A stretch of DNA of 53,280 bases from Oscillatoriales cyanobacterium M59_W2019_021. Lineage in GTDB: Bacteria; Cyanobacteriota; Cyanobacteriia; Cyanobacteriales; Geitlerinemataceae. Where the stretch lies: positions 1-53,280 of the forward strand of contig DVED01000197.1 in assembly GCA_015295945.1 (NCBI GenBank), in the 5' to 3' direction. The notes below the pieces were generated by a model. It had not been told where the DNA came from and searched no databases. It worked only from the letters and a program-made list of their open reading frames with translations. This document shows positions 1-53,280 of this stretch, piece by piece (position 1 is the stretch's first letter; the number at the start of each line of letters is the position of its first letter). A program made the position numbers and the translations under genes.

Positions 1-2289
1 AACGGATCTTTCGGCACACCGCGACCCATTACCGCAACACCACAACTGTTCGGCGTGCAAAATTTGCAAGGTATTGCCGTCGATCCTGTCGCGGGAGATT
101 TATACTTTTTAGATGCAACTCGCAGGCAAATTCTCCGCCTACAACCTAACGGAGTTTTGGGATTTTCTCGACCGATCGTTTCTCCCATTCCTCTCCCCCC
201 CGAATTAGGAACGCCGCAAAGTTTAGCCTTCGATCCGCAGACGGGAAATTTGCAAGTTTTAGATTCGAGCGAGTTGCAATTATACGAACTGGGAAAAACG
301 GGGGAAGTTATTACCATTCGCGATTTATCGGACTTAGATCTCAGCGATCCTCAGAGTATCGTATTTGCACCCAGTGCCGATGCCACCGACGATCCTACCA
401 ATCTGAGTTTATACGTAATTGACGGCAATCCCACCCGTGGCGGCATCGTCGAACTCTCCTTAAACGAACTGCCAGTGTTCGGGGGAACGGACAATTCGCC
501 ACTCGTCCGGACGATCGACCTTGCCGCTTTCAATCCCCCCAGTCCCGATCCGGCGGGGATTGCCTTTAACAACTTCCGCAATAGCTTACTGGTCAGCGAC
601 GGCGAAGTCGAAGAAATTCCCACCCTGTTTACCGGGGATAACTTGTTCGAGGCGACCCTATCGGGAACCCTCACGCAGACGGGAACGACGATTCCCTACT
701 CCGACGAACCCACGGGACTCGATATCAATCCGGCGAACCGACACCTGTTCGTCTCCGACGACGACGCCAACCGCATCTTTGAAATCGATCCGGGTGCGGA
801 TTTTCTCTACGGTAACGCCGACGATCGCGTCGTCAATCCCTTAAATACGCAAGCATTCGGTAGTGGCGATGCCGAGGGAGTTGCCTTTGCCAGCGATCGC
901 AATACTCTGTTTATCTCCGATGGGGTCAACAACCAAATTTACCAAGTCACGCCTACGGGGACAATTGTCAGTCAGTTCGATACCGCTTCCCTCGGCGTCA
1001 GCGATCCCGAAGGTATCGCCTATAACCCGGATCTCGGCACATTATATATTGTCGGCAAACCCGCCACTTCGATCGCCGAAGTCACCGTAGATGGAACTTT
1101 AGTCCGGACGATCAATATTTCTGCCGCCAATCCCCGCAAACCCGCCGGACTCGCCTACGGACCCAGCAGTCGCGATCCTAACGGCAAAAGCTTGTATATC
1201 AGCGATCGCGGCGTGGACAACAACACCGACCCCAACGAAAACGACGGTAAAGTATACGAATTTCTCGTCGAATCCAGTCGTCCCATCGTCAATGCCGGGA
1301 TCGATCGTCCCATCGTCGGATCGACCATCCTCGACGGTTCCATCTCCGACGACGGACTCCCCAACCCGCCGGGAACCGTCACCGCCTCTTGGACGCAAAT
1401 CAGCGGACCGGGAACTGCCAACTTTGCCAACCCCAACGCCGAAGACACTGCCGTCAGTTTTTCCACGCCGGGAACCTACGTATTGCGTCTCAGTGGCAAC
1501 GACGGCGAAAATACCGTCAGCGACGACGTGGCGATCGAAGTGTTAAACCCAGCATCGACGCTGTTTATCAGCAGTTCTGCCAGTGGAACCGTCGGCGAAA
1601 TTGACTTCAAAGACGAGGATATCCTGGCATTCGACACCCTAACCGGGAATTGGTTGATGTACTTCGACGGGTCGGATGTGGGATTAACGGCAAATGCCGA
1701 TGTCGATGCCTTCCACATCAATCCCGACGGCAGCATCCTCCTCAGCGTCAGCGAAGACAACGTAGAAATCCCCGGTATTGGAGCGATCGACGATTCCGAT
1801 ATCGTCCGCTTCGTCCCCACTTCCACCGGATGGGATACCGCCGGAACCTACCAAATGTACCTCGACGGATCGACTGTGGGTTTAGACGTACCCGAAGAAG
1901 ATATCGATGCGATTACCTTCGGATCGGACGGTTTGTTAGTCGTCAGTTTGCGGGGATCTTCCAATATTTTGGGCGTCTTTACCAGTCGCGATGAAGACCT
2001 CCTTGCCTTCAATGGTAGTGCTTGGTCGCTGCATTTCGACGGGTCGGATGTGGGGTTGAATGTAGCGGGTTTGGATGTGAATGCGGCATCGATCGATCTA
2101 ATCACTGGGGCGATCGATCTCGGTTTTAACAATCCCTTTTCTATCTCTGGGTTCAGTGGCGACAGCGACGATATTGCCCGATTTACCCCCAATTCTTTGG
2201 GGACGAATACGAGTGGCAATTTGAGTTTAGCGTGGGATGGTTCCGCTGTCGGTTTCGCTAAAGTCGATGGCTTTTCTCGGATTTTATAG
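1..2289 (+). CDS. Partial surface-type protein: beta-propeller repeats, PKD-like domain, FDGSDVGL repeats
   Basis: The 5' end is missing. The frame is open from base 1 and no convincing start is visible (a GTG at 55 lies inside coding sequence). About the first 400 residues are NHL/SdiA-regulated-like propeller repeats of the type 'GIAF..... LFISDG..NQIYQV'. Next comes a PKD/REJ-like Ig domain around residues 407-498 counted from the GTG (starts PIVNAGIDRP, with TASWTQISGPG and GTYVLRLSGNDG). The last 240 residues hold about four repeats built on W..YFDGSDVGL followed by an acidic DEDI/DDSDI strand. The protein is Asp-rich and Cys-free, as expected of a secreted or outer-surface calcium-binding protein. 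The lost N-terminus should carry the signal peptide and possibly more repeats. No enzymatic motif is seen. It converges on the WG-repeat gene. Confidence 0.75.
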   Translation, partial: NGSFGTPRPITATPQLFGVQNLQGIAVDPVAGDLYFLDATRRQILRLQPNGVLGFSRPIVSPIPLPPELGTPQSLAFDPQTGNLQVLDSSELQLYELGKTGEVITIRDLSDLDLSDPQSIVFAPSADATDDPTNLSLYVIDGNPTRGGIVELSLNELPVFGGTDNSPLVRTIDLAAFNPPSPDPAGIAFNNFRNSLLVSDGEVEEIPTLFTGDNLFEATLSGTLTQTGTTIPYSDEPTGLDINPANRHLFVSDDDANRIFEIDPGADFLYGNADDRVVNPLNTQAFGSGDAEGVAFASDRNTLFISDGVNNQIYQVTPTGTIVSQFDTASLGVSDPEGIAYNPDLGTLYIVGKPATSIAEVTVDGTLVRTINISAANPRKPAGLAYGPSSRDPNGKSLYISDRGVDNNTDPNENDGKVYEFLVESSRPIVNAGIDRPIVGSTILDGSISDDGLPNPPGTVTASWTQISGPGTANFANPNAEDTAVSFSTPGTYVLRLSGNDGENTVSDDVAIEVLNPASTLFISSSASGTVGEIDFKDEDILAFDTLTGNWLMYFDGSDVGLTANADVDAFHINPDGSILLSVSEDNVEIPGIGAIDDSDIVRFVPTSTGWDTAGTYQMYLDGSTVGLDVPEEDIDAITFGSDGLLVVSLRGSSNILGVFTSRDEDLLAFNGSAWSLHFDGSDVGLNVAGLDVNAASIDLITGAIDLGFNNPFSISGFSGDSDDIARFTPNSLGTNTSGNLSLAWDGSAVGFAKVDGFSRIL

Positions 2290-2344
2290 TAGAAGGGCGA
2301 ACGTGGCGGGTTAAGTTCGATGGTTTCTGTAAGGATTGAAGACT

Positions 2345-3412
2345 TCAATCCCTTAGCGTGACGATATGACCCGTTCGATCGATATAGTGCATTCGATCGT
2401 GCAACCAAACGACAGCCAGTCCATTGCGGAACCCACCTGCATCGTCAAACTGATAGGGAATGACGAGTTTTCCCGTTCGATCGATATACCCCCATTTCGA
2501 TCCTTGCTTCACGGCAGCTAACCCTTCTGAGAATTCTTTAGCGTCGTCAAACTGGTGAGCAATTGCCAGGTGTCCTGTTGGATCGATATAACCCCAAAAC
2601 GTCTCAATCCCAAAACTGGAGGAGGTTTGATGTTTCAAAAATAGTTTTTGCAAGCCATGTATCAAAAACCGCCATAAAGGGTAGATTTTTATTTCGGCAA
2701 CTGCGGCTAATCCCTCGGAAAAATCTTTTCCTCGATCGAACTGCGGCTGAATGCGAAAATGCCCGTCGTCACCGATGTAACCATACTCCCAAGATTTAAC
2801 CTGTGGAAGAATATGCTGAACAATTGCGAGACCCTGCTTGAAGTCTCCACGGGTAAAGTCCGGATAAAAATACGACCCAGGCGGAATGATAAGTTTTCCC
2901 GTTCGATCGATCCAACCGTAGCAATCTAGTCGCGATGACTCGAACGAAAACATGACCTTAGCCAATCCCTCCGAGAACTTCCAGGCCCATTCAAATTGAG
3001 GCGGGATGACCCACCGTCCCGTTCGATCGATATAACCCTTTTTACCCTTAAAAGAAGCAACCGCCAACCCTTCAGAAAACATATCGATATTCTCGAACTG
3101 GGGGGGAACGACCCACTGTCCCGTTCGATCGATCGCTCCCCACCCGTACCCCTCAAGACAAACGGGTGCGAGACCTTCGGCAAACGGTCGTACTCGCCTG
3201 AATTGAGGCGGGATGACGAACTCCCCCGTTCGATCGATAAATCCCCATTTGCCTGATATCGCACCTGCCAGTCCCTCTGTAAAATCAAATGCACAGTTAA
3301 AATGAGGCGGGATGACGAACTCTCCGGTTCGATCGATATACCCCCATTTTCCTCCTCGGGTTAGCTCGAGCCGCCATAGGGGTAAGTCTCCAGAACGTTT
3401 TGCAACTGTCAT
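2345..3412 (-). CDS. WG-repeat protein (nine repeats)
   Basis: A 355-residue protein made almost entirely of WG repeats, about 35-45 residues each, of the form WGYIDRTGEFVIPPQF...F.EGLA. Nine copies can be counted. Seven keep IDRTG, one has IDPTG and one IGDDG. There is no signal peptide and no other domain. WG repeats are thought to form beta-rich solenoids used for protein contacts, and no catalytic role is implied. At DNA level the repeated IDRTG codons produce the recurring string GTTCGATCGATA on the plus strand. One repeat is expanded by a KIYPLWRFLIHGLQKLF segment. The gene stands alone between convergent and same-strand neighbours. I am sure of the family; the function is unknown. Confidence 0.85.
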   Translation of the reverse strand: MTVAKRSGDLPLWRLELTRGGKWGYIDRTGEFVIPPHFNCAFDFTEGLAGAISGKWGFIDRTGEFVIPPQFRRVRPFAEGLAPVCLEGYGWGAIDRTGQWVVPPQFENIDMFSEGLAVASFKGKKGYIDRTGRWVIPPQFEWAWKFSEGLAKVMFSFESSRLDCYGWIDRTGKLIIPPGSYFYPDFTRGDFKQGLAIVQHILPQVKSWEYGYIGDDGHFRIQPQFDRGKDFSEGLAAVAEIKIYPLWRFLIHGLQKLFLKHQTSSSFGIETFWGYIDPTGHLAIAHQFDDAKEFSEGLAAVKQGSKWGYIDRTGKLVIPYQFDDAGGFRNGLAVVWLHDRMHYIDRTGHIVTLRD

Positions 3413-3463
3413 CAGACATCTCCGACAAGCAAAAATAATATCAATTTATGAGATGACCGCTAT

Positions 3464-4645
3464 CTACTGTTGCGACAATCGCCGCACGCTTTCCCCACCA
3501 AATAACCGATGTGCCTCGGCAAGCAAGGCGGGAATTTTATCGGCATGGGGACTGTTTTTCAAACACGCACGCAAATCCAAATTTTCGACCTCTTTGGCTT
3601 GACTTCCGGGGAACCAGTGACCGCCATTTTCGAGTAAATTATACCGAGCTTTGGCATAATCTATCAGGTCGTAGGCGATCGCCAAATTTCGCAGCCAGAG
3701 AATGACTTTAATGTTAATCTGTCCTGGAGTTTCTTCAATTTCAGGCAATCCCACATCCCAAGTTTTGACCCAATTTTCACCTAATGCGGCGATCGCCTCT
3801 CGTTCCAATCGGTCTATAATCGGCGGTAAAATTTCATCGGCCCGATCGAGCAACGGTAATGCTTTTAAATGTTCGTCAAAATCCGTCGGTCTGGCAGCCC
3901 CCAAACTGAGGGTATGAACTTGGGGATGGCTCAAACAAAATAGGTCGTTAAACACCATCGGCGATAGCGGTTGGCACAGTTTAACGAGTTTTTCTGGTGG
4001 TTGATAAAGCTTTCCCCCTTTATCCGACGGACTGATAATAAACACCCCCATATCGTGACGTTTCGCCGCTTTGATCGCCCGCCAATTCCATTGATTTATG
4101 TAGTACCAATGTAGATTGACATAATCGAAATGCCCGGTTTCGATCGCACTGACGATCACCTCTGTCGGACCGTGAGTCGAAAAACCGATAAAGCGAACTT
4201 TACCCTCTTGCTGCCATTTTCGCGCTTCATCCAAACACCCACCGGGACGAATGCTCCACTCGAGAATCTCTGGCGTATTGATGCCGTGCAACCCCAACAA
4301 ATCGATATAATCGAGTTGTAAATTCGCCAGAGATTGGTTAAAATTGCGCCGAAACTCTTTGGGATCTGCCTTCGGGGAAACCTTCGTTTGGACGATGAGT
4401 CGATCGCGCGGCAGTTGAGGTAAAATCCTCCCCAATTGGACTTCCGAAGTGCCGTATCCCCGTGCCGTTTCGATATGATTGATACCCAGATCGATCGCGC
4501 GGCGAATCGTTGCCTCTAAATTGCGCTGATTTTCATCGGGAATTTGCCATTTAGGAATATCCTTCCACGAATGTTGGTAGCGCATTCCCCCGCAGGAAAA
4601 TACGGGCATTTGTAATTGAGTTCGTCCGAACCGTCGGTATTGCAT
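3464..4645 (-). CDS. Aldo/keto reductase
   Basis: An NAD(P)H-dependent oxidoreductase of the aldo/keto reductase barrel fold. Start is placed at MQYRRFGRTQLQMP. An upstream in-frame ATG (4666) reads MTNDQLQ, which is a translated spacer repeat (TGACCAATGAC type) and is unlikely to be used. Visible family features are GINHIETARGYGTSE near residue 50, the Lys of QTKVSP, the His of DLLGLHGIN, KVRFIGFSTHG and FDYVNLHWYY. The usual catalytic Asp of the 'DTA..YG.SE' motif is Glu here, while Tyr, Lys and His are present. At about 393 residues it is longer than classic members, with a C-terminal part ('LGENWVKTWDVGLPE', 'IAYDLIDYAKARYNLLENGGHWFPG') typical of a cyanobacterial subgroup. Substrate unknown. 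Confidence 0.88.
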   Translation of the reverse strand: MQYRRFGRTQLQMPVFSCGGMRYQHSWKDIPKWQIPDENQRNLEATIRRAIDLGINHIETARGYGTSEVQLGRILPQLPRDRLIVQTKVSPKADPKEFRRNFNQSLANLQLDYIDLLGLHGINTPEILEWSIRPGGCLDEARKWQQEGKVRFIGFSTHGPTEVIVSAIETGHFDYVNLHWYYINQWNWRAIKAAKRHDMGVFIISPSDKGGKLYQPPEKLVKLCQPLSPMVFNDLFCLSHPQVHTLSLGAARPTDFDEHLKALPLLDRADEILPPIIDRLEREAIAALGENWVKTWDVGLPEIEETPGQINIKVILWLRNLAIAYDLIDYAKARYNLLENGGHWFPGSQAKEVENLDLRACLKNSPHADKIPALLAEAHRLFGGESVRRLSQQ

Positions 4646-4763
4646 TTGAAGTTGGTCATTGGTCATTGGGGGTTTGTTCGTTGTTTTCGGACACTAGGAA
4701 AGTTGTCGGGTGTGTTGAGGCACGAAACCCACCGGAATCTATTGTAATGGAGTTTAGCGGTTA

Positions 4764-4785
4764 GCCTGAAACTTCAGTTCCAGGC
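4764..4785. repeat. Short hairpin repeat in the spacer between narB and the reductase gene
   Basis: Bases 4764-4773 and 4776-4785 form an imperfect inverted repeat (GCCTGAAACT / AGTTCCAGGC). The flanking TTAGCCTG resembles the TTAGCCTGGAA at the right end of the window (53271-53280), so the two look like copies of one dispersed repeat. A nearby GTGTGTTGAGGCACGAAACC (4708-4727) belongs to another spacer family present at 21360 and 52723. Confidence 0.45.
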
Positions 4786-4816
4786 AGGATTCGAGTTTTG
4801 CCAATCGATCCGCTGG

Positions 4817-4835
4817 GGTCAGTCAAACACTGACC
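4817..4835 (-). terminator. Possible hairpin downstream of narB
   Basis: Perfect 7-bp stem GGTCAGT / ACTGACC with a 5-nt loop, 20 nt beyond the narB stop codon. No U-run follows, so it is not a textbook intrinsic terminator. It may stabilise the 3' end of the operon mRNA. Confidence 0.35.
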
Positions 4836-4854
4836 TTCTGCCTTCTCTCGATCT

Positions 4855-7005
4855 CTACACTCGCCGCAACTGTACCGCGCAAGCTTTCAACTCGGGTTGA
4901 CTAGAGTCAGGACAAGATTCGGGATGGGTCAAAGCATTGGCTTCGGCATTGTCCGCCCACAGCAAACCCCAGTGCATGGGAACGAACACCGTTCCCGGAG
5001 TAATGGCTTTCGTTACCTTTGCCGGGAATTGAGACCGACCTCGGCGCGATCGAACTTCTACCGTATCCCCGTCCCCTATCCCCAACTTTTCGGCATCGCG
5101 GGGATGAATTTCAATAAACGGATTCGGGTGCATCTGGCGGATTTTTTCCGTCCGTCCGGTACGGGTTTGGGTGTGCCAGTGTCCGTAGAGGCGTCCCGTT
5201 GTCAAAACGAAGGGATAGTCGGGGTCGGGGGGTTCTGCCAATCCTCGGGAATGATACCCCGCGAATCGCGCTTTGCCGTCGGGGGTGTGGAATCGTCCAT
5301 CGGTATACAAACGCTTGGCGTTGTCATTAGTTCTTTGTCCTTTATTATTGGTATTATTGGTTTCAGTATCGGGAAGGGGCCATTGCAGGGAACCTTCGGC
5401 TAAAAGTCGCCCGTGCGAGATTCCCGTCATATCGCAGGGACGACCTCGGGTCAGTTGCACGAATTCGGCATGAACTTCGGCAGAATTGGCAAACGCGAAT
5501 TGTTCGGTAAATCCCAAGCGGCGACCCACTTCAGCAAAAATCTCCCAATCGTCCCACGCTTCCCCAGCGTGTTTCTGGAAGGCGGGGGAAAGGGTGACGT
5601 AGCGTTCCGAGTTGGTCATCGTCCCGCTTTTTTCACTCCATTGGGTGGCAGGTAGCAGAATGTGGGCGTATTGGCTGGTTTCGGTGGGGTAATAGGCATC
5701 TTGATATACCGTTAGGGGAGACTTTCTCATCGCCGCCTTCGTCCGTTCCAAGTCCGGCATACTGACGATGGGATTGGTCGCCGCTACCCAAAATAAACCC
5801 ACTTCGCCCCGTTCTAACCCCAAAATCATCTCCCAAACGGTGCGACCGGGATAGGGTGAAATTTGACCTGCGGGAAGTCCCCAAAACTGCTCGACTTGGG
5901 CGCGATGTTGGGGATCTTTGACGGAACGATATCCGGGTAGCAAGTGCGCCAATCCCCCAGCTTCCCGTCCCCCCATGGCGTTGGGCTGTCCGGTCAGGGA
6001 AAAAGGACCCGCCCCCGGTTTGCCGATTTGTCCGGTCATTAGGTGCAGGTTGATGATGCTGCGGACTTTTGCCGTACCTTCGGAGGATTGGTTGACCCCC
6101 ATCGACCACAGGGAAAGAACGTTGTGGGATTCGCCCCAATATTGGGCGGCGAGTTCTAAGTCGGTCACGTCGATGCCGCAGCGTTGGGCGACGGTATCTG
6201 GGGTGTAGTCGCGAATAACTTCGGCAAATTGGGCGAAGTTGGCGGTACATTCCTCGATGTAGTCGGGGTTGAAATATTCCCACCGGACGAGTAAGTGGGC
6301 GATGCCGTTGAGGAGGTCGATGTCGGTTCCCGGTCGAATGGCGAGGTGCAAGTCGGCAACTTCGGCGGTTTGGGTGCGGCGGGGATCGACGACGATGAGT
6401 TTCGCCCAGGGTGTGGTTTTCAGGTGTTTCCGCAGGCGGTTGAAAATGATGGGGTGGCATTCGGCGGTGTTGGTGCCGATGAGGAAGGCGCAGTCGGTAG
6501 TTTCGAGGTCGTCGTAGCAGCAGGGGGGCCCGTCAGACCCGAAACTCTGGACGTATCCGGAGACGGCAGAAGACATACACAGTCGGGAGTTGGCGTCGAA
6601 GTTGTTGGTTCCCAGACAGCCTTTGAGGAGTTTTTGGGCGGTGTAGTAGTCTTCGGTTTGGAACTGTCCCGATCCGTAGATGCAGATGCCGTCGGCGCCT
6701 TGGGTGTCGCGGACGTGGCGGATTTGGTTAACGATCCGATCAATGGCTTCGTCCCAACTGACTTGTCGGAAGGGTTCGTCGAGGGTGTCCCGCATCATCG
6801 GGTGTAGCAGGCGATCTTTGTCGATCGACTCGAGAATGGTCGCCCCTTTGACGCACACCATCCCTTGGCTGGACGGGTGCGATCGATCGCCCCGCACTTT
6901 CCACTTGGAAGTTGTACCGTTGGCGGTAGATTTCCCTTCGTTTTTAATCACCTCAAGACCGCAACCTACGCCGCAATACGGGCATACGGTTTTAATAGCA
7001 TTCAT
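4855..7005 (-). CDS. narB: Ferredoxin-nitrate reductase NarB
   Basis: Assimilatory nitrate reductase: reduces nitrate to nitrite in the cytoplasm using reduced ferredoxin, a [4Fe-4S] cluster and a bis-MGD molybdenum cofactor. The N-terminal cluster motif is CPYCGVGC (residues 9-16), with the fourth Cys in GMVCVKG. The probable Mo-ligand Cys is in [12 protein letters not shown] (about 142). MGD contacts include [11 protein letters not shown] and [14 protein letters not shown]. The C-terminal MopB dinucleotide-binding domain runs from [14 protein letters not shown] to the end ([19 protein letters not shown]). Length 716 fits the family. It is last in the nirA operon, 378 bp after nrtD, further than the other spacings. 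Residues about 550-562 ([13 protein letters not shown], 5320-5358) look like a translated spacer repeat inserted between the core and the C-terminal domain. Cofactor residues appear intact. Confidence 0.97.
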
Positions 7006-7383
7006 GTTTCCCCGATAGTTAATTGAAGTAAATGAAACCCGATCGATCCGAAAAGCTCAAACCCAAAAGAGGAGTGTTTGTAAAAAAATGGTCGCGCCAG
7101 GACTGGGCTTAATGAACCATGACATCAAACCTGAAAAATTAAAATCGATTTTTAGTTTGAGATAGAGAGAGAGCGAACGATGGCGATCGCCAATGGTTAT
7201 AAATGGGTTCTCTATTTTAGTGAATTCTAGAATTAAGATTTTATCTCGATGTGCGATCAAATACTATTAATTAATTTTGTATTTTGGCTGATTTTAAAAA
7301 ATACTTTTCTTTCTACCGACCTAACAAGGTTTCAGAGTTCGGGGCTTTCCAAAACCCCGAACTCTGCTAGTTGTTTCCCAGGA
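7006..7383. other. Spacer nrtD-narB (378 bp)
   Basis: AT-rich spacer inside the nitrate operon. Apart from the hairpin next to nrtD (7333-7366), I see no gene. A 67-codon open frame on the minus strand (7057-7260) has no recognisable family or ribosome site. No GTA-N8-TAC box is present, so there is no sign of a separate NtcA promoter for narB. Confidence 0.6.
7333..7366 (-). other. Strong hairpin just after nrtD
   Basis: Perfect 12-bp stem (CAGAGTTCGGGG / CCCCGAACTCTG) with a 10-nt loop, 17 nt past the nrtD stop. No U-tract follows on the minus strand. It could be a 3'-stabilising or partial-termination element that lowers narB transcription relative to nrt genes, or a mobile palindromic spacer repeat. 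Confidence 0.6.
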
Positions 7384-8922
7384 TTATTCTGCCAACTGAA
7401 CGTCTAGAATTCCCGTGGGAGAGAAAATGACCTTAAATTCTGCTGCCTTCTGGGCAGGTGTATTTTTAACCGCAGAGAGGGGAATTTCTTTGACGAATTC
7501 CTTGGCGGCAGCATTCAACGGTTCGTAGCTGGCGATCGTTCCGTCTTCGGCAACTTTAACGGTGTAAGTCAGATCTTCCGAATAGGTGGGCGTGGTTCGC
7601 CACTCGTTGTCGAGGAAATCGTACAAGTCCCATTTCAGATTTTCCAACTGGGTGGGGTCGGTAATCTCAGCCGCCACTTCGGGTTTGGCTGCCGTTGCCG
7701 AGGTTTCGGGCTTCGAGTCCGCTGTTGCGGGCGTTGCCGTTGGCGTAGAAGTTGCAGAAGTCGTTATTTTTGCCTCTGCCGTTGCTGGGGTAGCAGTCGC
7801 AGTCGTTGTGGTTTTCTCTTTAGCTTCGGCTGGCTTGACGGCTGTCGGACTGGGGGCAGCCGTGGTGGGAGTTTCGACGACGGCAGTCGCCTCTTCCTCG
7901 GGTGGGTTCAGTTTACCCGTAGCGGCGTTGTAACCGCCCAGGATCGCCCCGGCAACTGCGAGGGCTAAACCCACTCCAGCCGCTACTTTCGCCCCGAGAG
8001 GATAGGTAATTTTCTTCGGTTGGGTCGAGGGAGTTTTAGGTTGAGTTTTTAGGGTCTCAGTAGACACAGCAGACACCTCATCATCTTCAGAGTGTGCGAA
8101 ACGATGATACAGGAAGTCTAGGGCTTCGTTTCGTAGTTCGTAATACCGTGGGTCTTCCATCACTCGGGCGCGATCGCGGGGTCTGGGGAAGGGAATTTCC
8201 AGAATTTCGCCGATGGTTGCTGAAGGTCCGTTGGTCATCATCACCAGTCGATCGGCGAGGTATAAAGCTTCGTCGATATCGTGGGTGATCATCAAGACGG
8301 TGACTTGGCGATCGCGCCAAATTTTTAACAGTTCGTCTTGCAATTCTTCCCGCGTAATCGGGTCTAATGCCCCGAATGGTTCGTCGAGAATTAAGACTTT
8401 GGGATGTAACGCTAGGGCGCGGGCGATCGATACCCGTTGTTTCATCCCCCCGGATAGTTCCGTCGGTCTTTTATTCGCCGCTTCCGTCAATCCCACCATG
8501 TCTAGATAGGATTGGGCGATCTGTTTTTTTTCGGCTTCGGGCAGGGAAGGATAAACGGTATTGACGCCCAAATAGACGTTTTCGTATGCCGTTTTCCAGG
8601 GCAGCAGGGCGTAGTTTTGGAACACCACCATCCGATCGGGACCGGGTTCGACGATCGGGTTGTTTTCTAACAACACTTCCCCTTCCGTGGGTTGATTGAA
8701 GCCCGAAACCATATTCAGCAAGGTGGATTTCCCGCAACCGGAGTGACCGATGACGCAGATAAATTCTCCCTCGCAAACGGTTAGGTTAACATCGTTTAAA
8801 ACCGGGTACGGTCCCTTGGGGGTAGGATAAACTTTGGATAGCCCTTTAATTTGCAAAAACGGCGTGCATTTGGGAGCTTCGGTTGCAATTAAGTTTGTCG
8901 GAGTGGTATTCAAGGTTTGCAT
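7384..8922 (-). CDS. nrtD: Nitrate/nitrite ABC transporter ATPase NrtD with membrane-anchored C-terminal extension
   Basis: Residues 1-275 are a standard NrtD ATPase driving nitrate/nitrite uptake with NrtC and NrtB: Walker [10 protein letters not shown] (59-67), signature LSGGMKQR (156-163), Walker B VLILDEP (176-182), and the nitrate-subfamily ending RDRARVMEDPRYYELRNEAL. Family members normally end near here. This protein continues to 512: a hydrophobic segment at about 309-332 (VAAGVGLALAVAGAILGG), an 85-residue Thr/Ala/Pro/Glu linker, then a compact domain (424-512) with L.WDLYDFLDNEW, LTYTVKVAEDGTIASY and FKVIFSPTGILDV. The last domain resembles a small C-terminal module I associate with other cyanobacterial proteins (possibly DUF4335-like, not verified). 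The reading frame is uninterrupted with normal codon use. A single membrane pass would put the C-terminal domain in the periplasm, which is inference. Confidence 0.93.
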   Translation of the reverse strand: MQTLNTTPTNLIATEAPKCTPFLQIKGLSKVYPTPKGPYPVLNDVNLTVCEGEFICVIGHSGCGKSTLLNMVSGFNQPTEGEVLLENNPIVEPGPDRMVVFQNYALLPWKTAYENVYLGVNTVYPSLPEAEKKQIAQSYLDMVGLTEAANKRPTELSGGMKQRVSIARALALHPKVLILDEPFGALDPITREELQDELLKIWRDRQVTVLMITHDIDEALYLADRLVMMTNGPSATIGEILEIPFPRPRDRARVMEDPRYYELRNEALDFLYHRFAHSEDDEVSAVSTETLKTQPKTPSTQPKKITYPLGAKVAAGVGLALAVAGAILGGYNAATGKLNPPEEEATAVVETPTTAAPSPTAVKPAEAKEKTTTTATATPATAEAKITTSATSTPTATPATADSKPETSATAAKPEVAAEITDPTQLENLKWDLYDFLDNEWRTTPTYSEDLTYTVKVAEDGTIASYEPLNAAAKEFVKEIPLSAVKNTPAQKAAEFKVIFSPTGILDVQLAE

Positions 8923-9071
8923 TATTGGGTTAGTTGTTAGTTGTTAGTTGTAGTAGGGGCGGTTTTTGAGCAAAGAGTGTCGTTTGCTTCCATCAAGTTC
9001 TAGCTAAACCCGCCCGTACAGTTGTTAGTGGTTCATCACGAATGACTAATGACTAATGACCAATGACAAAA

Positions 9072-11084
9072 TTAAGAAATAGAACAGCTATAGATTTCGT
9101 CCATGCGGATTTCGGCAATGCGGATGTTGCCTTTGATTTTGAGTTTGTCTAAATAGTCGATCGGGGCGTTGGGATCGAACACCGTCCCGTCGAACAATTT
9201 GAGGGGGGCTAAATCCCGTCCGGTATCGAAGAGGTCTAATTCTCGTGCCGCTTCGCCGTAGACATCCAAGCGGTTGATGCGTTCCAGGAGTTCGATCCAG
9301 TTGCGGGGGAAGGGAACGATACCCCATCGCGCCATTTGTGCCAGCGTCCACAGAGAGTGGGTTAAGTCGGGGCAGTTCGCCCGATCAACGTAGAATTGGT
9401 TGAAGCGCCACAGGGGTTCCGGGGCAGTTCCCAAACCGCGATCGTAGGCATCCAGGAAGCCGGGGCGCAGGTATTTTGCCGCCACGCCGACGTATTCGTC
9501 TTTACCCAATAATTCCAGAATTTCCGGGCGATTGCGGCGATCGTCGCAGTATTCGCAAGCCTCAATTAATGCCTTGACTAAAGCGACGTGGGTGCGGGGA
9601 TATTTTATCGCCCACTCTTCCCGAACCCCCAGCACTTTTTCCGTGTGTCCGGGGAATAATTCCAAGTCGGTGGCGATCGCTACGCCCGTTCCCTCCAGAA
9701 TGGCTTGGCTGTTCCAAGGTTCCCCAACGCAGTAGCCATCCAGGTTTCCTGATTTTAAGTTAGCCACCATCAGCGGCGGTGGAATGGTAATCAAGCTAAC
9801 GTCGTTGTCGGGATGGATGCCGCCGGCTGCCAGCCAGTAGCGCATTATCAGGTTGTGCATCGAGGTGGGGTGAACCACGCCGAAGGTATGGACGCGATCG
9901 CGATCGCGATCGATTAAGTTCTTAAATGTGGCTAAATCGGTAATCCCGTTGTCGTAAAGCTTTTTACTCCAGGTAATCGCATTACCGTTGCGCGAGAGGG
10001 TCATCGCCGTACAAATCGGCATCGGAGGGCGATCGCCCCATCCTAGAGTAATGGCTAACGGCATCCCCGTCAGCATTTGGGCGGCATCGAGTTCTCCGCT
10101 TGCCAGTTCGTTCGCCAGGATTTTCCAGTTGGGTTTGCGACTCAGGGTGACTTGTTCCAAACCGTGTTTGGCGAAGAATCCTTTTTCTTTAGCCACCACC
10201 AAGGGGGCGCAGTCGGTCAGGGGAATGAAGCCGAGATCCAGGTTGATTTTTTCCAACCCGTTGCCTGTAACTGCAACCCCATGATTTTCTTTGCGCTTCT
10301 TAGCCCGTTTTTGCTGTTCCAGGAAGTACACCATCTCGCCTCGGAGGGCGTAGTAGCTGGGATGGTTCACCACCGTCATCCGGTTGCGGGGACGGGGGAT
10401 GGGAATTTCCAGGACTTGTCCGATGCGGGCAGCCGGTCCGGTGGTCAGCATGATGGCGCGATCGGACAATAGCAAGGCTTCGTCTACGTCGTGCGTTACC
10501 ATGATGCAAGTGACTTTGCTTTCTTCGCAAATCCGCATCAACTGTTCTTGCAAGCCGCCGCGAGTCAGGGCATCTAAGGCTCCAAACGGTTCGTCGAGTA
10601 AGAGGACTTTGGGGCGCAAGGCAAGGGCGCGGGCGATCGCCACTCGCTGTTTCATTCCTCCAGAAAGCTGCTCGGGATGCTTGTCCGCCGCGTGTGAAAG
10701 TCCCACCAGCTTGATATACTCTTCGACGATGGCGTGGCGTTCGTCCTTGGATAAATGTTTGAGGACGGTATCGACGCCCAAGGCAATATTTTGGCGAACG
10801 GTTTTCCAGGGTAGCAGGGAGTAGTTTTGGAACACCACCATCCGATCGGGACCGGGTTCGGTAATTTGTTTCCCTTCCAGAATCACACCGCCTTTCGAGG
10901 GGTTATCCAGTCCGGCAACCATATTCAGGAGAGTGGATTTGCCGCAACCGGAATGCCCGATAAGGGAGATAAACTCGCCTTGTTTGATTTGGACGGAGAC
11001 GTTTTTCAGGGCGATATAGACATCACCCGAGGGGAGGGGGAATACACGATCGACGTGATCGATTTCGAGGAAGGGAACAGTCAT
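9072..11084 (-). CDS. nrtC: Nitrate/nitrite ABC transporter ATPase-regulator NrtC
   Basis: Two-part protein typical of cyanobacterial NrtC. Residues 1-260 are an ABC ATPase (Walker [10 protein letters not shown] 43-51, LSGGMKQR 140-147, Walker B VLLLDEP 160-166, H-loop THDVDEA). Residues 281-670 resemble the substrate-binding protein NrtA ([71 protein letters not shown]). In Synechococcus the C-terminal domain mediates inhibition of uptake by ammonium. It lies between nrtA (117-bp spacer with a hairpin) and nrtD (149 bp). A run of overlapping HIP1 sites (GCGATCGCGATCGCGATCG, 9894-9912) encodes DRDRDR in a surface stretch of the binding domain. Confidence 0.97.
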
Positions 11085-11119
11085 AATTAGCTAGTGGCGG
11101 GGAATTTTGGGATTTGTAG

Positions 11120-11183
11120 GGGCGAAGCATTCGGGCAATTTCCCATCGGTTGGGCGATCGATGTTGCACCGAATGCTTCGCCC
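11120..11183. other. Long-arm hairpin between nrtA and nrtC
   Basis: Arms of 15 bp (11120-11134 GGGCGAAGCATTCGG; 11169-11183 its exact complement) around a 34-nt loop, and GCAA/TTGC can extend the pairing. It sits directly after the nrtA stop codon. Such a hairpin could protect the abundant nrtA mRNA or reduce read-through into nrtC. The GCGAAGCATTCGG motif also recurs in cyanobacterial spacers as a mobile-type repeat. Confidence 0.6.
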
Positions 11184-11201
11184 GTCTTCTCCAGTTATCG
11201 A

Positions 11202-12578
11202 CTACCGGAACGCAAAGATTTGGGGACGTCCGGCACGGATATCGAAACCGTTGAGGTAGGCAACCGGATCGCTGGGGTCGAATTCCCGACCGTCGATGAA
11301 CACCGAACCGGGTTCTTTTTTCATCGATTCCGTGGGAATGTCTTTGCCCATTGCCTTGGCAACTTCTTCATAGATCCCCGTCGGATAGATCTCGGCGATC
11401 AGTTTGTCCGCATCTGCCGGATATTCCTTCATGTCGATTTGATTCCAGCGAATCATCTGCGTCAGCAGCCAAACGCCATGAGAAGCATAAGGATAGTTGG
11501 CGTTATCCGGCTTCTTCATGTAGTCGGTTTCGATGAAATTAAACAGGTTGAAGTCGGGAATTTCCTTGACGCGATCTTCTTCGTCGAAGCCTCCGTAGTC
11601 GTAGGTTCCGGTCATCGAGGCTTTGGCGTAGTCCACCTTGGCGTTGACGTAGGGACGACCAGAAATAATTTCCACCACTTCCAAGCGGTTGTCCATGACG
11701 TCGCAGTATTCGCACGCTTCGATGACGGCTGCCACCATAGCTTTGGCGGTGTTGGGGTTGGCGTCGATCCAACCTTGCATGGTTCCCAGGACTTTTTCTG
11801 GGTGTCCGTTCCACACATCGCGATCGACGGTACAGGTGAAACCCGCTCCATCGAACACTGCCCGCTGGTTCCAGGGTTCGCCCACGCAGTAACCGTCCAT
11901 GGTTCCGGCTTTCATGTTTTCCACCATCTGCGGCGGCGGAATCACGATCAATTTGACATCGTTGTCGGGATCGATACCCATCGCCGCCATCCAGTAGCGG
12001 GTGTTGTAGTTGTGCATCGAGGAGGGGAACACCATGGCGAAGGTGGGGGGGTCCGGCTGTCCGGTGATGTATTCCCGATAGGCTTTACCGAACTCGTCGA
12101 AACTGGCGTATTCGGGTAGGGGACGAATTCCCGCATCCCAGGCAGCTTTGGAAAGGGTCATGGCGTTGCCGTTGCGATCGAGCATCATCAGCGATCGCAT
12201 GGGGGCTTTTTCTTCGCCCAGTTGGGTCAGCATGGGCATCCCGCATAAGGCATGGGAGGCATCCAAGCGACCTTGAATCAAACCGTCCCGTACCGTTGCC
12301 CAACTGGCTTCTTTGCTGATGGTGACATTCAGTCCGTATTTCTCGAAGAAGCCTTTTTCTTTGGCAATCACCAGGGGGGCGCAGTCGGTTAAGGGGATGA
12401 TACCAATAGTCAGGTCGGTTTTTTCCAGTTCGCCGAAGTCAACGGCAGGAGAATCTCCAGCAGCAGATGAGGTTTCTGAGGCTTCGGGGGCTGTATCTTC
12501 ACCGCCACCACCACAAGCAGCAATGGTAAATCCGGCAGCAGCTAAGCTGGAGTATTTGAGAAACTTGCGACGATCCAT
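11202..12578 (-). CDS. nrtA: Nitrate/nitrite-binding lipoprotein NrtA
   Basis: High-affinity nitrate/nitrite-binding protein tethered at the outer face of the plasma membrane. The N-terminus MDRRKFLKYSSLAAAGFTIAAC has a twin-arginine motif (RRKFLK) and a lipobox ending at Cys22, followed by a Gly/Ser/Glu linker. The binding domain starts at [22 protein letters not shown] and contains [62 protein letters not shown] and WLLTQMIRWNQ. At 458 residues it is the usual length. In the classic operon nrtA precedes nrtB; here it follows it by 119 bp. The companion NrtC C-terminal domain is clearly homologous. Confidence 0.97.
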   Translation of the reverse strand: MDRRKFLKYSSLAAAGFTIAACGGGGEDTAPEASETSSAAGDSPAVDFGELEKTDLTIGIIPLTDCAPLVIAKEKGFFEKYGLNVTISKEASWATVRDGLIQGRLDASHALCGMPMLTQLGEEKAPMRSLMMLDRNGNAMTLSKAAWDAGIRPLPEYASFDEFGKAYREYITGQPDPPTFAMVFPSSMHNYNTRYWMAAMGIDPDNDVKLIVIPPPQMVENMKAGTMDGYCVGEPWNQRAVFDGAGFTCTVDRDVWNGHPEKVLGTMQGWIDANPNTAKAMVAAVIEACEYCDVMDNRLEVVEIISGRPYVNAKVDYAKASMTGTYDYGGFDEEDRVKEIPDFNLFNFIETDYMKKPDNANYPYASHGVWLLTQMIRWNQIDMKEYPADADKLIAEIYPTGIYEEVAKAMGKDIPTESMKKEPGSVFIDGREFDPSDPVAYLNGFDIRAGRPQIFAFR

Positions 12579-12697
12579 AAATTTCGCGATCTACTTTGCA
12601 ATATTTAGAGTGGATTTAGGTCAAATACGGCTTTTATAAATGGGGAGAGGGTTGAAGGGTGAATGTGAGGAGATCGAACCTCTCTCCGCGTTGGACT

Positions 12698-13579
12698 CTA
12701 GGCGTTGGAACCTTGGAAGCGACCGACAACAGAACGTTCGACGAGGGCAACCGCTTGATCGAGTAGCAAACCGACAATGCCGATGATGAACAGCGACAGA
12801 ATCACCAGGCTGATTTCCCCAGTGTTGTAGGTATCCCAGACGAAGAAGCCGATTCCCGTGCCGCCGGTGAGCATTTCAGCCGCTACGATGACCAACCAGG
12901 CAATCCCCAAACTCAGGCGCATTCCGGTGAAGATATACGGCAGGGTGGAAGGAATGATGATTTCCTTGACTACTTGCATTCTAGGCATCTTCAGAACTCG
13001 AGAGACGTTCCAATAGTCTTTGGGAATGCTTTGTACCCCCAAGGCGGTGTTAATCAGCGTCGGCCACAGGGAGGTGACGACGATGACGAAGATTGCCGGG
13101 GCATTTTGGGCGACCGACTTGGGAAATCCGTCGGTCAAACCGGAGAAGACGACGATGCCGACGGGCAACCACGCCAGGGGCGAAATGGGTTTGCCCACTT
13201 GGATTAGCGGCGTCATCATCTTGGAGGCAGCTTTGGAGGTTCCCACCAAAAAGCCCAAAGGAACGGCGATCGCTGTGGCAATCGTAAACCCGATCGCCAC
13301 CCGAATCAAGCTCAGCAGCGTCAGGAAGAAAATCCCCTCGTCACCGGTCTTCAGAGAGAAGGCATTGCCCAGATAGGGCAAGCTATCTTTGAAGGTTTGA
13401 GTCGGACCGGGGAGTTCGCTGAGGTTGCCTTCGGTAATTTTGGCAACGATACTCCAGAAGAAAATGACGGCGACGAACCCCAAGGCGGGGAAGATGATAT
13501 TTTCGCCATTTTTGCCCAGAATCTTGCCAATGGTTTGGGCGAATTTGTTTTCGGTCGGAGGGGTTGTAGTAACAGTCAT
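12698..13579 (-). CDS. nrtB: Nitrate/nitrite ABC transporter permease NrtB
   Basis: Integral membrane permease of the NrtABCD transporter, 293 residues. It has an N-terminal membrane segment (IIFPALGFVAVIFFWSIVA) and then a BPD_transp_1 domain with hydrophobic helices near 90-115, 130-150, 190-210 and 230-280. The EAA-type cytoplasmic loop is visible as NVSRVLKMPRMQVVKEIIIPSTLPYIFTG. It lies 52 bp behind nirA and directly precedes nrtA, so the permease gene comes first among the transport genes, the reverse of nrtA-nrtB in model cyanobacteria. Confidence 0.96.
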   Translation of the reverse strand: MTVTTTPPTENKFAQTIGKILGKNGENIIFPALGFVAVIFFWSIVAKITEGNLSELPGPTQTFKDSLPYLGNAFSLKTGDEGIFFLTLLSLIRVAIGFTIATAIAVPLGFLVGTSKAASKMMTPLIQVGKPISPLAWLPVGIVVFSGLTDGFPKSVAQNAPAIFVIVVTSLWPTLINTALGVQSIPKDYWNVSRVLKMPRMQVVKEIIIPSTLPYIFTGMRLSLGIAWLVIVAAEMLTGGTGIGFFVWDTYNTGEISLVILSLFIIGIVGLLLDQAVALVERSVVGRFQGSNA

Positions 13580-13631
13580 TTTCTGTTGTCGTTGGCTTTC
13601 GGTAAGGATAGGAGTGGCTCGTAATGTGGAG

Positions 13632-15512
13632 TTACAGATCCAGGACGACTCGTCCCACGGGATGAGAGATGCAGGTTAAAATTTTGCCGTTAGCGGCATC
13701 GTCTGCCGACAAGGCTTCGGGCGTCCCTTCGTAGGTGACTTTCCCTTCTAATAGGGTTTGCCCGCACGTCCCGCAACTGCCGGAACGACAACTGTTAGGG
13801 GCATCAACTCCCGCTTCTTCTAGAACGTCTAAGATGAAGTCGGCTTCGGTACAGGCAATTTCTTTCCCCGATTTAGACAACACAACGGTGGCGGGAGGGG
13901 CAGCCACTGTGGGAACCTCCGGTTCTGCCATTGGCGTCGAAGCTGCGTCGGGCAGTTTGCCGTTCTTTGCCGTCGCCCCGAATTTCTCGATTAACAAGTT
14001 CTGCAACACCCCTTTGAGGTCTTCACAGGGAACGGCTTTCATGACGCACTCGCCCAATTTGGCGTCTTTGCCCACCGTTCCGCCCATGTAGATGTCTACG
14101 GCTTCGATGGTTTTGCCGTTTTTGCGGGTTTTGGTTCCCATCATGCCGATGTCGGCAACTTGGGGCTGTCCGCAGGAGTTGGGGCATCCCGTCCAGTGCA
14201 TGCGCACTTTGTGGGGGACTTCTAAATCTGCTGCCAGTTCTTGCGTAATTCCCAAGGCTCGCTGTTTGGTTTCGACTAAGGCGAAGTTGCAGAACTGCGC
14301 CCCGGTACAGGACACCAGTTCCCGTACGAGGGGGGCGGGATCGATCGAGAATTTCTCCAGCAGGGGTTCTTGGAGCAGGGGTTGCAGGCGATCGTTGGTA
14401 ACGTTAATAATGATGGCATTCTGTTCGACGGTGAGGCGGATTTCCCCCGTGCCGTAAACTTCCGCCAACCGGGCGAGTTCCAACATTTCGTCCGCTTGCA
14501 GGCGACCCACGGGAACGTGCAATCCCACGTAGTTGAGCCCTTCCTGTTTTTGGGGGTAAACTCCAACGTGGTCGCGCTTGTCCCAGTCGATTTCGTCTTT
14601 GGGGGCAGCTTCGGCAAGGTCGTAACTCAGTTGCGCGGCAACGGTTTCCCGGAATTGGTCGATGCCCCACTCGTCAATCAGCCACATCAGGCGGGCTTTT
14701 TGTCGGTTCGATCTCAAGCCGTTGTCGCGGTAGACGCGGAGGATGACGCAGCAGAGTTCCACGACTTGATCCGGTTCGACCCAAGCCTTGAGCGGGATAG
14801 CGGCTTCGCAGCGTTTGGCAGAGAAGAAGCCGCCGACGAGGACATTAAAACCGAAGGTGTGGTTTTTGTAGGCGGGGACGAAGGCAAGATCGTTGATTTC
14901 GGCGTGGACTGAGTTGTCCCGGCATCCGGCGATCGCGATGTTGAATTTACGCGGTAAGTTGGTAAATTCGGGGTTGCCTTCCCCACCGTTGGTGATGGCG
15001 TCTTGGACTTGCCGCACCAACTCGCGGGTGTCGTACAGTTCGTCGGCATCGAGTCCGGCAACGGGCGATCCGGTGATGTTCCGCACGTTGTCCATCCCGG
15101 ATTGAATGCTGGTTAGTCCCACCTGTTTCATAAGCTCGAAAATATCGGGGATATCTTCAAGGCGAATGCCCCGCAGTTGCAGGTTTTGCCGGGTGGTGAT
15201 GTCGGCGCTGCCGTCTTCGCCGTAACGCTGGACGATTGTCCCCAGAACGCGCATTTGCTCGCTGCTGATGACGCCGTTGGGCAGTCGCAGCCGCAGCATG
15301 AATTTACCGGGGGTGACGGGACGGAAGAAAACGCCCAACCATTTCAGCCGATGGGTTCGATCGGTTTCGTCCATCGCTTCCCAACCGATACGAGCGAATT
15401 CTTCGATTTGCTCTTTAACGGCAAGTCCGTCTTTCTCGGCTTTAAATCGCTCGAATTTATTGAGCGAAGCCGCTTGTTTGGGTGTCGTTTCGAGGGTAGT
15501 GGCGTTAGTCAT
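13632..15512 (-). CDS. nirA: Ferredoxin-nitrite reductase NirA with fused C-terminal [2Fe-2S] ferredoxin
   Basis: Six-electron reduction of nitrite to ammonium using siroheme and a [4Fe-4S] cluster. The cluster/siroheme Cys residues are in SCTGAQFCNFA (about 400/406) and GCPNSCGQPQ (about 442/446). Both ferredoxin-like half-domains are present (GKFMLRLRLPNG; HVPVGRLQADEMLELARLAEVYG). After about residue 510 an Ala/Pro linker leads to a plant-type ferredoxin domain (543-626) with CRSGSCGTC and a distal Cys in ILTCISHP. This NirA-Fd architecture is known from Plectonema/Leptolyngbya boryana and relatives. It is first in the operon. The start at 15512 lies about 50 nt behind the -10 hexamer of the proximal NtcA promoter. 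Confidence 0.97.
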   Translation of the reverse strand: MTNATTLETTPKQAASLNKFERFKAEKDGLAVKEQIEEFARIGWEAMDETDRTHRLKWLGVFFRPVTPGKFMLRLRLPNGVISSEQMRVLGTIVQRYGEDGSADITTRQNLQLRGIRLEDIPDIFELMKQVGLTSIQSGMDNVRNITGSPVAGLDADELYDTRELVRQVQDAITNGGEGNPEFTNLPRKFNIAIAGCRDNSVHAEINDLAFVPAYKNHTFGFNVLVGGFFSAKRCEAAIPLKAWVEPDQVVELCCVILRVYRDNGLRSNRQKARLMWLIDEWGIDQFRETVAAQLSYDLAEAAPKDEIDWDKRDHVGVYPQKQEGLNYVGLHVPVGRLQADEMLELARLAEVYGTGEIRLTVEQNAIIINVTNDRLQPLLQEPLLEKFSIDPAPLVRELVSCTGAQFCNFALVETKQRALGITQELAADLEVPHKVRMHWTGCPNSCGQPQVADIGMMGTKTRKNGKTIEAVDIYMGGTVGKDAKLGECVMKAVPCEDLKGVLQNLLIEKFGATAKNGKLPDAASTPMAEPEVPTVAAPPATVVLSKSGKEIACTEADFILDVLEEAGVDAPNSCRSGSCGTCGQTLLEGKVTYEGTPEALSADDAANGKILTCISHPVGRVVLDL

Positions 15513-15568
15513 AAAGCGAGCGTCATGATTCTGACATTTTGGGATCGGCGACGGACGAAATAACCCAT

Positions 15569-15610
15569 ATTCTAAAGGGTTCTATCCTCTCTAACCGTAT
15601 CTTTTACTAC
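15569..15610 (-). promoter_or_regulatory. NtcA-activated nirA promoter (proximal)
   Basis: On the minus strand a perfect NtcA box GTAGTAAAAGATAC (GTA-N8-TAC, 15597-15610) is followed after exactly 22 nt by TAGAAT (15569-15574), a TAN3T -10 element. This is the canonical class II NtcA geometry (box centred near -41.5). Predicted start of transcription is near 15562, giving a leader of about 50 nt. NtcA with 2-oxoglutarate would switch on nitrate assimilation when ammonium is absent. Confidence 0.88.
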
Positions 15611-15748
15611 GCGATCTAGATTGAATTCTCAAATCCATCTGGGCAAGATCGAGAAATGATTTTATCGCGATCGGTCGAACCAAAATAGAGCCTATTTTTG
15701 CAGGAAATCCAATGAAAAAATCGACTCAATTTCTGTGAATTGATGCTT

Positions 15749-15791
15749 AGATTACGTCGAGTTACCCAAATGCTTTTGTATCTAAAAATAC
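15749..15791 (-). promoter_or_regulatory. Second NtcA box with -10-like element (distal)
   Basis: GTATTTTTAGATAC on the minus strand (15778-15791) is another exact GTA-N8-TAC match, embedded in a longer inverted repeat TTTTGTAT / ATACAAAA (15774-15781, 15788-15795). At 23 nt downstream toward nirA lies TAATCT (15749-15754), again TAN3T. In the opposite direction, towards the HEAT gene, the nearest TAN3T (TAATTT, 15810) is only 18 nt away, so nirA is the better target. It may be a second nirA promoter or an auxiliary NtcA site. Confidence 0.65.
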
Positions 15792-15980
15792 AAAAAAGTT
15801 AATTTTTGTTAATTTACGCATCAGTTTTATGCAAAAAACGCATAATAACATCTCGATCGCCCTTGCATCCTAGGCTGGCGTACTCCAAGCTAGTAATGCT
15901 TGGGATTGGTAATGGGTAATTGGTCACTGTCTTCTTCCCCTGCTTCCCCAGCTCCCCCCGCTCCTTCTGCCCTTTCTTCC

Positions 15981-16025
15981 TCCTGAACTCCTGAACTCCT
16001 GAACTCCTGAACTCCTGAACTCCTG
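15981..16025. repeat. Tandem 8-bp repeat TCCTGAAC
   Basis: Five full copies plus a partial copy of TCCTGAAC, ending 12 bp before the HEAT-gene start. The reverse complement (CAGGAGTT, three copies) occurs at 37136-37166, and single copies occur at 27351 and 39801. A spacer microsatellite that could vary in copy number. Confidence 0.9.
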
Positions 16026-16037
16026 TTATAAAAACGT

Positions 16038-17171
16038 ATGACACTCGCTCGCGTAAGTGCCGATCATCCGACAACTCCTTGTCCATCCGAAACGACTTTG
16101 ACGATCGCCCTAGAAGCTTTGATGAACGGAGATTTCCAGAAACGCTGGGATGCCGTCAAACTGTTTTCCCAGTTGGATTCCCAGGCGATCGATGCGGCGA
16201 TCGAACTATTGGATGCCGACGATGACGACTGGGAATTATCGTGGTTTATCGCCCGAATTTTGGGACAATCCGATCGCCCCCAAGCCATCGAGGCGCTCGT
16301 CGAGTTACTCGCCACTAGCTCGGACGAAGACGTGAAAACCATGGCAGCTAATACTTTGAGCAATTTCGGGGAACGGGCGATCGCACCGCTAACCGACTTG
16401 CTTGCCGAACCTCAATGGCGGCAACTGGCGATCGCTGCTTTGGCGCGAACCCAGAATCCGGGGGCGATCGAGCCGTTATTGAGCGTTGCCGAAGATCCCG
16501 ATCCGGCAATCCGTGCCGCCGTTCTCGAAGCCTTACACGCATTCCGCGATGCCCGCATTTTGCCTCGAATGGTTGTCGCCTTAGATGACCTCTCTGCCAT
16601 CGTTCGCCGGGAAGCCACCATCGGTTTGGGATTGCACGCCGCTGGTGGCATGACAACTTCTCAGGAGTTGGATCTCGTCAAACTGCTCGAACGACGCTTA
16701 TCCGATTTTAACCTCTCCGTCTGCCAGCAAGCGGCAGTTGCCCTGAGTCGTTGCGGGACGGATGCGGCGGCACGCGCCCTCTTCCGGGTTTTGCAAGCGC
16801 CCCATACCCCCGTTCCTTTACAAGTAGAAATCGCCCGATCGCTCTCCTGGATCGACAGTTTACTCGCTTTGGAATACCTGCGGCAATCCCTGGAATTACC
16901 ATCGCCAACGGTCTGTTTGGAGGCAATTCGATCGATCGGACAAGTGTCTAAATCTCAATATCGATCGCTCTGTACTCGAATTTTGCTCGACTGGTCGCGA
17001 TCGACCCATCCCGCACTGCAACACCCCGAAATTCGCCAAGCGATCGCCCTCGAACTCGGACGCCTCGGCGATTCTCAAGCGTTATCCTACTTACAACACC
17101 TCCAAAAAGATCCCGATCCCAAAGTCAGAATTCACGCTGAAACCGCATATCAAATGGTCATCGGTCATTAG
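16038..17171 (+). CDS. HEAT-repeat protein divergent from nirA
   Basis: A 377-residue all-helical protein of HEAT/PBS-lyase-type repeats (for example AIEALVELLATSSDEDVKTMAANTL, IEPLLSVAEDPDPAIRAAVLEALHAF, QALSYLQHLQKDPDPKVRIHAETAYQ), about ten repeats in all. There is no signal peptide and no catalytic motif. The first 30 residues are non-repetitive. It shares the 525-bp intergenic region containing two NtcA boxes with nirA. In Synechococcus elongatus a divergent gene upstream of nirA is nirB, needed for full nitrite reductase activity, and CpcE/NblB-type HEAT proteins are cofactor or bilin handling scaffolds. A role as a NirA maturation helper is possible from position only. A generic HEAT adaptor is equally possible. 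Confidence 0.85.
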   Translation: MTLARVSADHPTTPCPSETTLTIALEALMNGDFQKRWDAVKLFSQLDSQAIDAAIELLDADDDDWELSWFIARILGQSDRPQAIEALVELLATSSDEDVKTMAANTLSNFGERAIAPLTDLLAEPQWRQLAIAALARTQNPGAIEPLLSVAEDPDPAIRAAVLEALHAFRDARILPRMVVALDDLSAIVRREATIGLGLHAAGGMTTSQELDLVKLLERRLSDFNLSVCQQAAVALSRCGTDAAARALFRVLQAPHTPVPLQVEIARSLSWIDSLLALEYLRQSLELPSPTVCLEAIRSIGQVSKSQYRSLCTRILLDWSRSTHPALQHPEIRQAIALELGRLGDSQALSYLQHLQKDPDPKVRIHAETAYQMVIGH

Positions 17172-17220
17172 TCATTTGGGTTTGGGTGTTTGGGGTTGGG
17201 TGTTGATTACCAATTACCAA

Positions 17221-17607
17221 TTACCAATTACCCACCAACGCCGTCAATTTTTCAATACTATCGAGATCCCGATCTCCGGCGAGATAGCCGATACCGCGAT
17301 GGAGGTGGAGATTGAATTGGGTTTTTAGGGTCTCGGGATCGGTTCCCAAACCGTCGTTATAGCAACGTTGTTTGAGGGCGATCGCCAAAATATCGGCAAT
17401 TTCTCCCCCAAAAACGCGCCACGCAATTTCAACGTTACTGTCCAGGCGTAAAGGAACTGGAGAAGGCGGTGCGGTTTCAGTGAGCGATCGACAAAATGCC
17501 CAGCGACATAAAATATTCCACTGCTCGATTTTGGTGATGCGTTTGAGTTTGGTGAGTTGATCTTTTGCCGTTTGGGACAGTTTGACGCGATCGACGGGAG
17601 GATTCAT
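17221..17607 (-). CDS. DndE-like protein
   Basis: A 128-residue protein matching the DndE family of DNA phosphorothioation (sulfur modification) systems along its length: VKLSQTAKDQLTKLKRITKIEQWNILCRWAFC at the N-terminus, a central VEIAWRVFGGE, then KQRCYNDGLGTDPETL and the diagnostic HLHRGIGYLAGD near the C-terminus. DndE forms a tetramer that binds nicked DNA and normally works with DndB, DndC and DndD. None of those genes is in this window: the neighbours are a HEAT protein (convergent) and an Rpn-type nuclease (same strand, upstream). Start placed at the ATG; a TTG 12 nt upstream is less likely. It may be a leftover of a dnd island or may act elsewhere. Confidence 0.8.
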   Translation of the reverse strand: MNPPVDRVKLSQTAKDQLTKLKRITKIEQWNILCRWAFCRSLTETAPPSPVPLRLDSNVEIAWRVFGGEIADILAIALKQRCYNDGLGTDPETLKTQFNLHLHRGIGYLAGDRDLDSIEKLTALVGNW

Positions 17608-17739
17608 AGTTAGATTCAAACTTCATGGAAATAGGAAACTGGAAATGTTAATTTAGATTGGCGATCGAACATTGATAGGACTTACGCAACGCCTCCATAT
17701 GTAGGGTGTGAAGCGCGGAGCGTAACGCACCATCACCAC

Positions 17740-18603
17740 TTAGGAATTTGTCGATCGCAAATTCCGAACCTCTTCAAGGTTCAATCCTGTAATTTGACTA
17801 ATGGTCTCATCATCGAGTCTGTCTAGTGAGTTTCTCGCAATCTCTAGCATTGCCTCCTTCCGTCCCCGTTCGAGTCCCTGTTCGAGTCCTTCTTGTCGTC
17901 CTAAAGCGATCGCCCCTTGTTGGTCGTAAATAAACATTTCGCGTCGTTCGATGTCTTCGAGTTCGTCGCGAGTTAAGTTCGCTTGGTTGGCAACTTCAAA
18001 CGCTTGGTGAATGGCAGGAACCGCATCCATATTTTCGGGAACCGCAGTCATGGACGGGGCATTCTTCATAAAATAAATCCACTTATCCGATAATGTTTCT
18101 AACTGCTCGATCGGTTTAGTAAACTTGGGTAATTCGATAAAAATCAGATCGATTTCGCTATCCGCATACTTCAGATTTGTGCTTTCTTCTTTATACACAA
18201 ATCGAGAAATGACCCGATGGAACTCGGCAAACATCTCAAAATCGACGATCGTTAGCGCGATGACGGGTTTGAGCATTCGATATCCTTGACCCGATTCTAA
18301 TTGAAACGCATAGGTTTTCGCAGCATTGTACAAAACCCGCTTGCCAAAGGATTGCACGTTCAACACTTGCATTTCGATGATGACTAGCGTGCCGTCGTTG
18401 AGTCGAGCTTTAACATCCAGATAGGTATCTTTTAACCCTTGTAATTTGGGCGGAATGTTGGGATTAATAATCTCCAAATCTTCGATGCGATCGATGCCTT
18501 CGTAAATTAAAGCATTAAGAAAGCTGATAAGAATTTCTTTTCTTTCTGAAGACCCAAATATCTTTTTAAAAGCATAATCTGTTTTGGGATTGATAAATCT
18601 CAT
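17740..18603 (-). CDS. Rpn / PD-(D/E)XK family nuclease-transposase
   Basis: A 287-residue protein beginning RFINPKTDYAFKKIFGSSERKEILISFLNAL, the hallmark of the Rpn (recombination-promoting nuclease) / PDDEXK_2 family. The nuclease core is visible as TYLDVKARLNDGTLVIIEMQ (D..E.Q motif, residues 60-80), followed by KRVLYNAAKTYAFQLESGQGY. The C-terminal tail has the common EGLEQGLERGRKEA repeat and a short helix bundle. Such genes are numerous in filamentous cyanobacterial genomes, and in Escherichia coli members nick DNA and promote RecA-independent recombination. No terminal inverted repeats or target duplications are visible, so it does not look like a complete transposon. Confidence 0.88.
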   Translation of the reverse strand: MRFINPKTDYAFKKIFGSSERKEILISFLNALIYEGIDRIEDLEIINPNIPPKLQGLKDTYLDVKARLNDGTLVIIEMQVLNVQSFGKRVLYNAAKTYAFQLESGQGYRMLKPVIALTIVDFEMFAEFHRVISRFVYKEESTNLKYADSEIDLIFIELPKFTKPIEQLETLSDKWIYFMKNAPSMTAVPENMDAVPAIHQAFEVANQANLTRDELEDIERREMFIYDQQGAIALGRQEGLEQGLERGRKEAMLEIARNSLDRLDDETISQITGLNLEEVRNLRSTNS

Positions 18604-18739
18604 ATATAGAAATTAGATCGACGATCAATATTTTGTTTAAAAATTATAGAAAACCAAAAAATTCACAAATTGACTTTTTCGTCCTTGTGGTTACGATCGA
18701 ATCTTAAATTTTCAGGGTAGTTGATAATACAAAGAGAAG

Positions 18740-18761
18740 GGCGATCGCCCGCGCGATCGCC
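18740..18761 (-). terminator. HIP1-built hairpin after ndhJ
   Basis: Arms GGCGATCG / CGATCGCC with a 6-nt loop start 12 nt past the ndhJ stop and are followed on the minus strand by CTTCTCTTTG. It is a plausible terminator for ndhCKJ, with a weak U-run, built from two overlapping HIP1 octamers. Confidence 0.45.
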
Positions 18762-18772
18762 ATTTTATCCAG

Positions 18773-19306
18773 TTAATAAGCGTCCTGAATTTCAAAGAAA
18801 TCAGGCGAAATGTAATCCTTCCGCAGGGGCCAACCCACCCAATCTTCCGGCATCAGCAACCGCTTCAAATTTGGGTGTCCCTCGTAAACGATACCGTACA
18901 TATCGTAGGACTCCCGTTCTTGCCAATCCGCCCCCTTCCAAATCCAGTACACCGACGGCACGGTGGGATTATCCCGAGGCAAAAACACCTTCAAGCGAAC
19001 TTCTTCCGGTTTGTCCGCATTGTCGGTTACCTTAATCAGGTGATAAAAACTCACCAAATCGCTGCCAGGACCGCTATCGTAGCCCCCCTGACATTGCAGG
19101 TAATTAAAACCGTAAGCATACAAAGCCGTTGCCAGGGGAATCAGAAAGTCCGGTTCGACTTTCAAAATTTCCACCCCCTGCTTGTCCAATTCCACCACTT
19201 CGCAATCGAAGCCGTTTTCCGTCAGCCATCCGGAAACCGGACCGGACAAAACGGGTTTATTTTCTTCTTCTGGCGATGAATTTTTAGGTTGCGCGTCTTC
19301 AGCCAC
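18773..19306 (-). CDS. ndhJ: NAD(P)H-quinone oxidoreductase subunit J
   Basis: Subunit of the hydrophilic arm of thylakoid NDH-1 (cyclic electron flow, respiration and CO2 uptake), homologous to complex I 30-kDa subunit/NuoC. The signature is [37 protein letters not shown] followed by [24 protein letters not shown]. 177 residues. The start is a GTG that overlaps the end of ndhK by 8 nt, indicating translational coupling. Third gene of the ndhC-ndhK-ndhJ operon shared by cyanobacteria and chloroplasts. Confidence 0.96.
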
Positions 19307-20027
19307 GATCGACGTTCTCCTGTGCTGAGGTTAACAAAGCCGGTGGAATCGGCATTCCCATTGCTTCGGTCAATTCCTTCGGCGGCGAGTACCGACTCTC
19401 GCTGCGAATGTATTTGCCCGTCAAAATCGGATCGACCGCTTTCATTTTGTGAGCAATGGTGTGATAGCGGTGGGTTTGCAGGAACTGGGCGCGTTCTTGC
19501 AGCGATTCGTTCGCCACTTTTTTCCGTAGTTTGATAATTGCGTCGAAAATGGCTTCGGGACGCGGCGGACAACCGGGAATGTACAGATCCACGGGAATCA
19601 ACTTATCGACGCCGCGTACGGCACTGGGAGAATCGACGCTGAACATTCCCCCAGTAATGGTGCAAGCACCCATGGCGATGACGTACTTGGGATTGGGCAT
19701 CTGTTCGTACAGGCGCACCAATGCCGGAGCCATTTTCATGGTGATGGTTCCGGCGGTGATGATTAAATCCGCTTGTCGGGGACTGCAACGCGGCAACAAC
19801 CCGAAGCGATCGAAGTCAAACCGGGAACCGATCAGAGCGGCAAACTCGATGAAGCAGCACGCCGTGCCGTACATCATCGGCCACAAACTCGACAGTTTCG
19901 CCCAGTTGTAAAGATCGTCAACGGTGGTCAAAATAATATTTTCGGAGAGTTCCTGAGTCACTTCCGGTCGTCCGACGGGATTCGACAGGGGATCGGGACT
20001 CGTGGTGGGGTTCTGATTTACGACCAT
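19299..20027 (-). CDS. ndhK: NAD(P)H-quinone oxidoreductase subunit K
   Basis: NDH-1 subunit carrying iron-sulfur cluster N2, homologous to NuoB/PSST. Cluster Cys residues appear in [18 protein letters not shown] and GCPPRPEA. Start chosen at 20027 ([10 protein letters not shown]) because it has an AAGGAG ribosome site at 20035-20040 and gives the usual 242 residues. The open frame continues 64 codons upstream but that part only shadows ndhC. It overlaps the ndhC stop by 10 nt and ndhJ by 8 nt, as expected for a coupled operon. Confidence 0.96.
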
Positions 20028-20380
20028 TCCAATGCTCCTTTGCGCCATGCGTACACGAGGGCAATCACCAAGATGGCGATGAAGATGAGAGCTTCGATAA
20101 ATGCCAGCAGTCCGAGTTGGTGAAAGGCTACCGCCCAAGGGTAGAGAAATACGGTTTCTACGTCGAAGATGACGAACACCAGGGCGAACATATAGTAGCG
20201 GATGTTGAACTGAATCCAAGCTCCGCCAATGGGTTCCATACCGGACTCGTAGGTGGTGTTTCGCTCGAGACCGAGGCTTTTGGGTCTGAGGAGCTTCGAG
20301 GCAACTAGTGCCAGGATCGGCACTAAGCTACAAATAATCAGGAAGCCCAGGAAGTATTCGTAACCGCTTAGAACAAACAA
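20018..20380 (-). CDS. ndhC: NAD(P)H-quinone oxidoreductase subunit 3
   Basis: A 120-residue membrane subunit of NDH-1 (NuoA homologue) with three hydrophobic helices: [45 protein letters not shown] and [21 protein letters not shown]. The conserved loop [21 protein letters not shown] is present. The family start MFVLSGYEY is encoded with a TTG initiation codon. It heads ndhCKJ. The upstream 200 bp is AT-rich with a palindrome CAATAGCTATTG (20527) and repeat tracts, with no clear promoter seen. Confidence 0.95.
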
Positions 20381-20587
20381 GGTAACTACGACCGCTTGGG
20401 TGGATAAAAGTTCTTTACTTAGAGTTACATTAAATCATAGACAAAATACCGAAATTCCTCAAGGGATTAAGAGAGGGCAGAAAGGGAAAGAGCGATCGAT
20501 GAGGATTTCATCCACTCCTAAAGTGGCAATAGCTATTGTAAAGATAGATTTCAATCTATGGTTTTAGTCATTGGTCATCAGTCTTGG

Positions 20588-21319
20588 TTATTGGTTGTTC
20601 GTTAACTTCCTTATCCCCTTACCCTCTTCTTCCTCTTTTGCCTTCTGCCCCCTGCCTTCTGCCTTTTTCAAGCGACTCAATCGATCGCCCAAGTCCGACC
20701 ACCGCACCCCATCCAAATTCGGGAGGACGATGTGTGCGGCGCCAACGCGATCAACCGGTCCGAGTCCGATCGTCCACATTCCGGCGTCTAGGGCGGCTTG
20801 AACCCCGGCTGCGGCATCTTCGATGGCGACGCACTCGCGGGGGGCTAGGTGAAGCTGGGAGGCGGCGTACAGGAAGACATCGGGGGCGGGTTTGGGGCGA
20901 TCGACGCAGTAGACGTTGGTGACGGCATCGATCAGGTGGCGAATCCCCAGTTTTTGGATCACCCGTTCGACATTACGGCTGGCGGAGGCAATGCCGATTT
21001 TGAGTTGGCGATCGCGCAATTCGGTTAGCAAGTCCCAAACTCCCGGTAATAGGTAATCCGGGGTCATGGTGGAGATCGAGTCTAGAAACAGTTGGTTTTT
21101 TCGCTCTAACAACGCTTCGATTTTCTCTTCCGGTAAAATCCGATCGCCTAAAATTGCTATCAAGGAATCGCGACGAGATAATCCCCGAAGCGCTTCGTTC
21201 GCCTGCCGATCGAAGGGAATCCCCTCGTCGTCGGCAATGCACTGCCAGCTTTGATAGTGCAGTTCGATGGTGTCGGTTAACACCCCATCCATATCGAAAA
21301 TGACGCCGCGAATTGTCAT
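20588..21319 (-). CDS. pgmB: Beta-phosphoglucomutase family HAD hydrolase
   Basis: HAD-superfamily enzyme of the beta-phosphoglucomutase/phosphatase subgroup. Motif I is GVIFDMDGVLTDT (nucleophile Asp and the DxDGV of PgmB), motif II is GIASASRN, the motif III Lys is in DRPKPAPDVFL, and motif IV is VAIEDAAAGVQAAL. The cap substrate loop RGLSRRDSL is also typical. Likely interconverts beta-glucose 1- and 6-phosphate, or is a sugar-phosphate phosphatase. Start set at MTIRGVIFD; a longer frame to 21361 (MWLVASQLPITNYP) is translated spacer repeat. The last 25 residues (KKAEGRGQKAKEEEEGKG) are also spacer repeat read through by loss of the original stop. Confidence 0.9.
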   Translation of the reverse strand: MTIRGVIFDMDGVLTDTIELHYQSWQCIADDEGIPFDRQANEALRGLSRRDSLIAILGDRILPEEKIEALLERKNQLFLDSISTMTPDYLLPGVWDLLTELRDRQLKIGIASASRNVERVIQKLGIRHLIDAVTNVYCVDRPKPAPDVFLYAASQLHLAPRECVAIEDAAAGVQAALDAGMWTIGLGPVDRVGAAHIVLPNLDGVRWSDLGDRLSRLKKAEGRGQKAKEEEEGKGIRKLTNNQ

Positions 21320-21359
21320 TGGGTAATTGGTAATTGGTAATTGGCTTGCTACTAACCAC

Positions 21360-21391
21360 AATGGTGCGTTTCGTTCCTCAACACACCCTAC
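21360..21391. repeat. 32-bp dispersed repeat (inverted copy of 52723-52754)
   Basis: The stretch beginning AATGGTGCGTTTCG and ending CACACCCTAC is the exact reverse complement of 52723-52754. Degenerate relatives are at 4708-4731 and 41771-41789. It is a common cyanobacterial spacer repeat (core TGTTGAGGAACGAAACGCAC) with no coding content. Confidence 0.9.
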
Positions 21392-21415
21392 CCACTAACC
21401 ACTAACCACTAACCA

Positions 21416-21955
21416 TTAAACCGGATTTCGTCCGACGCCGCGCAGTTCGATTTCTCGGAGTTTGGCTTCTTGGATGTTGAGTTTTTGGTTGAGTTCTCGG
21501 GTGCGGCGGGAGAGGAGGCGGATGATATTGACAGCGATTCCCGGTGTTTCGTCGATGGCGTCGTAGAGTTGTTGTTGGGTGAGCATTAAGCAATCGCAGC
21601 GATCGAGGGTGGTGACTGATGCCGATCGCGGTTCGGCGTCAAATAGGGACATTTCGCCAAAACACGCGCCTTGGGAGAGCTTTGCCAGTTCGCGATCACC
21701 GATATGCACCCTCACGGTTCCCGAGACGACGATATACAGCGATCGCCCTTCCTGTCCTTCGGTAAAAATGGTGTGGTTGGGGGGAAACGATAGCTCGTCC
21801 ATGACCGAGGCAAGCCTCACGAGAAAATCATCCCGCAATTCCTTAAAAATGGGGACTTCTCGAACAAATAACAGGCGATCGACACTGGTTAACATATAAA
21901 GGGGAAACTCGAAGAAGCGAGCATCGAGCGGGGAAAATCGGCGCGTTGGCTGCAT
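21416..21955 (-). CDS. Cyclic-nucleotide-binding domain protein
   Basis: A 179-residue protein with a single CRP-type cNMP-binding domain: LRDDFLVRLASVMDELSFPPNHTIFTEGQEGRSLYIVVSGTVRVHIG, then the phosphate-binding cassette region ACFGEMSLFDAEPRSASV. The PBC motif FGEMSLFDAEPRSASV is intact enough to bind cAMP or cGMP. No helix-turn-helix follows; the C-terminus is a coiled coil (LSRRTRELNQKLNIQEAKLREIE), so it is a sensor or regulatory subunit, not a transcription factor. Start at ATG 21955; a TTG two codons upstream is possible. It begins 22 nt after the transporter gene on the same strand, so a shared transcript and a regulatory link are likely. Confidence 0.88.
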   Translation of the reverse strand: MQPTRRFSPLDARFFEFPLYMLTSVDRLLFVREVPIFKELRDDFLVRLASVMDELSFPPNHTIFTEGQEGRSLYIVVSGTVRVHIGDRELAKLSQGACFGEMSLFDAEPRSASVTTLDRCDCLMLTQQQLYDAIDETPGIAVNIIRLLSRRTRELNQKLNIQEAKLREIELRGVGRNPV

Positions 21956-21977
21956 ACTCAATTCTAGGTTCGCGGGG

Positions 21978-24900
21978 TTAAACAGTGGATGGATTGGAAC
22001 CTAAATGAGCCATCATTTGCTGAACTTGAGCGGCAACCAACCGATCGGGATCGTGTTGCAACCTCGGTAGCAATTCTACCAAAGCGCGGGGGGATGCTAC
22101 TTCTAAATAGGCTAAGACGGCTTCCCGCACGAAGCCTTTGGGATAGCGCAATCCCGCCAGGGTTTGTTCCCCACTCAGACTCCAGCGAGCCACCCGGGCC
22201 AGGTGAAAACAGCAAGCTAGCGACCAATCGGAGAGGAAGTGGCGCAGTTCGAGCAAGTGGCGCAGGCGATCGCTGGGACTCATGGGGCGATATTCGATTA
22301 AATCCGATAGGTTTTGCAGTTTTTCTCCATCGGACTGTCGGTCTAACACGCTCAGTAGCGCTCGCTTGCTGGGAATATCGATGACGTTATCTAAAATTTC
22401 CAATCCCCGCGCCATGTTCGATCGCGACTCGGATTTGAGGTTAAAGGCAGCAGCTTGAATGGAACTGAGGGGATACAAAAACTTCATCAACAGGAACAAC
22501 CGTTCCCAAACGTCGGTTTGCAAGTCGTGCAACGATCGCCGCAACAGTTCGACAGCGCGATCGAGATCCAGTTCCAGCTTAACTTTACCGTCTGCCATCG
22601 CCAGCGATCCGGTGAAATCCTCGAATTCGGTGGCAACTTTCTCTAAATCCACCAATGCCGCGTAAATTTGCCCCAGAAACATCAATTCTTGGTCGATGGT
22701 CATTTCCACGCCGCTGCGTCCCAGGCGATCGAGGACGCCTTCAATCCCTTTTTCGTTGGGGATTTTCAGCAACACCCGCAAAATATTGCGCCGATTGGCT
22801 CCCCAGGCAGTCATCAAGTGCGCTACCAAGGCATCGATGGCTTCTGCCGTACCGATTTGACCGATGGCACTCCAAGCGTACATCCGCACCAAATCCGGCT
22901 TGTGGATATCTTCGGCGAGGGCGAGGGTGCGATCGAGCACCTCGTTGCCCAAGCGCACGATCGCTCGCATGGCGGCTTCGCGGGTGGACTTATAATACAG
23001 TCCTCGCAATAGGGAGGGATAATACTGTTCTAATTGCGCCGAGGCGATCGCATCGAGCAGGGAACAGCGCACCCGTAGGGATTCGTCTTGCAACAAATTG
23101 GGAACGAACAGGCGCAAGGCTTGCAAGTATTCCGCTTCCCCCAAAGCACGGGTTCCCATCACCCGCTCTCGCTCTTGTTTGTGGGACAGCATTCGCCGCA
23201 AGGTATTGGTGGCTTCGGCTTTCTGCTCGCGGCTGCCTCGCCGCAAGATCAGGGCTGCCGCCGTTCCCCGCACCACCGGATCGACTTCGGGACGCAGGTA
23301 GGCACGCAAAGCAGAAACATCGGGAGCTTGTTCGGTCAGCCAGATGTAGCGCAGGGCGAGGGCGAGGACTTCCGGGGGCAGGGGACGCTCGATTAGCGAT
23401 CGTACCGTTGCCACGTATTCGGCTTTCGGGTATTCGATCATCGCTTCCAAGCTTTGTCGCTGCAAGCTCGGCGGCAAGTTTTCCAGCAGGGGGGCGATGG
23501 CTTCTCCCACGTTTTGCGGGTCGATTTGGCACAGGAGTTCGATGCACGATCGCTTGTCGGCTTCGCTACCCGGTTGTTCTAGGGTTTCGACGACCGATCG
23601 CTTGAGGATGCGCAAGTCTACGTCGGAGACCCCCAACCGTCCCCGCTCGGCACTCGATACCAGCAACCCGACATAGCGCGATCGCATCAAGACGACCATG
23701 GCAATCCAAGCAAACGCCCCCAATACGATCAGCCACACGAATAGCTGACTTTGAATCGGCTGCCAATTCTCTTGACCCACCCACCGCTGACCCACCCAGG
23801 TAATGGCTAAAATCGCGACGCCCGTGACTCCGGTGGACACGGGTTCGGCAACCCCATTTACCAAGGCTTGCACGTTGTTGCGCTGGGTTTCCGGCAGGGG
23901 TTGGAATAATACCGGTCCGGTCCCTTCGATCAGGGTGTAATGAAAGAGTTCGTCGATAAATTTGACGGCGAGGATGCCGAAAAAGATGGGGAACCAACCG
24001 CCGATCGATCCGACGATGGAAGCGATGCCTAGCAGGGCGACTAAGGTGGGTAAAATCGCTCCGGCAACAAAAACCCCCAATCGCTCGACGACGCGGCTGG
24101 AGGCGAACCACTGCACCAGCAACTCGAAGATCCCCAGTACCCCGTTAAAGAGGGCGATAAAACTGGCAATGGTGCTGGCGGTATCTTCCCCAGTGAGGTT
24201 GCGTTCCAGTTCGATGACAAATTGGAAGTCGATGAGGACGTAAAGAACTTCGACCAGGATAAAGAAGGCAACTAGCGGCCGAACGTAGTTTTGCAGCGGA
24301 CCTTGGATGCGGCGACTGGTATATTCCGTGCGTTCGTCGTCGAGCGATCGCAGGTTGGAGTCGGGAAACGCCTGCTTGTAGTTTTCGCTCAGGTAAAACA
24401 GGATGGCTGCCCCCACTGCCAGCATGACCGCCGAGCCGATCAGCATATTCTGCAAGCCAAATCGCTCGAGGAGAAATGGCAGGGAGAAACCGCTGAGGAC
24501 GTCGGCGACGAGGATGCCGCTGCTGATCAGGGGATAGGTCCGCTTGATCTCCCGGATGTTGAAGAGTTGGTTGGCGGTGATGGAGGTGTTGAGATCGTTG
24601 AGGACGTAGACGCCTTCCACCCACAAGCGCATGACGAAGACGGTGACGGCGAACAGGGAGGTCAGGGTCAGTCCGACGCGAAAGAAGAGCAGGGGAATTG
24701 CCATTAAAATGGCGATCCAGACGATCGATCGCCGCAGGGGCACGATCGTTTGCAGCCAGGAGTACAGAAACCCCAATCCCGACCCAATCCCGGCTCCGGC
24801 AACGTAAATTAACGGGATGGATTCGGCACCGTATCGATCGATAAACAGACCGACGGCGATCGCCTCGAGCCACAGCAGTCCGATAGACGTTGCCGTATAA

Positions 24901-25010
24901 AATGCGAACATCAGCAGCGTGCGTTCGCTTTCTTCGGGGCGGAGATTCACCCACTGCAAAACTTTTTGTCCGATTCCGCCTCGATTCAGTTGCCAGTTTT
25001 TCAGTTCCAT
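21978..25010 (-). CDS. Large membrane transporter with C-terminal HEAT-like repeats (MFS/ADP-ATP translocase-like)
   Basis: About 1010 residues in two halves. Residues 1-430 hold some 11-12 hydrophobic helices in an arrangement like MFS or Npt1-type nucleotide transporters (LLMFAFYTATSIGLLWLEAIAVGLFI, GLGFLYSWLQTIVPLRRSIVWIAILMAIPLLFF, LVALLGIASIVGSIGGWFPIFFGILAVKFIDE and the loop LPETQRNNVQALVNGVAEPVS). Residues 450-1010 are soluble alpha-solenoid HEAT-like repeats (for example EAIAPLLENLPPSLQRQSLEAMIEYPKAEY, TREAAMRAIVRLGNEVLDRTLALAEDI). Start set at the ATG in MELKNWQLNRGG; a TTG 48 nt upstream is also open. It is followed by a cNMP-binding gene, hinting that the solenoid or that protein gates transport. 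Substrate unknown. Confidence 0.85.
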   Translation of the reverse strand: MELKNWQLNRGGIGQKVLQWVNLRPEESERTLLMFAFYTATSIGLLWLEAIAVGLFIDRYGAESIPLIYVAGAGIGSGLGFLYSWLQTIVPLRRSIVWIAILMAIPLLFFRVGLTLTSLFAVTVFVMRLWVEGVYVLNDLNTSITANQLFNIREIKRTYPLISSGILVADVLSGFSLPFLLERFGLQNMLIGSAVMLAVGAAILFYLSENYKQAFPDSNLRSLDDERTEYTSRRIQGPLQNYVRPLVAFFILVEVLYVLIDFQFVIELERNLTGEDTASTIASFIALFNGVLGIFELLVQWFASSRVVERLGVFVAGAILPTLVALLGIASIVGSIGGWFPIFFGILAVKFIDELFHYTLIEGTGPVLFQPLPETQRNNVQALVNGVAEPVSTGVTGVAILAITWVGQRWVGQENWQPIQSQLFVWLIVLGAFAWIAMVVLMRSRYVGLLVSSAERGRLGVSDVDLRILKRSVVETLEQPGSEADKRSCIELLCQIDPQNVGEAIAPLLENLPPSLQRQSLEAMIEYPKAEYVATVRSLIERPLPPEVLALALRYIWLTEQAPDVSALRAYLRPEVDPVVRGTAAALILRRGSREQKAEATNTLRRMLSHKQERERVMGTRALGEAEYLQALRLFVPNLLQDESLRVRCSLLDAIASAQLEQYYPSLLRGLYYKSTREAAMRAIVRLGNEVLDRTLALAEDIHKPDLVRMYAWSAIGQIGTAEAIDALVAHLMTAWGANRRNILRVLLKIPNEKGIEGVLDRLGRSGVEMTIDQELMFLGQIYAALVDLEKVATEFEDFTGSLAMADGKVKLELDLDRAVELLRRSLHDLQTDVWERLFLLMKFLYPLSSIQAAAFNLKSESRSNMARGLEILDNVIDIPSKRALLSVLDRQSDGEKLQNLSDLIEYRPMSPSDRLRHLLELRHFLSDWSLACCFHLARVARWSLSGEQTLAGLRYPKGFVREAVLAYLEVASPRALVELLPRLQHDPDRLVAAQVQQMMAHLGSNPSTV

Positions 25011-25089
25011 GCAGCGCCGAGCATCCTTGCGTTGCAGCTCTTTCCAGTCGAGCCGCAATTCGATCGTTTGAGGTTAACGCGAAAGCCAA

Positions 25090-25119
25090 AGCAGGTTGAT
25101 GTACACCACACAACCTGCT
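25090..25119 (-). terminator. Probable infC terminator
   Basis: Perfect 9-bp arms AGCAGGTTG / CAACCTGCT with a 12-nt loop, 45 nt downstream of the infC stop and followed on the minus strand by TTTGGCTTT. A third copy of CAACCTGCT lies at 25149-25157. It separates infC from the downstream transporter gene. Confidence 0.55.
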
Positions 25120-25164
25120 ATTTGTCAACGAGCTTTGAGTCTTATAAAACCAACCTGCTCTGCC

Positions 25165-25698
25165 TTACCGCTTGGGAGACAGCAACATCATCATACTACG
25201 ACCTTCCCGTTTGGGAGCTTGTTGGACTTCAGCCACTTCTTCCAAATCCGCCGCCAAGCGCTTGAGCAAGCTTTCCGCCAAGTCGGTATGTTGAATTTCT
25301 CGACCGCGAAACATGATCGTGGCTTTGACTTTATCGCCGGCTTTGAGGAAGCGGGAGGCGTTTTTGAGGCGCACGTTGTAATCGTGTTCCTCAATGGTAT
25401 ACCGCATCTTCACTTCTTTGACTTCAGCCGAGTGCTGTTTTTTCTTGGCTTCTTTCTTTTTACGTTCTTGCTCGAACTTGTATTTCCCGTAGTCGATAAT
25501 CCGACACACGGGGGGGTCGGCATTTTCGCTGACCAAAACCAAGTCGAGTTCTTTTTCTTCGGCAATCCGCAAGGCTTCGCTGGGAGCCATAATCCCCAGT
25601 TGAGACCCGTCGCTATCGATCGCTCGAATTTTGGGAAAGCGAATTCTTTCGTTGATTTTGGGTAGATCGGCTTGGCGTTTTTTTCCGGTTACTGCCAT
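25165..25698 (-). CDS. infC: Translation initiation factor IF-3
   Basis: Binds the 30S subunit, prevents premature 50S joining and monitors start codon selection. 177 residues: N-terminal domain [22 protein letters not shown]...[37 protein letters not shown], a Lys-rich linker ([10 protein letters not shown]) and the C-terminal domain [46 protein letters not shown] monocistronic location without rpmI-rplT is usual in cyanobacteria. ATG start. Confidence 0.98.
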
Positions 25699-26057
25699 GT
25701 GGTCTTTGCGTGCTTGTGGTTAAGAATCGTTAACGTTAGTAAAGTTGACATCAAGAGCGTTTCTCGTACTGCTATTTTACTCAGTCCGATTGAATTCTGC
25801 CCGTATGTCAATCTTAATTTTGATTGCTGAGGGAATTGGGGGTACTGGAGTAGGTGCGAAGTTTGACCCAAAAGCAAGGGTACAAGGCTCTTCCTGGAGG
25901 AGGAAGAATTTTGGGGAGGAGTTCGAGCTTCTGCCCTCTACCTTCTACCTTCTGCCTTCTGCCTTCTGTTGACCTTTTTGTGCTATTTTTCTTCCCAGTC
26001 CGAACGGGGGCATCTAAATGTTAAGTTCTCGATCTCTTCGGCAAATTAGGAGAAGTC
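25699..26057. other. Divergent spacer infC / amidase (359 bp)
   Basis: No gene seen. The left 120 bp is the infC leader. The middle carries low-complexity spacer sequence, including TTCTGCC/CTACCTT tracts at 25927-25969. The right end has a good ribosome site AGGAGAAG just before the amidase ATG. Confidence 0.5.
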
Positions 26058-27242
26058 ATGGTCAAATTGTTTGGGGTATTACCCAGTGTAGCAAGCTTGT
26101 GGATGCTGTCTTCGGCAGCCGCCATCGCCGTCCCGATGCCGTCGGGTGACGCGCCCACCCCAACTCGAACGATCGAGAGTCGCACCGAAACTGGATGGAT
26201 GTCGCTCTGGACGCCAAACTCACCCGACTTGGCATTAGCTCCTCAAGTGGCGGAAGCTTCTCGTTCCCCCGTCGCCCAAGCCGACGATCGCATCGCCACG
26301 GTCGAGTCGATCGAATTGGCAGCCGATGGCAACCAAGTCCTCATTCGGGTCGATCGACCTATTACTTACTCCAGCGGCTGGGAATCGGCTTTATTCTATA
26401 CCATCACTCTCGAAGGCGCTCGCTTGGACTCGGGTGTTTCTGCCCCTGCCATCCGTGCCAGCACGACGATTTCTCGCATCCAAGTCGAACAAGCCGGACC
26501 TGAAACCGTGGTGATTCGGGTGCAACCGAGACCCCAAGTCCAAGTCCAGGAGGTCAATCAGCCCAGCCCGCAAATGCTAGCGCTGTATTTGCAGTCCTAT
26601 TCGGCTTCGGAACCGCGCATTCCCGCCCTAGACGCCCGCGAAGGCGACTCCAAACTTCCCCGCCCGAATCGGGAGAACGGACAGATTTTGGTGGTTCTCG
26701 ACCCCGGACACGGAGGCAACGATCCCGGAGCGGTGGGGATTGGGGGACTCAATGAGGTCGTTATCGTCGATCCCATCGCCGATCGAGTTGCCGAGTTACT
26801 CGAAGCGAACGGGGTGTCTGCCGTCCTCACCCGCACGGAAGACATTGAAGTGGATTTGCCCCCCCGCGTCGATCTCGCCAATCGGTTGGATGCCAATTTG
26901 TTCGTCAGCATCCACGCCAACGCGATCGATATGAGCCGACCCGATGTTAACGGGATCGAAACGTACTACTTCAACGAAGGCAAGAATCTCGCCGACATCA
27001 TTCACGCCAGCCTGATCGACGCCACCGGAGGGCCCGATCGCGGCGTGCGGACGGCTCGTTTTTACGTTCTCCGCAATACCGATATGCCCGCCGTATTGAT
27101 TGAAGTGGGGTTTGTTACCGGAGATTACGATGCGGCAAGGCTGCGCGATCCCGACTATCGAGACCTTTTGGCTCAGGCGATCGCTCGGGGCATCCTGCAA
27201 TACATCGAGCGCTACTGTCCCGGACCGATGTGCCAACCGTAG
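26058..27242 (+). CDS. amiC: N-acetylmuramoyl-L-alanine amidase (AMIN + Amidase_3)
   Basis: Exported peptidoglycan hydrolase cleaving the amide bond between MurNAc and the stem peptide. It has an N-terminal signal peptide (MVKLFGVLPSVASLWMLSSAAA), then an AMIN domain (about 75-180: TVESIELAADGNQVLIRVDRPI, TVVIRVQPRPQVQ) that targets septal murein. The zinc-dependent Amidase_3 catalytic domain spans about 208-390: VLDPGHGGNDPGAVG (His), NEVVIVDPIADRV (Glu), FVSIHANA (His) and VLIEVGFVTGDYDAARL (catalytic Glu). In cyanobacteria AmiC acts in cell separation and in forming septal nanopores of filaments. Start supported by AGGAGAAG 7 nt upstream. murI follows 252 bp later, a common cyanobacterial pairing. 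Confidence 0.95.
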   Translation: MVKLFGVLPSVASLWMLSSAAAIAVPMPSGDAPTPTRTIESRTETGWMSLWTPNSPDLALAPQVAEASRSPVAQADDRIATVESIELAADGNQVLIRVDRPITYSSGWESALFYTITLEGARLDSGVSAPAIRASTTISRIQVEQAGPETVVIRVQPRPQVQVQEVNQPSPQMLALYLQSYSASEPRIPALDAREGDSKLPRPNRENGQILVVLDPGHGGNDPGAVGIGGLNEVVIVDPIADRVAELLEANGVSAVLTRTEDIEVDLPPRVDLANRLDANLFVSIHANAIDMSRPDVNGIETYYFNEGKNLADIIHASLIDATGGPDRGVRTARFYVLRNTDMPAVLIEVGFVTGDYDAARLRDPDYRDLLAQAIARGILQYIERYCPGPMCQP

Positions 27243-27322
27243 TTTGGGGTTTGGGGTTTGGGGTTAGTTGCTTCTCTCCCCCTGCTTCCCCTGCCTCCCC
27301 GGCTCCCCCGGCTCTCTTCCTT

Positions 27323-27363
27323 CTGTAGGCGTAGCCAGTGCGAAGCACTTACTCCTGAACTCC
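27323..27363. repeat. 41-bp dispersed repeat, copy 1
   Basis: Starts CTGTAGGCGTAGCCAGTGCG and is identical over 41 bp to 39772-39812. Both copies follow CCTGCCTCCCC-type pyrimidine tracts. A diverged, longer relative lies at 37194-37305. Confidence 0.9.
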
Positions 27364-27494
27364 TAAAATATTTGCAGTTTCGCGGCACAAACGCTTAAAT
27401 AAGCTCAATTACCTAACGATCGGAAACTCCCGCGTTAGGCGTCGCGGTTAGCCGCAGCAATCGTCCCTAAATCGGCAAACTTTTTAAACAACGC

Positions 27495-28313
27495 ATGAGC
27501 GAAAATCAACGGCGTATTGGCATCTTCGACAGTGGTGTGGGTGGGTTGACTGTATTGAAGGCACTGTACCAACAACTGCCCAACGAGTCGATTCTCTATT
27601 TTGGGGATACCGCTCGCGTCCCCTATGGAACGCGATCTCCGGCGGAAATCGTGCAGTTCTCGCGGGAAATCCTAACGTGGATGGCGCGGCAAAACGTCAA
27701 AATGGTGCTGATGGCGTGCAATACCAGTTCGGCATTGGCATTGGAGACCGTGCGATCGGAGTTTGACTTTCCCGTTTTGGGATTGATTCTTCCCGGTGCT
27801 AAAGCTGCCGTGCGGCAAGGCAAGCGCATCGGCACGATCGCCACTCCGGCAACGGCAAACAGCGGTGCGTACCGCCAAGCCATGCTGGAAATGGACAGTA
27901 CCGTTCGCGTTTGGGAAGTGGGTTGTCCGGAATTCGTCCCCCTGATCGAGCAGAACCGCCTGCGCGACCCTTACACGGCAAAGGTGGCGAGATCATACCT
28001 GCAACCGCTTCTCGACGATCGCATCGATACGTTGGTGTACGGATGCACCCACTATCCCCACCTAGAACCCCTGCTGCGGCAAATTTTGCCCCCGACGGTT
28101 AAACTCGTCGATCCGGCTGTGCATTTGGTGGCAGCGGCGGCGAAGGAGTTGGAATTGTTGGGGTTGCAAAGCGAACGACCCGCACGACCCACTCGGTTTA
28201 CCGTCAGTGGTTGTCCCGAACAATTCGCGCAACTTTCGGCGCAGTGGCTGGGATTTATTCCCGCCGTGGAAAAGGTGTGTTTGCAAAGTTTCAGCTCGTC
28301 ATCGGTTGGATAA
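27495..28313 (+). CDS. murI: Glutamate racemase
   Basis: Supplies D-glutamate for peptidoglycan precursors. 272 residues with the family signature GIFDSGVGGLTVL at residues 8-20, YFGDTARVPYG, catalytic Cys75 in MACNTSSAL, catalytic Cys184 in YGCTHYPHL, and VDPAVHLV. The second half follows the racemase fold to about residue 250. ATG start. It lies behind the amidase gene, giving a small murein metabolism group. Confidence 0.97.
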   Translation: MSENQRRIGIFDSGVGGLTVLKALYQQLPNESILYFGDTARVPYGTRSPAEIVQFSREILTWMARQNVKMVLMACNTSSALALETVRSEFDFPVLGLILPGAKAAVRQGKRIGTIATPATANSGAYRQAMLEMDSTVRVWEVGCPEFVPLIEQNRLRDPYTAKVARSYLQPLLDDRIDTLVYGCTHYPHLEPLLRQILPPTVKLVDPAVHLVAAAAKELELLGLQSERPARPTRFTVSGCPEQFAQLSAQWLGFIPAVEKVCLQSFSSSSVG

Positions 28314-28356
28314 TTTGGGGTTTGGGGTTGGTAGAAACACACCATTTGGGTTGGTC

Positions 28357-29106
28357 TCAACACCAATGAATTGCCATTCTCAACCCTTTTTGATCGTAAT
28401 TCGGAGGGTTGGGAATCGAGTGAAGAGAAGCGGTTAAAGACCGATGGGCAAAGTAGGCGAGCACCATCGCGTCGAGAATGTCGTCATCACTCGCATCTTT
28501 TTTGAGGTGGCGATCGCGGATAGCTGCAAAATGCACTTGAATTTCGGGTATTTGAGATTGAAGTAATTCGAGTCTTTCTTGTTTTCCTTCGCGCGTCTTT
28601 TTCTTGAAATTTAGAGGGTGTTGACTGTTTAAATGGTAGAATAGTAGTTCGGGATAACTTTCAAAACACCGATCGTGCAAGGTTGGAACTTTAAGAAGAA
28701 GTTCGTCAATTTCGCGAATTTTAGGAACGATATTCCAGGCTTGAATTGAAAGTTTTTTACCTGTTTTCGCGGCATTTATAGCACTCGCTTCTGAATAAGA
28801 ACTGGCACAAATAGCCGATCGAATGGGTGGATTAAACACCGAACTAGAAAACGATCGTCCCAAAATTTTCCGAAGTTGGCGATACTCCTGTGGAGTCGCT
28901 TCGCGATCGCAATCTCGAGAGGCTTCGCTGTCGGGTAATCCGATGGGAATATCGATAAACGTCCTGGCTGAGTCTGTTAAGATGGCAATTAAACTCGATC
29001 GATCGCGCAAGATTCGAGCGTCCAAGAAACCGCGATCGCTCCACATCACGGCTAACCATCCCCCGCGACAACCATCCATACCAATCTCGATTTTTTCCGA
29101 ATTCAT
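28357..29106 (-). CDS. DUF429-family protein
   Basis: A 249-residue predicted RNase-H-like protein of the DUF429 family: GMDGCRGGWLAVMW at the N-terminus, TFIDIPIGLPDS, and SVFNPPIRSAICASSYSEA in the middle, with DDDILDAMVLAYFAHRSL near the C-terminus. The acidic residues after GMDGCRGG and in DDDILDA recall nuclease-type folds, but the function of the family is not established. It starts 8 nt after the DUF4340 gene stop, so it may be the last gene of the Gld-type operon. Confidence 0.85.
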   Translation of the reverse strand: MNSEKIEIGMDGCRGGWLAVMWSDRGFLDARILRDRSSLIAILTDSARTFIDIPIGLPDSEASRDCDREATPQEYRQLRKILGRSFSSSVFNPPIRSAICASSYSEASAINAAKTGKKLSIQAWNIVPKIREIDELLLKVPTLHDRCFESYPELLFYHLNSQHPLNFKKKTREGKQERLELLQSQIPEIQVHFAAIRDRHLKKDASDDDILDAMVLAYFAHRSLTASLHSIPNPPNYDQKGLRMAIHWC

Positions 29107-29114
29107 TAAACTAT

Positions 29115-30074
29115 TTATTCGTTCAATTTTTCACCCGATTGAGAGGGCGAATTTTCCGAACGAGGAGAATTAGTTGGTGTCTTTTCACCTTCATTTTGAG
29201 AAGATTTAGATTCAGAAGATTTTTCTAGATTTTCAGGCGTTGGCGAAGGTGTAGAGTCTTTATTTTCTGTAGGTTCGGGTTGAGGTTCGGAAGTAGAGGA
29301 GTTTGATTTATCTGAATTCGATTCGGGATTATCGAGCGATTTTTCTTCCGAACTCGGTTCTGGGGTTGATGGGGGAGTGGGAGTTTCTTCAGCATCGGAA
29401 GTAGCGTCCGAATTATTGTCTGGCGTGGATTTTAGACTGGCTTCTTTCTCTTTCGTTTTATCAGTCGTTTCCGATTCAGCTTTCCACTCAGATAGCGGTC
29501 GATTCACTCCATTTTCAAAATTGGTCGGTAATAAAATTGCCGATTGTGATGATTGAGGATTGTCTGGAACAGTAGCGATCGCATAGAGAAAATTATCGCT
29601 AAAGTCTCGCTTTCCTAAAATCACCCTATAGCTTTTATCATTTTTAAGCGTAAAATCGATCGTGGCTTGGGGTTTATCCAAACCATATTCAGTTTTGCGC
29701 TCTGAATTTAAAGGAATTTGGCGTTCGCTTTGAGCGTTAGCTAACAAACTTAATAAAAACGAGACATAGGCTTCATTCGCAGCAATGGGTTTGCGATCGT
29801 TTAATTCCGACTTATCAGATGCTTCTAGAATTTTCATCTCCCATTGTGATTCGGCAGACTCCGATTTAGACTCAACCTTGGTAAACTCTAACTTTCGTTC
29901 GGGTGTCTCTAGGGTTAAAGCCTTAACTTGCTCTATTTCAAACTCAAAAACCTTTTTATTCTTGAGTTTTGCCACCTCCATTTGAGGTGCGATCGTCACT
30001 TCGTAAATAAAAACTCCCGTCCCGAGAACGAGTGCTGATGCCAGTAGTAAAATTGTAGATTTTTTAAGCTTCAT
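29115..30074 (-). CDS. DUF4340 protein with long acidic tail
   Basis: Membrane-anchored, mostly periplasmic protein of the DUF4340 family that usually accompanies GldG-type ABC exporters. N-terminal helix TILLLASALVLGTGVFIYEV (residues 7-26), then a beta-rich domain to about 200 (EFEIEQVKALTLETPERKLEFTKVE, PIAANEAYVSFLLSLLANAQSERQIP, KTEYGLDKPQATIDFTLKNDKSYRVILGKRDFSDNFLYAI). The last 120 residues are almost only Ser, Glu, Pro, Thr, Asn, Asp and Lys and should be disordered. Directly downstream of gldG (47 bp). Role inferred as an accessory subunit of the exporter. Confidence 0.85.
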   Translation of the reverse strand: MKLKKSTILLLASALVLGTGVFIYEVTIAPQMEVAKLKNKKVFEFEIEQVKALTLETPERKLEFTKVESKSESAESQWEMKILEASDKSELNDRKPIAANEAYVSFLLSLLANAQSERQIPLNSERKTEYGLDKPQATIDFTLKNDKSYRVILGKRDFSDNFLYAIATVPDNPQSSQSAILLPTNFENGVNRPLSEWKAESETTDKTKEKEASLKSTPDNNSDATSDAEETPTPPSTPEPSSEEKSLDNPESNSDKSNSSTSEPQPEPTENKDSTPSPTPENLEKSSESKSSQNEGEKTPTNSPRSENSPSQSGEKLNE

Positions 30075-30121
30075 CGTTTGTCTTTAAGAAATGGGTTTGT
30101 TGTATTGGCTAGATGAAGAAA

Positions 30122-31879
30122 TCATCGCCGACTCCACCAGAGCAAACCACTCGCTGCAAATGCCATCACGGGAACGGTGAGCACAACGGTTACTAAAACT
30201 CGCGCTTGTTTGGGTGTCAATTTCAATGTGCGATCGCTGGGTTCTTTGGGTCGAATTGAAAGCAAAAAATCATCTTCTTGACTCAGCCAATTCACAGAGT
30301 TGAGGAACACATCCCCATTTAAATAGTTCTGGAATAAAGTATTGGCAGCAAAATCCGAATCTCCTAGAACTACGAGCCGAGATTGCTTTGAGGTTTTCTC
30401 ATCTTTATTGCTAGATTCTAATTTTTTTTCGGGTTTTGATTCGGTAGATTGTCCGTTTTCTTCCTTCGTTTCTTCTTCCGCCTCTGTAGAGGTCTCTGCC
30501 GCAGTTTTTTCCTCAGAAGGTCTATCCTCGCTTTGAGAATCTGAGGACTCTTCAGAGGCTTCCGATCGTTTAGATTCTTTAGCAGGAGGAGAAGTCGCTT
30601 CGATTTCTTTCACCTCTTGACTCAACGCAATTCCCAATACTAAAGGACCTTTGCGATCGCTTCCCGGATCGAACTTCCAATCAGGCCCTTCTTCTAAATT
30701 ACTTTCTGCCCAACTGGCATCGCTGGTAAATAATAACGGCATCGCTTCGATACCATCTGTTTTTTGGATATCGAACGATCGCACTAGCGGATAAAGCGAG
30801 AAATTTTCGCCAAAATTATTTGTAATAGGATGGTCGCCGTAATCGATAACGACGGGTGCAGCTTGTCCCAAACCTTGTGTCCATCGTTCCGGATCGATGG
30901 CAAAGCGATCGTCGGTTTCAATGCCCCATTTATCTAACAAAGGTTTCAATCCTGAATCGGTTTGGGGGTCGAGTAAAAGCAGAACTCCACCACCTTGCTG
31001 AAGATAAGTTTCCAGTGCTTTCAGTTCGGGATCAAATAACTTTTTCGTCGCACCTGCAATGACAACAACCGCAGTATTTTCTGGAATTTCCGATCGCTCG
31101 ACTAAGTTCAACGTTTCAACTTGATATCCTTTTTCTTCCAGTGCGGTTTTCGCTTCGGACATTCCCCCGCGAACGGCTTCCAATGGCTTTTCTCCGTGAC
31201 CTTGTAAGAAGTAGGCAACGGGTTGTTCTCCCATGGACAGTTGTGCCAATTGATCGGTCAGTTTCACTTCTGAAAGACGCTGACTAGTAATATTTTGTAC
31301 CAGTTGTTGGCGATCGCCGCTTTCAAGATACACTTCTCCCGGTTCTTTCACCTGGAATCGTTCGGCTAAACCGGGTTGTGCTTGTAGATCGACGTATTCA
31401 AACTGAAAGTTACTCCGATTCAACCGTTGGTAATTTTCCAGTAAGGTAACGTCTGCGGGTCTTTTGTCGCGAATAAATAACCAAACTTTCACCGGTTTTT
31501 CCAGATTTTCCACCACTTGTTTCGATTGGGGAGACAGCGTCAGTTGTTGGTTTTCGGTTAAATCTAAAATTAGGGGAAAACGAGTGCTTAAGAAGTTAAC
31601 TAATCCTAAAATTAACACGACCGAAGCTGTCGCGATCGCCGCATTCGTCCAAATTTCGGTCGATCTTCTCGCCCAAAATCCTTGGGTGGTGCTCGTCCGA
31701 TAAACCAACCACAATCCCATCAAGACAATACCCGCAATTATCATGCCAGCGGGAAGGGGAAACCACTCGCCAGCTACGAAACCAGCAGAGAGTCCGGCAA
31801 TACTGAGAACAGGACCTAACCAAAATAAAAATTGCCAGGATTTGTGGTAAAAATTACGACGATAGATTCGATCTTTCAT
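30122..31879 (-). CDS. GldG-family ABC exporter accessory protein
   Basis: About 585 residues. Three N-terminal hydrophobic helices (FLFWLGPVLSIAGLSAGFVAG, AGMIIAGIVLMGLWLVY, AIATASVVLILGLVNFLSTR), then the large extracytoplasmic GldG/ABC-2 auxiliary domain (TENQQLTLSPQSKQVVENLEKPVKVWLFI, QNITSQRLSEVKLTDQLAQL, YFLQGHGEKPL, GGGVLLLLDPQTDSGLKPLLDKWGI), and a C-terminal anchor (VLVTVVLTVPVMAFAASGLLWW). An acidic Ser/Glu/Lys insert of about 80 residues interrupts the domain before LVVLGDSDFAANTLFQNYLNGDVFLNSVNWL. Start at ATG; a TTG three codons upstream is also possible. Follows the permease gene by 31 bp. In Flavobacterium, GldA/F/G support gliding; in cyanobacteria the cargo is unknown. Confidence 0.9.
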   Translation of the reverse strand: MKDRIYRRNFYHKSWQFLFWLGPVLSIAGLSAGFVAGEWFPLPAGMIIAGIVLMGLWLVYRTSTTQGFWARRSTEIWTNAAIATASVVLILGLVNFLSTRFPLILDLTENQQLTLSPQSKQVVENLEKPVKVWLFIRDKRPADVTLLENYQRLNRSNFQFEYVDLQAQPGLAERFQVKEPGEVYLESGDRQQLVQNITSQRLSEVKLTDQLAQLSMGEQPVAYFLQGHGEKPLEAVRGGMSEAKTALEEKGYQVETLNLVERSEIPENTAVVVIAGATKKLFDPELKALETYLQQGGGVLLLLDPQTDSGLKPLLDKWGIETDDRFAIDPERWTQGLGQAAPVVIDYGDHPITNNFGENFSLYPLVRSFDIQKTDGIEAMPLLFTSDASWAESNLEEGPDWKFDPGSDRKGPLVLGIALSQEVKEIEATSPPAKESKRSEASEESSDSQSEDRPSEEKTAAETSTEAEEETKEENGQSTESKPEKKLESSNKDEKTSKQSRLVVLGDSDFAANTLFQNYLNGDVFLNSVNWLSQEDDFLLSIRPKEPSDRTLKLTPKQARVLVTVVLTVPVMAFAASGLLWWSRR

Positions 31880-31910
31880 AGTTGTCAAGGTGAAAAATTA
31901 TAGTTAAAAA

Positions 31911-32708
31911 TTACGATCGCTTATAGCGCAATGCCTCGATCGACTGTGCAGTTAAAAAGATGCCTAGAACAATATAACTTCCAAACAAAATTAAACTACT
32001 ACTATCGATAATTCCTTGAATTAAATTCGAGTAGTGTTTGAGTAACGATAGATGACCGATCGCAGATCCCATTGCTCCGGTCACTCCCTCAGCAATTCCA
32101 TTCATTACCCACAAAAATAAGATTAACGCAAAGGTTAAAATGGCTGAGAGAAAGGTATTTTCAGTGAGCGATGAGATAAACATTCCTAACGACAAAATGC
32201 TAGCCGCCAGTAAAATCAAAGCCAGATGACCGAGAATTGGGATGACGATCGGCATTTTCGGATCGGCAGCACTAAATAAAATCGATTCGTACAATAAAAA
32301 CGGTGCTGTCATCGTCAGATAAAAAGTCAAAACGCCTAACAGTTTGCCAACGGCAACCGACCAGTTGGTTAAAGGAGAAGTTGCCAACAGTTCGAGAGTT
32401 CCCCGCTTGCGTTCTTCAGCATACAATCCCATGGACAACATCGGCAAGAAAAACAGAGAAAGCGAACCCATGACGCTTAAAAAGAACTGCAAGAATTGAT
32501 AAGGAACATCAACGGGATCGGTAATTCCCAACTGCTCTCGCATCGCCACTTGTGCGAGGATGCCATCGGGTCCGAGAAGGATGTAGAGAAAGAAAAAGCC
32601 GGAAATCAACCAATACACTCCCGCGATCGCCAATGCTAAGGGAGAAGCAAAGTAACTCTGTAATTCTTTACGATAAATAGCGATAATATTGGATATAATA
32701 GTATTCAT
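31911..32708 (-). CDS. ABC-2 type permease (GldF-like)
   Basis: A 265-residue permease with six hydrophobic helices: LALAIAGVYWLISGFFFLYILL, FFLSVMGSLSLFFLPMLSMGLYAEE, LTFYLTMTAPFLLYESILF, VIPILGHLALILLAASILSLGMFIS, AILTFALILFLWVMNGIAEGV and LILFGSYIVLGIFLTAQSIEAL. The GLYAEERKRGTLELLATSPL loop after helix 2 is the typical ABC-2/GldF signature contacting the ATPase. ATG start. It is separated from its ATPase gene by a frameshifted small gene. Confidence 0.92.
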   Translation of the reverse strand: MNTIISNIIAIYRKELQSYFASPLALAIAGVYWLISGFFFLYILLGPDGILAQVAMREQLGITDPVDVPYQFLQFFLSVMGSLSLFFLPMLSMGLYAEERKRGTLELLATSPLTNWSVAVGKLLGVLTFYLTMTAPFLLYESILFSAADPKMPIVIPILGHLALILLAASILSLGMFISSLTENTFLSAILTFALILFLWVMNGIAEGVTGAMGSAIGHLSLLKHYSNLIQGIIDSSSLILFGSYIVLGIFLTAQSIEALRYKRS

Positions 32709-32732
32709 TACTCTGTGTTTTTTGAACTGAAC

Positions 32733-32962
32733 TTACCAAGGGAATAACTTCCGCACTTTCTTTCCAGAGTCGCGAACGGAACCGACAATTTCTGAATGAA
32801 TTTGACCTTGTGTTCGCCCTTGAATTGCTCTAGATTTGAGATCGTGGGTCGCTACAATTTCCCCCGTCATTAATGCCTCTTGCGCGCGATCGAGAAGGGT
32901 TTCCTATCGATCGTCGCTCCCGTTTGCTCGTCAAGTTGCTGGCTCGTAATTTTCCAAATCAT
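32733..32962 (-). pseudogene. Frameshifted small gene between gldA-like and gldF-like genes
   Basis: Minus-strand frame 1 from ATG 32962 reads MIWKITSQQLDEQTGATID and then runs into nonsense. The adjacent frame, entered at about 32900-32905, reads ETLLDRAQEALMTGEIVATH and continues DLKSRAIQGRTQGQIHSEIV to a stop at 32733. Adding one base near GATAGGAAACC (32903-32913) would restore a single protein of about 76 residues. Both halves have sensible composition. The second half also has its own ATG (32870) and could be made as a 45-residue protein. No family recognised. It may be a true pseudogene, a programmed shift or a sequencing error. Confidence 0.5.
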
Positions 32963-33012
32963 TTCTAGGTTAAAGCATTGCTAACCTTTTGAGATCGATC
33001 GAATTCAGTTGT

Positions 33013-34068
33013 TTATTCAGGAGGAGTGTTTTCAGGAGGTTCCGAATCTTGCATGTCCGGTTCTGGAGTTTGGATATCCCGGACATCTGCTTCTGCTTCC
33101 GTTTCTGGAGTTTTCGCATCTTCCATCGTCAACTCCAAAAAGACATCTTCCAAACTCGCTTGAACGCGGTGCAACTCGCACAATCCCAACCCCGCCTTCA
33201 CCACCCGAGACGCAATAATTCGACCCGGTTCCGTTCCCGGTTCGGCAGTCATCCGCCACTTGTAACGATTTTCCGGCAGATGCTCCCTCGATAGCAGTTC
33301 GATCGACTTTACCCCCGGTATATTCTCAAACAGCGAACCCAACGACGCCTCTAAACCCGCCACATCCGCCTCCACTTCCACCTCGTATCCCATTCCCCCC
33401 GTCAACCGACCCATCAAATTCTCGATTTTATCGGTTGCCACTACTTGACCCCGTTTGATGATGGCAACTTGGCTGCACGTCATGTTGACTTCTGGCAGAA
33501 TGTGGGTAGAGAGAACGATCGTATGTTCCCCCGCCAAGCTTTTAATCAAATTACGAACTTCGATAATTTGTCGGGGATCGAGACCGACCGTCGGTTCGTC
33601 TAAAATAATCACCGGGGGGTCGTGGACGATCGCCTGAGCGATACCCACCCGCTGGCGAAACCCCTTAGAAAGCTTGCGAATTAAGGTTTTGCGCCGTTCG
33701 GATAACCCGCATCGCGCCACCGCCAAATCCACCCGCTTCGATCGATCTCCGGCTGCCACCCCCTTAATTCGCGCCACGAAATGCAAAAATCCCTCCACCG
33801 TCATATCGGGATACAACGGCGGCGTTTCCGGGAGATAACCGATGCGCTGTCGCACCGCCATCGACTGTTCGTGAACGTCGTATCCCGCAATTCTCGCCGT
33901 GCCGCTGGTGGCGGGCAAAAATCCGGCTAAAATTTGCATCGTCGTGGTTTTGCCTGCACCGTTGGGACCGAGAAACCCTAAAATTTCCCCTTTTTCCACG
34001 TTAAACGTCACATCCCGAATCGCTTGGGTCGTGCCGTAAATTTTACTGAGTTGCTCGACTTCGATCAT
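33013..34068 (-). CDS. ABC exporter ATPase (GldA-like)
   Basis: ATP-binding subunit of the Gld-type exporter. Start set at MIEVEQLSKIYGTTQAIRDVTF; the frame extends 13 codons upstream through spacer repeat (MTNPPTPNPQPQN). Walker A GPNGAGKTT (about residues 38-46), Q-loop YLPETPPLYPDM, signature LSKGFRQRVGIAQAI, Walker B VIILDEPTVGLDP and H-loop STHILPE. After residue 220 comes the C-terminal domain common to GldA/DUF4162 ATPases (GQVVATDKIENLMGRL). The last 38 residues are acidic and Pro-rich (TPETEAEADVRDIQTPEPD). First gene of the cluster. Confidence 0.93.
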   Translation of the reverse strand: MIEVEQLSKIYGTTQAIRDVTFNVEKGEILGFLGPNGAGKTTTMQILAGFLPATSGTARIAGYDVHEQSMAVRQRIGYLPETPPLYPDMTVEGFLHFVARIKGVAAGDRSKRVDLAVARCGLSERRKTLIRKLSKGFRQRVGIAQAIVHDPPVIILDEPTVGLDPRQIIEVRNLIKSLAGEHTIVLSTHILPEVNMTCSQVAIIKRGQVVATDKIENLMGRLTGGMGYEVEVEADVAGLEASLGSLFENIPGVKSIELLSREHLPENRYKWRMTAEPGTEPGRIIASRVVKAGLGLCELHRVQASLEDVFLELTMEDAKTPETEAEADVRDIQTPEPDMQDSEPPENTPPE

Positions 34069-34179
34069 ATTTTGGGGTTGGGGGTTGGGGGTTGGGGGGT
34101 TTGTCACTTGTCCTTCGTCCTTTGTCAGTTGTCACTTGTTTGACCAATGACCAATGACTAATGACTAATGACTAATCGA

Positions 34180-34920
34180 TTAAATCCCCGAACCATCCAA
34201 GAATTCTATAACGGTTTTGTTTTTCAGCTTGCAGTTGGGGGCTGAGGTGGCGGCAGTTGCCGAGACTAGGACTCGTGCTTCGGAGGGCTGACTTTGCAGT
34301 TGCCGGACTTGTTCCTCGAGGGATTCGATGCGATCGACCAAACTGCGGATGACGGCGGCTTCGGAGTCGGGGAGTTGACCGTGTTCGAGGGGGTTGACGC
34401 GAACGCCGGAACGGTAGACCACGCGACCGGGAACCCCCACCACCGTGCAATCGGAAGGAACATCCCGCAAGACGACGGAACCCGCCCCAATGCGCACGTC
34501 GTTGCCGATGTAGAGATTGCCCAAAACTTTCGCCCCGGCACCGACGACGACGTTTTCGCCTAGGGTGGGGTGGCGTTTGCCGCTTTGTTTGCCCGTTCCG
34601 CCGAGGGTGACGCCTTGGTAAATCAAGCAGCCATCGCCGACAATGGCGGTTTCGCCGATGACGACCCCCATACCGTGGTCGATAAACACGCCTTTACCGA
34701 TTTTCGCCCCGGGGTGAATTTCAATTCCGGTGAGGAAGCGGGAAATATGGGAAATCATTCGGGGGATGAAGGGGATGCCGAGATGATGCAGCCAGTGGGC
34801 GAACCGATGGAGTAAGATCGCTTGCAAGCCGGGATAGCAGAACAAGACTTCCAAGCCGTTGCGGGCAGCCGGGTCGCGATCGAAGATTATACGGAAATCA
34901 GCAATAAAGGTATCTAGCAC
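34180..34920 (-). CDS. cysE: Serine O-acetyltransferase
   Basis: First committed step of cysteine synthesis: acetyl-CoA plus serine to O-acetylserine. Start chosen at the GTG encoding (M)[20 protein letters not shown], which matches the family N-terminus; the frame is open to 35049 but the extra 43 residues are not family-like. N-terminal helical domain ([22 protein letters not shown]), then the left-handed beta-helix of hexapeptide repeats: [64 protein letters not shown]-terminal tail after VVYRSGVRV has a short coiled coil ([19 protein letters not shown]) and about 30 variable residues ending near spacer repeats. Confidence 0.95.
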
Positions 34921-35008
34921 GAGATCTCTCAAGGGGATAGACAACCAGAGAGGGAGAATCGCCAGAGGAGGACGCCGCTCCCAAAGACTTTTGTTAAATA
35001 GACTACGG

Positions 35009-35037
35009 ATTATTATATAGTCCGGCGTTGGACTCAA
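35009..35037 (-). promoter_or_regulatory. Possible cysE promoter
   Basis: On the minus strand TTGAGT (35032-35037) is followed by TATAAT (35012-35017) at 14 nt, and by an overlapping AATAAT (35009-35014) at the usual 17 nt. It lies about 90 nt upstream of the GTG chosen for cysE, which argues against the longer reading frame. Confidence 0.4.
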
Positions 35038-35094
35038 GGCTGAGTGCAAACTGAGAAGTTCTTGAGTCTGGGGTGGGTTTTCTGGGGAACCCTG

Positions 35095-35232
35095 TCAAAA
35101 GAAAGCAGAAGATTGAACTCCTCTCAAAAACTCTTCCCACTTCAGGAAGAGGCTTGTACCTGGTTTTTTGGGTAATTTGCCCAAATTGGGTAATTTGCCC
35201 AAATGTTGTAGGCGATCCTTTGGCGAGCTCAT
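35095..35232 (-). CDS. Possible small protein (45 residues)
   Basis: Frame MSSPKDRLQHLGKLPN...LFLKWEEFLRGVQSSAFF preceded by AGGAG four nt before the ATG. The centre repeats LGKLPN/LGKLPK because of a DNA tandem repeat. No known family. It lies alone in the spacer between cysE and a membrane protein gene. Plausible because of the ribosome site and a hydrophobic/aromatic C-terminus, but it could be chance. Confidence 0.35.
   Translation of the reverse strand: MSSPKDRLQHLGKLPNLGKLPKKPGTSLFLKWEEFLRGVQSSAFF
35170..35204. repeat. 18-bp tandem palindromic repeat
   Basis: GGGTAATTTGCCCAAATT occurs twice back to back (35170-35187, 35188-35204, the last base differing). Each unit contains the near-palindrome TGGGTAATTTGCCCA, so it can also fold. 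It lies within the possible 45-residue ORF. Confidence 0.85.
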
Positions 35233-35335
35233 CTCACTCCTGATGTAAAGAATTATAACATCGACCTTTGGGGGCGGGTTTTCGGATAACAACACCTCGA
35301 ACGGTCGATCTCGAACGGTGGAGATCGATCGCAGA

Positions 35336-37114
35336 TTACGGATGTCTGGCGGCGGGTTTTGCTTTTGCCACTCGAGACATACAGCGTGCGTCTAATACCA
35401 ACACGCTGGAGGTTTGATAAATAGCACACGCTCCCAAGGTTTGAGCGATCGCCGGCGTGTTTCCAGCTTGCAAAAAGGCTAAGGAATTTTGAATGGTTTG
35501 GGCGAGTTCGTCCCCTTCTGCGGCGATCGAGGTTCGCAAGCTGTTGAGCCAAATGTTGTGAACGATATAGTTGGGTTTGAATGCCTGTTTATTCAGAATG
35601 AAAAAATCGACGTGATAGCGATCAATCAGTTGCTCTAACGGCTCTAATGTGGGGCTGTACTGAGCGCGAATTAAATCGATCGTTCGCTGACGGAAAGGAT
35701 AGTAATATCCCGTATGGTAGGCGATCGAATACTCTTGGGCAACGAGTACCGAGCGTTGAGAAAATGAGGGCAAGTTATCGGTTTCTGGCTCGAGGGAAGC
35801 AATTAAAATATCCTGCGGCTGCTCTTTAAAAAACTGATAGAGATCGCCCTGAGTTCCGACTTGATAGGAGGTTCTGGGGAATTGCTCCAAGCTAACTGGA
35901 TAAAGGACGATCGTTCCTAGAGCTAATGCTGTTGCCCAAATCCCCACTCGATATTTGAGAGAAGTCTTTTGCCGAGGTTGCTGGAACGACCACCGCAGAA
36001 TTGCATCTAAAACGATAACAAAAGTCATCCCCGAAAGGAGAGACAAACAAATTATTTCACCGTGCAGAGTATAGCGACTGGGGAGATGAAGCTTAAAGAG
36101 GAAAGCGTGGGCGGCAAAAAATAAAACTAAAGACGAAACGGCGATCGGAATCAGAATGTAAATTTTTCGATCTAGTTTCTTGGTGAGAGAAAATAAGGCA
36201 GAATAACGGTATAATAAAGGTAGAGCTAAGCCGATCCAGAGAATGGCAGGCGTACGCTTGGGAATCAAACCACTGCGCTCTCCAAACAGCCAAAACGATC
36301 GCCAATTTAAATCGAAAAAGGCGTTGCGTCCGCCCATCCAAAACTCGGGAAATTCCCGAGCTTCGGCAACGGTAATCGGCGGGTCGAAGGGATTTCCCAT
36401 TACTAAATAAGGCAGGAGACTCGCAGCGGCGATCGCTAAGCCTCCTCCTAAGAATAAAACATCTCGATATTTTCGGTCGATCGCCACCGTCCAAAGCAGC
36501 AAACACCCCAAAATCCCGCCCTCTACTAAGACATATTGCGGGTAAAACAAACCCATCAGGGCGATCGCGATCCACACCCCCCATTTTTGCCGTTTGAGGA
36601 GATAGTAAAGAAAGGCAACAAACAGGGGATAAACAAAAGCTCTCGGCGTTCCCGAAACCAAATCGTTTCTCATCCACAAACTGAGATTGAGAATTGCCGC
36701 GCTACAGAACCCAGCAAAGGGAACCGGGAGCAACTGCATACTCACCCCGAACGCATACGCCGTTGTCAGCAATCCCAACAAAAAAGGCAAGATTTTATTA
36801 AAAACCAGGGGAGGAATGCCCAGATAGGCAAAAAATTGATAGAGTGTGGTGTATCCCGGCGGGGCAACCGATTGAAAGTAGTCGGCGATCGGATCGTGGG
36901 GAAACAACGATGGATCGAGAAAGCGCATCATCCAAAAAACGTGCTGCCGAGCGTCGTCCTGTACCACGTATTCGCTGCTAAAAGCCTCTCCCAAAGCCAG
37001 AGAAGCGTAGATTGCCGCCAGAGTTAAGCTGTGGGTCAACCAAAACAGCGTGGGAAACGGATAGAGGCGCGTCGAGGGAACCGTCAGAAATCGAGATAAG
37101 CGGGAAGCCAGCAT
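35336..37114 (-). CDS. Polytopic membrane protein, GT-C-like
   Basis: A 592-residue protein with about 10-12 hydrophobic helices spread over residues 20-410 (for example LFWLTHSLTLAAIYASLAL, ILPFLLGLLTTAYAFGVSM, WIAIALMGLFYPQYVLVEGG, ILIPIAVSSLVLFFAAHAF, LCLSLLSGMTFVIVLDAI), then a soluble C-terminal domain of 170 residues containing DLYQFFKEQPQDILIASLE and IDRYHVDFFILNKQ. An acidic motif VVQDDARQHVFWMMRF in the first extracytoplasmic loop resembles the DD catalytic loop of GT-C glycosyltransferases, and the C-terminal part resembles the tail of such proteins. A lipid-linked sugar transferase or related cell-envelope function is possible. Exact family not recognised. Confidence 0.8.
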   Translation of the reverse strand: MLASRLSRFLTVPSTRLYPFPTLFWLTHSLTLAAIYASLALGEAFSSEYVVQDDARQHVFWMMRFLDPSLFPHDPIADYFQSVAPPGYTTLYQFFAYLGIPPLVFNKILPFLLGLLTTAYAFGVSMQLLPVPFAGFCSAAILNLSLWMRNDLVSGTPRAFVYPLFVAFLYYLLKRQKWGVWIAIALMGLFYPQYVLVEGGILGCLLLWTVAIDRKYRDVLFLGGGLAIAAASLLPYLVMGNPFDPPITVAEAREFPEFWMGGRNAFFDLNWRSFWLFGERSGLIPKRTPAILWIGLALPLLYRYSALFSLTKKLDRKIYILIPIAVSSLVLFFAAHAFLFKLHLPSRYTLHGEIICLSLLSGMTFVIVLDAILRWSFQQPRQKTSLKYRVGIWATALALGTIVLYPVSLEQFPRTSYQVGTQGDLYQFFKEQPQDILIASLEPETDNLPSFSQRSVLVAQEYSIAYHTGYYYPFRQRTIDLIRAQYSPTLEPLEQLIDRYHVDFFILNKQAFKPNYIVHNIWLNSLRTSIAAEGDELAQTIQNSLAFLQAGNTPAIAQTLGACAIYQTSSVLVLDARCMSRVAKAKPAARHP

Positions 37115-37495
37115 GAACCTTGACCAAGAAGAATACAGGAGTTCAGGAGTTCAGGAGTTCAGGAGGGGTTTGAATTCCCTTCCTCACAGCATTCTGTAGG
37201 CGTTTCTCTGCGCGACCTGAAAGGCGTAGCCGCTCTGTTGGCGCAGCCTGCGCTTCGGCGCATAAGAGCTAGCCACCGCTATGAGCGCTTACTCCTGCAA
37301 CTTCACCGATTCTGAACTCCTTTCAACGATCGATCGGGTGTATCTTACCTTAAGCTGGCATACCCGCGATCGCCCTAGGGGGCGATCGTTGGCATACAAT
37401 TAACCCACAGACCTACGAAAACAAGGGCTGTGGGCTGGGAAAACTCGCATTCTTCAATCGACTCCGACAATCGCAAAATTCTGAATTGAGGAATC
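37115..37495. other. Repeat-rich spacer (381 bp)
   Basis: No gene. It holds CAGGAGTT x3 (37136-37166), a GTAGGCGT...GCGCAGCCTGCGCTTCGGCGC mosaic repeat (37194-37305, related to 51222-51291), and a hairpin CGATCGCCC / GGGCGATCG (37367-37375 and 37380-37388) flanked by direct TGGCATAC copies. The hairpin could end the transcript of the small gene to the right (minus strand), but no U-run follows. Confidence 0.6.
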
Positions 37496-37726
37496 TTACT
37501 CTACAAGCAACCATCCTCGGCGAACGGCGTGTAATAATCGATCGATAGCGGCTTTATCTTCCTCGTCCAACATCTCTTCTAACAGAGCGGATTTCAGGCC
37601 GTAGCGATCGGTGCGGGTAATGCGACCCGAACACCAAATCTGGAAAAAAAGTTCTGAAATCGGCTGATTCATCGAATTATAGATACTCATGGGTAGACGG
37701 GACGTGAGGGTAGCAGTCAATTGCAT
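37496..37726 (-). CDS. Small cyanobacterial protein (paralogue of 42867-43085)
   Basis: 76 residues. The conserved part is ITRTDRYGLKSALLEEMLDEEDKAAIDRLLHAVRRG, which matches the product at 42867-43085 at 20 of 36 positions (T.R.DRYGL..ALL.E.L.EE....R...AV..G). A helical, charged small protein with no known domain; such proteins occur in several copies in cyanobacterial genomes. The first 35 residues (MQLTATLTSRLPMSIYNSMNQPISELFFQIW) are less certain: an internal ATG at 37690 is also possible. Divergent from pyk with a 91-bp gap. Confidence 0.7.
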   Translation of the reverse strand: MQLTATLTSRLPMSIYNSMNQPISELFFQIWCSGRITRTDRYGLKSALLEEMLDEEDKAAIDRLLHAVRRGWLLVE

Positions 37727-37817
37727 AGCATTTGCTTAGCATCAAGTATCGCCGATCGCCTTCCTCGATTGGGGTGACTGAAAACCTTAAATCGTGTGAT
37801 ATTAATTAGATTGCTCG

Positions 37818-39632
37818 ATGACTTCGATCGCAGACACCCCTATCGTTTCCAATTCGTTCATGCAACTCCGCAGACCCTTTCGTCGTACCAAAATTGTCGC
37901 TACCATCGGTCCGGCGACCAGTTCTCCAGAAGTTCTCCGCGAACTGATTACGGCTGGTGCCACCACCCTGAGACTCAACTTTTCCCACGGAACTGACGAA
38001 GATCACCAGCGCAGCATTCGCCTGATCCGCCAGGTGTCCTTTGAACTCAACCAACCCGTCGGCATCCTGCAAGACCTCCAGGGACCGAAAATTCGCCTGG
38101 GACGGTTTGAGAACGGATTCATCCACCTGCAAGAAGGCGACCCGTTTATCCTAACGAGCAAGCCGACATCCGGCACGCAAAAGATCTCTCAAATTACCTA
38201 CGACAAATTGGCTGACGAAGTTCCCGAAGGCGCGACGATTTTGCTCGATGATGGTCGGGTAGAGATGCAAGTCGAAAAAATCGATCGCGCGGCAGGCGAA
38301 CTGTTCTGTCGGGTTGTCGTCGGCGGCAAACTCTCCAACAACAAAGGCGTCAACTTTCCCCGAGTTTACCTGTCTGTCAAAGCCTTAACCGACAAAGATC
38401 GCACCGATTTGATGTTCGGACTCGATCAAGGGGTAGACTGGGTTGCCCTCAGCTTCGTGCGCAATCCTCAAGATATCCTAGAAATTAAAGAACTGATTTC
38501 CAGTGCCGGGAAGAACGTTCCCGTGATTGCCAAGATCGAAAAGCACGAGGCGATCGAACAAATGGAAGAAGTTCTCTCCCTGTGCGATGGCGTCATGGTA
38601 GCGCGAGGGGATTTGGGGGTCGAACTCCCCGCCGAAGACGTTCCCATCCTGCAAAAACGGTTGATTCGCACGGCAAATCGCTTGGGAATTCCCATCATCA
38701 CCGCCACCCAAATGCTCGATAGCATGGTCAGCAGTCCCCGACCCACCCGCGCGGAAATCTCCGACGTGGCTAACGCCATTCTCGACGGCACGGATGCGGT
38801 AATGCTCTCCAACGAAACCGCCGTCGGCGAATATCCCGTGCGTGCAGTGGCAACCATGGCACAAATTGCCGTGCGCATCGAATGGGAACAGATGACCCAG
38901 CACGATTCTCGCATCGACGACACCGTGCGATCGATCCCCAATGCCATCAGCCAAGCCGTGGGTCACATCGCCGCCCAACTCAACTCCGCCGCCATCATGA
39001 CCCTGACCAAATCCGGGGCAACCGCGCGGAACGTCTCCAAATTTCGCCCCTACACCCCCATTCTCGCCGTCACCCCCCACGTAGACGTAGCGCGGCGCTT
39101 GCAGCTTGTCTGGGGCGTTAAACCCCTGCTGGTGCTAGATTTGCCCTCCACCGGACAAACCTTCCAAGCCGCACTCAACGTAGCACAGGAAAAGGATCTG
39201 CTCAGCGAAGGCGATTTGGTGGTGATGACGGCGGGAACCCTGCAAGGGGTGTCCGGTTCCACGGATTTGATTAAAGTCGAAGTGGTGACGGCGGTTCTCG
39301 GTCAGGGGGTCGGTTTGGGACAAGGTGTCGTCAGCGGTCCGGCGCGAGTGGCACGCAGCGTCCTGGAATTGGGCAGTTTCAATCCCGGCGAGATTTTAGT
39401 CGCGCCTCACACCACTGCCGATTTTGTCGAGGTTCTGCGCAAAGCCGGTGGCGTGATTACCGAGGAAGATAGCTTGACCTCTCACGCGGCAGTCATCGGT
39501 TTGCGTCTGGGCATTCCCGTCATTGTGGGCGTCAAAAATGCCACGGCATTGATTCGAGATGGGGCAATTCTCACCCTGGATTTACATCGCGGTTTGGTTT
39601 ACTCCGGGGCAGTCAGTCCCAGTCAAAATTAA
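37818..39632 (+). CDS. pyk: Pyruvate kinase
   Basis: Converts PEP and ADP to pyruvate and ATP. 604 residues. The barrel and B domain contain RRTKIVATIGPATSS, LRLNFSHG, GILQDLQGPKIRLG, VIAKIEKHEAIEQMEEVL, the signature MVARGDLGVELP and ATQMLDSMVSSPRPTRAEISDVANAI. The C-domain spans about 355-475. Unlike the shortest bacterial enzymes it carries a C-terminal swivelling domain (about 490-600) with GVITEEDSLTSHAAVIGLRLGIPVIVG, homologous to the phosphohistidine domain of PEP synthases; this long form is usual in cyanobacteria and bacilli. ATG start 37818. Confidence 0.97.
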   Translation: MTSIADTPIVSNSFMQLRRPFRRTKIVATIGPATSSPEVLRELITAGATTLRLNFSHGTDEDHQRSIRLIRQVSFELNQPVGILQDLQGPKIRLGRFENGFIHLQEGDPFILTSKPTSGTQKISQITYDKLADEVPEGATILLDDGRVEMQVEKIDRAAGELFCRVVVGGKLSNNKGVNFPRVYLSVKALTDKDRTDLMFGLDQGVDWVALSFVRNPQDILEIKELISSAGKNVPVIAKIEKHEAIEQMEEVLSLCDGVMVARGDLGVELPAEDVPILQKRLIRTANRLGIPIITATQMLDSMVSSPRPTRAEISDVANAILDGTDAVMLSNETAVGEYPVRAVATMAQIAVRIEWEQMTQHDSRIDDTVRSIPNAISQAVGHIAAQLNSAAIMTLTKSGATARNVSKFRPYTPILAVTPHVDVARRLQLVWGVKPLLVLDLPSTGQTFQAALNVAQEKDLLSEGDLVVMTAGTLQGVSGSTDLIKVEVVTAVLGQGVGLGQGVVSGPARVARSVLELGSFNPGEILVAPHTTADFVEVLRKAGGVITEEDSLTSHAAVIGLRLGIPVIVGVKNATALIRDGAILTLDLHRGLVYSGAVSPSQN

Positions 39633-39771
39633 TTGATCGGTCATTGGTCATTTGGGGTTGGGAGTTTGGGGTTTGGGGTTTGGGAATTTTAGATTTTAGA
39701 TTGGTCACTGTCCCCTCACCCCCTCACTCTTTTCTCCCCCTGCCTCCCCTGCCTCCCTTGCTCTCTTCCTC

Positions 39772-39812
39772 CTGTAGGCGTAGCCAGTGCGAAGCACTTA
39801 CTCCTGAACTCC
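39772..39812. repeat. 41-bp dispersed repeat, copy 2
   Basis: Identical over 41 bp to 27323-27363. It lies 17 bp before the S9 peptidase start codon, inside a run of pyrimidine-rich and TTTGGGG-type spacer repeats that fills 39633-39828. Confidence 0.9.
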
Positions 39813-39828
39813 CGAACTCCTCCAAATT

Positions 39829-41769
39829 ATGACTTCCCAAAACACGCAAATTGCTCGTTACGGTTCTTGGAGATCTCCGATTACGTCAGAAGCGATCGTT
39901 GCAGATATAATTCGGCTGGGCGAGATCGCGCCGACGCCGGATGCGGTTTACTGGGTGGAAGGACGACCGCAAGAGGGGGGGCGCAACGTGGTGGTGCGGC
40001 GGACTGCTGACGGGCGAATTGAAGATGTGACGCCGGCGGAGTTCAACGTTCGCACTCGAGTTCACGAGTACGGCGGGGGGGCGTTTCTGGTGGATGGTGA
40101 GACGGTGTACTTTGTCAATTTTGCTGACGGGCGATTGTACCGACAAGTGGTAGGCGGGGAACCGGAAGCGATAACCCCCGAGGGTCAGTGGCGTTATGCA
40201 GATTTTGCGATCGATCGCCCTCGAGATCGCCTCCTTGGCATTCGCGAAGACCATACGGGGGAAGGGGAAGCGGTCAATACGATCGTCGGGATCGGGTTGG
40301 ATGGCACGATCGAAGTTTTAGTTTCCGGTAACGATTTCTACGCTTCTCCCTGCCTGAGTCCCGATGGCACGAAATTGGCTTGGCTGACGTGGAACCATCC
40401 CCAAATGCCGTGGGACGGTACCGAGTTGTGGGTGGCGGAGATTCGGGAAGACGGATCGCTGGGGGAGGCGCAATTCGTTTCTGGGGGAACGAACGAGTCG
40501 GTGTTTCAGCCGCAGTGGTCGCCGGATGGGGTCTTGTATTTCGTGAGCGATCGCGCGGATTGGTGGAATCTCTATCGCTGGCAAAATGGCGCGGTAGAAC
40601 CCCTCTATCCCCTAGATGCGGAGTTTGCCACGCCGCAATGGGTGTTCGGGATGTCTACCTGTGCGTTTGACGAAGAGGGTCGCTTGGTGTGTACTTATAC
40701 GCAGCAAGGAACCTGGCAACTGGCGATTCTCGATCCGGCAACCCCGCATTTGCAGAATATCGAAACGCCGTATACGGAAATTGCCGGGTTGAAGGCGATC
40801 GGCAATAATGTCCTATTTTTGGGCGCGTCTCCTACCGTGGCAACGGCGATCGTGCAACTTAACTTAGAAACGGGTCAGCACGATATCCTGCGCCAATCTA
40901 GCAGTTTGGACATCGATCCGGGCTACATCTCTATCCCGCAGCCGATCGAGTTTCCCACGGAAAACGGGCTGACGGCCTACGCTTTCTACTATCCTCCCAC
41001 GAATAAAGATTACGCCGCTCCCGAGGGGGAAAAACCGCCCCTGTTGGTGAAAAGCCACGGCGGACCGACGGCAAGTACCTCCACGAGTCTGCGATTGTCG
41101 ATACAGTATTGGACGAGTCGGGGGTTTGCTTTCTTAGATGTGAACTACGGCGGCAGTACCGGGTACGGACGCACGTACCGCCAGCGATTGCAAGGGAATT
41201 GGGGAATTGTGGATGTGGACGATTGCGTCAATGGGGCGCGATATCTCGCCGATCGCGGTTGGGTGGATGGCGAGCGGATGGCGATCTCCGGAGGCAGTGC
41301 CGGAGGCTATACGACCCTAGCGGCGCTGACATTTCGCGATGTGTTTAAAGCGGGAGCGAGTTATTACGGCATCAGCGATTTGGAGGTTCTCGCCACCGAT
41401 ACCCACAAATTCGAGTCGCGCTATCTCGATGGGTTGATTGGGGCGTATCCGGAACAAAAACAACTTTATATCGATCGATCGCCCATTCATTTTACCGATC
41501 GTCTCTCCTGTCCGGTTATCTTTTTCCAAGGACTCGAGGATAAAGTCGTTCCCCCCAATCAAGCGGAAATGATGGTGGAAGCGCTACGCCAGAAAGGACT
41601 CCCCGTGGCTTACGTTCCCTTTGAAGGCGAACAGCACGGTTTCCGGAAGGCGGAAAATATCAAACGCGCTTTAGATGGAGAGTTTTATTTCTATTCCCGC
41701 ATTTTCGGTTACGATCCGGCGGAGGATTTAGAACCGATCGAGATTGAAAATCTTGAGGGTCATGGGTAA
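39829..41769 (+). CDS. S9-family serine peptidase (prolyl oligopeptidase / acylaminoacyl peptidase type)
   Basis: A 646-residue cytoplasmic peptidase. Residues 1-380 form a seven-bladed propeller ([78 protein letters not shown]) that filters substrates. Residues 400-646 are the alpha/beta hydrolase domain: [10 protein letters not shown] oxyanion region, nucleophile Ser490 in [11 protein letters not shown], Asp571 in [11 protein letters not shown] and His603 in GEQHGFRK, so the triad is complete. No signal peptide. Hydrolyses short peptides. ATG start matches homologous N-termini ([11 protein letters not shown]). Confidence 0.95.
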
Positions 41770-41924
41770 GAGGAACGAAACGCACGAGAATTTTTAATTT
41801 TTAATTCTCTTCCCTTGCTTTCCCAACCTCCCCAAAAAAGAGATCCTAACCCACCCACGCCACCTCAACTCGTCAAGCGATCGGGGAAGGACGAGTCCGT
41901 TACGCCCCGATCGACTTCAACCGT

Positions 41925-42566
41925 TTACGGGATAGGGTTTTTTGCAGGTGCTGCATTGGGAGAAGGATAGAAACGGGTGCAGTACACCACATTGGTCACC
42001 ACTCCGTTTTGACCGGAGGGAATGTACCCTTTTGCCGGGTGGTTGATGGGTTGCCAGATAACGCCTGCCGTATCCGTCGTCGAGACGCCATCGAGGCGAA
42101 TCACGCCACCGTCGTTGACGACAGCTAGTTGTTGACCGTCATAGCTGGGGCGATCGTAAACGCTCAAACCACCTCGAAAGCGAACGTTCCGCAAGTTCGG
42201 ATCGTTCGCACCGCACCGAGCGGGAATGACGTTGGGATTGCTCGAGACGGGGGGAATGGGGGTCGGAGTCGGAGTCGGACTGGGAACTTGTGTGTTGCAA
42301 TCGGGATCGAGATAGGATTTCCAAACGTAGCCTCGATACTCGGTGGTGGCGATCGGCTGCCAATTTCCCGCAGCCGGAGCGACCAACCAAACGCGAGTTC
42401 CATTGGGTATGGTAGCAATCACTGCTCCGTCTGGCATTTCACGCAGATTGAGCGGCGATCCAGCCGTACAAACTCGAGATTCCGGGGGGGTGGGTTGCGC
42501 CTGAACCAGTGCGGGCGCCAACATCGGTGCAAACAAAGCTGCGCTAAGGAGCAGACGAAGTTTCAT
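41925..42566 (-). CDS. Secreted SH3-type domain protein
   Basis: A 213-residue exported protein: signal peptide MKLRLLLSAALFAPMLAPALVQA (cleavage after AQA), then an SH3b-like domain (CTAGSPLNLREMPDGAVIATIPNGTRVWLV...GYVWKSYLDPDCN), a Pro/Thr linker, and a second, more diverged SH3-like unit (LRNVRFRGGLSVYDRPSYDGQQLAVVNDGGVIRLDG...VIWQPINHPAKGYIPSG). SH3b domains bind cell-wall peptides or polysaccharides; no catalytic part is attached. Start supported by GAGGAGAACCC before the ATG. Confidence 0.85.
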   Translation of the reverse strand: MKLRLLLSAALFAPMLAPALVQAQPTPPESRVCTAGSPLNLREMPDGAVIATIPNGTRVWLVAPAAGNWQPIATTEYRGYVWKSYLDPDCNTQVPSPTPTPTPIPPVSSNPNVIPARCGANDPNLRNVRFRGGLSVYDRPSYDGQQLAVVNDGGVIRLDGVSTTDTAGVIWQPINHPAKGYIPSGQNGVVTNVVYCTRFYPSPNAAPAKNPIP

Positions 42567-42866
42567 GGGTTCTCCTCACAGTTTACGCGGATGACGTAGA
42601 TGGCTTTTAGTTTATCAGAATCGCGAGGAATGAAGAGATTGGGGGCGGTGGAGAGAGCAAGGGAGGCTTTCTTGAGCAGAGGGAGCTTTCTTGAGCAGGG
42701 GAGGCAGAGGGAGCAGGGGAGGCAGGGGAAGCAGAGGGAGAAGATGTTTGCCAAATCCCAAATGATTCAAAGTTACTACCCGATCGAAATCTTCTTTAAA
42801 TCTTTACATCCGTATTTTTACGGATATAATGAGGGCGTTGAGGTGAAATAAATCGGATAAATTGTA
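42567..42866. other. Spacer (300 bp) with purine-rich repeats
   Basis: GAGGCAGAGGGAGCAGGGGAGGC-type purine repeats fill 42659-42740 (the complement of CCTGCCTCCCC tracts elsewhere). An 83-codon frame (42600-42851) is only a translation of these repeats. The last 80 bp before the small gene is AT-rich and may hold its promoter; no clear hexamers. Confidence 0.5.
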
Positions 42867-43085
42867 ATGATACCCTCCGTGCAACTCATTCCGGGGGCGC
42901 TTTCTGAGATGATCGCAACGGTCGCTGAAACTAAGGTTTTGACCCGAGCCGATCGCTACGGATTGATGGCTGCCCTTCTCGACGAATCCCTGAGTGAAGA
43001 AGAACTCGAAGCGACCAATCGGCTGGTGAGAGCCGTTTTAAAAGGTCGTGTTAAAGTTCTCGATCGCATTTCCGTGGAAGTTTAG
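42867..43085 (+). CDS. Small cyanobacterial protein (paralogue of 37496-37726)
   Basis: 72 residues: MIPSVQLIPGALSEMIATVAE followed by LTRADRYGLMAALLDESLSEEELEATNRLVRAVLKG, the same core as the 37496-37726 product. All-helical, acidic centre, basic end (KGRVKVLDRISVEV). Function unknown. Its stop codon overlaps the end of the convergent CpcT-like gene by 4 nt. Confidence 0.75.
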   Translation: MIPSVQLIPGALSEMIATVAETKVLTRADRYGLMAALLDESLSEEELEATNRLVRAVLKGRVKVLDRISVEV

Positions 43086-44311
43086 GGCGAATCGATCGCG
43101 ATCGGACGATACAAATAAGCTCCCGTTTCCGAACCCGCCACTTGGTTGCCTGCCCCGTCGTACCAGCGTTCCCACAAATCCAAACCGTCCCGAGAAAATC
43201 GGGCGTTGATCGTCACCGCTTCCGACCCGCGAAAATTGCTGGGACAGCCTCCCTCTGGCGTCGAACCGATAAAGACGCCCTCCTCGAAGCGAAAGACGAT
43301 CGTGCATTCTGCGTTGCCGATGGCATCGGCAGGAACTAGGCGTTCTGCCGGGGGACGATCGCAAAAGTTATCCCATCGGTCCCCTTCTAATTTGTAGGAT
43401 GCCAGTTCGATCGCCCCGCTTTCTGCCGATCGGCGAAATTGTACCAATCGCTGGCTGGCAAATTGCAATTCTGGCGAATTCGATGCCTGTTCGGACACCA
43501 GAATGGGGGTCGTTTCGGGAAAGGGACTGTCGGAGACCGCTGCCGGACAGTTATGGAAGCGAACGGGTAAGAAACTGCTGTCTGCGGCAACTTGTGCGGA
43601 ATTGTCGAACGCACCGTTAAAGAGTTGGGCGATGGCGTTGACTTGGGGATCTTGGGCGATGGGGTCGATATCGCGATACTGATAGGAATCGTCCTGCGCC
43701 CCCCACACTTGGTTCCCCTCGGCATCGAACCCCCGATCCCAAGTTTCCATCGTCATTTCGGTGAGTCGGACTTGGTTGGTCACTCGCACCGCGCCTCGGT
43801 AGTTTGCCGGACAGCCTTCTTCCGGTGTCGTTCCCCAGTAACCCTCGCCGTCTTTTTGCAGGGCAATGGTGCAGACTTTTTCCCCTAAGTCGGGAACGGA
43901 GACGATGCGATCGACTTCCGGTTTGTCGCACAGTCCGATCCACGCTTCGGGGTTAGCGGGTTTGTAGGAAATTGACTCCACCCCCAAATTATCGGTGCTG
44001 GGGGAAATTTCTAAAAAGCGCTGGCGGTAGGGACGATCGAGTTGCAGGGAGAGGGCTTGTTCTTGATAGAGAAAGGTCGCATCGGTATCGGCAACGCGGA
44101 TGGGACAAGTGGTCATGCGCACGTCCGCAGCGTCGCGATCGATCGCCGCTCGGGCAGATGTATCCATCGTTCCTACCAAATAAGACGCCACTTCGCGAAC
44201 TTGCGCGTCGGCATCGATCAATTGCCCCAACACAGACGGCATCGAGACCAAGCCTAGGGACAATCCCCAACCGAATAACGCAACGCGGGTAAACTCCATC
44301 GCAAATCCCAT
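43082..44311 (-). CDS. Exported tandem CpcT/CpeT-like protein
   Basis: About 409 residues with two copies of the CpcT/CpeT bilin-lyase fold. Copy 1 (about 38-210) shows VASYLVGTMDTSARAAID, YQEQALSLQLDRPYRQRFLEI, CPANYRGAVRVTNQ and the classic TWDRGFDAEGNQVWGA. Copy 2 (about 215-408) shows IAQLFNGAFDNSAQVAAD, SEQASNSPELQFASQRLVQF, CPSNFRGSEAV and LWERWYDGAGNQVAGS. CpcT attaches phycocyanobilin to Cys-153 of phycocyanin in the cytoplasm, but this protein starts with a signal-peptide-like segment (FTRVALFGWGLSLGLVSMPSVLGQ) and is twice the usual length, so a role as a normal lyase is doubtful. Start at ATG 44311, preceded by AAGGGA. Confidence 0.82.
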   Translation of the reverse strand: MGFAMEFTRVALFGWGLSLGLVSMPSVLGQLIDADAQVREVASYLVGTMDTSARAAIDRDAADVRMTTCPIRVADTDATFLYQEQALSLQLDRPYRQRFLEISPSTDNLGVESISYKPANPEAWIGLCDKPEVDRIVSVPDLGEKVCTIALQKDGEGYWGTTPEEGCPANYRGAVRVTNQVRLTEMTMETWDRGFDAEGNQVWGAQDDSYQYRDIDPIAQDPQVNAIAQLFNGAFDNSAQVAADSSFLPVRFHNCPAAVSDSPFPETTPILVSEQASNSPELQFASQRLVQFRRSAESGAIELASYKLEGDRWDNFCDRPPAERLVPADAIGNAECTIVFRFEEGVFIGSTPEGGCPSNFRGSEAVTINARFSRDGLDLWERWYDGAGNQVAGSETGAYLYRPIAIDSP

Positions 44312-44385
44312 TCTCAATCCCTTGACCCCAGTTAATTTTGGTGTTAATCATCATACTGAGATCGAGAATATTACTAAGATTAACC

Positions 44386-44838
44386 ATGGGTCAACGTACC
44401 GTTAAAACCTGGGTAGGAACTGCGGCGATCGTCGCGTTGGCGATCGGACTGGGAACGGGTTGCACTCGCCGCAACACCGAGACCCCAACCGAAGTGCAGA
44501 ATGCCGAGTCGGTCGATCCCATCACAGCCTACGCCCGATCGGTACTGGATATCGAACCCATCCGCCAACAAGCTTACGAGCAAATTGTTGCAGAGACAGC
44601 GGAGTCCTCGCAACCTCCTGCCGTGGTCTGTAGCGATCGCGATACCATCCTGCCCTTACGCGGCGAAGTCAAAAAAATTGCCGTCGAATACTGCAACCAA
44701 GCTAAGGCAATCGCTGAAGAAAATGGGATCGACGCCCCACAATTTAACAAGCTCGCTCAACAATTAGAAAGCGATCCCATGCTCAAAGAAGCGATTAAAG
44801 CCGAATTGTTGGAACTGCAACAACCTAATGGACGGTAA
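44386..44838 (+). CDS. DUF4168-like lipoprotein
   Basis: 150 residues from ATG 44386 (the frame is open 16 codons further upstream). N-terminal signal GTAAIVALAIGLGTGC with a lipobox ending LGTGC, so a lipid-anchored periplasmic protein. The mature part (ITAYARSVLDIEPIRQQAYEQIV; FNKLAQQLESDPMLKEAIKAELLEL) has the helical layout of the DUF4168 family common in cyanobacteria. Two Cys residues in AVVCSDRDTIL and AVEYCNQAK could pair. Function unknown. Divergent from the CpcT-like gene with 74 bp between starts. Confidence 0.75.
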   Translation: MGQRTVKTWVGTAAIVALAIGLGTGCTRRNTETPTEVQNAESVDPITAYARSVLDIEPIRQQAYEQIVAETAESSQPPAVVCSDRDTILPLRGEVKKIAVEYCNQAKAIAEENGIDAPQFNKLAQQLESDPMLKEAIKAELLELQQPNGR

Positions 44839-44864
44839 TGGGTAATGGGTTGCCGCTCTCCGAA

Positions 44865-45665
44865 CTATACCCGTCCGTACCGAGCGATCGCATAGCGACT
44901 CGGCAAGAGTATCGCCGCTTCTGGGTTTTCCCCCCTGCTTAACCACGCCCACAGTTGATCCCCAAAGGAGAAGTGCCACCACTCGCTGGGATGTTGCTGG
45001 AAATGCGCTGATCGCATTACCGTTGCCAAAATTTGGCGGCAGGCGTGATAGTTCTTGCCTCTATCATCGCGACTGTTGGCAAAGTAATCGGGATGGGAAC
45101 GGGGAGAAATTTCATCGATGGGCGATCCCATGTCGATCGCCCGATTTTCGGAATCTACCAAGGTAACATCGATCGCCGCTCCGGTACTGTGGGGCGGTGG
45201 CGTTGCCGGATCGAGGCTGGGAACCGCCCAAAATTGATGCACCCGCTCTTGGAAGGTTTGCCGCTGTTCGAGGGTTAATGCCGTTGGCGAGAGTCCTGCG
45301 GCAGCAACGAGTTCGTGAAAGCTGTAGTCCACCATAAACTGCTGCACCTCGACGGGACGATAGGCGTCGAAAATTTGGATGCGCCAACCCGGATGGTGCT
45401 GTTGTAGGTAGGTTTGAGCGGTGAGGAGGCGATCGAGAACCCCTTGGCGGAGGAAAAAGGGCGATCGATCGCCGTAAGGCGCACCCAGTTTCTCGTACGG
45501 ATGGGGAGACTCGACGGCAAACCGATCCAGGGGAATGGGAACGAGCGGTTCCCCGCATTCGGCAATGGGAATTTGTTGGTAGGGTTTCAACAAGAATTTT
45601 GAGAGTTCGTTTTTTGCCACTCGCCAAAGCGCGATCGATCCGAGAATATCAAGATTTGTTACCAC
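44865..45665 (-). CDS. D-alanyl-D-alanine dipeptidase (VanX/DdpX, M15D)
   Basis: Zinc dipeptidase that hydrolyses D-Ala-D-Ala, here most likely for murein turnover, not vancomycin resistance. Visible motifs: IFDAYRPVEVQQFM (substrate Arg), the zinc ligands in HSTGAAIDVTL (His, Asp), and SEWWHFSFGD (catalytic Glu and the third zinc ligand His). Family start is near LLKPYQQIPIAECGEPLVPIPLDRF. No ATG fits; GTG codons at 45773, 45665 and 45620 are possible and I chose 45665, because 45773 would run up against the tRNA gene. Length about 250-266 residues fits VanX-like enzymes of cyanobacteria. Confidence 0.87.
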   Translation of the reverse strand: MVTNLDILGSIALWRVAKNELSKFLLKPYQQIPIAECGEPLVPIPLDRFAVESPHPYEKLGAPYGDRSPFFLRQGVLDRLLTAQTYLQQHHPGWRIQIFDAYRPVEVQQFMVDYSFHELVAAAGLSPTALTLEQRQTFQERVHQFWAVPSLDPATPPPHSTGAAIDVTLVDSENRAIDMGSPIDEISPRSHPDYFANSRDDRGKNYHACRQILATVMRSAHFQQHPSEWWHFSFGDQLWAWLSRGENPEAAILLPSRYAIARYGRV

Positions 45666-45783
45666 TTTCTCAGGTATGAGGTGGATTTTTTTTGGGAAAG
45701 GGAATGTAAGAGTTGCCAAAATGCGCCAATAATGGTGAAATAGATAGACGGTGCTGCGATCGTCGCAGTCCACCGCAGTCTGA

Positions 45784-46096
45784 GGGGGCGTGGCGGAATG
45801 GTAGACGCTACGGACTTAGACAAAACTGAGCCTTAAGGGAGAAATCCTTTAAGTGACCGCTCTCAAATTCAGGGAAACCTAAATCCGCCGAGCGGACAAG
45901 GCAATCCTGAGCCAAGCTGGAGCCATAGTTCCAGAAGGTGCAGAGACTCGACGGGAGCTACCCTAACGTCTAGCCGAGGGTAAAGGGAGAGTCCAATTCT
46001 CAAAGCTTCGCGCGTCGAGGCAGCAGCGAAAGTTGCAAGAGGATGAAAATCCGTTGACTGGTGACAGTCGTGAGGGTTCAAGTCCCTCCGCCCCCA
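45784..46096 (+). tRNA. trnL-UAA: tRNA-Leu(UAA), interrupted by a group I intron
   Basis: Exon 1 45784-45817 (GGGGGCGTGGCGGAATGG...CGGACTT), exon 2 46046-46096 (AAAATCCG...CCTCCGCCCCCA); spliced length 85 nt. The acceptor stem GGGGGCG/CGCCCCC pairs perfectly, with discriminator A at 46096 and CCA not encoded. The anticodon loop after splicing is CTTAAAA with anticodon TAA. The T-loop is GGTTCAAGTCC. The long variable arm (TGACTGGTGACAGTCG) is expected for class II tRNA-Leu. Confidence 0.97.
45818..46045 (+). ncRNA. Group I intron in tRNA-Leu(UAA)
   Basis: A 228-nt intron between anticodon bases U34 and A35, the ancestral cyanobacterial/plastid position. Conserved core elements are readable: P near 45866-45885 (AATTCAGGGAAACCTAAATC), Q at 45901-45916 (GCAATCCTGAGCCAAG), R at 45938-45963 (GTGCAGAGACTCGACGGGAG) and S near 45985-45996 (GGGAGAGTCC). 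The last base is the conserved G (46045), and the upstream exon ends in U. No homing endonuclease frame fits. Self-splicing is expected. Confidence 0.95.
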
Positions 46097-46248
46097 TAAA
46101 CTTAACAAATTTGCAGTCTGAGTAAGCAAACTGAAAGAATTGTTGAGTGTTATGTAGACCCCCTTTTTCGTAGGGAAAATAACAGTTACAGTATGAATGT
46201 TAAGGAATAATTAAAAATCATTCCTGGCAAAGTGGGTACGGAGGTTAC

Positions 46249-46476
46249 ATGACACCTATAATGCTGCGTCAGCTCTGGTCGTTAATTGAGACCACCCAAG
46301 CTAATCTACTATTGGCTCTCGATGATGCCACTTTGGTTCAATGGCTGACCAAACAATTCAAACAAGACCGAGCGTTGAATCGAGACGAACTCGACAGCCT
46401 AAACGATTACATCAGTATGAAAGCGCCGTTAATTCGGGACTTAGCTCAACAGCGAGTCGTTACCGATCGCTTTTAG
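46249..46476 (+). CDS. Conserved small cyanobacterial protein (75 residues)
   Basis: MTPIMLRQLWSLIETTQANL followed by LLALDDATLVQWLTKQF and ELDSLNDYISMKAPLIRDLA. Helical, soluble, no known domain. A strong ribosome site GGAGG sits 4 nt before the ATG, and the composition is that of a real gene. 152 bp behind the tRNA. I recognise the style of a small cyanobacteria-only family, but no function is known. Confidence 0.75.
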   Translation: MTPIMLRQLWSLIETTQANLLLALDDATLVQWLTKQFKQDRALNRDELDSLNDYISMKAPLIRDLAQQRVVTDRF

Positions 46477-46582
46477 GCGCGATCGATCGCCAATTCCAAA
46501 CAACTTTACATCCTTAACACTAAAATCGATTTCCCGTCCATATCCCATCGCGCAGTGCGATCCGCGACCCGGGGAATGGGAA

Positions 46583-47362
46583 CTAATCGTTTAGAGCTAA
46601 CACCGCTCGATACAATCCATCCATCGTGTATTCCGTTGCCTCGGCGTCCACCCGTCCCAATAACTGCCGACAAGTTTGGGAAGTCTGAGGACCGATGGAG
46701 GCGACGCAGACCCCCTCCCAAGATAAACCTCGGGTTTGGAGGATCTGACAAAAATTCTTCACCGTTTTGGAACTGGCAAAGGTGACGATATCCACTGCTT
46801 GTCTCCCAAGTGCATCTACAGTTTCCGGCGGAATGGTTTGCGGACAATGCGACTCGTAAGCCGCCACTTCGACAACCTTCGCGCCGCGTTCGGCAAGCTG
46901 CTTGACTAACACTTCGCGTCCCCCGGTTTCAACTCGGGGGAAAAGAATTTGACAACCCGCCACCGATTCGGGGAAATGTTCCACCAGCGCATCCGCCACG
47001 AAATCCGGGGGAATGAAATCCGGCTCGATCCCTCGTTTTTTGAGGATTTGGGCGGTTTTTTTGCCAACGACGGCGATTTTAACGTTTGTTAGGTGTTGGC
47101 GGTCTTTTCCCCGCACCAGGAGGCGCTCGCAGAAGGAATTGACGCCGTTTGCCGAGGTGAGAATCAGCCAGTCGAACTCGTCGAGGCGATCAATACTATC
47201 GTCGAGGGGTTGCCAACTCGACGGCGGTCCGATTTCCAATGCCGGGAGGGAGAGAACCTTCGCACCATCTTGGGTGAGGCGATCACTAAATTCGCTCGAT
47301 TGCTCGGTCGATCGAGTGACGAGAATGGTTTTTCCGGTGAGGGGTCTTTTATCCGTGGTCAT
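46583..47362 (-). CDS. hemD: Uroporphyrinogen-III synthase
   Basis: Cyclises hydroxymethylbilane to uroporphyrinogen III, the branch point to heme, chlorophyll, siroheme and cobalamin. 259 residues from MTTDKRPLTGKTILVTRS (a longer frame from 47410 is spacer read-through). HEM4 fold motifs: TRSTEQSSEFSDRL, DWLILTSANGVNSFCERL, VAVVGKKTAQILKKRG (KIAVVGKKT), FPRVETGGREVL, AAYES, VDIVTFASSKTVKNFCQIL and CVASIGPQTSQTCRQLL. Siroheme for NirA depends on this pathway, though the genes are far apart. Confidence 0.94.
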   Translation of the reverse strand: MTTDKRPLTGKTILVTRSTEQSSEFSDRLTQDGAKVLSLPALEIGPPSSWQPLDDSIDRLDEFDWLILTSANGVNSFCERLLVRGKDRQHLTNVKIAVVGKKTAQILKKRGIEPDFIPPDFVADALVEHFPESVAGCQILFPRVETGGREVLVKQLAERGAKVVEVAAYESHCPQTIPPETVDALGRQAVDIVTFASSKTVKNFCQILQTRGLSWEGVCVASIGPQTSQTCRQLLGRVDAEATEYTMDGLYRAVLALND

Positions 47363-47449
47363 GGGTCGTTCGCGAGTTGCGCTTTGGCGGTTTTCTTCTC
47401 CCACCATCATCCCATGCTGGCTGAAGTCACGTAATCTTGTTGCCGTTGT

Positions 47450-47911
47450 CTACTGACCGAATTCGGCTTGCAATTCCTCATCATTATCGTCAGCAATAGT
47501 TGCCACGATGGTAATGGCTCTCGATAGCTCTGACGGACTGAGGTCGGAGATCGATCGAGATGCCACCACCACCACCTCATTGTTCGCGATCCCAAACCGA
47601 GATTCCAAGGTACTCGACCAATTCATTTCCAACAGTCGGCGCATTAAGTCTCCTTCGTTCTTGGCAGGCAACTTCAGTACCGGAGACCACACCATCAGCG
47701 TGTCTTCTTCCGTTGTCCCCGTCAATTGCACGAAAACTTGGACGCTACCGTATTCAAATTTCCAAACGTGACCCGCCTCGCTATGTCCCACCATCGCCTT
47801 CTGGTCTTCAGCCAAACTGGCGATCACGAGTTCGACTTCCCGAACGTAGTCAATTTCGTTTTGGTCGTTGGTTAATGTATCGAGGGATTGGTTTTCTCGA
47901 TTGATCGTCAT
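47450..47911 (-). CDS. YbjN-like protein
   Basis: 153 residues resembling the YbjN/CesT-like chaperone fold found widely in cyanobacteria: VWKFEYGSVQVFVQL, TLMVWSPVLKLPAKNEGDLMRRLLEMNWSSTLESRFGIANNEVVVVASR, LSPSELSRAITIVATIADDNDEEL. The order beta-sheet, NEGDLMRRLLEMN helix, then NEVVVVASR is diagnostic. Soluble. Members bind partner proteins in regulation or secretion, and the partner here is unknown. Confidence 0.8.
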   Translation of the reverse strand: MTINRENQSLDTLTNDQNEIDYVREVELVIASLAEDQKAMVGHSEAGHVWKFEYGSVQVFVQLTGTTEEDTLMVWSPVLKLPAKNEGDLMRRLLEMNWSSTLESRFGIANNEVVVVASRSISDLSPSELSRAITIVATIADDNDEELQAEFGQ

Positions 47912-47989
47912 AAAACTTTCTACTGATTTATCTGGGACTATCCAGCATCACTCTAGCGCTTCTGGGAACCCAATGACCAGTAGTAATTT

Positions 47990-48090
47990 GGAGTTGGGAG
48001 TTTGGGGTTTGGGGTTGGGAATGGGTAATTGGCAAACATCTGCTCCCCCTGCCTCCCCTGCCTCCCCTGCCTCCCCTGCTCCCCCGGCTT
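47990..48090. repeat. Mixed spacer repeats
   Basis: GTTTGGGG-type units (47991-48020) followed by four CCCCTGCCTC units (48045-48082). The same two families, in the same order, occur at 27243-27310 and 39653-39760. Non-coding on inspection. Confidence 0.8.
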
Positions 48091-48137
48091 TCTTCCTCCT
48101 CACCCTCATCTCCCTCCGCTCCCCCATATCCCTCAAA

Positions 48138-49196
48138 TTACGGTTTTCGTGCCACCCAGTATTTGCTCATAAAGTGGTTTTCTGTCGCAATCTCCGCAAA
48201 CCCCGCATTTTCCAACCGTGCAACCAAATCGTCGGTGATGTAGTGGCGGTGATAGGGTTCGTGGAACATGGCGGAGAAGTTTTCCATAAACGGCTCGAAT
48301 TCCGGCAAGTCGAAGACCTGAATCGAGTCGCAGATGACGAAAGTTCCTCCCGGTTGCAGCACCCGATAGCACTCTTCCATTACTCGCTGGCGCACCTCTG
48401 GCGGCAGTTCGTGGAAGGTAAACACGCAGGTGACGCCGTGGAAATAATTATCCTGATACGGCAAGTTTTCCGCATTGGCTTGGCACAGTTGCGGCAGTTC
48501 TCCGGGCAACTCCGACAGCAGTTGGTTCGCCTTCCGCAAATAGGCAGGCGACAAGTCCATCCCATAGAGCGAAGCTTTCGGCAACGCACCGCGAATTTGT
48601 CGCAGCGTCCGTCCCGTTCCCGTCGCCACGTCCAGTACCCGAATTTGACGGGGAGGAACGTCGGCAAAAGCATCGCTTAATCCCCGTTTCAGCGGCGCTA
48701 AAATCCGGCGGCGCATGGGGTCGGCTCCACCGTTAAACAAAAGCTCGACCTGTAAATCGTAAAGACTCGCCGACTCGTCGCTGAGATAGCCGTCGGTTTG
48801 ATGGTGGAAGTTTTGGACGTAGTAGCTGGGATAGCCTTCGGTGTCGATGTCGGGGGAGAATTCTTGGTACTGTTTTCGGCTGACGCGATCCCAAATTTTA
48901 GGCAAATCCAGCCACACGAGGGGGTAGTAGCGGAAGAAGTCTTCCCAGGGGTGATCGAAGAGCAAACTAGCGGGATACACGCCGTTTTCGGCATCCTGCC
49001 AGTCGGTTTCTAGCAACTCATCCAATCTTTGCTGTCCCTTTTGCAGCAATTCGGGGGAGATGGGTTGGGTTTTGACCTCTCTCGGGGGAGCGATGAGTTT
49101 GGCGAGTCTGGCGCTGAGGGTTTTGTGGGTAAAGCCGAAGTAGCTTTTGCCTTGTTGGAAGGTTTGATAGGCGAGTTTTGTCAGGGTATCGGTCAT
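48138..49196 (-). CDS. Class I SAM-dependent methyltransferase
   Basis: 352 residues from MTDTLTKLAYQTFQQGKSYFG. The Rossmann methyltransferase core starts at about residue 180: IRVLDVATGTGRTLRQI (motif I), LYGMDLSPAYLRKA (acidic end of beta 2), NAENLPYQDNYFHGVTCVFTFHELP (motif II/III) and VMEECYRVLQPGGTFVICD. The N-terminal 170 residues are a cyanobacteria-specific extension (DNA position 48670-49196) containing PWEDFFRYYPLVWLDLPKIWDRV. Likely a small-molecule or lipid/quinone methyltransferase; the substrate cannot be told from sequence. Confidence 0.88.
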   Translation of the reverse strand: MTDTLTKLAYQTFQQGKSYFGFTHKTLSARLAKLIAPPREVKTQPISPELLQKGQQRLDELLETDWQDAENGVYPASLLFDHPWEDFFRYYPLVWLDLPKIWDRVSRKQYQEFSPDIDTEGYPSYYVQNFHHQTDGYLSDESASLYDLQVELLFNGGADPMRRRILAPLKRGLSDAFADVPPRQIRVLDVATGTGRTLRQIRGALPKASLYGMDLSPAYLRKANQLLSELPGELPQLCQANAENLPYQDNYFHGVTCVFTFHELPPEVRQRVMEECYRVLQPGGTFVICDSIQVFDLPEFEPFMENFSAMFHEPYHRHYITDDLVARLENAGFAEIATENHFMSKYWVARKP

Positions 49197-49285
49197 GGAG
49201 ATTTCGGATACGTATCGAGGGTTTGAGTCCAAATATTAACAAATGTAACGCAGACCTTCTCCGCTGGGAAGGGTGAGAACCCATC

Positions 49286-50284
49286 TTATGGGAGAGCTGG
49301 ATTCCAAAAGGCTAAAATCGTTGCCCATGTTTTCCCATTATTAGAATCGATTACTGGAAGAATCTCAACAGAATAATAAGGTTTATCATTGACAAGAACT
49401 TGATAAATTTTTCCGTCTTCATGTAATAAGCTAGGTTTTGCTTCTTCAATCCTATGATTTTGGTTTAAAATCTTAGATTTAACAAAATCGTTATAAATTG
49501 TGGTTGGATCGAAACTTTCCGAATCTTGGACTTGGAAAAGGACGATGATTTTTTCGGGTTTTGGTCGATCGCTCGTATCGAATAAATAGTCTTTATAATT
49601 TTTAGCAAAAGCGAGAAATCCCAAGATTGCATCAGTATCGGAAGAAACCGAACCCTCCACTGATTCTATATTATCTTTTAAATTCTCTTCTATATTTTCT
49701 GAAGCAACTTCTATCTCTTGACGAATAGCTTCCTGTTTTTCTTCTTCTGTTTGTGAGGTGGTTTCTATCTTTTGTTTAATTCTTTGTTTAGGAGGAACGG
49801 GTGGAGTTGGTGTTTCTAAGTTTGGGGTGGACGATCGATCGGAAATCAATTCTTTTTGAGGCGTTGTTTGTTCGGTTTCGTCGGGTTCTCTTTGCAGATT
49901 GCTAGATTCTTCGATCGCCTCTTCTGTTTCTTTTACAGACTCAACATTTTCAACAGGTTCGACAAATTCTTCCTGTTGCTCTGGAAACGACGATCGATCT
50001 CGAAAAGCCAATCGATCACGCCATACCACTCGATCGATCGATGGCTCTTCTGGTTCGGGTGGCGATTCTACCTTCGGTTCCGGTTCTGGCGGTTTTGTCG
50101 CGACATCGATTTTAGGTGCAGCCGGAAGCTCGGTAATGGGAACGGCAGCCAAAGTGTCCGGTTTCGGCGGTTTCTTTTCGGCAGCCAACGGCAGAACCAA
50201 GAGCAAACCGTGAAGGCAAACGGAGGCGAGGAGGGTTGACCCACTCCGAACTCGCCATGCAAGGGGAAGTTTTATCCAGTTCAT
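49286..50284 (-). CDS. TonB-like membrane-anchored protein
   Basis: 332 residues. N-terminal anchor GSTLLASVCLHGLLLVLPLAA (residues 15-35, the His in the helix recalls TonB/ExbB partners), a Pro/Glu-rich periplasmic spanner (PPEPEPKVESPPEPEEPS and on to about 230), and a compact C-terminal domain (230-332: YKDYLFDTSDRPKPEKIIVLFQVQDSESFDPTTIYNDF ... GKIYQVLVNDKPYYSVEILPV). The layout fits energy-transducing TonB-type proteins of cyanobacteria, but the C-terminal domain is not the classical TonB_C. No ExbB/ExbD genes nearby. Confidence 0.7.
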   Translation of the reverse strand: MNWIKLPLAWRVRSGSTLLASVCLHGLLLVLPLAAEKKPPKPDTLAAVPITELPAAPKIDVATKPPEPEPKVESPPEPEEPSIDRVVWRDRLAFRDRSSFPEQQEEFVEPVENVESVKETEEAIEESSNLQREPDETEQTTPQKELISDRSSTPNLETPTPPVPPKQRIKQKIETTSQTEEEKQEAIRQEIEVASENIEENLKDNIESVEGSVSSDTDAILGFLAFAKNYKDYLFDTSDRPKPEKIIVLFQVQDSESFDPTTIYNDFVKSKILNQNHRIEEAKPSLLHEDGKIYQVLVNDKPYYSVEILPVIDSNNGKTWATILAFWNPALP

Positions 50285-50705
50285 GGATCTTGAGGCAGGA
50301 ATAGAGCGAATTCAGTCTGAGGGACAGAACTGATGACATCTAACTATACGCGAACCCTGAGTCAAACTACTCATGGGGTGGAGATCGCCACTCCTCAAAA
50401 CACACCAGTCCCTAGTATAGGTGACGTTCGCCGCACTGGAGTGGTTGCCCGGTTTTCCAGACCTCTAACCCCACAACCGAGACTTCGAGTTCCGCAAAAC
50501 GGCTGCTGCCATAGAGTCCCCTGTAAGCCGTCGCCATCGCGTACGGTTAACTCGACGGAACTCTCGCGTCAACCGTACCCTGTCACCGAAATCGATCAAG
50601 CGATCCCGAACTTCCTCGGGGTTTCCTAGCATTCAGAGAGCGTCCCAGTTACAATAGAATTATTGCAAGATCGAATGAATTGGGACTGAGTTCAACGGCT
50701 AATCT
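50285..50705. other. Divergent spacer (421 bp)
   Basis: Between the TonB-like and 82-residue genes. It holds one 98-codon plus-strand frame (50333-50629, listed separately) and an inverted repeat GTACGGTT / AACCGTAC (50541-50548 and 50571-50578). No tRNA or known riboswitch recognised. The last 80 bp (TTACAATAGAATTATTGCAA) is AT-rich and probably carries the promoter of the next gene. Confidence 0.45.
50333..50629 (+). CDS. Uncertain ORF (98 residues)
   Basis: Begins MTSNYTRTLSQTTHGVEIAT and ends NFLGVS. Rich in Pro, Arg, Thr and Ser with no hydrophobic core, no family recognised and no clear ribosome site. Its codon use is less biased than neighbours. It may be a disordered small protein or non-coding RNA sequence. 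Confidence 0.25.
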   Translation: MTSNYTRTLSQTTHGVEIATPQNTPVPSIGDVRRTGVVARFSRPLTPQPRLRVPQNGCCHRVPCKPSPSRTVNSTELSRQPYPVTEIDQAIPNFLGVS

Positions 50706-50954
50706 ATGCTTCAGGACGCAAATACCATCCGCCATTACCAAAAAATTACCGACACCTTTGTCGAATTTTGGAATCGGGGTTACCGCTTTGACGATCTCAG
50801 AATGTATCTCGACGGCTACGTTGCGGCCCTTCGCAACTCCAACGCGATCGAATCCTATCTGATCAATCGACTCGAAGAAGAATCTTTCCGATTCCTATAC
50901 GATACCTCGAACTTTGCGGTTCCCGAGCCGCAACCGGAGACAGGGTATTATTAG
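50706..50954 (+). CDS. Conserved cyanobacterial protein (82 residues, DUF6761-like)
   Basis: MLQDANTIRHYQKITDTFVEFWNRGYRFDDLRMYLDGYVAALRN...NAIESYLINRLEEESFRFLYD then a Pro-rich tail ending PQPETGYY. The pattern RHYQ..T......WNRGYR.D.LR.YLDGY is strongly conserved among cyanobacteria (I associate it with DUF6761, not verified). All-helical, soluble, function unknown. Confidence 0.82.
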   Translation: MLQDANTIRHYQKITDTFVEFWNRGYRFDDLRMYLDGYVAALRNSNAIESYLINRLEEESFRFLYDTSNFAVPEPQPETGYY

Positions 50955-51001
50955 CTCAAAGCTTAAAAAGTTAATATTTTTTTCGGTTTTAAAACAGGCA
51001 A

Positions 51002-51187
51002 TTACTGACCGAATTCCTGTCGTGCTTGCTCGACAACTTCAGCAGTAATCTCATTAAATCCACCGTCTCTGGCAAATTGCTCGATTTTCTTGCGAGCCTG
51101 CCTTCTGACGAAAAAGGGGATATTTTTCAGAATGGCTTCGGCTTCTGCCGTCCATTGGAGTTCGCCGATGAAATCAGAGTTTGACAT
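51002..51187 (-). CDS. PCP_red-domain small protein (61 residues)
   Basis: Stand-alone copy of the short domain found at the C-terminus of ChlB-type protochlorophyllide reductase subunits: LQWTAEAEAILKNIPFFVRRQARKKIEQFARDGGFNEITAEVVEQARQEF. Pattern W...A...L..IP.FVR...R..IE..A...G...IT..VV..A is complete. Free-standing versions are common in cyanobacteria and have no known activity. ATG start. Confidence 0.87.
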   Translation of the reverse strand: MSNSDFIGELQWTAEAEAILKNIPFFVRRQARKKIEQFARDGGFNEITAEVVEQARQEFGQ

Positions 51188-51323
51188 GGATAGATCGAGT
51201 TAATTTCAAGGGTTTAGATGGTTCTATTGTAGGCGATACTCCTAGCCCTTTCGGGGCGGCTGCGCCAACGGAGTCGCTTCGAGATCGCCAAAACCCACTT
51301 ATGGGGGAAGAGTTCGGCATCGA

Positions 51324-51569
51324 CTAACCATCGGGATTCATCTGCTTGGAAATCCAGTTGATGGCTCCACTGGCGATCGCTCCGAGCATCAAAATCCCGA
51401 TCGCCGGATTGAAAACAGGCGTCCACAGGGTCAGCCACAAATCCAAACCCAGATCCACTCCGCTGGATTTCCCCGCGTACGCCACCATCAGCCACAGGAA
51501 GATGGCAATCAGAAAGAAGACATCAAAAACGAGGATGCGGTTGAGCCAAGTCAGGACTTTATCTTTCAT
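51324..51569 (-). CDS. Small two-helix membrane protein (81 residues)
   Basis: Two hydrophobic helices (VFDVFFLIAIFLWLMVAYA and FNPAIGILMLGAIASGAINWI) separated by a short loop GKSSGVDLGLDLWLTLWTPV. The length and arrangement recall a cyanobacterial family of small inner-membrane proteins with no known function. Lies 36 nt downstream of the permease gene on the same strand, so it may share its transcript. Confidence 0.75.
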   Translation of the reverse strand: MKDKVLTWLNRILVFDVFFLIAIFLWLMVAYAGKSSGVDLGLDLWLTLWTPVFNPAIGILMLGAIASGAINWISKQMNPDG

Positions 51570-51605
51570 ATCTACATTGAAATGTAATTTAGGTGGAAGG
51601 CTAAT

Positions 51606-52631
51606 TTAATACCGAATGCGCGGATCGACGTACGCATTGAGAACGTCGATCGCAATACTAGCAAAAACGACGATCGCCGCAAAAAAGACCACGATTCCCT
51701 GTACGGTAGGATAATCTCGCGAAGAAATCGCCTCGTACAACCGACTCGCCAAACCGGGCCAAGAAAACGTTACTTCCGTTAAAATCGCCCCCCCCAGGAG
51801 CGAAGCAAACGTCAACCCGAGAACGGTAATCACCGGAATCATCGCATTTTTCAGCGCGTGTGCTACCAGAATCCGACCCTCTTGAATACCTCTGGCTCTG
51901 GCAGCTTCCACGTAATCGCTACTGAGGGTTTGTTTGAGATTCACCCGCACGATGCGCTCGAAAATCCCACTAAGCAAAACTCCCAAGGTGAGACTGGGTA
52001 AGGCGAGATAGTGCAAAGCGGCAAAAAACTGGTTGAGATTCCCCGCCAAGAGGCTGTCGAGGGTGTAGAGTCCCGTGATCCCTTCAGGAGTGGGGAGCGT
52101 TAGGGGAAAGCGCGTTCCCAGGGGAAACCAGCGCAACTGCACCGCGAAAATCAGTTGTAACACCATGCCCATCCAAAACATGGGTACGGAATAGGTGATA
52201 ATGCCAAATAGGCGACCGCCAGCATCGATCGGCGTATTGGGACGAGATGCCGACAGCGAACCGATGGTAATCCCCACCACCACCGCTACTACCATGCTAC
52301 ATACCGCCAGTTCTGCCGTCGCCGGGAAGTGGTTGCCGATAATGTCCCACACATTCTGTCCGCGACTGGTTGCCGATTCCCCCAGGTTCAACTGCAACAA
52401 CTGACCCATATAGTTGAAATACTGCTCGAGCAACGAGCCGGATAATCCCAACTGTTCTCGCAATTCTTCTTTGAAGGCTTCTGGTGCTCGCGGTCCGAGG
52501 ATGGCATCGACGGGATCTCCGGGAGTGGCTCTCAGCAACAAAAAGACGGCGGTGGTAATCGTCCACAGCATCAACGGTGCCAGGAGCAGTCGGGAAACGA
52601 TGTAATATTGCAGCGCTTTCGAGCGAGACAT
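51606..52631 (-). CDS. Oligopeptide/dipeptide-type ABC transporter permease (DppB/OppB-like)
   Basis: 341-residue permease. It begins ALQYYIVSRLLLAPLMLWTITTAVFLLLRATPGDP (typical first helix and RxxPGDP), followed by the BPD_transp_1 domain with helices near 105-130, 140-165, 205-230, 260-290 and 310-335. The cytoplasmic EAA loop is YVEAARARGIQEGRILVAHALKNAMIPVITVLG. No second permease, ATPase or binding protein is in the window, so the partners lie elsewhere, which is common for cyanobacterial peptide transporters. Confidence 0.93.
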   Translation of the reverse strand: MSRSKALQYYIVSRLLLAPLMLWTITTAVFLLLRATPGDPVDAILGPRAPEAFKEELREQLGLSGSLLEQYFNYMGQLLQLNLGESATSRGQNVWDIIGNHFPATAELAVCSMVVAVVVGITIGSLSASRPNTPIDAGGRLFGIITYSVPMFWMGMVLQLIFAVQLRWFPLGTRFPLTLPTPEGITGLYTLDSLLAGNLNQFFAALHYLALPSLTLGVLLSGIFERIVRVNLKQTLSSDYVEAARARGIQEGRILVAHALKNAMIPVITVLGLTFASLLGGAILTEVTFSWPGLASRLYEAISSRDYPTVQGIVVFFAAIVVFASIAIDVLNAYVDPRIRY

Positions 52632-52722
52632 GGGAATTGGGCGATCGAGCTTCGGTTTTCAATCCTACAGCGATCGGGGATCGGTGGATAGGGGTTGGGG
52701 GTTCGGGGTTCGGGGTTCGGCG

Positions 52723-52754
52723 GTAGGGTGTGTTGAGGAACGAAACGCACCATT
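52723..52754. repeat. 32-bp dispersed repeat (inverted copy of 21360-21391)
   Basis: Begins GTAGGGTGTGTTGAGG and ends GCACCATT; exact reverse complement of 21360-21391. It lies upstream of the permease gene. Confidence 0.9.
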
Positions 52755-53181
52755 GGGGTTATATGGTTTTGATTTAATGCAGCTACCAACCCCAAGAGGT
52801 AAGGTGTGCCACCGAAACGAACTCGCGTTGAGAATGTAAAAAGTGCACGATTGGGTTACAACACGGGAATTTCTGAGTCGTTAAGGCGAGATTTGATTTA
52901 GCGGGGGGCAATTTTTGTAGATTCTCCAGGCGATTGATCGACCTCGGATATTCTCTCCCCTCGTTAACCCCACCTTCACCCGGCAAAATCGATCGCGCGA
53001 AGCCGAGGATCGATCGATTTCACCCCAATTTTGCCTCAAATAATTGAGAATAGCGTCAATTAGATAACGGATTGACGGGGTTTTTCGGGTGTGGTAATAT
53101 ACGTCTGGGGCGGAGCTATGACTACTTATTGTACGTAAAACTATATGACTAGTGCTATAATTCAAAGAAGAATTTGAACCC

Positions 53182-53203
53182 GCTTGGGGTTTAAACCCCA
53201 AGC
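53182..53203. repeat. Perfect 22-bp palindrome
   Basis: GCTTGGGGTTT followed by its exact complement AAACCCCAAGC with no central spacer. It adjoins the nested stem-loop repeat at 53202-53274. Could be a cruciform, a protein-binding dyad or one end of a mobile palindromic element. Confidence 0.85.
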
Positions 53204-53274
53204 TAATAGCTCAACTCCATTGAAATGGACTAAAATTCTGTCCGAGTCTTCTTCAGAAGACTTTCGCTATTAGC
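53202..53274. repeat. Nested stem-loop repeat cut by the window end
   Basis: Outer stem GCTAATAGC (53202-53210) / GCTATTAGC (53266-53274), inner hairpin AGTCTTC-TTCA-GAAGACT (53245-53262), and a small GGAC/GTCC pairing (53227-53230, 53240-53243). The following TAGCCTGGAA matches the hairpin repeat at 4762-4785. It looks like a structured dispersed repeat or the edge of a non-coding RNA or mobile element. Confidence 0.6.
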
Positions 53275-53280
53275 CTGGAA

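Follow-up and report, generated by a model that had tools for sequence, protein, structure and literature searches.

The gene and its surroundings

The window is the whole stretch of 53,280 nucleotides of contig DVED01000197.1 from Oscillatoriales cyanobacterium M59_W2019_021, and positions are given on its forward strand. The CpcT-like gene (Table 1) occupies an open frame that extends in full over 43082..44317 of the minus strand, with TTG 44317, ATG 44311 and ATG 44299 as start candidates. A CpcT/CpeT-like gene had been placed at 43082-44311 in a preliminary description of this DNA, and was confirmed there; that span takes in the stop codon and begins at the second start candidate. The two lyase-like domains described for it were recovered as two stretches of the Pfam family PF06206 (CpeT), scoring 280 bits together. 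Searched separately against the same profile, domain 1 reached 170.8 bits (E 3.5e-50) and domain 2 113.9 bits (E 1e-32), the cut-off being 21, and NCBIfam held no model matching the whole protein or either domain. The AlphaFold model of the full protein had a pLDDT of 89.8 and a pTM of 0.80. Elsewhere in the source genome (4.99 Mb, 212 contigs) there are three more CpeT genes, each single-domain, and three bilin reductases (PF05996); the source organism therefore makes bilins, and its ordinary lyase candidates are other genes.

Table 1. Coordinates of the CpcT-like gene, its parts and its two neighbours in the window
Feature	Position	Strand	Description	Basis
CDS, 405 aa from ATG 44299	43082..44299	minus	two-domain CpcT/CpeT-like protein, probably exported	
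Signal-peptide-like N-terminus	44225..44299	minus	MEFTRVALFGWGLSLGLVSMPSVLG, putative cleavage before Q	hydropathy and small-x-small site; segment in 54/55 clade rows
Domain 1	43673..44194	minus	PF06206; closest fold CRL 6LIX, Z 24.7	profile match
Domain 2	43106..43633	minus	PF06206, degenerate pocket, four Cys all kept; fold nearest CRL, Z 21.8; pLDDT 92.3 (modelled alone)	profile match
Divergent neighbour	44338..44838	plus	DUF4168 protein, lipobox-like GTGC, likely start ATG 44386	lipobox and start by eye
Downstream neighbour	41925..42566	minus	SH3_3 protein, signal-like N-terminus	N-terminus by eye

The gene is thus flanked by two further genes for apparently exported proteins (window 41925-44838). 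Neither the SH3_3 nor the DUF4168 neighbour had a match in the 50 other regions compared, and no ORF family shared by at least 4 regions included a window neighbour (target found in 29 of 31 regions). Four ORFs of the window did match those 50 regions, namely an ABC-type ATPase (33013-34107) in nine of them and 34180-35049, the pyruvate-kinase-like gene and the S9 peptidase gene in one each; a reading of these matches as conserved context was rejected and they were taken as chance. In nine regions (L043, L044, L046, L047, L049, L050, L052, L056 and L064) same-strand response-regulator/PP2C-type and kinase-like ORFs, named by eye, follow the exported gene, and eight of the nine also have a DnaA-like ORF beside it; the window has no such neighbours. 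Outer-membrane machinery was not seen next to the gene in the regions compared; for other phyla this result is weak, the target having been kept in 9/20 regions. No pathway gene was recognised beside the exported gene in the regions read. A plasmid search gave one weak match (Nostoc plasmid NZ_CP040298), which agrees in length and in the place of the match with the contig of L073 (G387:C2, 215845 bases), and a phage search 24 records, of which the 20 listed cover 31–34% of the query at 30–33% identity.

N-terminus and export

The N-terminal segment MEFTRVALFGWGLSLGLVSMPSVLGQ is signal-peptide-like, with an 11-residue mean hydropathy of 1.75 and a possible cleavage between VLG and Q. The case for export is built on hydropathy, on small-x-small sites and on how well the segment is conserved in orthologues. 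A row was scored as carrying the segment when an 11-residue mean of at least 1.6 was found upstream of the first helix and was followed by a small-x-small site; the score was the best over all possible start codons, which favours detection in both groups compared. Segment and site were present in 54 of the 55 rows of the exported cyanobacterial clade, the single exception (L087) beginning at a contig end; of the 57 genomes, G162, G378 and the G322 fragment are not among these rows, and G114 contributes two copies. Among 20 cytoplasmic-type paralogues, which were hand-picked and not random (the better-scoring paralogue matches among 388 genomes and the source genome's three), one reached the hydropathy threshold, none had the small-x-small site as well, and one (L104) was unscorable. 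A signal-like segment was also present in all 23 exported rows of other bacteria, 10 of them with a lipobox-like site, and in all three rows of a further exported cyanobacterial group, EXP2 (L073, L075, L083).

The signal-like N-terminus of the preliminary description is borne out by these data, and its view of export as unusual for the family is not: a whole branch of PF06206 looks exported, and export is, as far as these N-termini indicate, a trait of the clade and not a quirk of the source gene. That description had also named two findings that would speak against export, a start downstream of the hydrophobic segment and homologues that lack export signals. For the first, an in-frame ATG (44242) does sit at the end of the segment, so that a start without the signal is formally possible, but 54 of 55 orthologue rows carry the segment in frame. 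For the second, the close homologues carry the segment, and it is the distant, cytoplasmic-type paralogues that lack it. In all probability the protein is Sec-exported, and its destination is probably the periplasm.

Distribution of the exported branch

In a scan of 388 genomes of the class, with at most 4 candidates scored per genome, 57 genomes (source included) held a match at 43% identity or more and E 4e-28 or better. Identities within this clade are 43–57% (the source itself aside), and the next matches, at about 30% and E 1.7e-14 or worse, are the paralogues; a short fragment in G217 is the sole exception to the gap between the two. The two other genomes sampled from the source family (G022 and G184) lack the gene. 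When one genome for each of 84,980 species was scanned, 102 relatives were found and the best 80 kept; 23 of these 80 (L162-L184) come from Planctomycetota, Bacteroidota, Acidobacteriota, proteobacteria and others, and each of their 23 genomes has exactly one PF06206 match. Single absences in these genomes may be gaps, 22 of the 23 being labelled MAG or uncultured bin. In the class of G404 (genome of L178, Pararhodonellum) PF06206 was found in 23 of 198 genomes, and the N-termini of ten loci were signal-like by eye.

Two loci from the scan deserve separate mention. L128, labelled Candidatus Gracilibacteria, is 55% identical to the query and a typical exported cyanobacterial CpcT-like gene; it is probably a mis-binned contig and was kept out of trees and counts. 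A single open frame, L167:1360-3963 from a Chitinophagales MAG, joins a prolyl oligopeptidase (PF02897 and PF00326) to an exported CpcT-like domain, and L221 has this fusion as well. In the window, too, a peptidase gene of family S9 (39829-41769) lies roughly 1.3 kb away from the CpcT-like gene; this parallel is possibly chance.

Relationship to CRL and to the lyases

The best PDB sequence match of the source protein was CRL (6LIX, Arabidopsis AT5G51020; E 6.6e-20), with CpcT at 2.6e-4. A profile of the exported clade gave CRL 110 bits versus 44 for CpcT, and a profile of the paralogues gave CpcT 268 bits versus 67 for CRL. Foldseek with the AlphaFold model placed CRL first (E 2e-14). For domain 1 the fold comparison returned Z 24.7, 2.1 Å and 30% identity with CRL and Z 21.4, 2.5 Å and 18% identity with CpcT, and for domain 2, folded alone, CRL again came first with Z 21.8, CpcT having Z 19.8.

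Two careful trees were built from 45 and 31 hand-picked rows of 110 (the row sets overlap and the alignments differ), together with a quick tree of 81 rows from which domain 2 of L008 was left out. CRL is a long branch and the sole eukaryotic row in these trees; neither careful tree holds domain 2 or EXP2 rows, and the second is also without L168. In both careful trees the exported rows and CRL were split from the lyase clade at 100/100, and domain 1 stood apart from the 13 lyase-clade rows of the first and the 9 of the second, each at 100/100, which places it outside the CpcT/CpeT clade. CRL joined the exported cyanobacterial clade at 100/94 in the first and 98/99 in the second. In AU tests the alternative of CRL with the lyases was not rejected (p 0.089 and 0.13, respectively), and on the quick tree it scored higher (p 0.622). 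An arrangement with CRL outside the group of the exported cyanobacterial clade plus L164, L166, L168 and L180 was rejected in the first careful tree (p 0.027); on the quick tree, a higher score went to the arrangement in which the exported rows of cyanobacteria were kept together and CRL was left out of their group (p 0.917), which fits CRL as sister or elsewhere. Since better trees had escaped the free search, the quick trees were set aside.

The nearest solved relative is CRL, not CpcT, and on this sequence, fold, the extra cysteine pair described below and the two careful trees agree, although the AU tests do not reject CRL with the lyases. The source protein is very likely not a phycobilisome lyase.

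Cysteines, pocket residues and the second domain

Domain 1 contains Cys 65, 124, 143 and 163 (numbered from ATG 44299), and all four are kept in domain 2. In the comparison of rows, all 56 exported cyanobacterial rows, no two of them identical in sequence, had both C64 and C126, as did both domains of the source protein, L007 and L008, the three EXP2 rows, CRL and L168. Among the other exported rows (n = 23) one had both and two had C126 alone; among the lyase rows (n = 21) none had both and three had C64 alone. C145 and C165 were both found in 56/56, 23/23, 3/3 (EXP2) and 21/21 (lyase) rows; CRL is without either, and domain 2 of L008 is without C165 alone. C64 and C126 mostly occur jointly, and C145 and C165 have both gone from CRL; each domain therefore probably forms two disulfides, in domain 1 presumably C65-C124 and C143-C163. 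The extra pair would fit an oxidising compartment.

The preliminary description had proposed to align the residues lining the CpcT pocket, and here the two domains part. Domain 1 keeps E80, Q81, Y91, R92, R94, D188, G190 and W199 (numbered from ATG 44299), and thus the E, Q, Y, R, R and D of the pocket, which in the alignment (E82, Q83, Y93, R94, R96 and D190) are invariant in 56/56 exported cyanobacterial and 23/23 other exported rows. For CpcT, the study of structure 4O4S is reported to show arginines at the pocket entrance holding the bilin propionates. Domain 2 is without the Y, one R and the D (Y to A, first R to S, D to E) and has further changes of G to W and W to A; the pocket losses are identical in domain 2 of the source protein and of L007.

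A second domain was found in G000 and G098 (47% identity) and, very divergent, in G018, so that with 3 of 388 genomes it is the double domain, rather than export, that is the rare trait of this protein. In a tree of 31 hand-picked rows (of 110 prepared) the domain 2 copies cluster at 93/81 on a branch that was not starred and join EXP2 at 96/94, the copies of domain 1 fall with the single-domain exported clade at 96/95, and domain 2 of L008 forms a very long branch.

Bilin genes and fold neighbours

No bilin reductase (PF05996) was found in any of the 23 non-cyanobacterial genomes with an exported member, and the heme oxygenase family PF01126, which does not cover every heme-degrading enzyme, was found in 2 of the 23; a Synechococcus elongatus control was positive in both searches. 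Taken jointly, 0/23 for bilin reductase is hard to explain by MAG gaps, and with these two counts a self-made bilin is unlikely as the ligand in those genomes. Since the pocket is conserved there too, its residues alone are no evidence for bilins. Bilin binding, which the preliminary description had suggested as a role outside the cytoplasm, therefore finds no support as a general function; with its three reductases the source organism could still use a bilin.

The fatty molecules that the preliminary description had also named may be a ligand: beyond the PF06206 family the fold is nearest to nitrobindin and its relatives (Z ~10) and to fatty-acid-binding proteins (Z ~7, where values below 8 may reflect a common arrangement only). 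Neither was adopted as the family of the protein, the Z-scores being middling and the identities 4–11%. Domain 2 gave weak fold matches to the S-type lyase 4TQ2 (Z 9.7), to heme nitrobindin (Z ~10) and to UnaG (Z 6.7), a bilirubin binder.

Proposed function and alternatives

We propose, at a probability of roughly 0.5, that the gene encodes a Sec-exported periplasmic tandem calyx protein of the CpcT fold, belonging to an exported branch of PF06206 that stands apart from the lyases and is nearest to CRL. Domain 1 would hold a hydrophobic carboxylate ligand non-covalently, the chances of its pocket having a ligand being about even, and domain 2 would no longer bind that ligand and would serve stability or partner contact. 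CRL has been connected with plastid division and with OEP80 complexes, a smaller OEP80 complex being reported in crl plants. Omp85 and TamB, whose counterparts in plastids are OEP80 and TIC236, face the periplasm. According to two articles that cite other work (PMC12373785, PMC11377289), CRL interacts with OEP80 and supports the OEP80 complex, and it interacts with TIC236, a TamB homologue. Because CRL is the nearest relative with known biology and is tied to both proteins, the source protein may tentatively be seen, by analogy, as a periplasmic adaptor or ligand-binding factor that would act at the periplasmic face of the outer membrane, much as CRL reportedly acts for OEP80/TIC236 in plastids. 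A wider proposal, which we regard as unlikely, is that the exported 'chromophore lyase CpcT/CpeT' would be an unrecognised outer-membrane accessory factor (Omp85/TamB side) in diderms of several phyla, CRL having come from the exported branch of cyanobacteria or being its sister, and the cytoplasmic lyases being cousins that use the calyx for bilins.

The main rival to an outer-membrane-side role is a plain carrier: in the periplasm the protein would carry or scavenge a hydrophobic carboxylate (a fatty acid, a carotenoid derivative or heme) and would have no link to outer-membrane assembly. It would account for calyx residues kept in every exported row compared (56/56 and 23/23) although bilin reductase is 0/23, and nitrobindin relatives and fatty-acid-binding proteins are the next folds; however, as noted, Z below 8 may reflect a common arrangement only, and no pathway gene was recognised alongside in the regions read. 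We consider it somewhat improbable. Further down stands the reading of the preliminary description, an exported binder of a bilin or other tetrapyrrole, or a lyase acting on a bilin protein of the periplasm. In its favour, both arginines and the Asp of CpcT are kept in domain 1, the source organism has three bilin reductases and the weak fold matches of domain 2 include 4TQ2, heme nitrobindin and UnaG, but the same residues are invariant in 23 homologues whose genomes have 0/23 bilin reductase and 2/23 PF01126, and the clade is split from the lyases at 100/100, which makes this reading improbable. The view of domain 2 as a decayed, functionless remnant would agree with the pocket residues lost in the source protein and L007 and with the very long branch of the L008 copy; it is harder to reconcile with copies 47% identical between two genomes of different families, with the same substitutions and all four Cys in both, and with a pLDDT of 92.3, and we think it distinctly improbable. 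A cytoplasmic protein made from ATG 44242, with the hydrophobic stretch untranslated, has that in-frame codon in its favour and is very improbable indeed, given the in-frame segment in 54/55 orthologue rows and an extra cysteine pair that would suit an oxidising compartment.

Comparison with known systems

PF06206 and CRL are already known. In the open-access literature searched no report was found of an exported PF06206 branch, of its spread to bilin-less bacteria, of its closeness to CRL or of the two-domain form; subscription papers may hold one. One study could not assign the eukaryotic sequences to any of four lyase groups (PMC2408579), another dates CRL to terrestrialisation (PMC11135702), and the biochemical job and the origin of CRL look unsettled. 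If the relationship proposed here is true, an exported cyanobacterial sister branch would be a bacterial counterpart of CRL open to knock-out and assay, and exported PF06206 genes in bilin-less bacteria would probably be misnamed as chromophore lyases.

The T-type phycobiliprotein lyase CpcT (4O4O, 4O4S) resembles the source protein in fold (Z 21.4), in Pfam family and in the pocket residues of domain 1; lyases of this type differ in having the C64/C126 pair in 0/21 rows, in forming a separate clade (100/100), in their single domain and in the signal-like segment (1/20 paralogues). Cyanophage CpeT (5HI8) has the same Pfam-family fold (Z 17.6) but a chain of 136 residues. The exported single-domain PF06206 proteins of other bacteria (L162-L184) share the signal or lipobox-like N-terminus, the pocket residues and C145/C165; unlike the source protein they have the C64/C126 pair in L168 alone and no second PF06206 domain, and bilin reductase is absent from 23/23 of their genomes. 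EXP2 is alike in its signal-like N-terminus, its four Cys and its grouping with domain 2 (96/94), and unlike in having one domain, a degenerate pocket and a PEP-CTERM-like tail seen by eye (e.g. IPEPSFILGILALG), for which the NCBIfam matches of L073 and L083 were weak and below cut-off. CRL, which a table of PMC10542568 gives as a signal-anchored protein of the plastid outer envelope, differs from the source protein in being eukaryotic, in that location, in its single domain (PDB chain) and in the loss of C145/C165; it shares the C64/C126 pair, the WDRGFD...QVWG motif and the pocket residues except for Y93F. It groups with the exported cyanobacterial clade in both careful trees, although the AU tests do not reject another placement.
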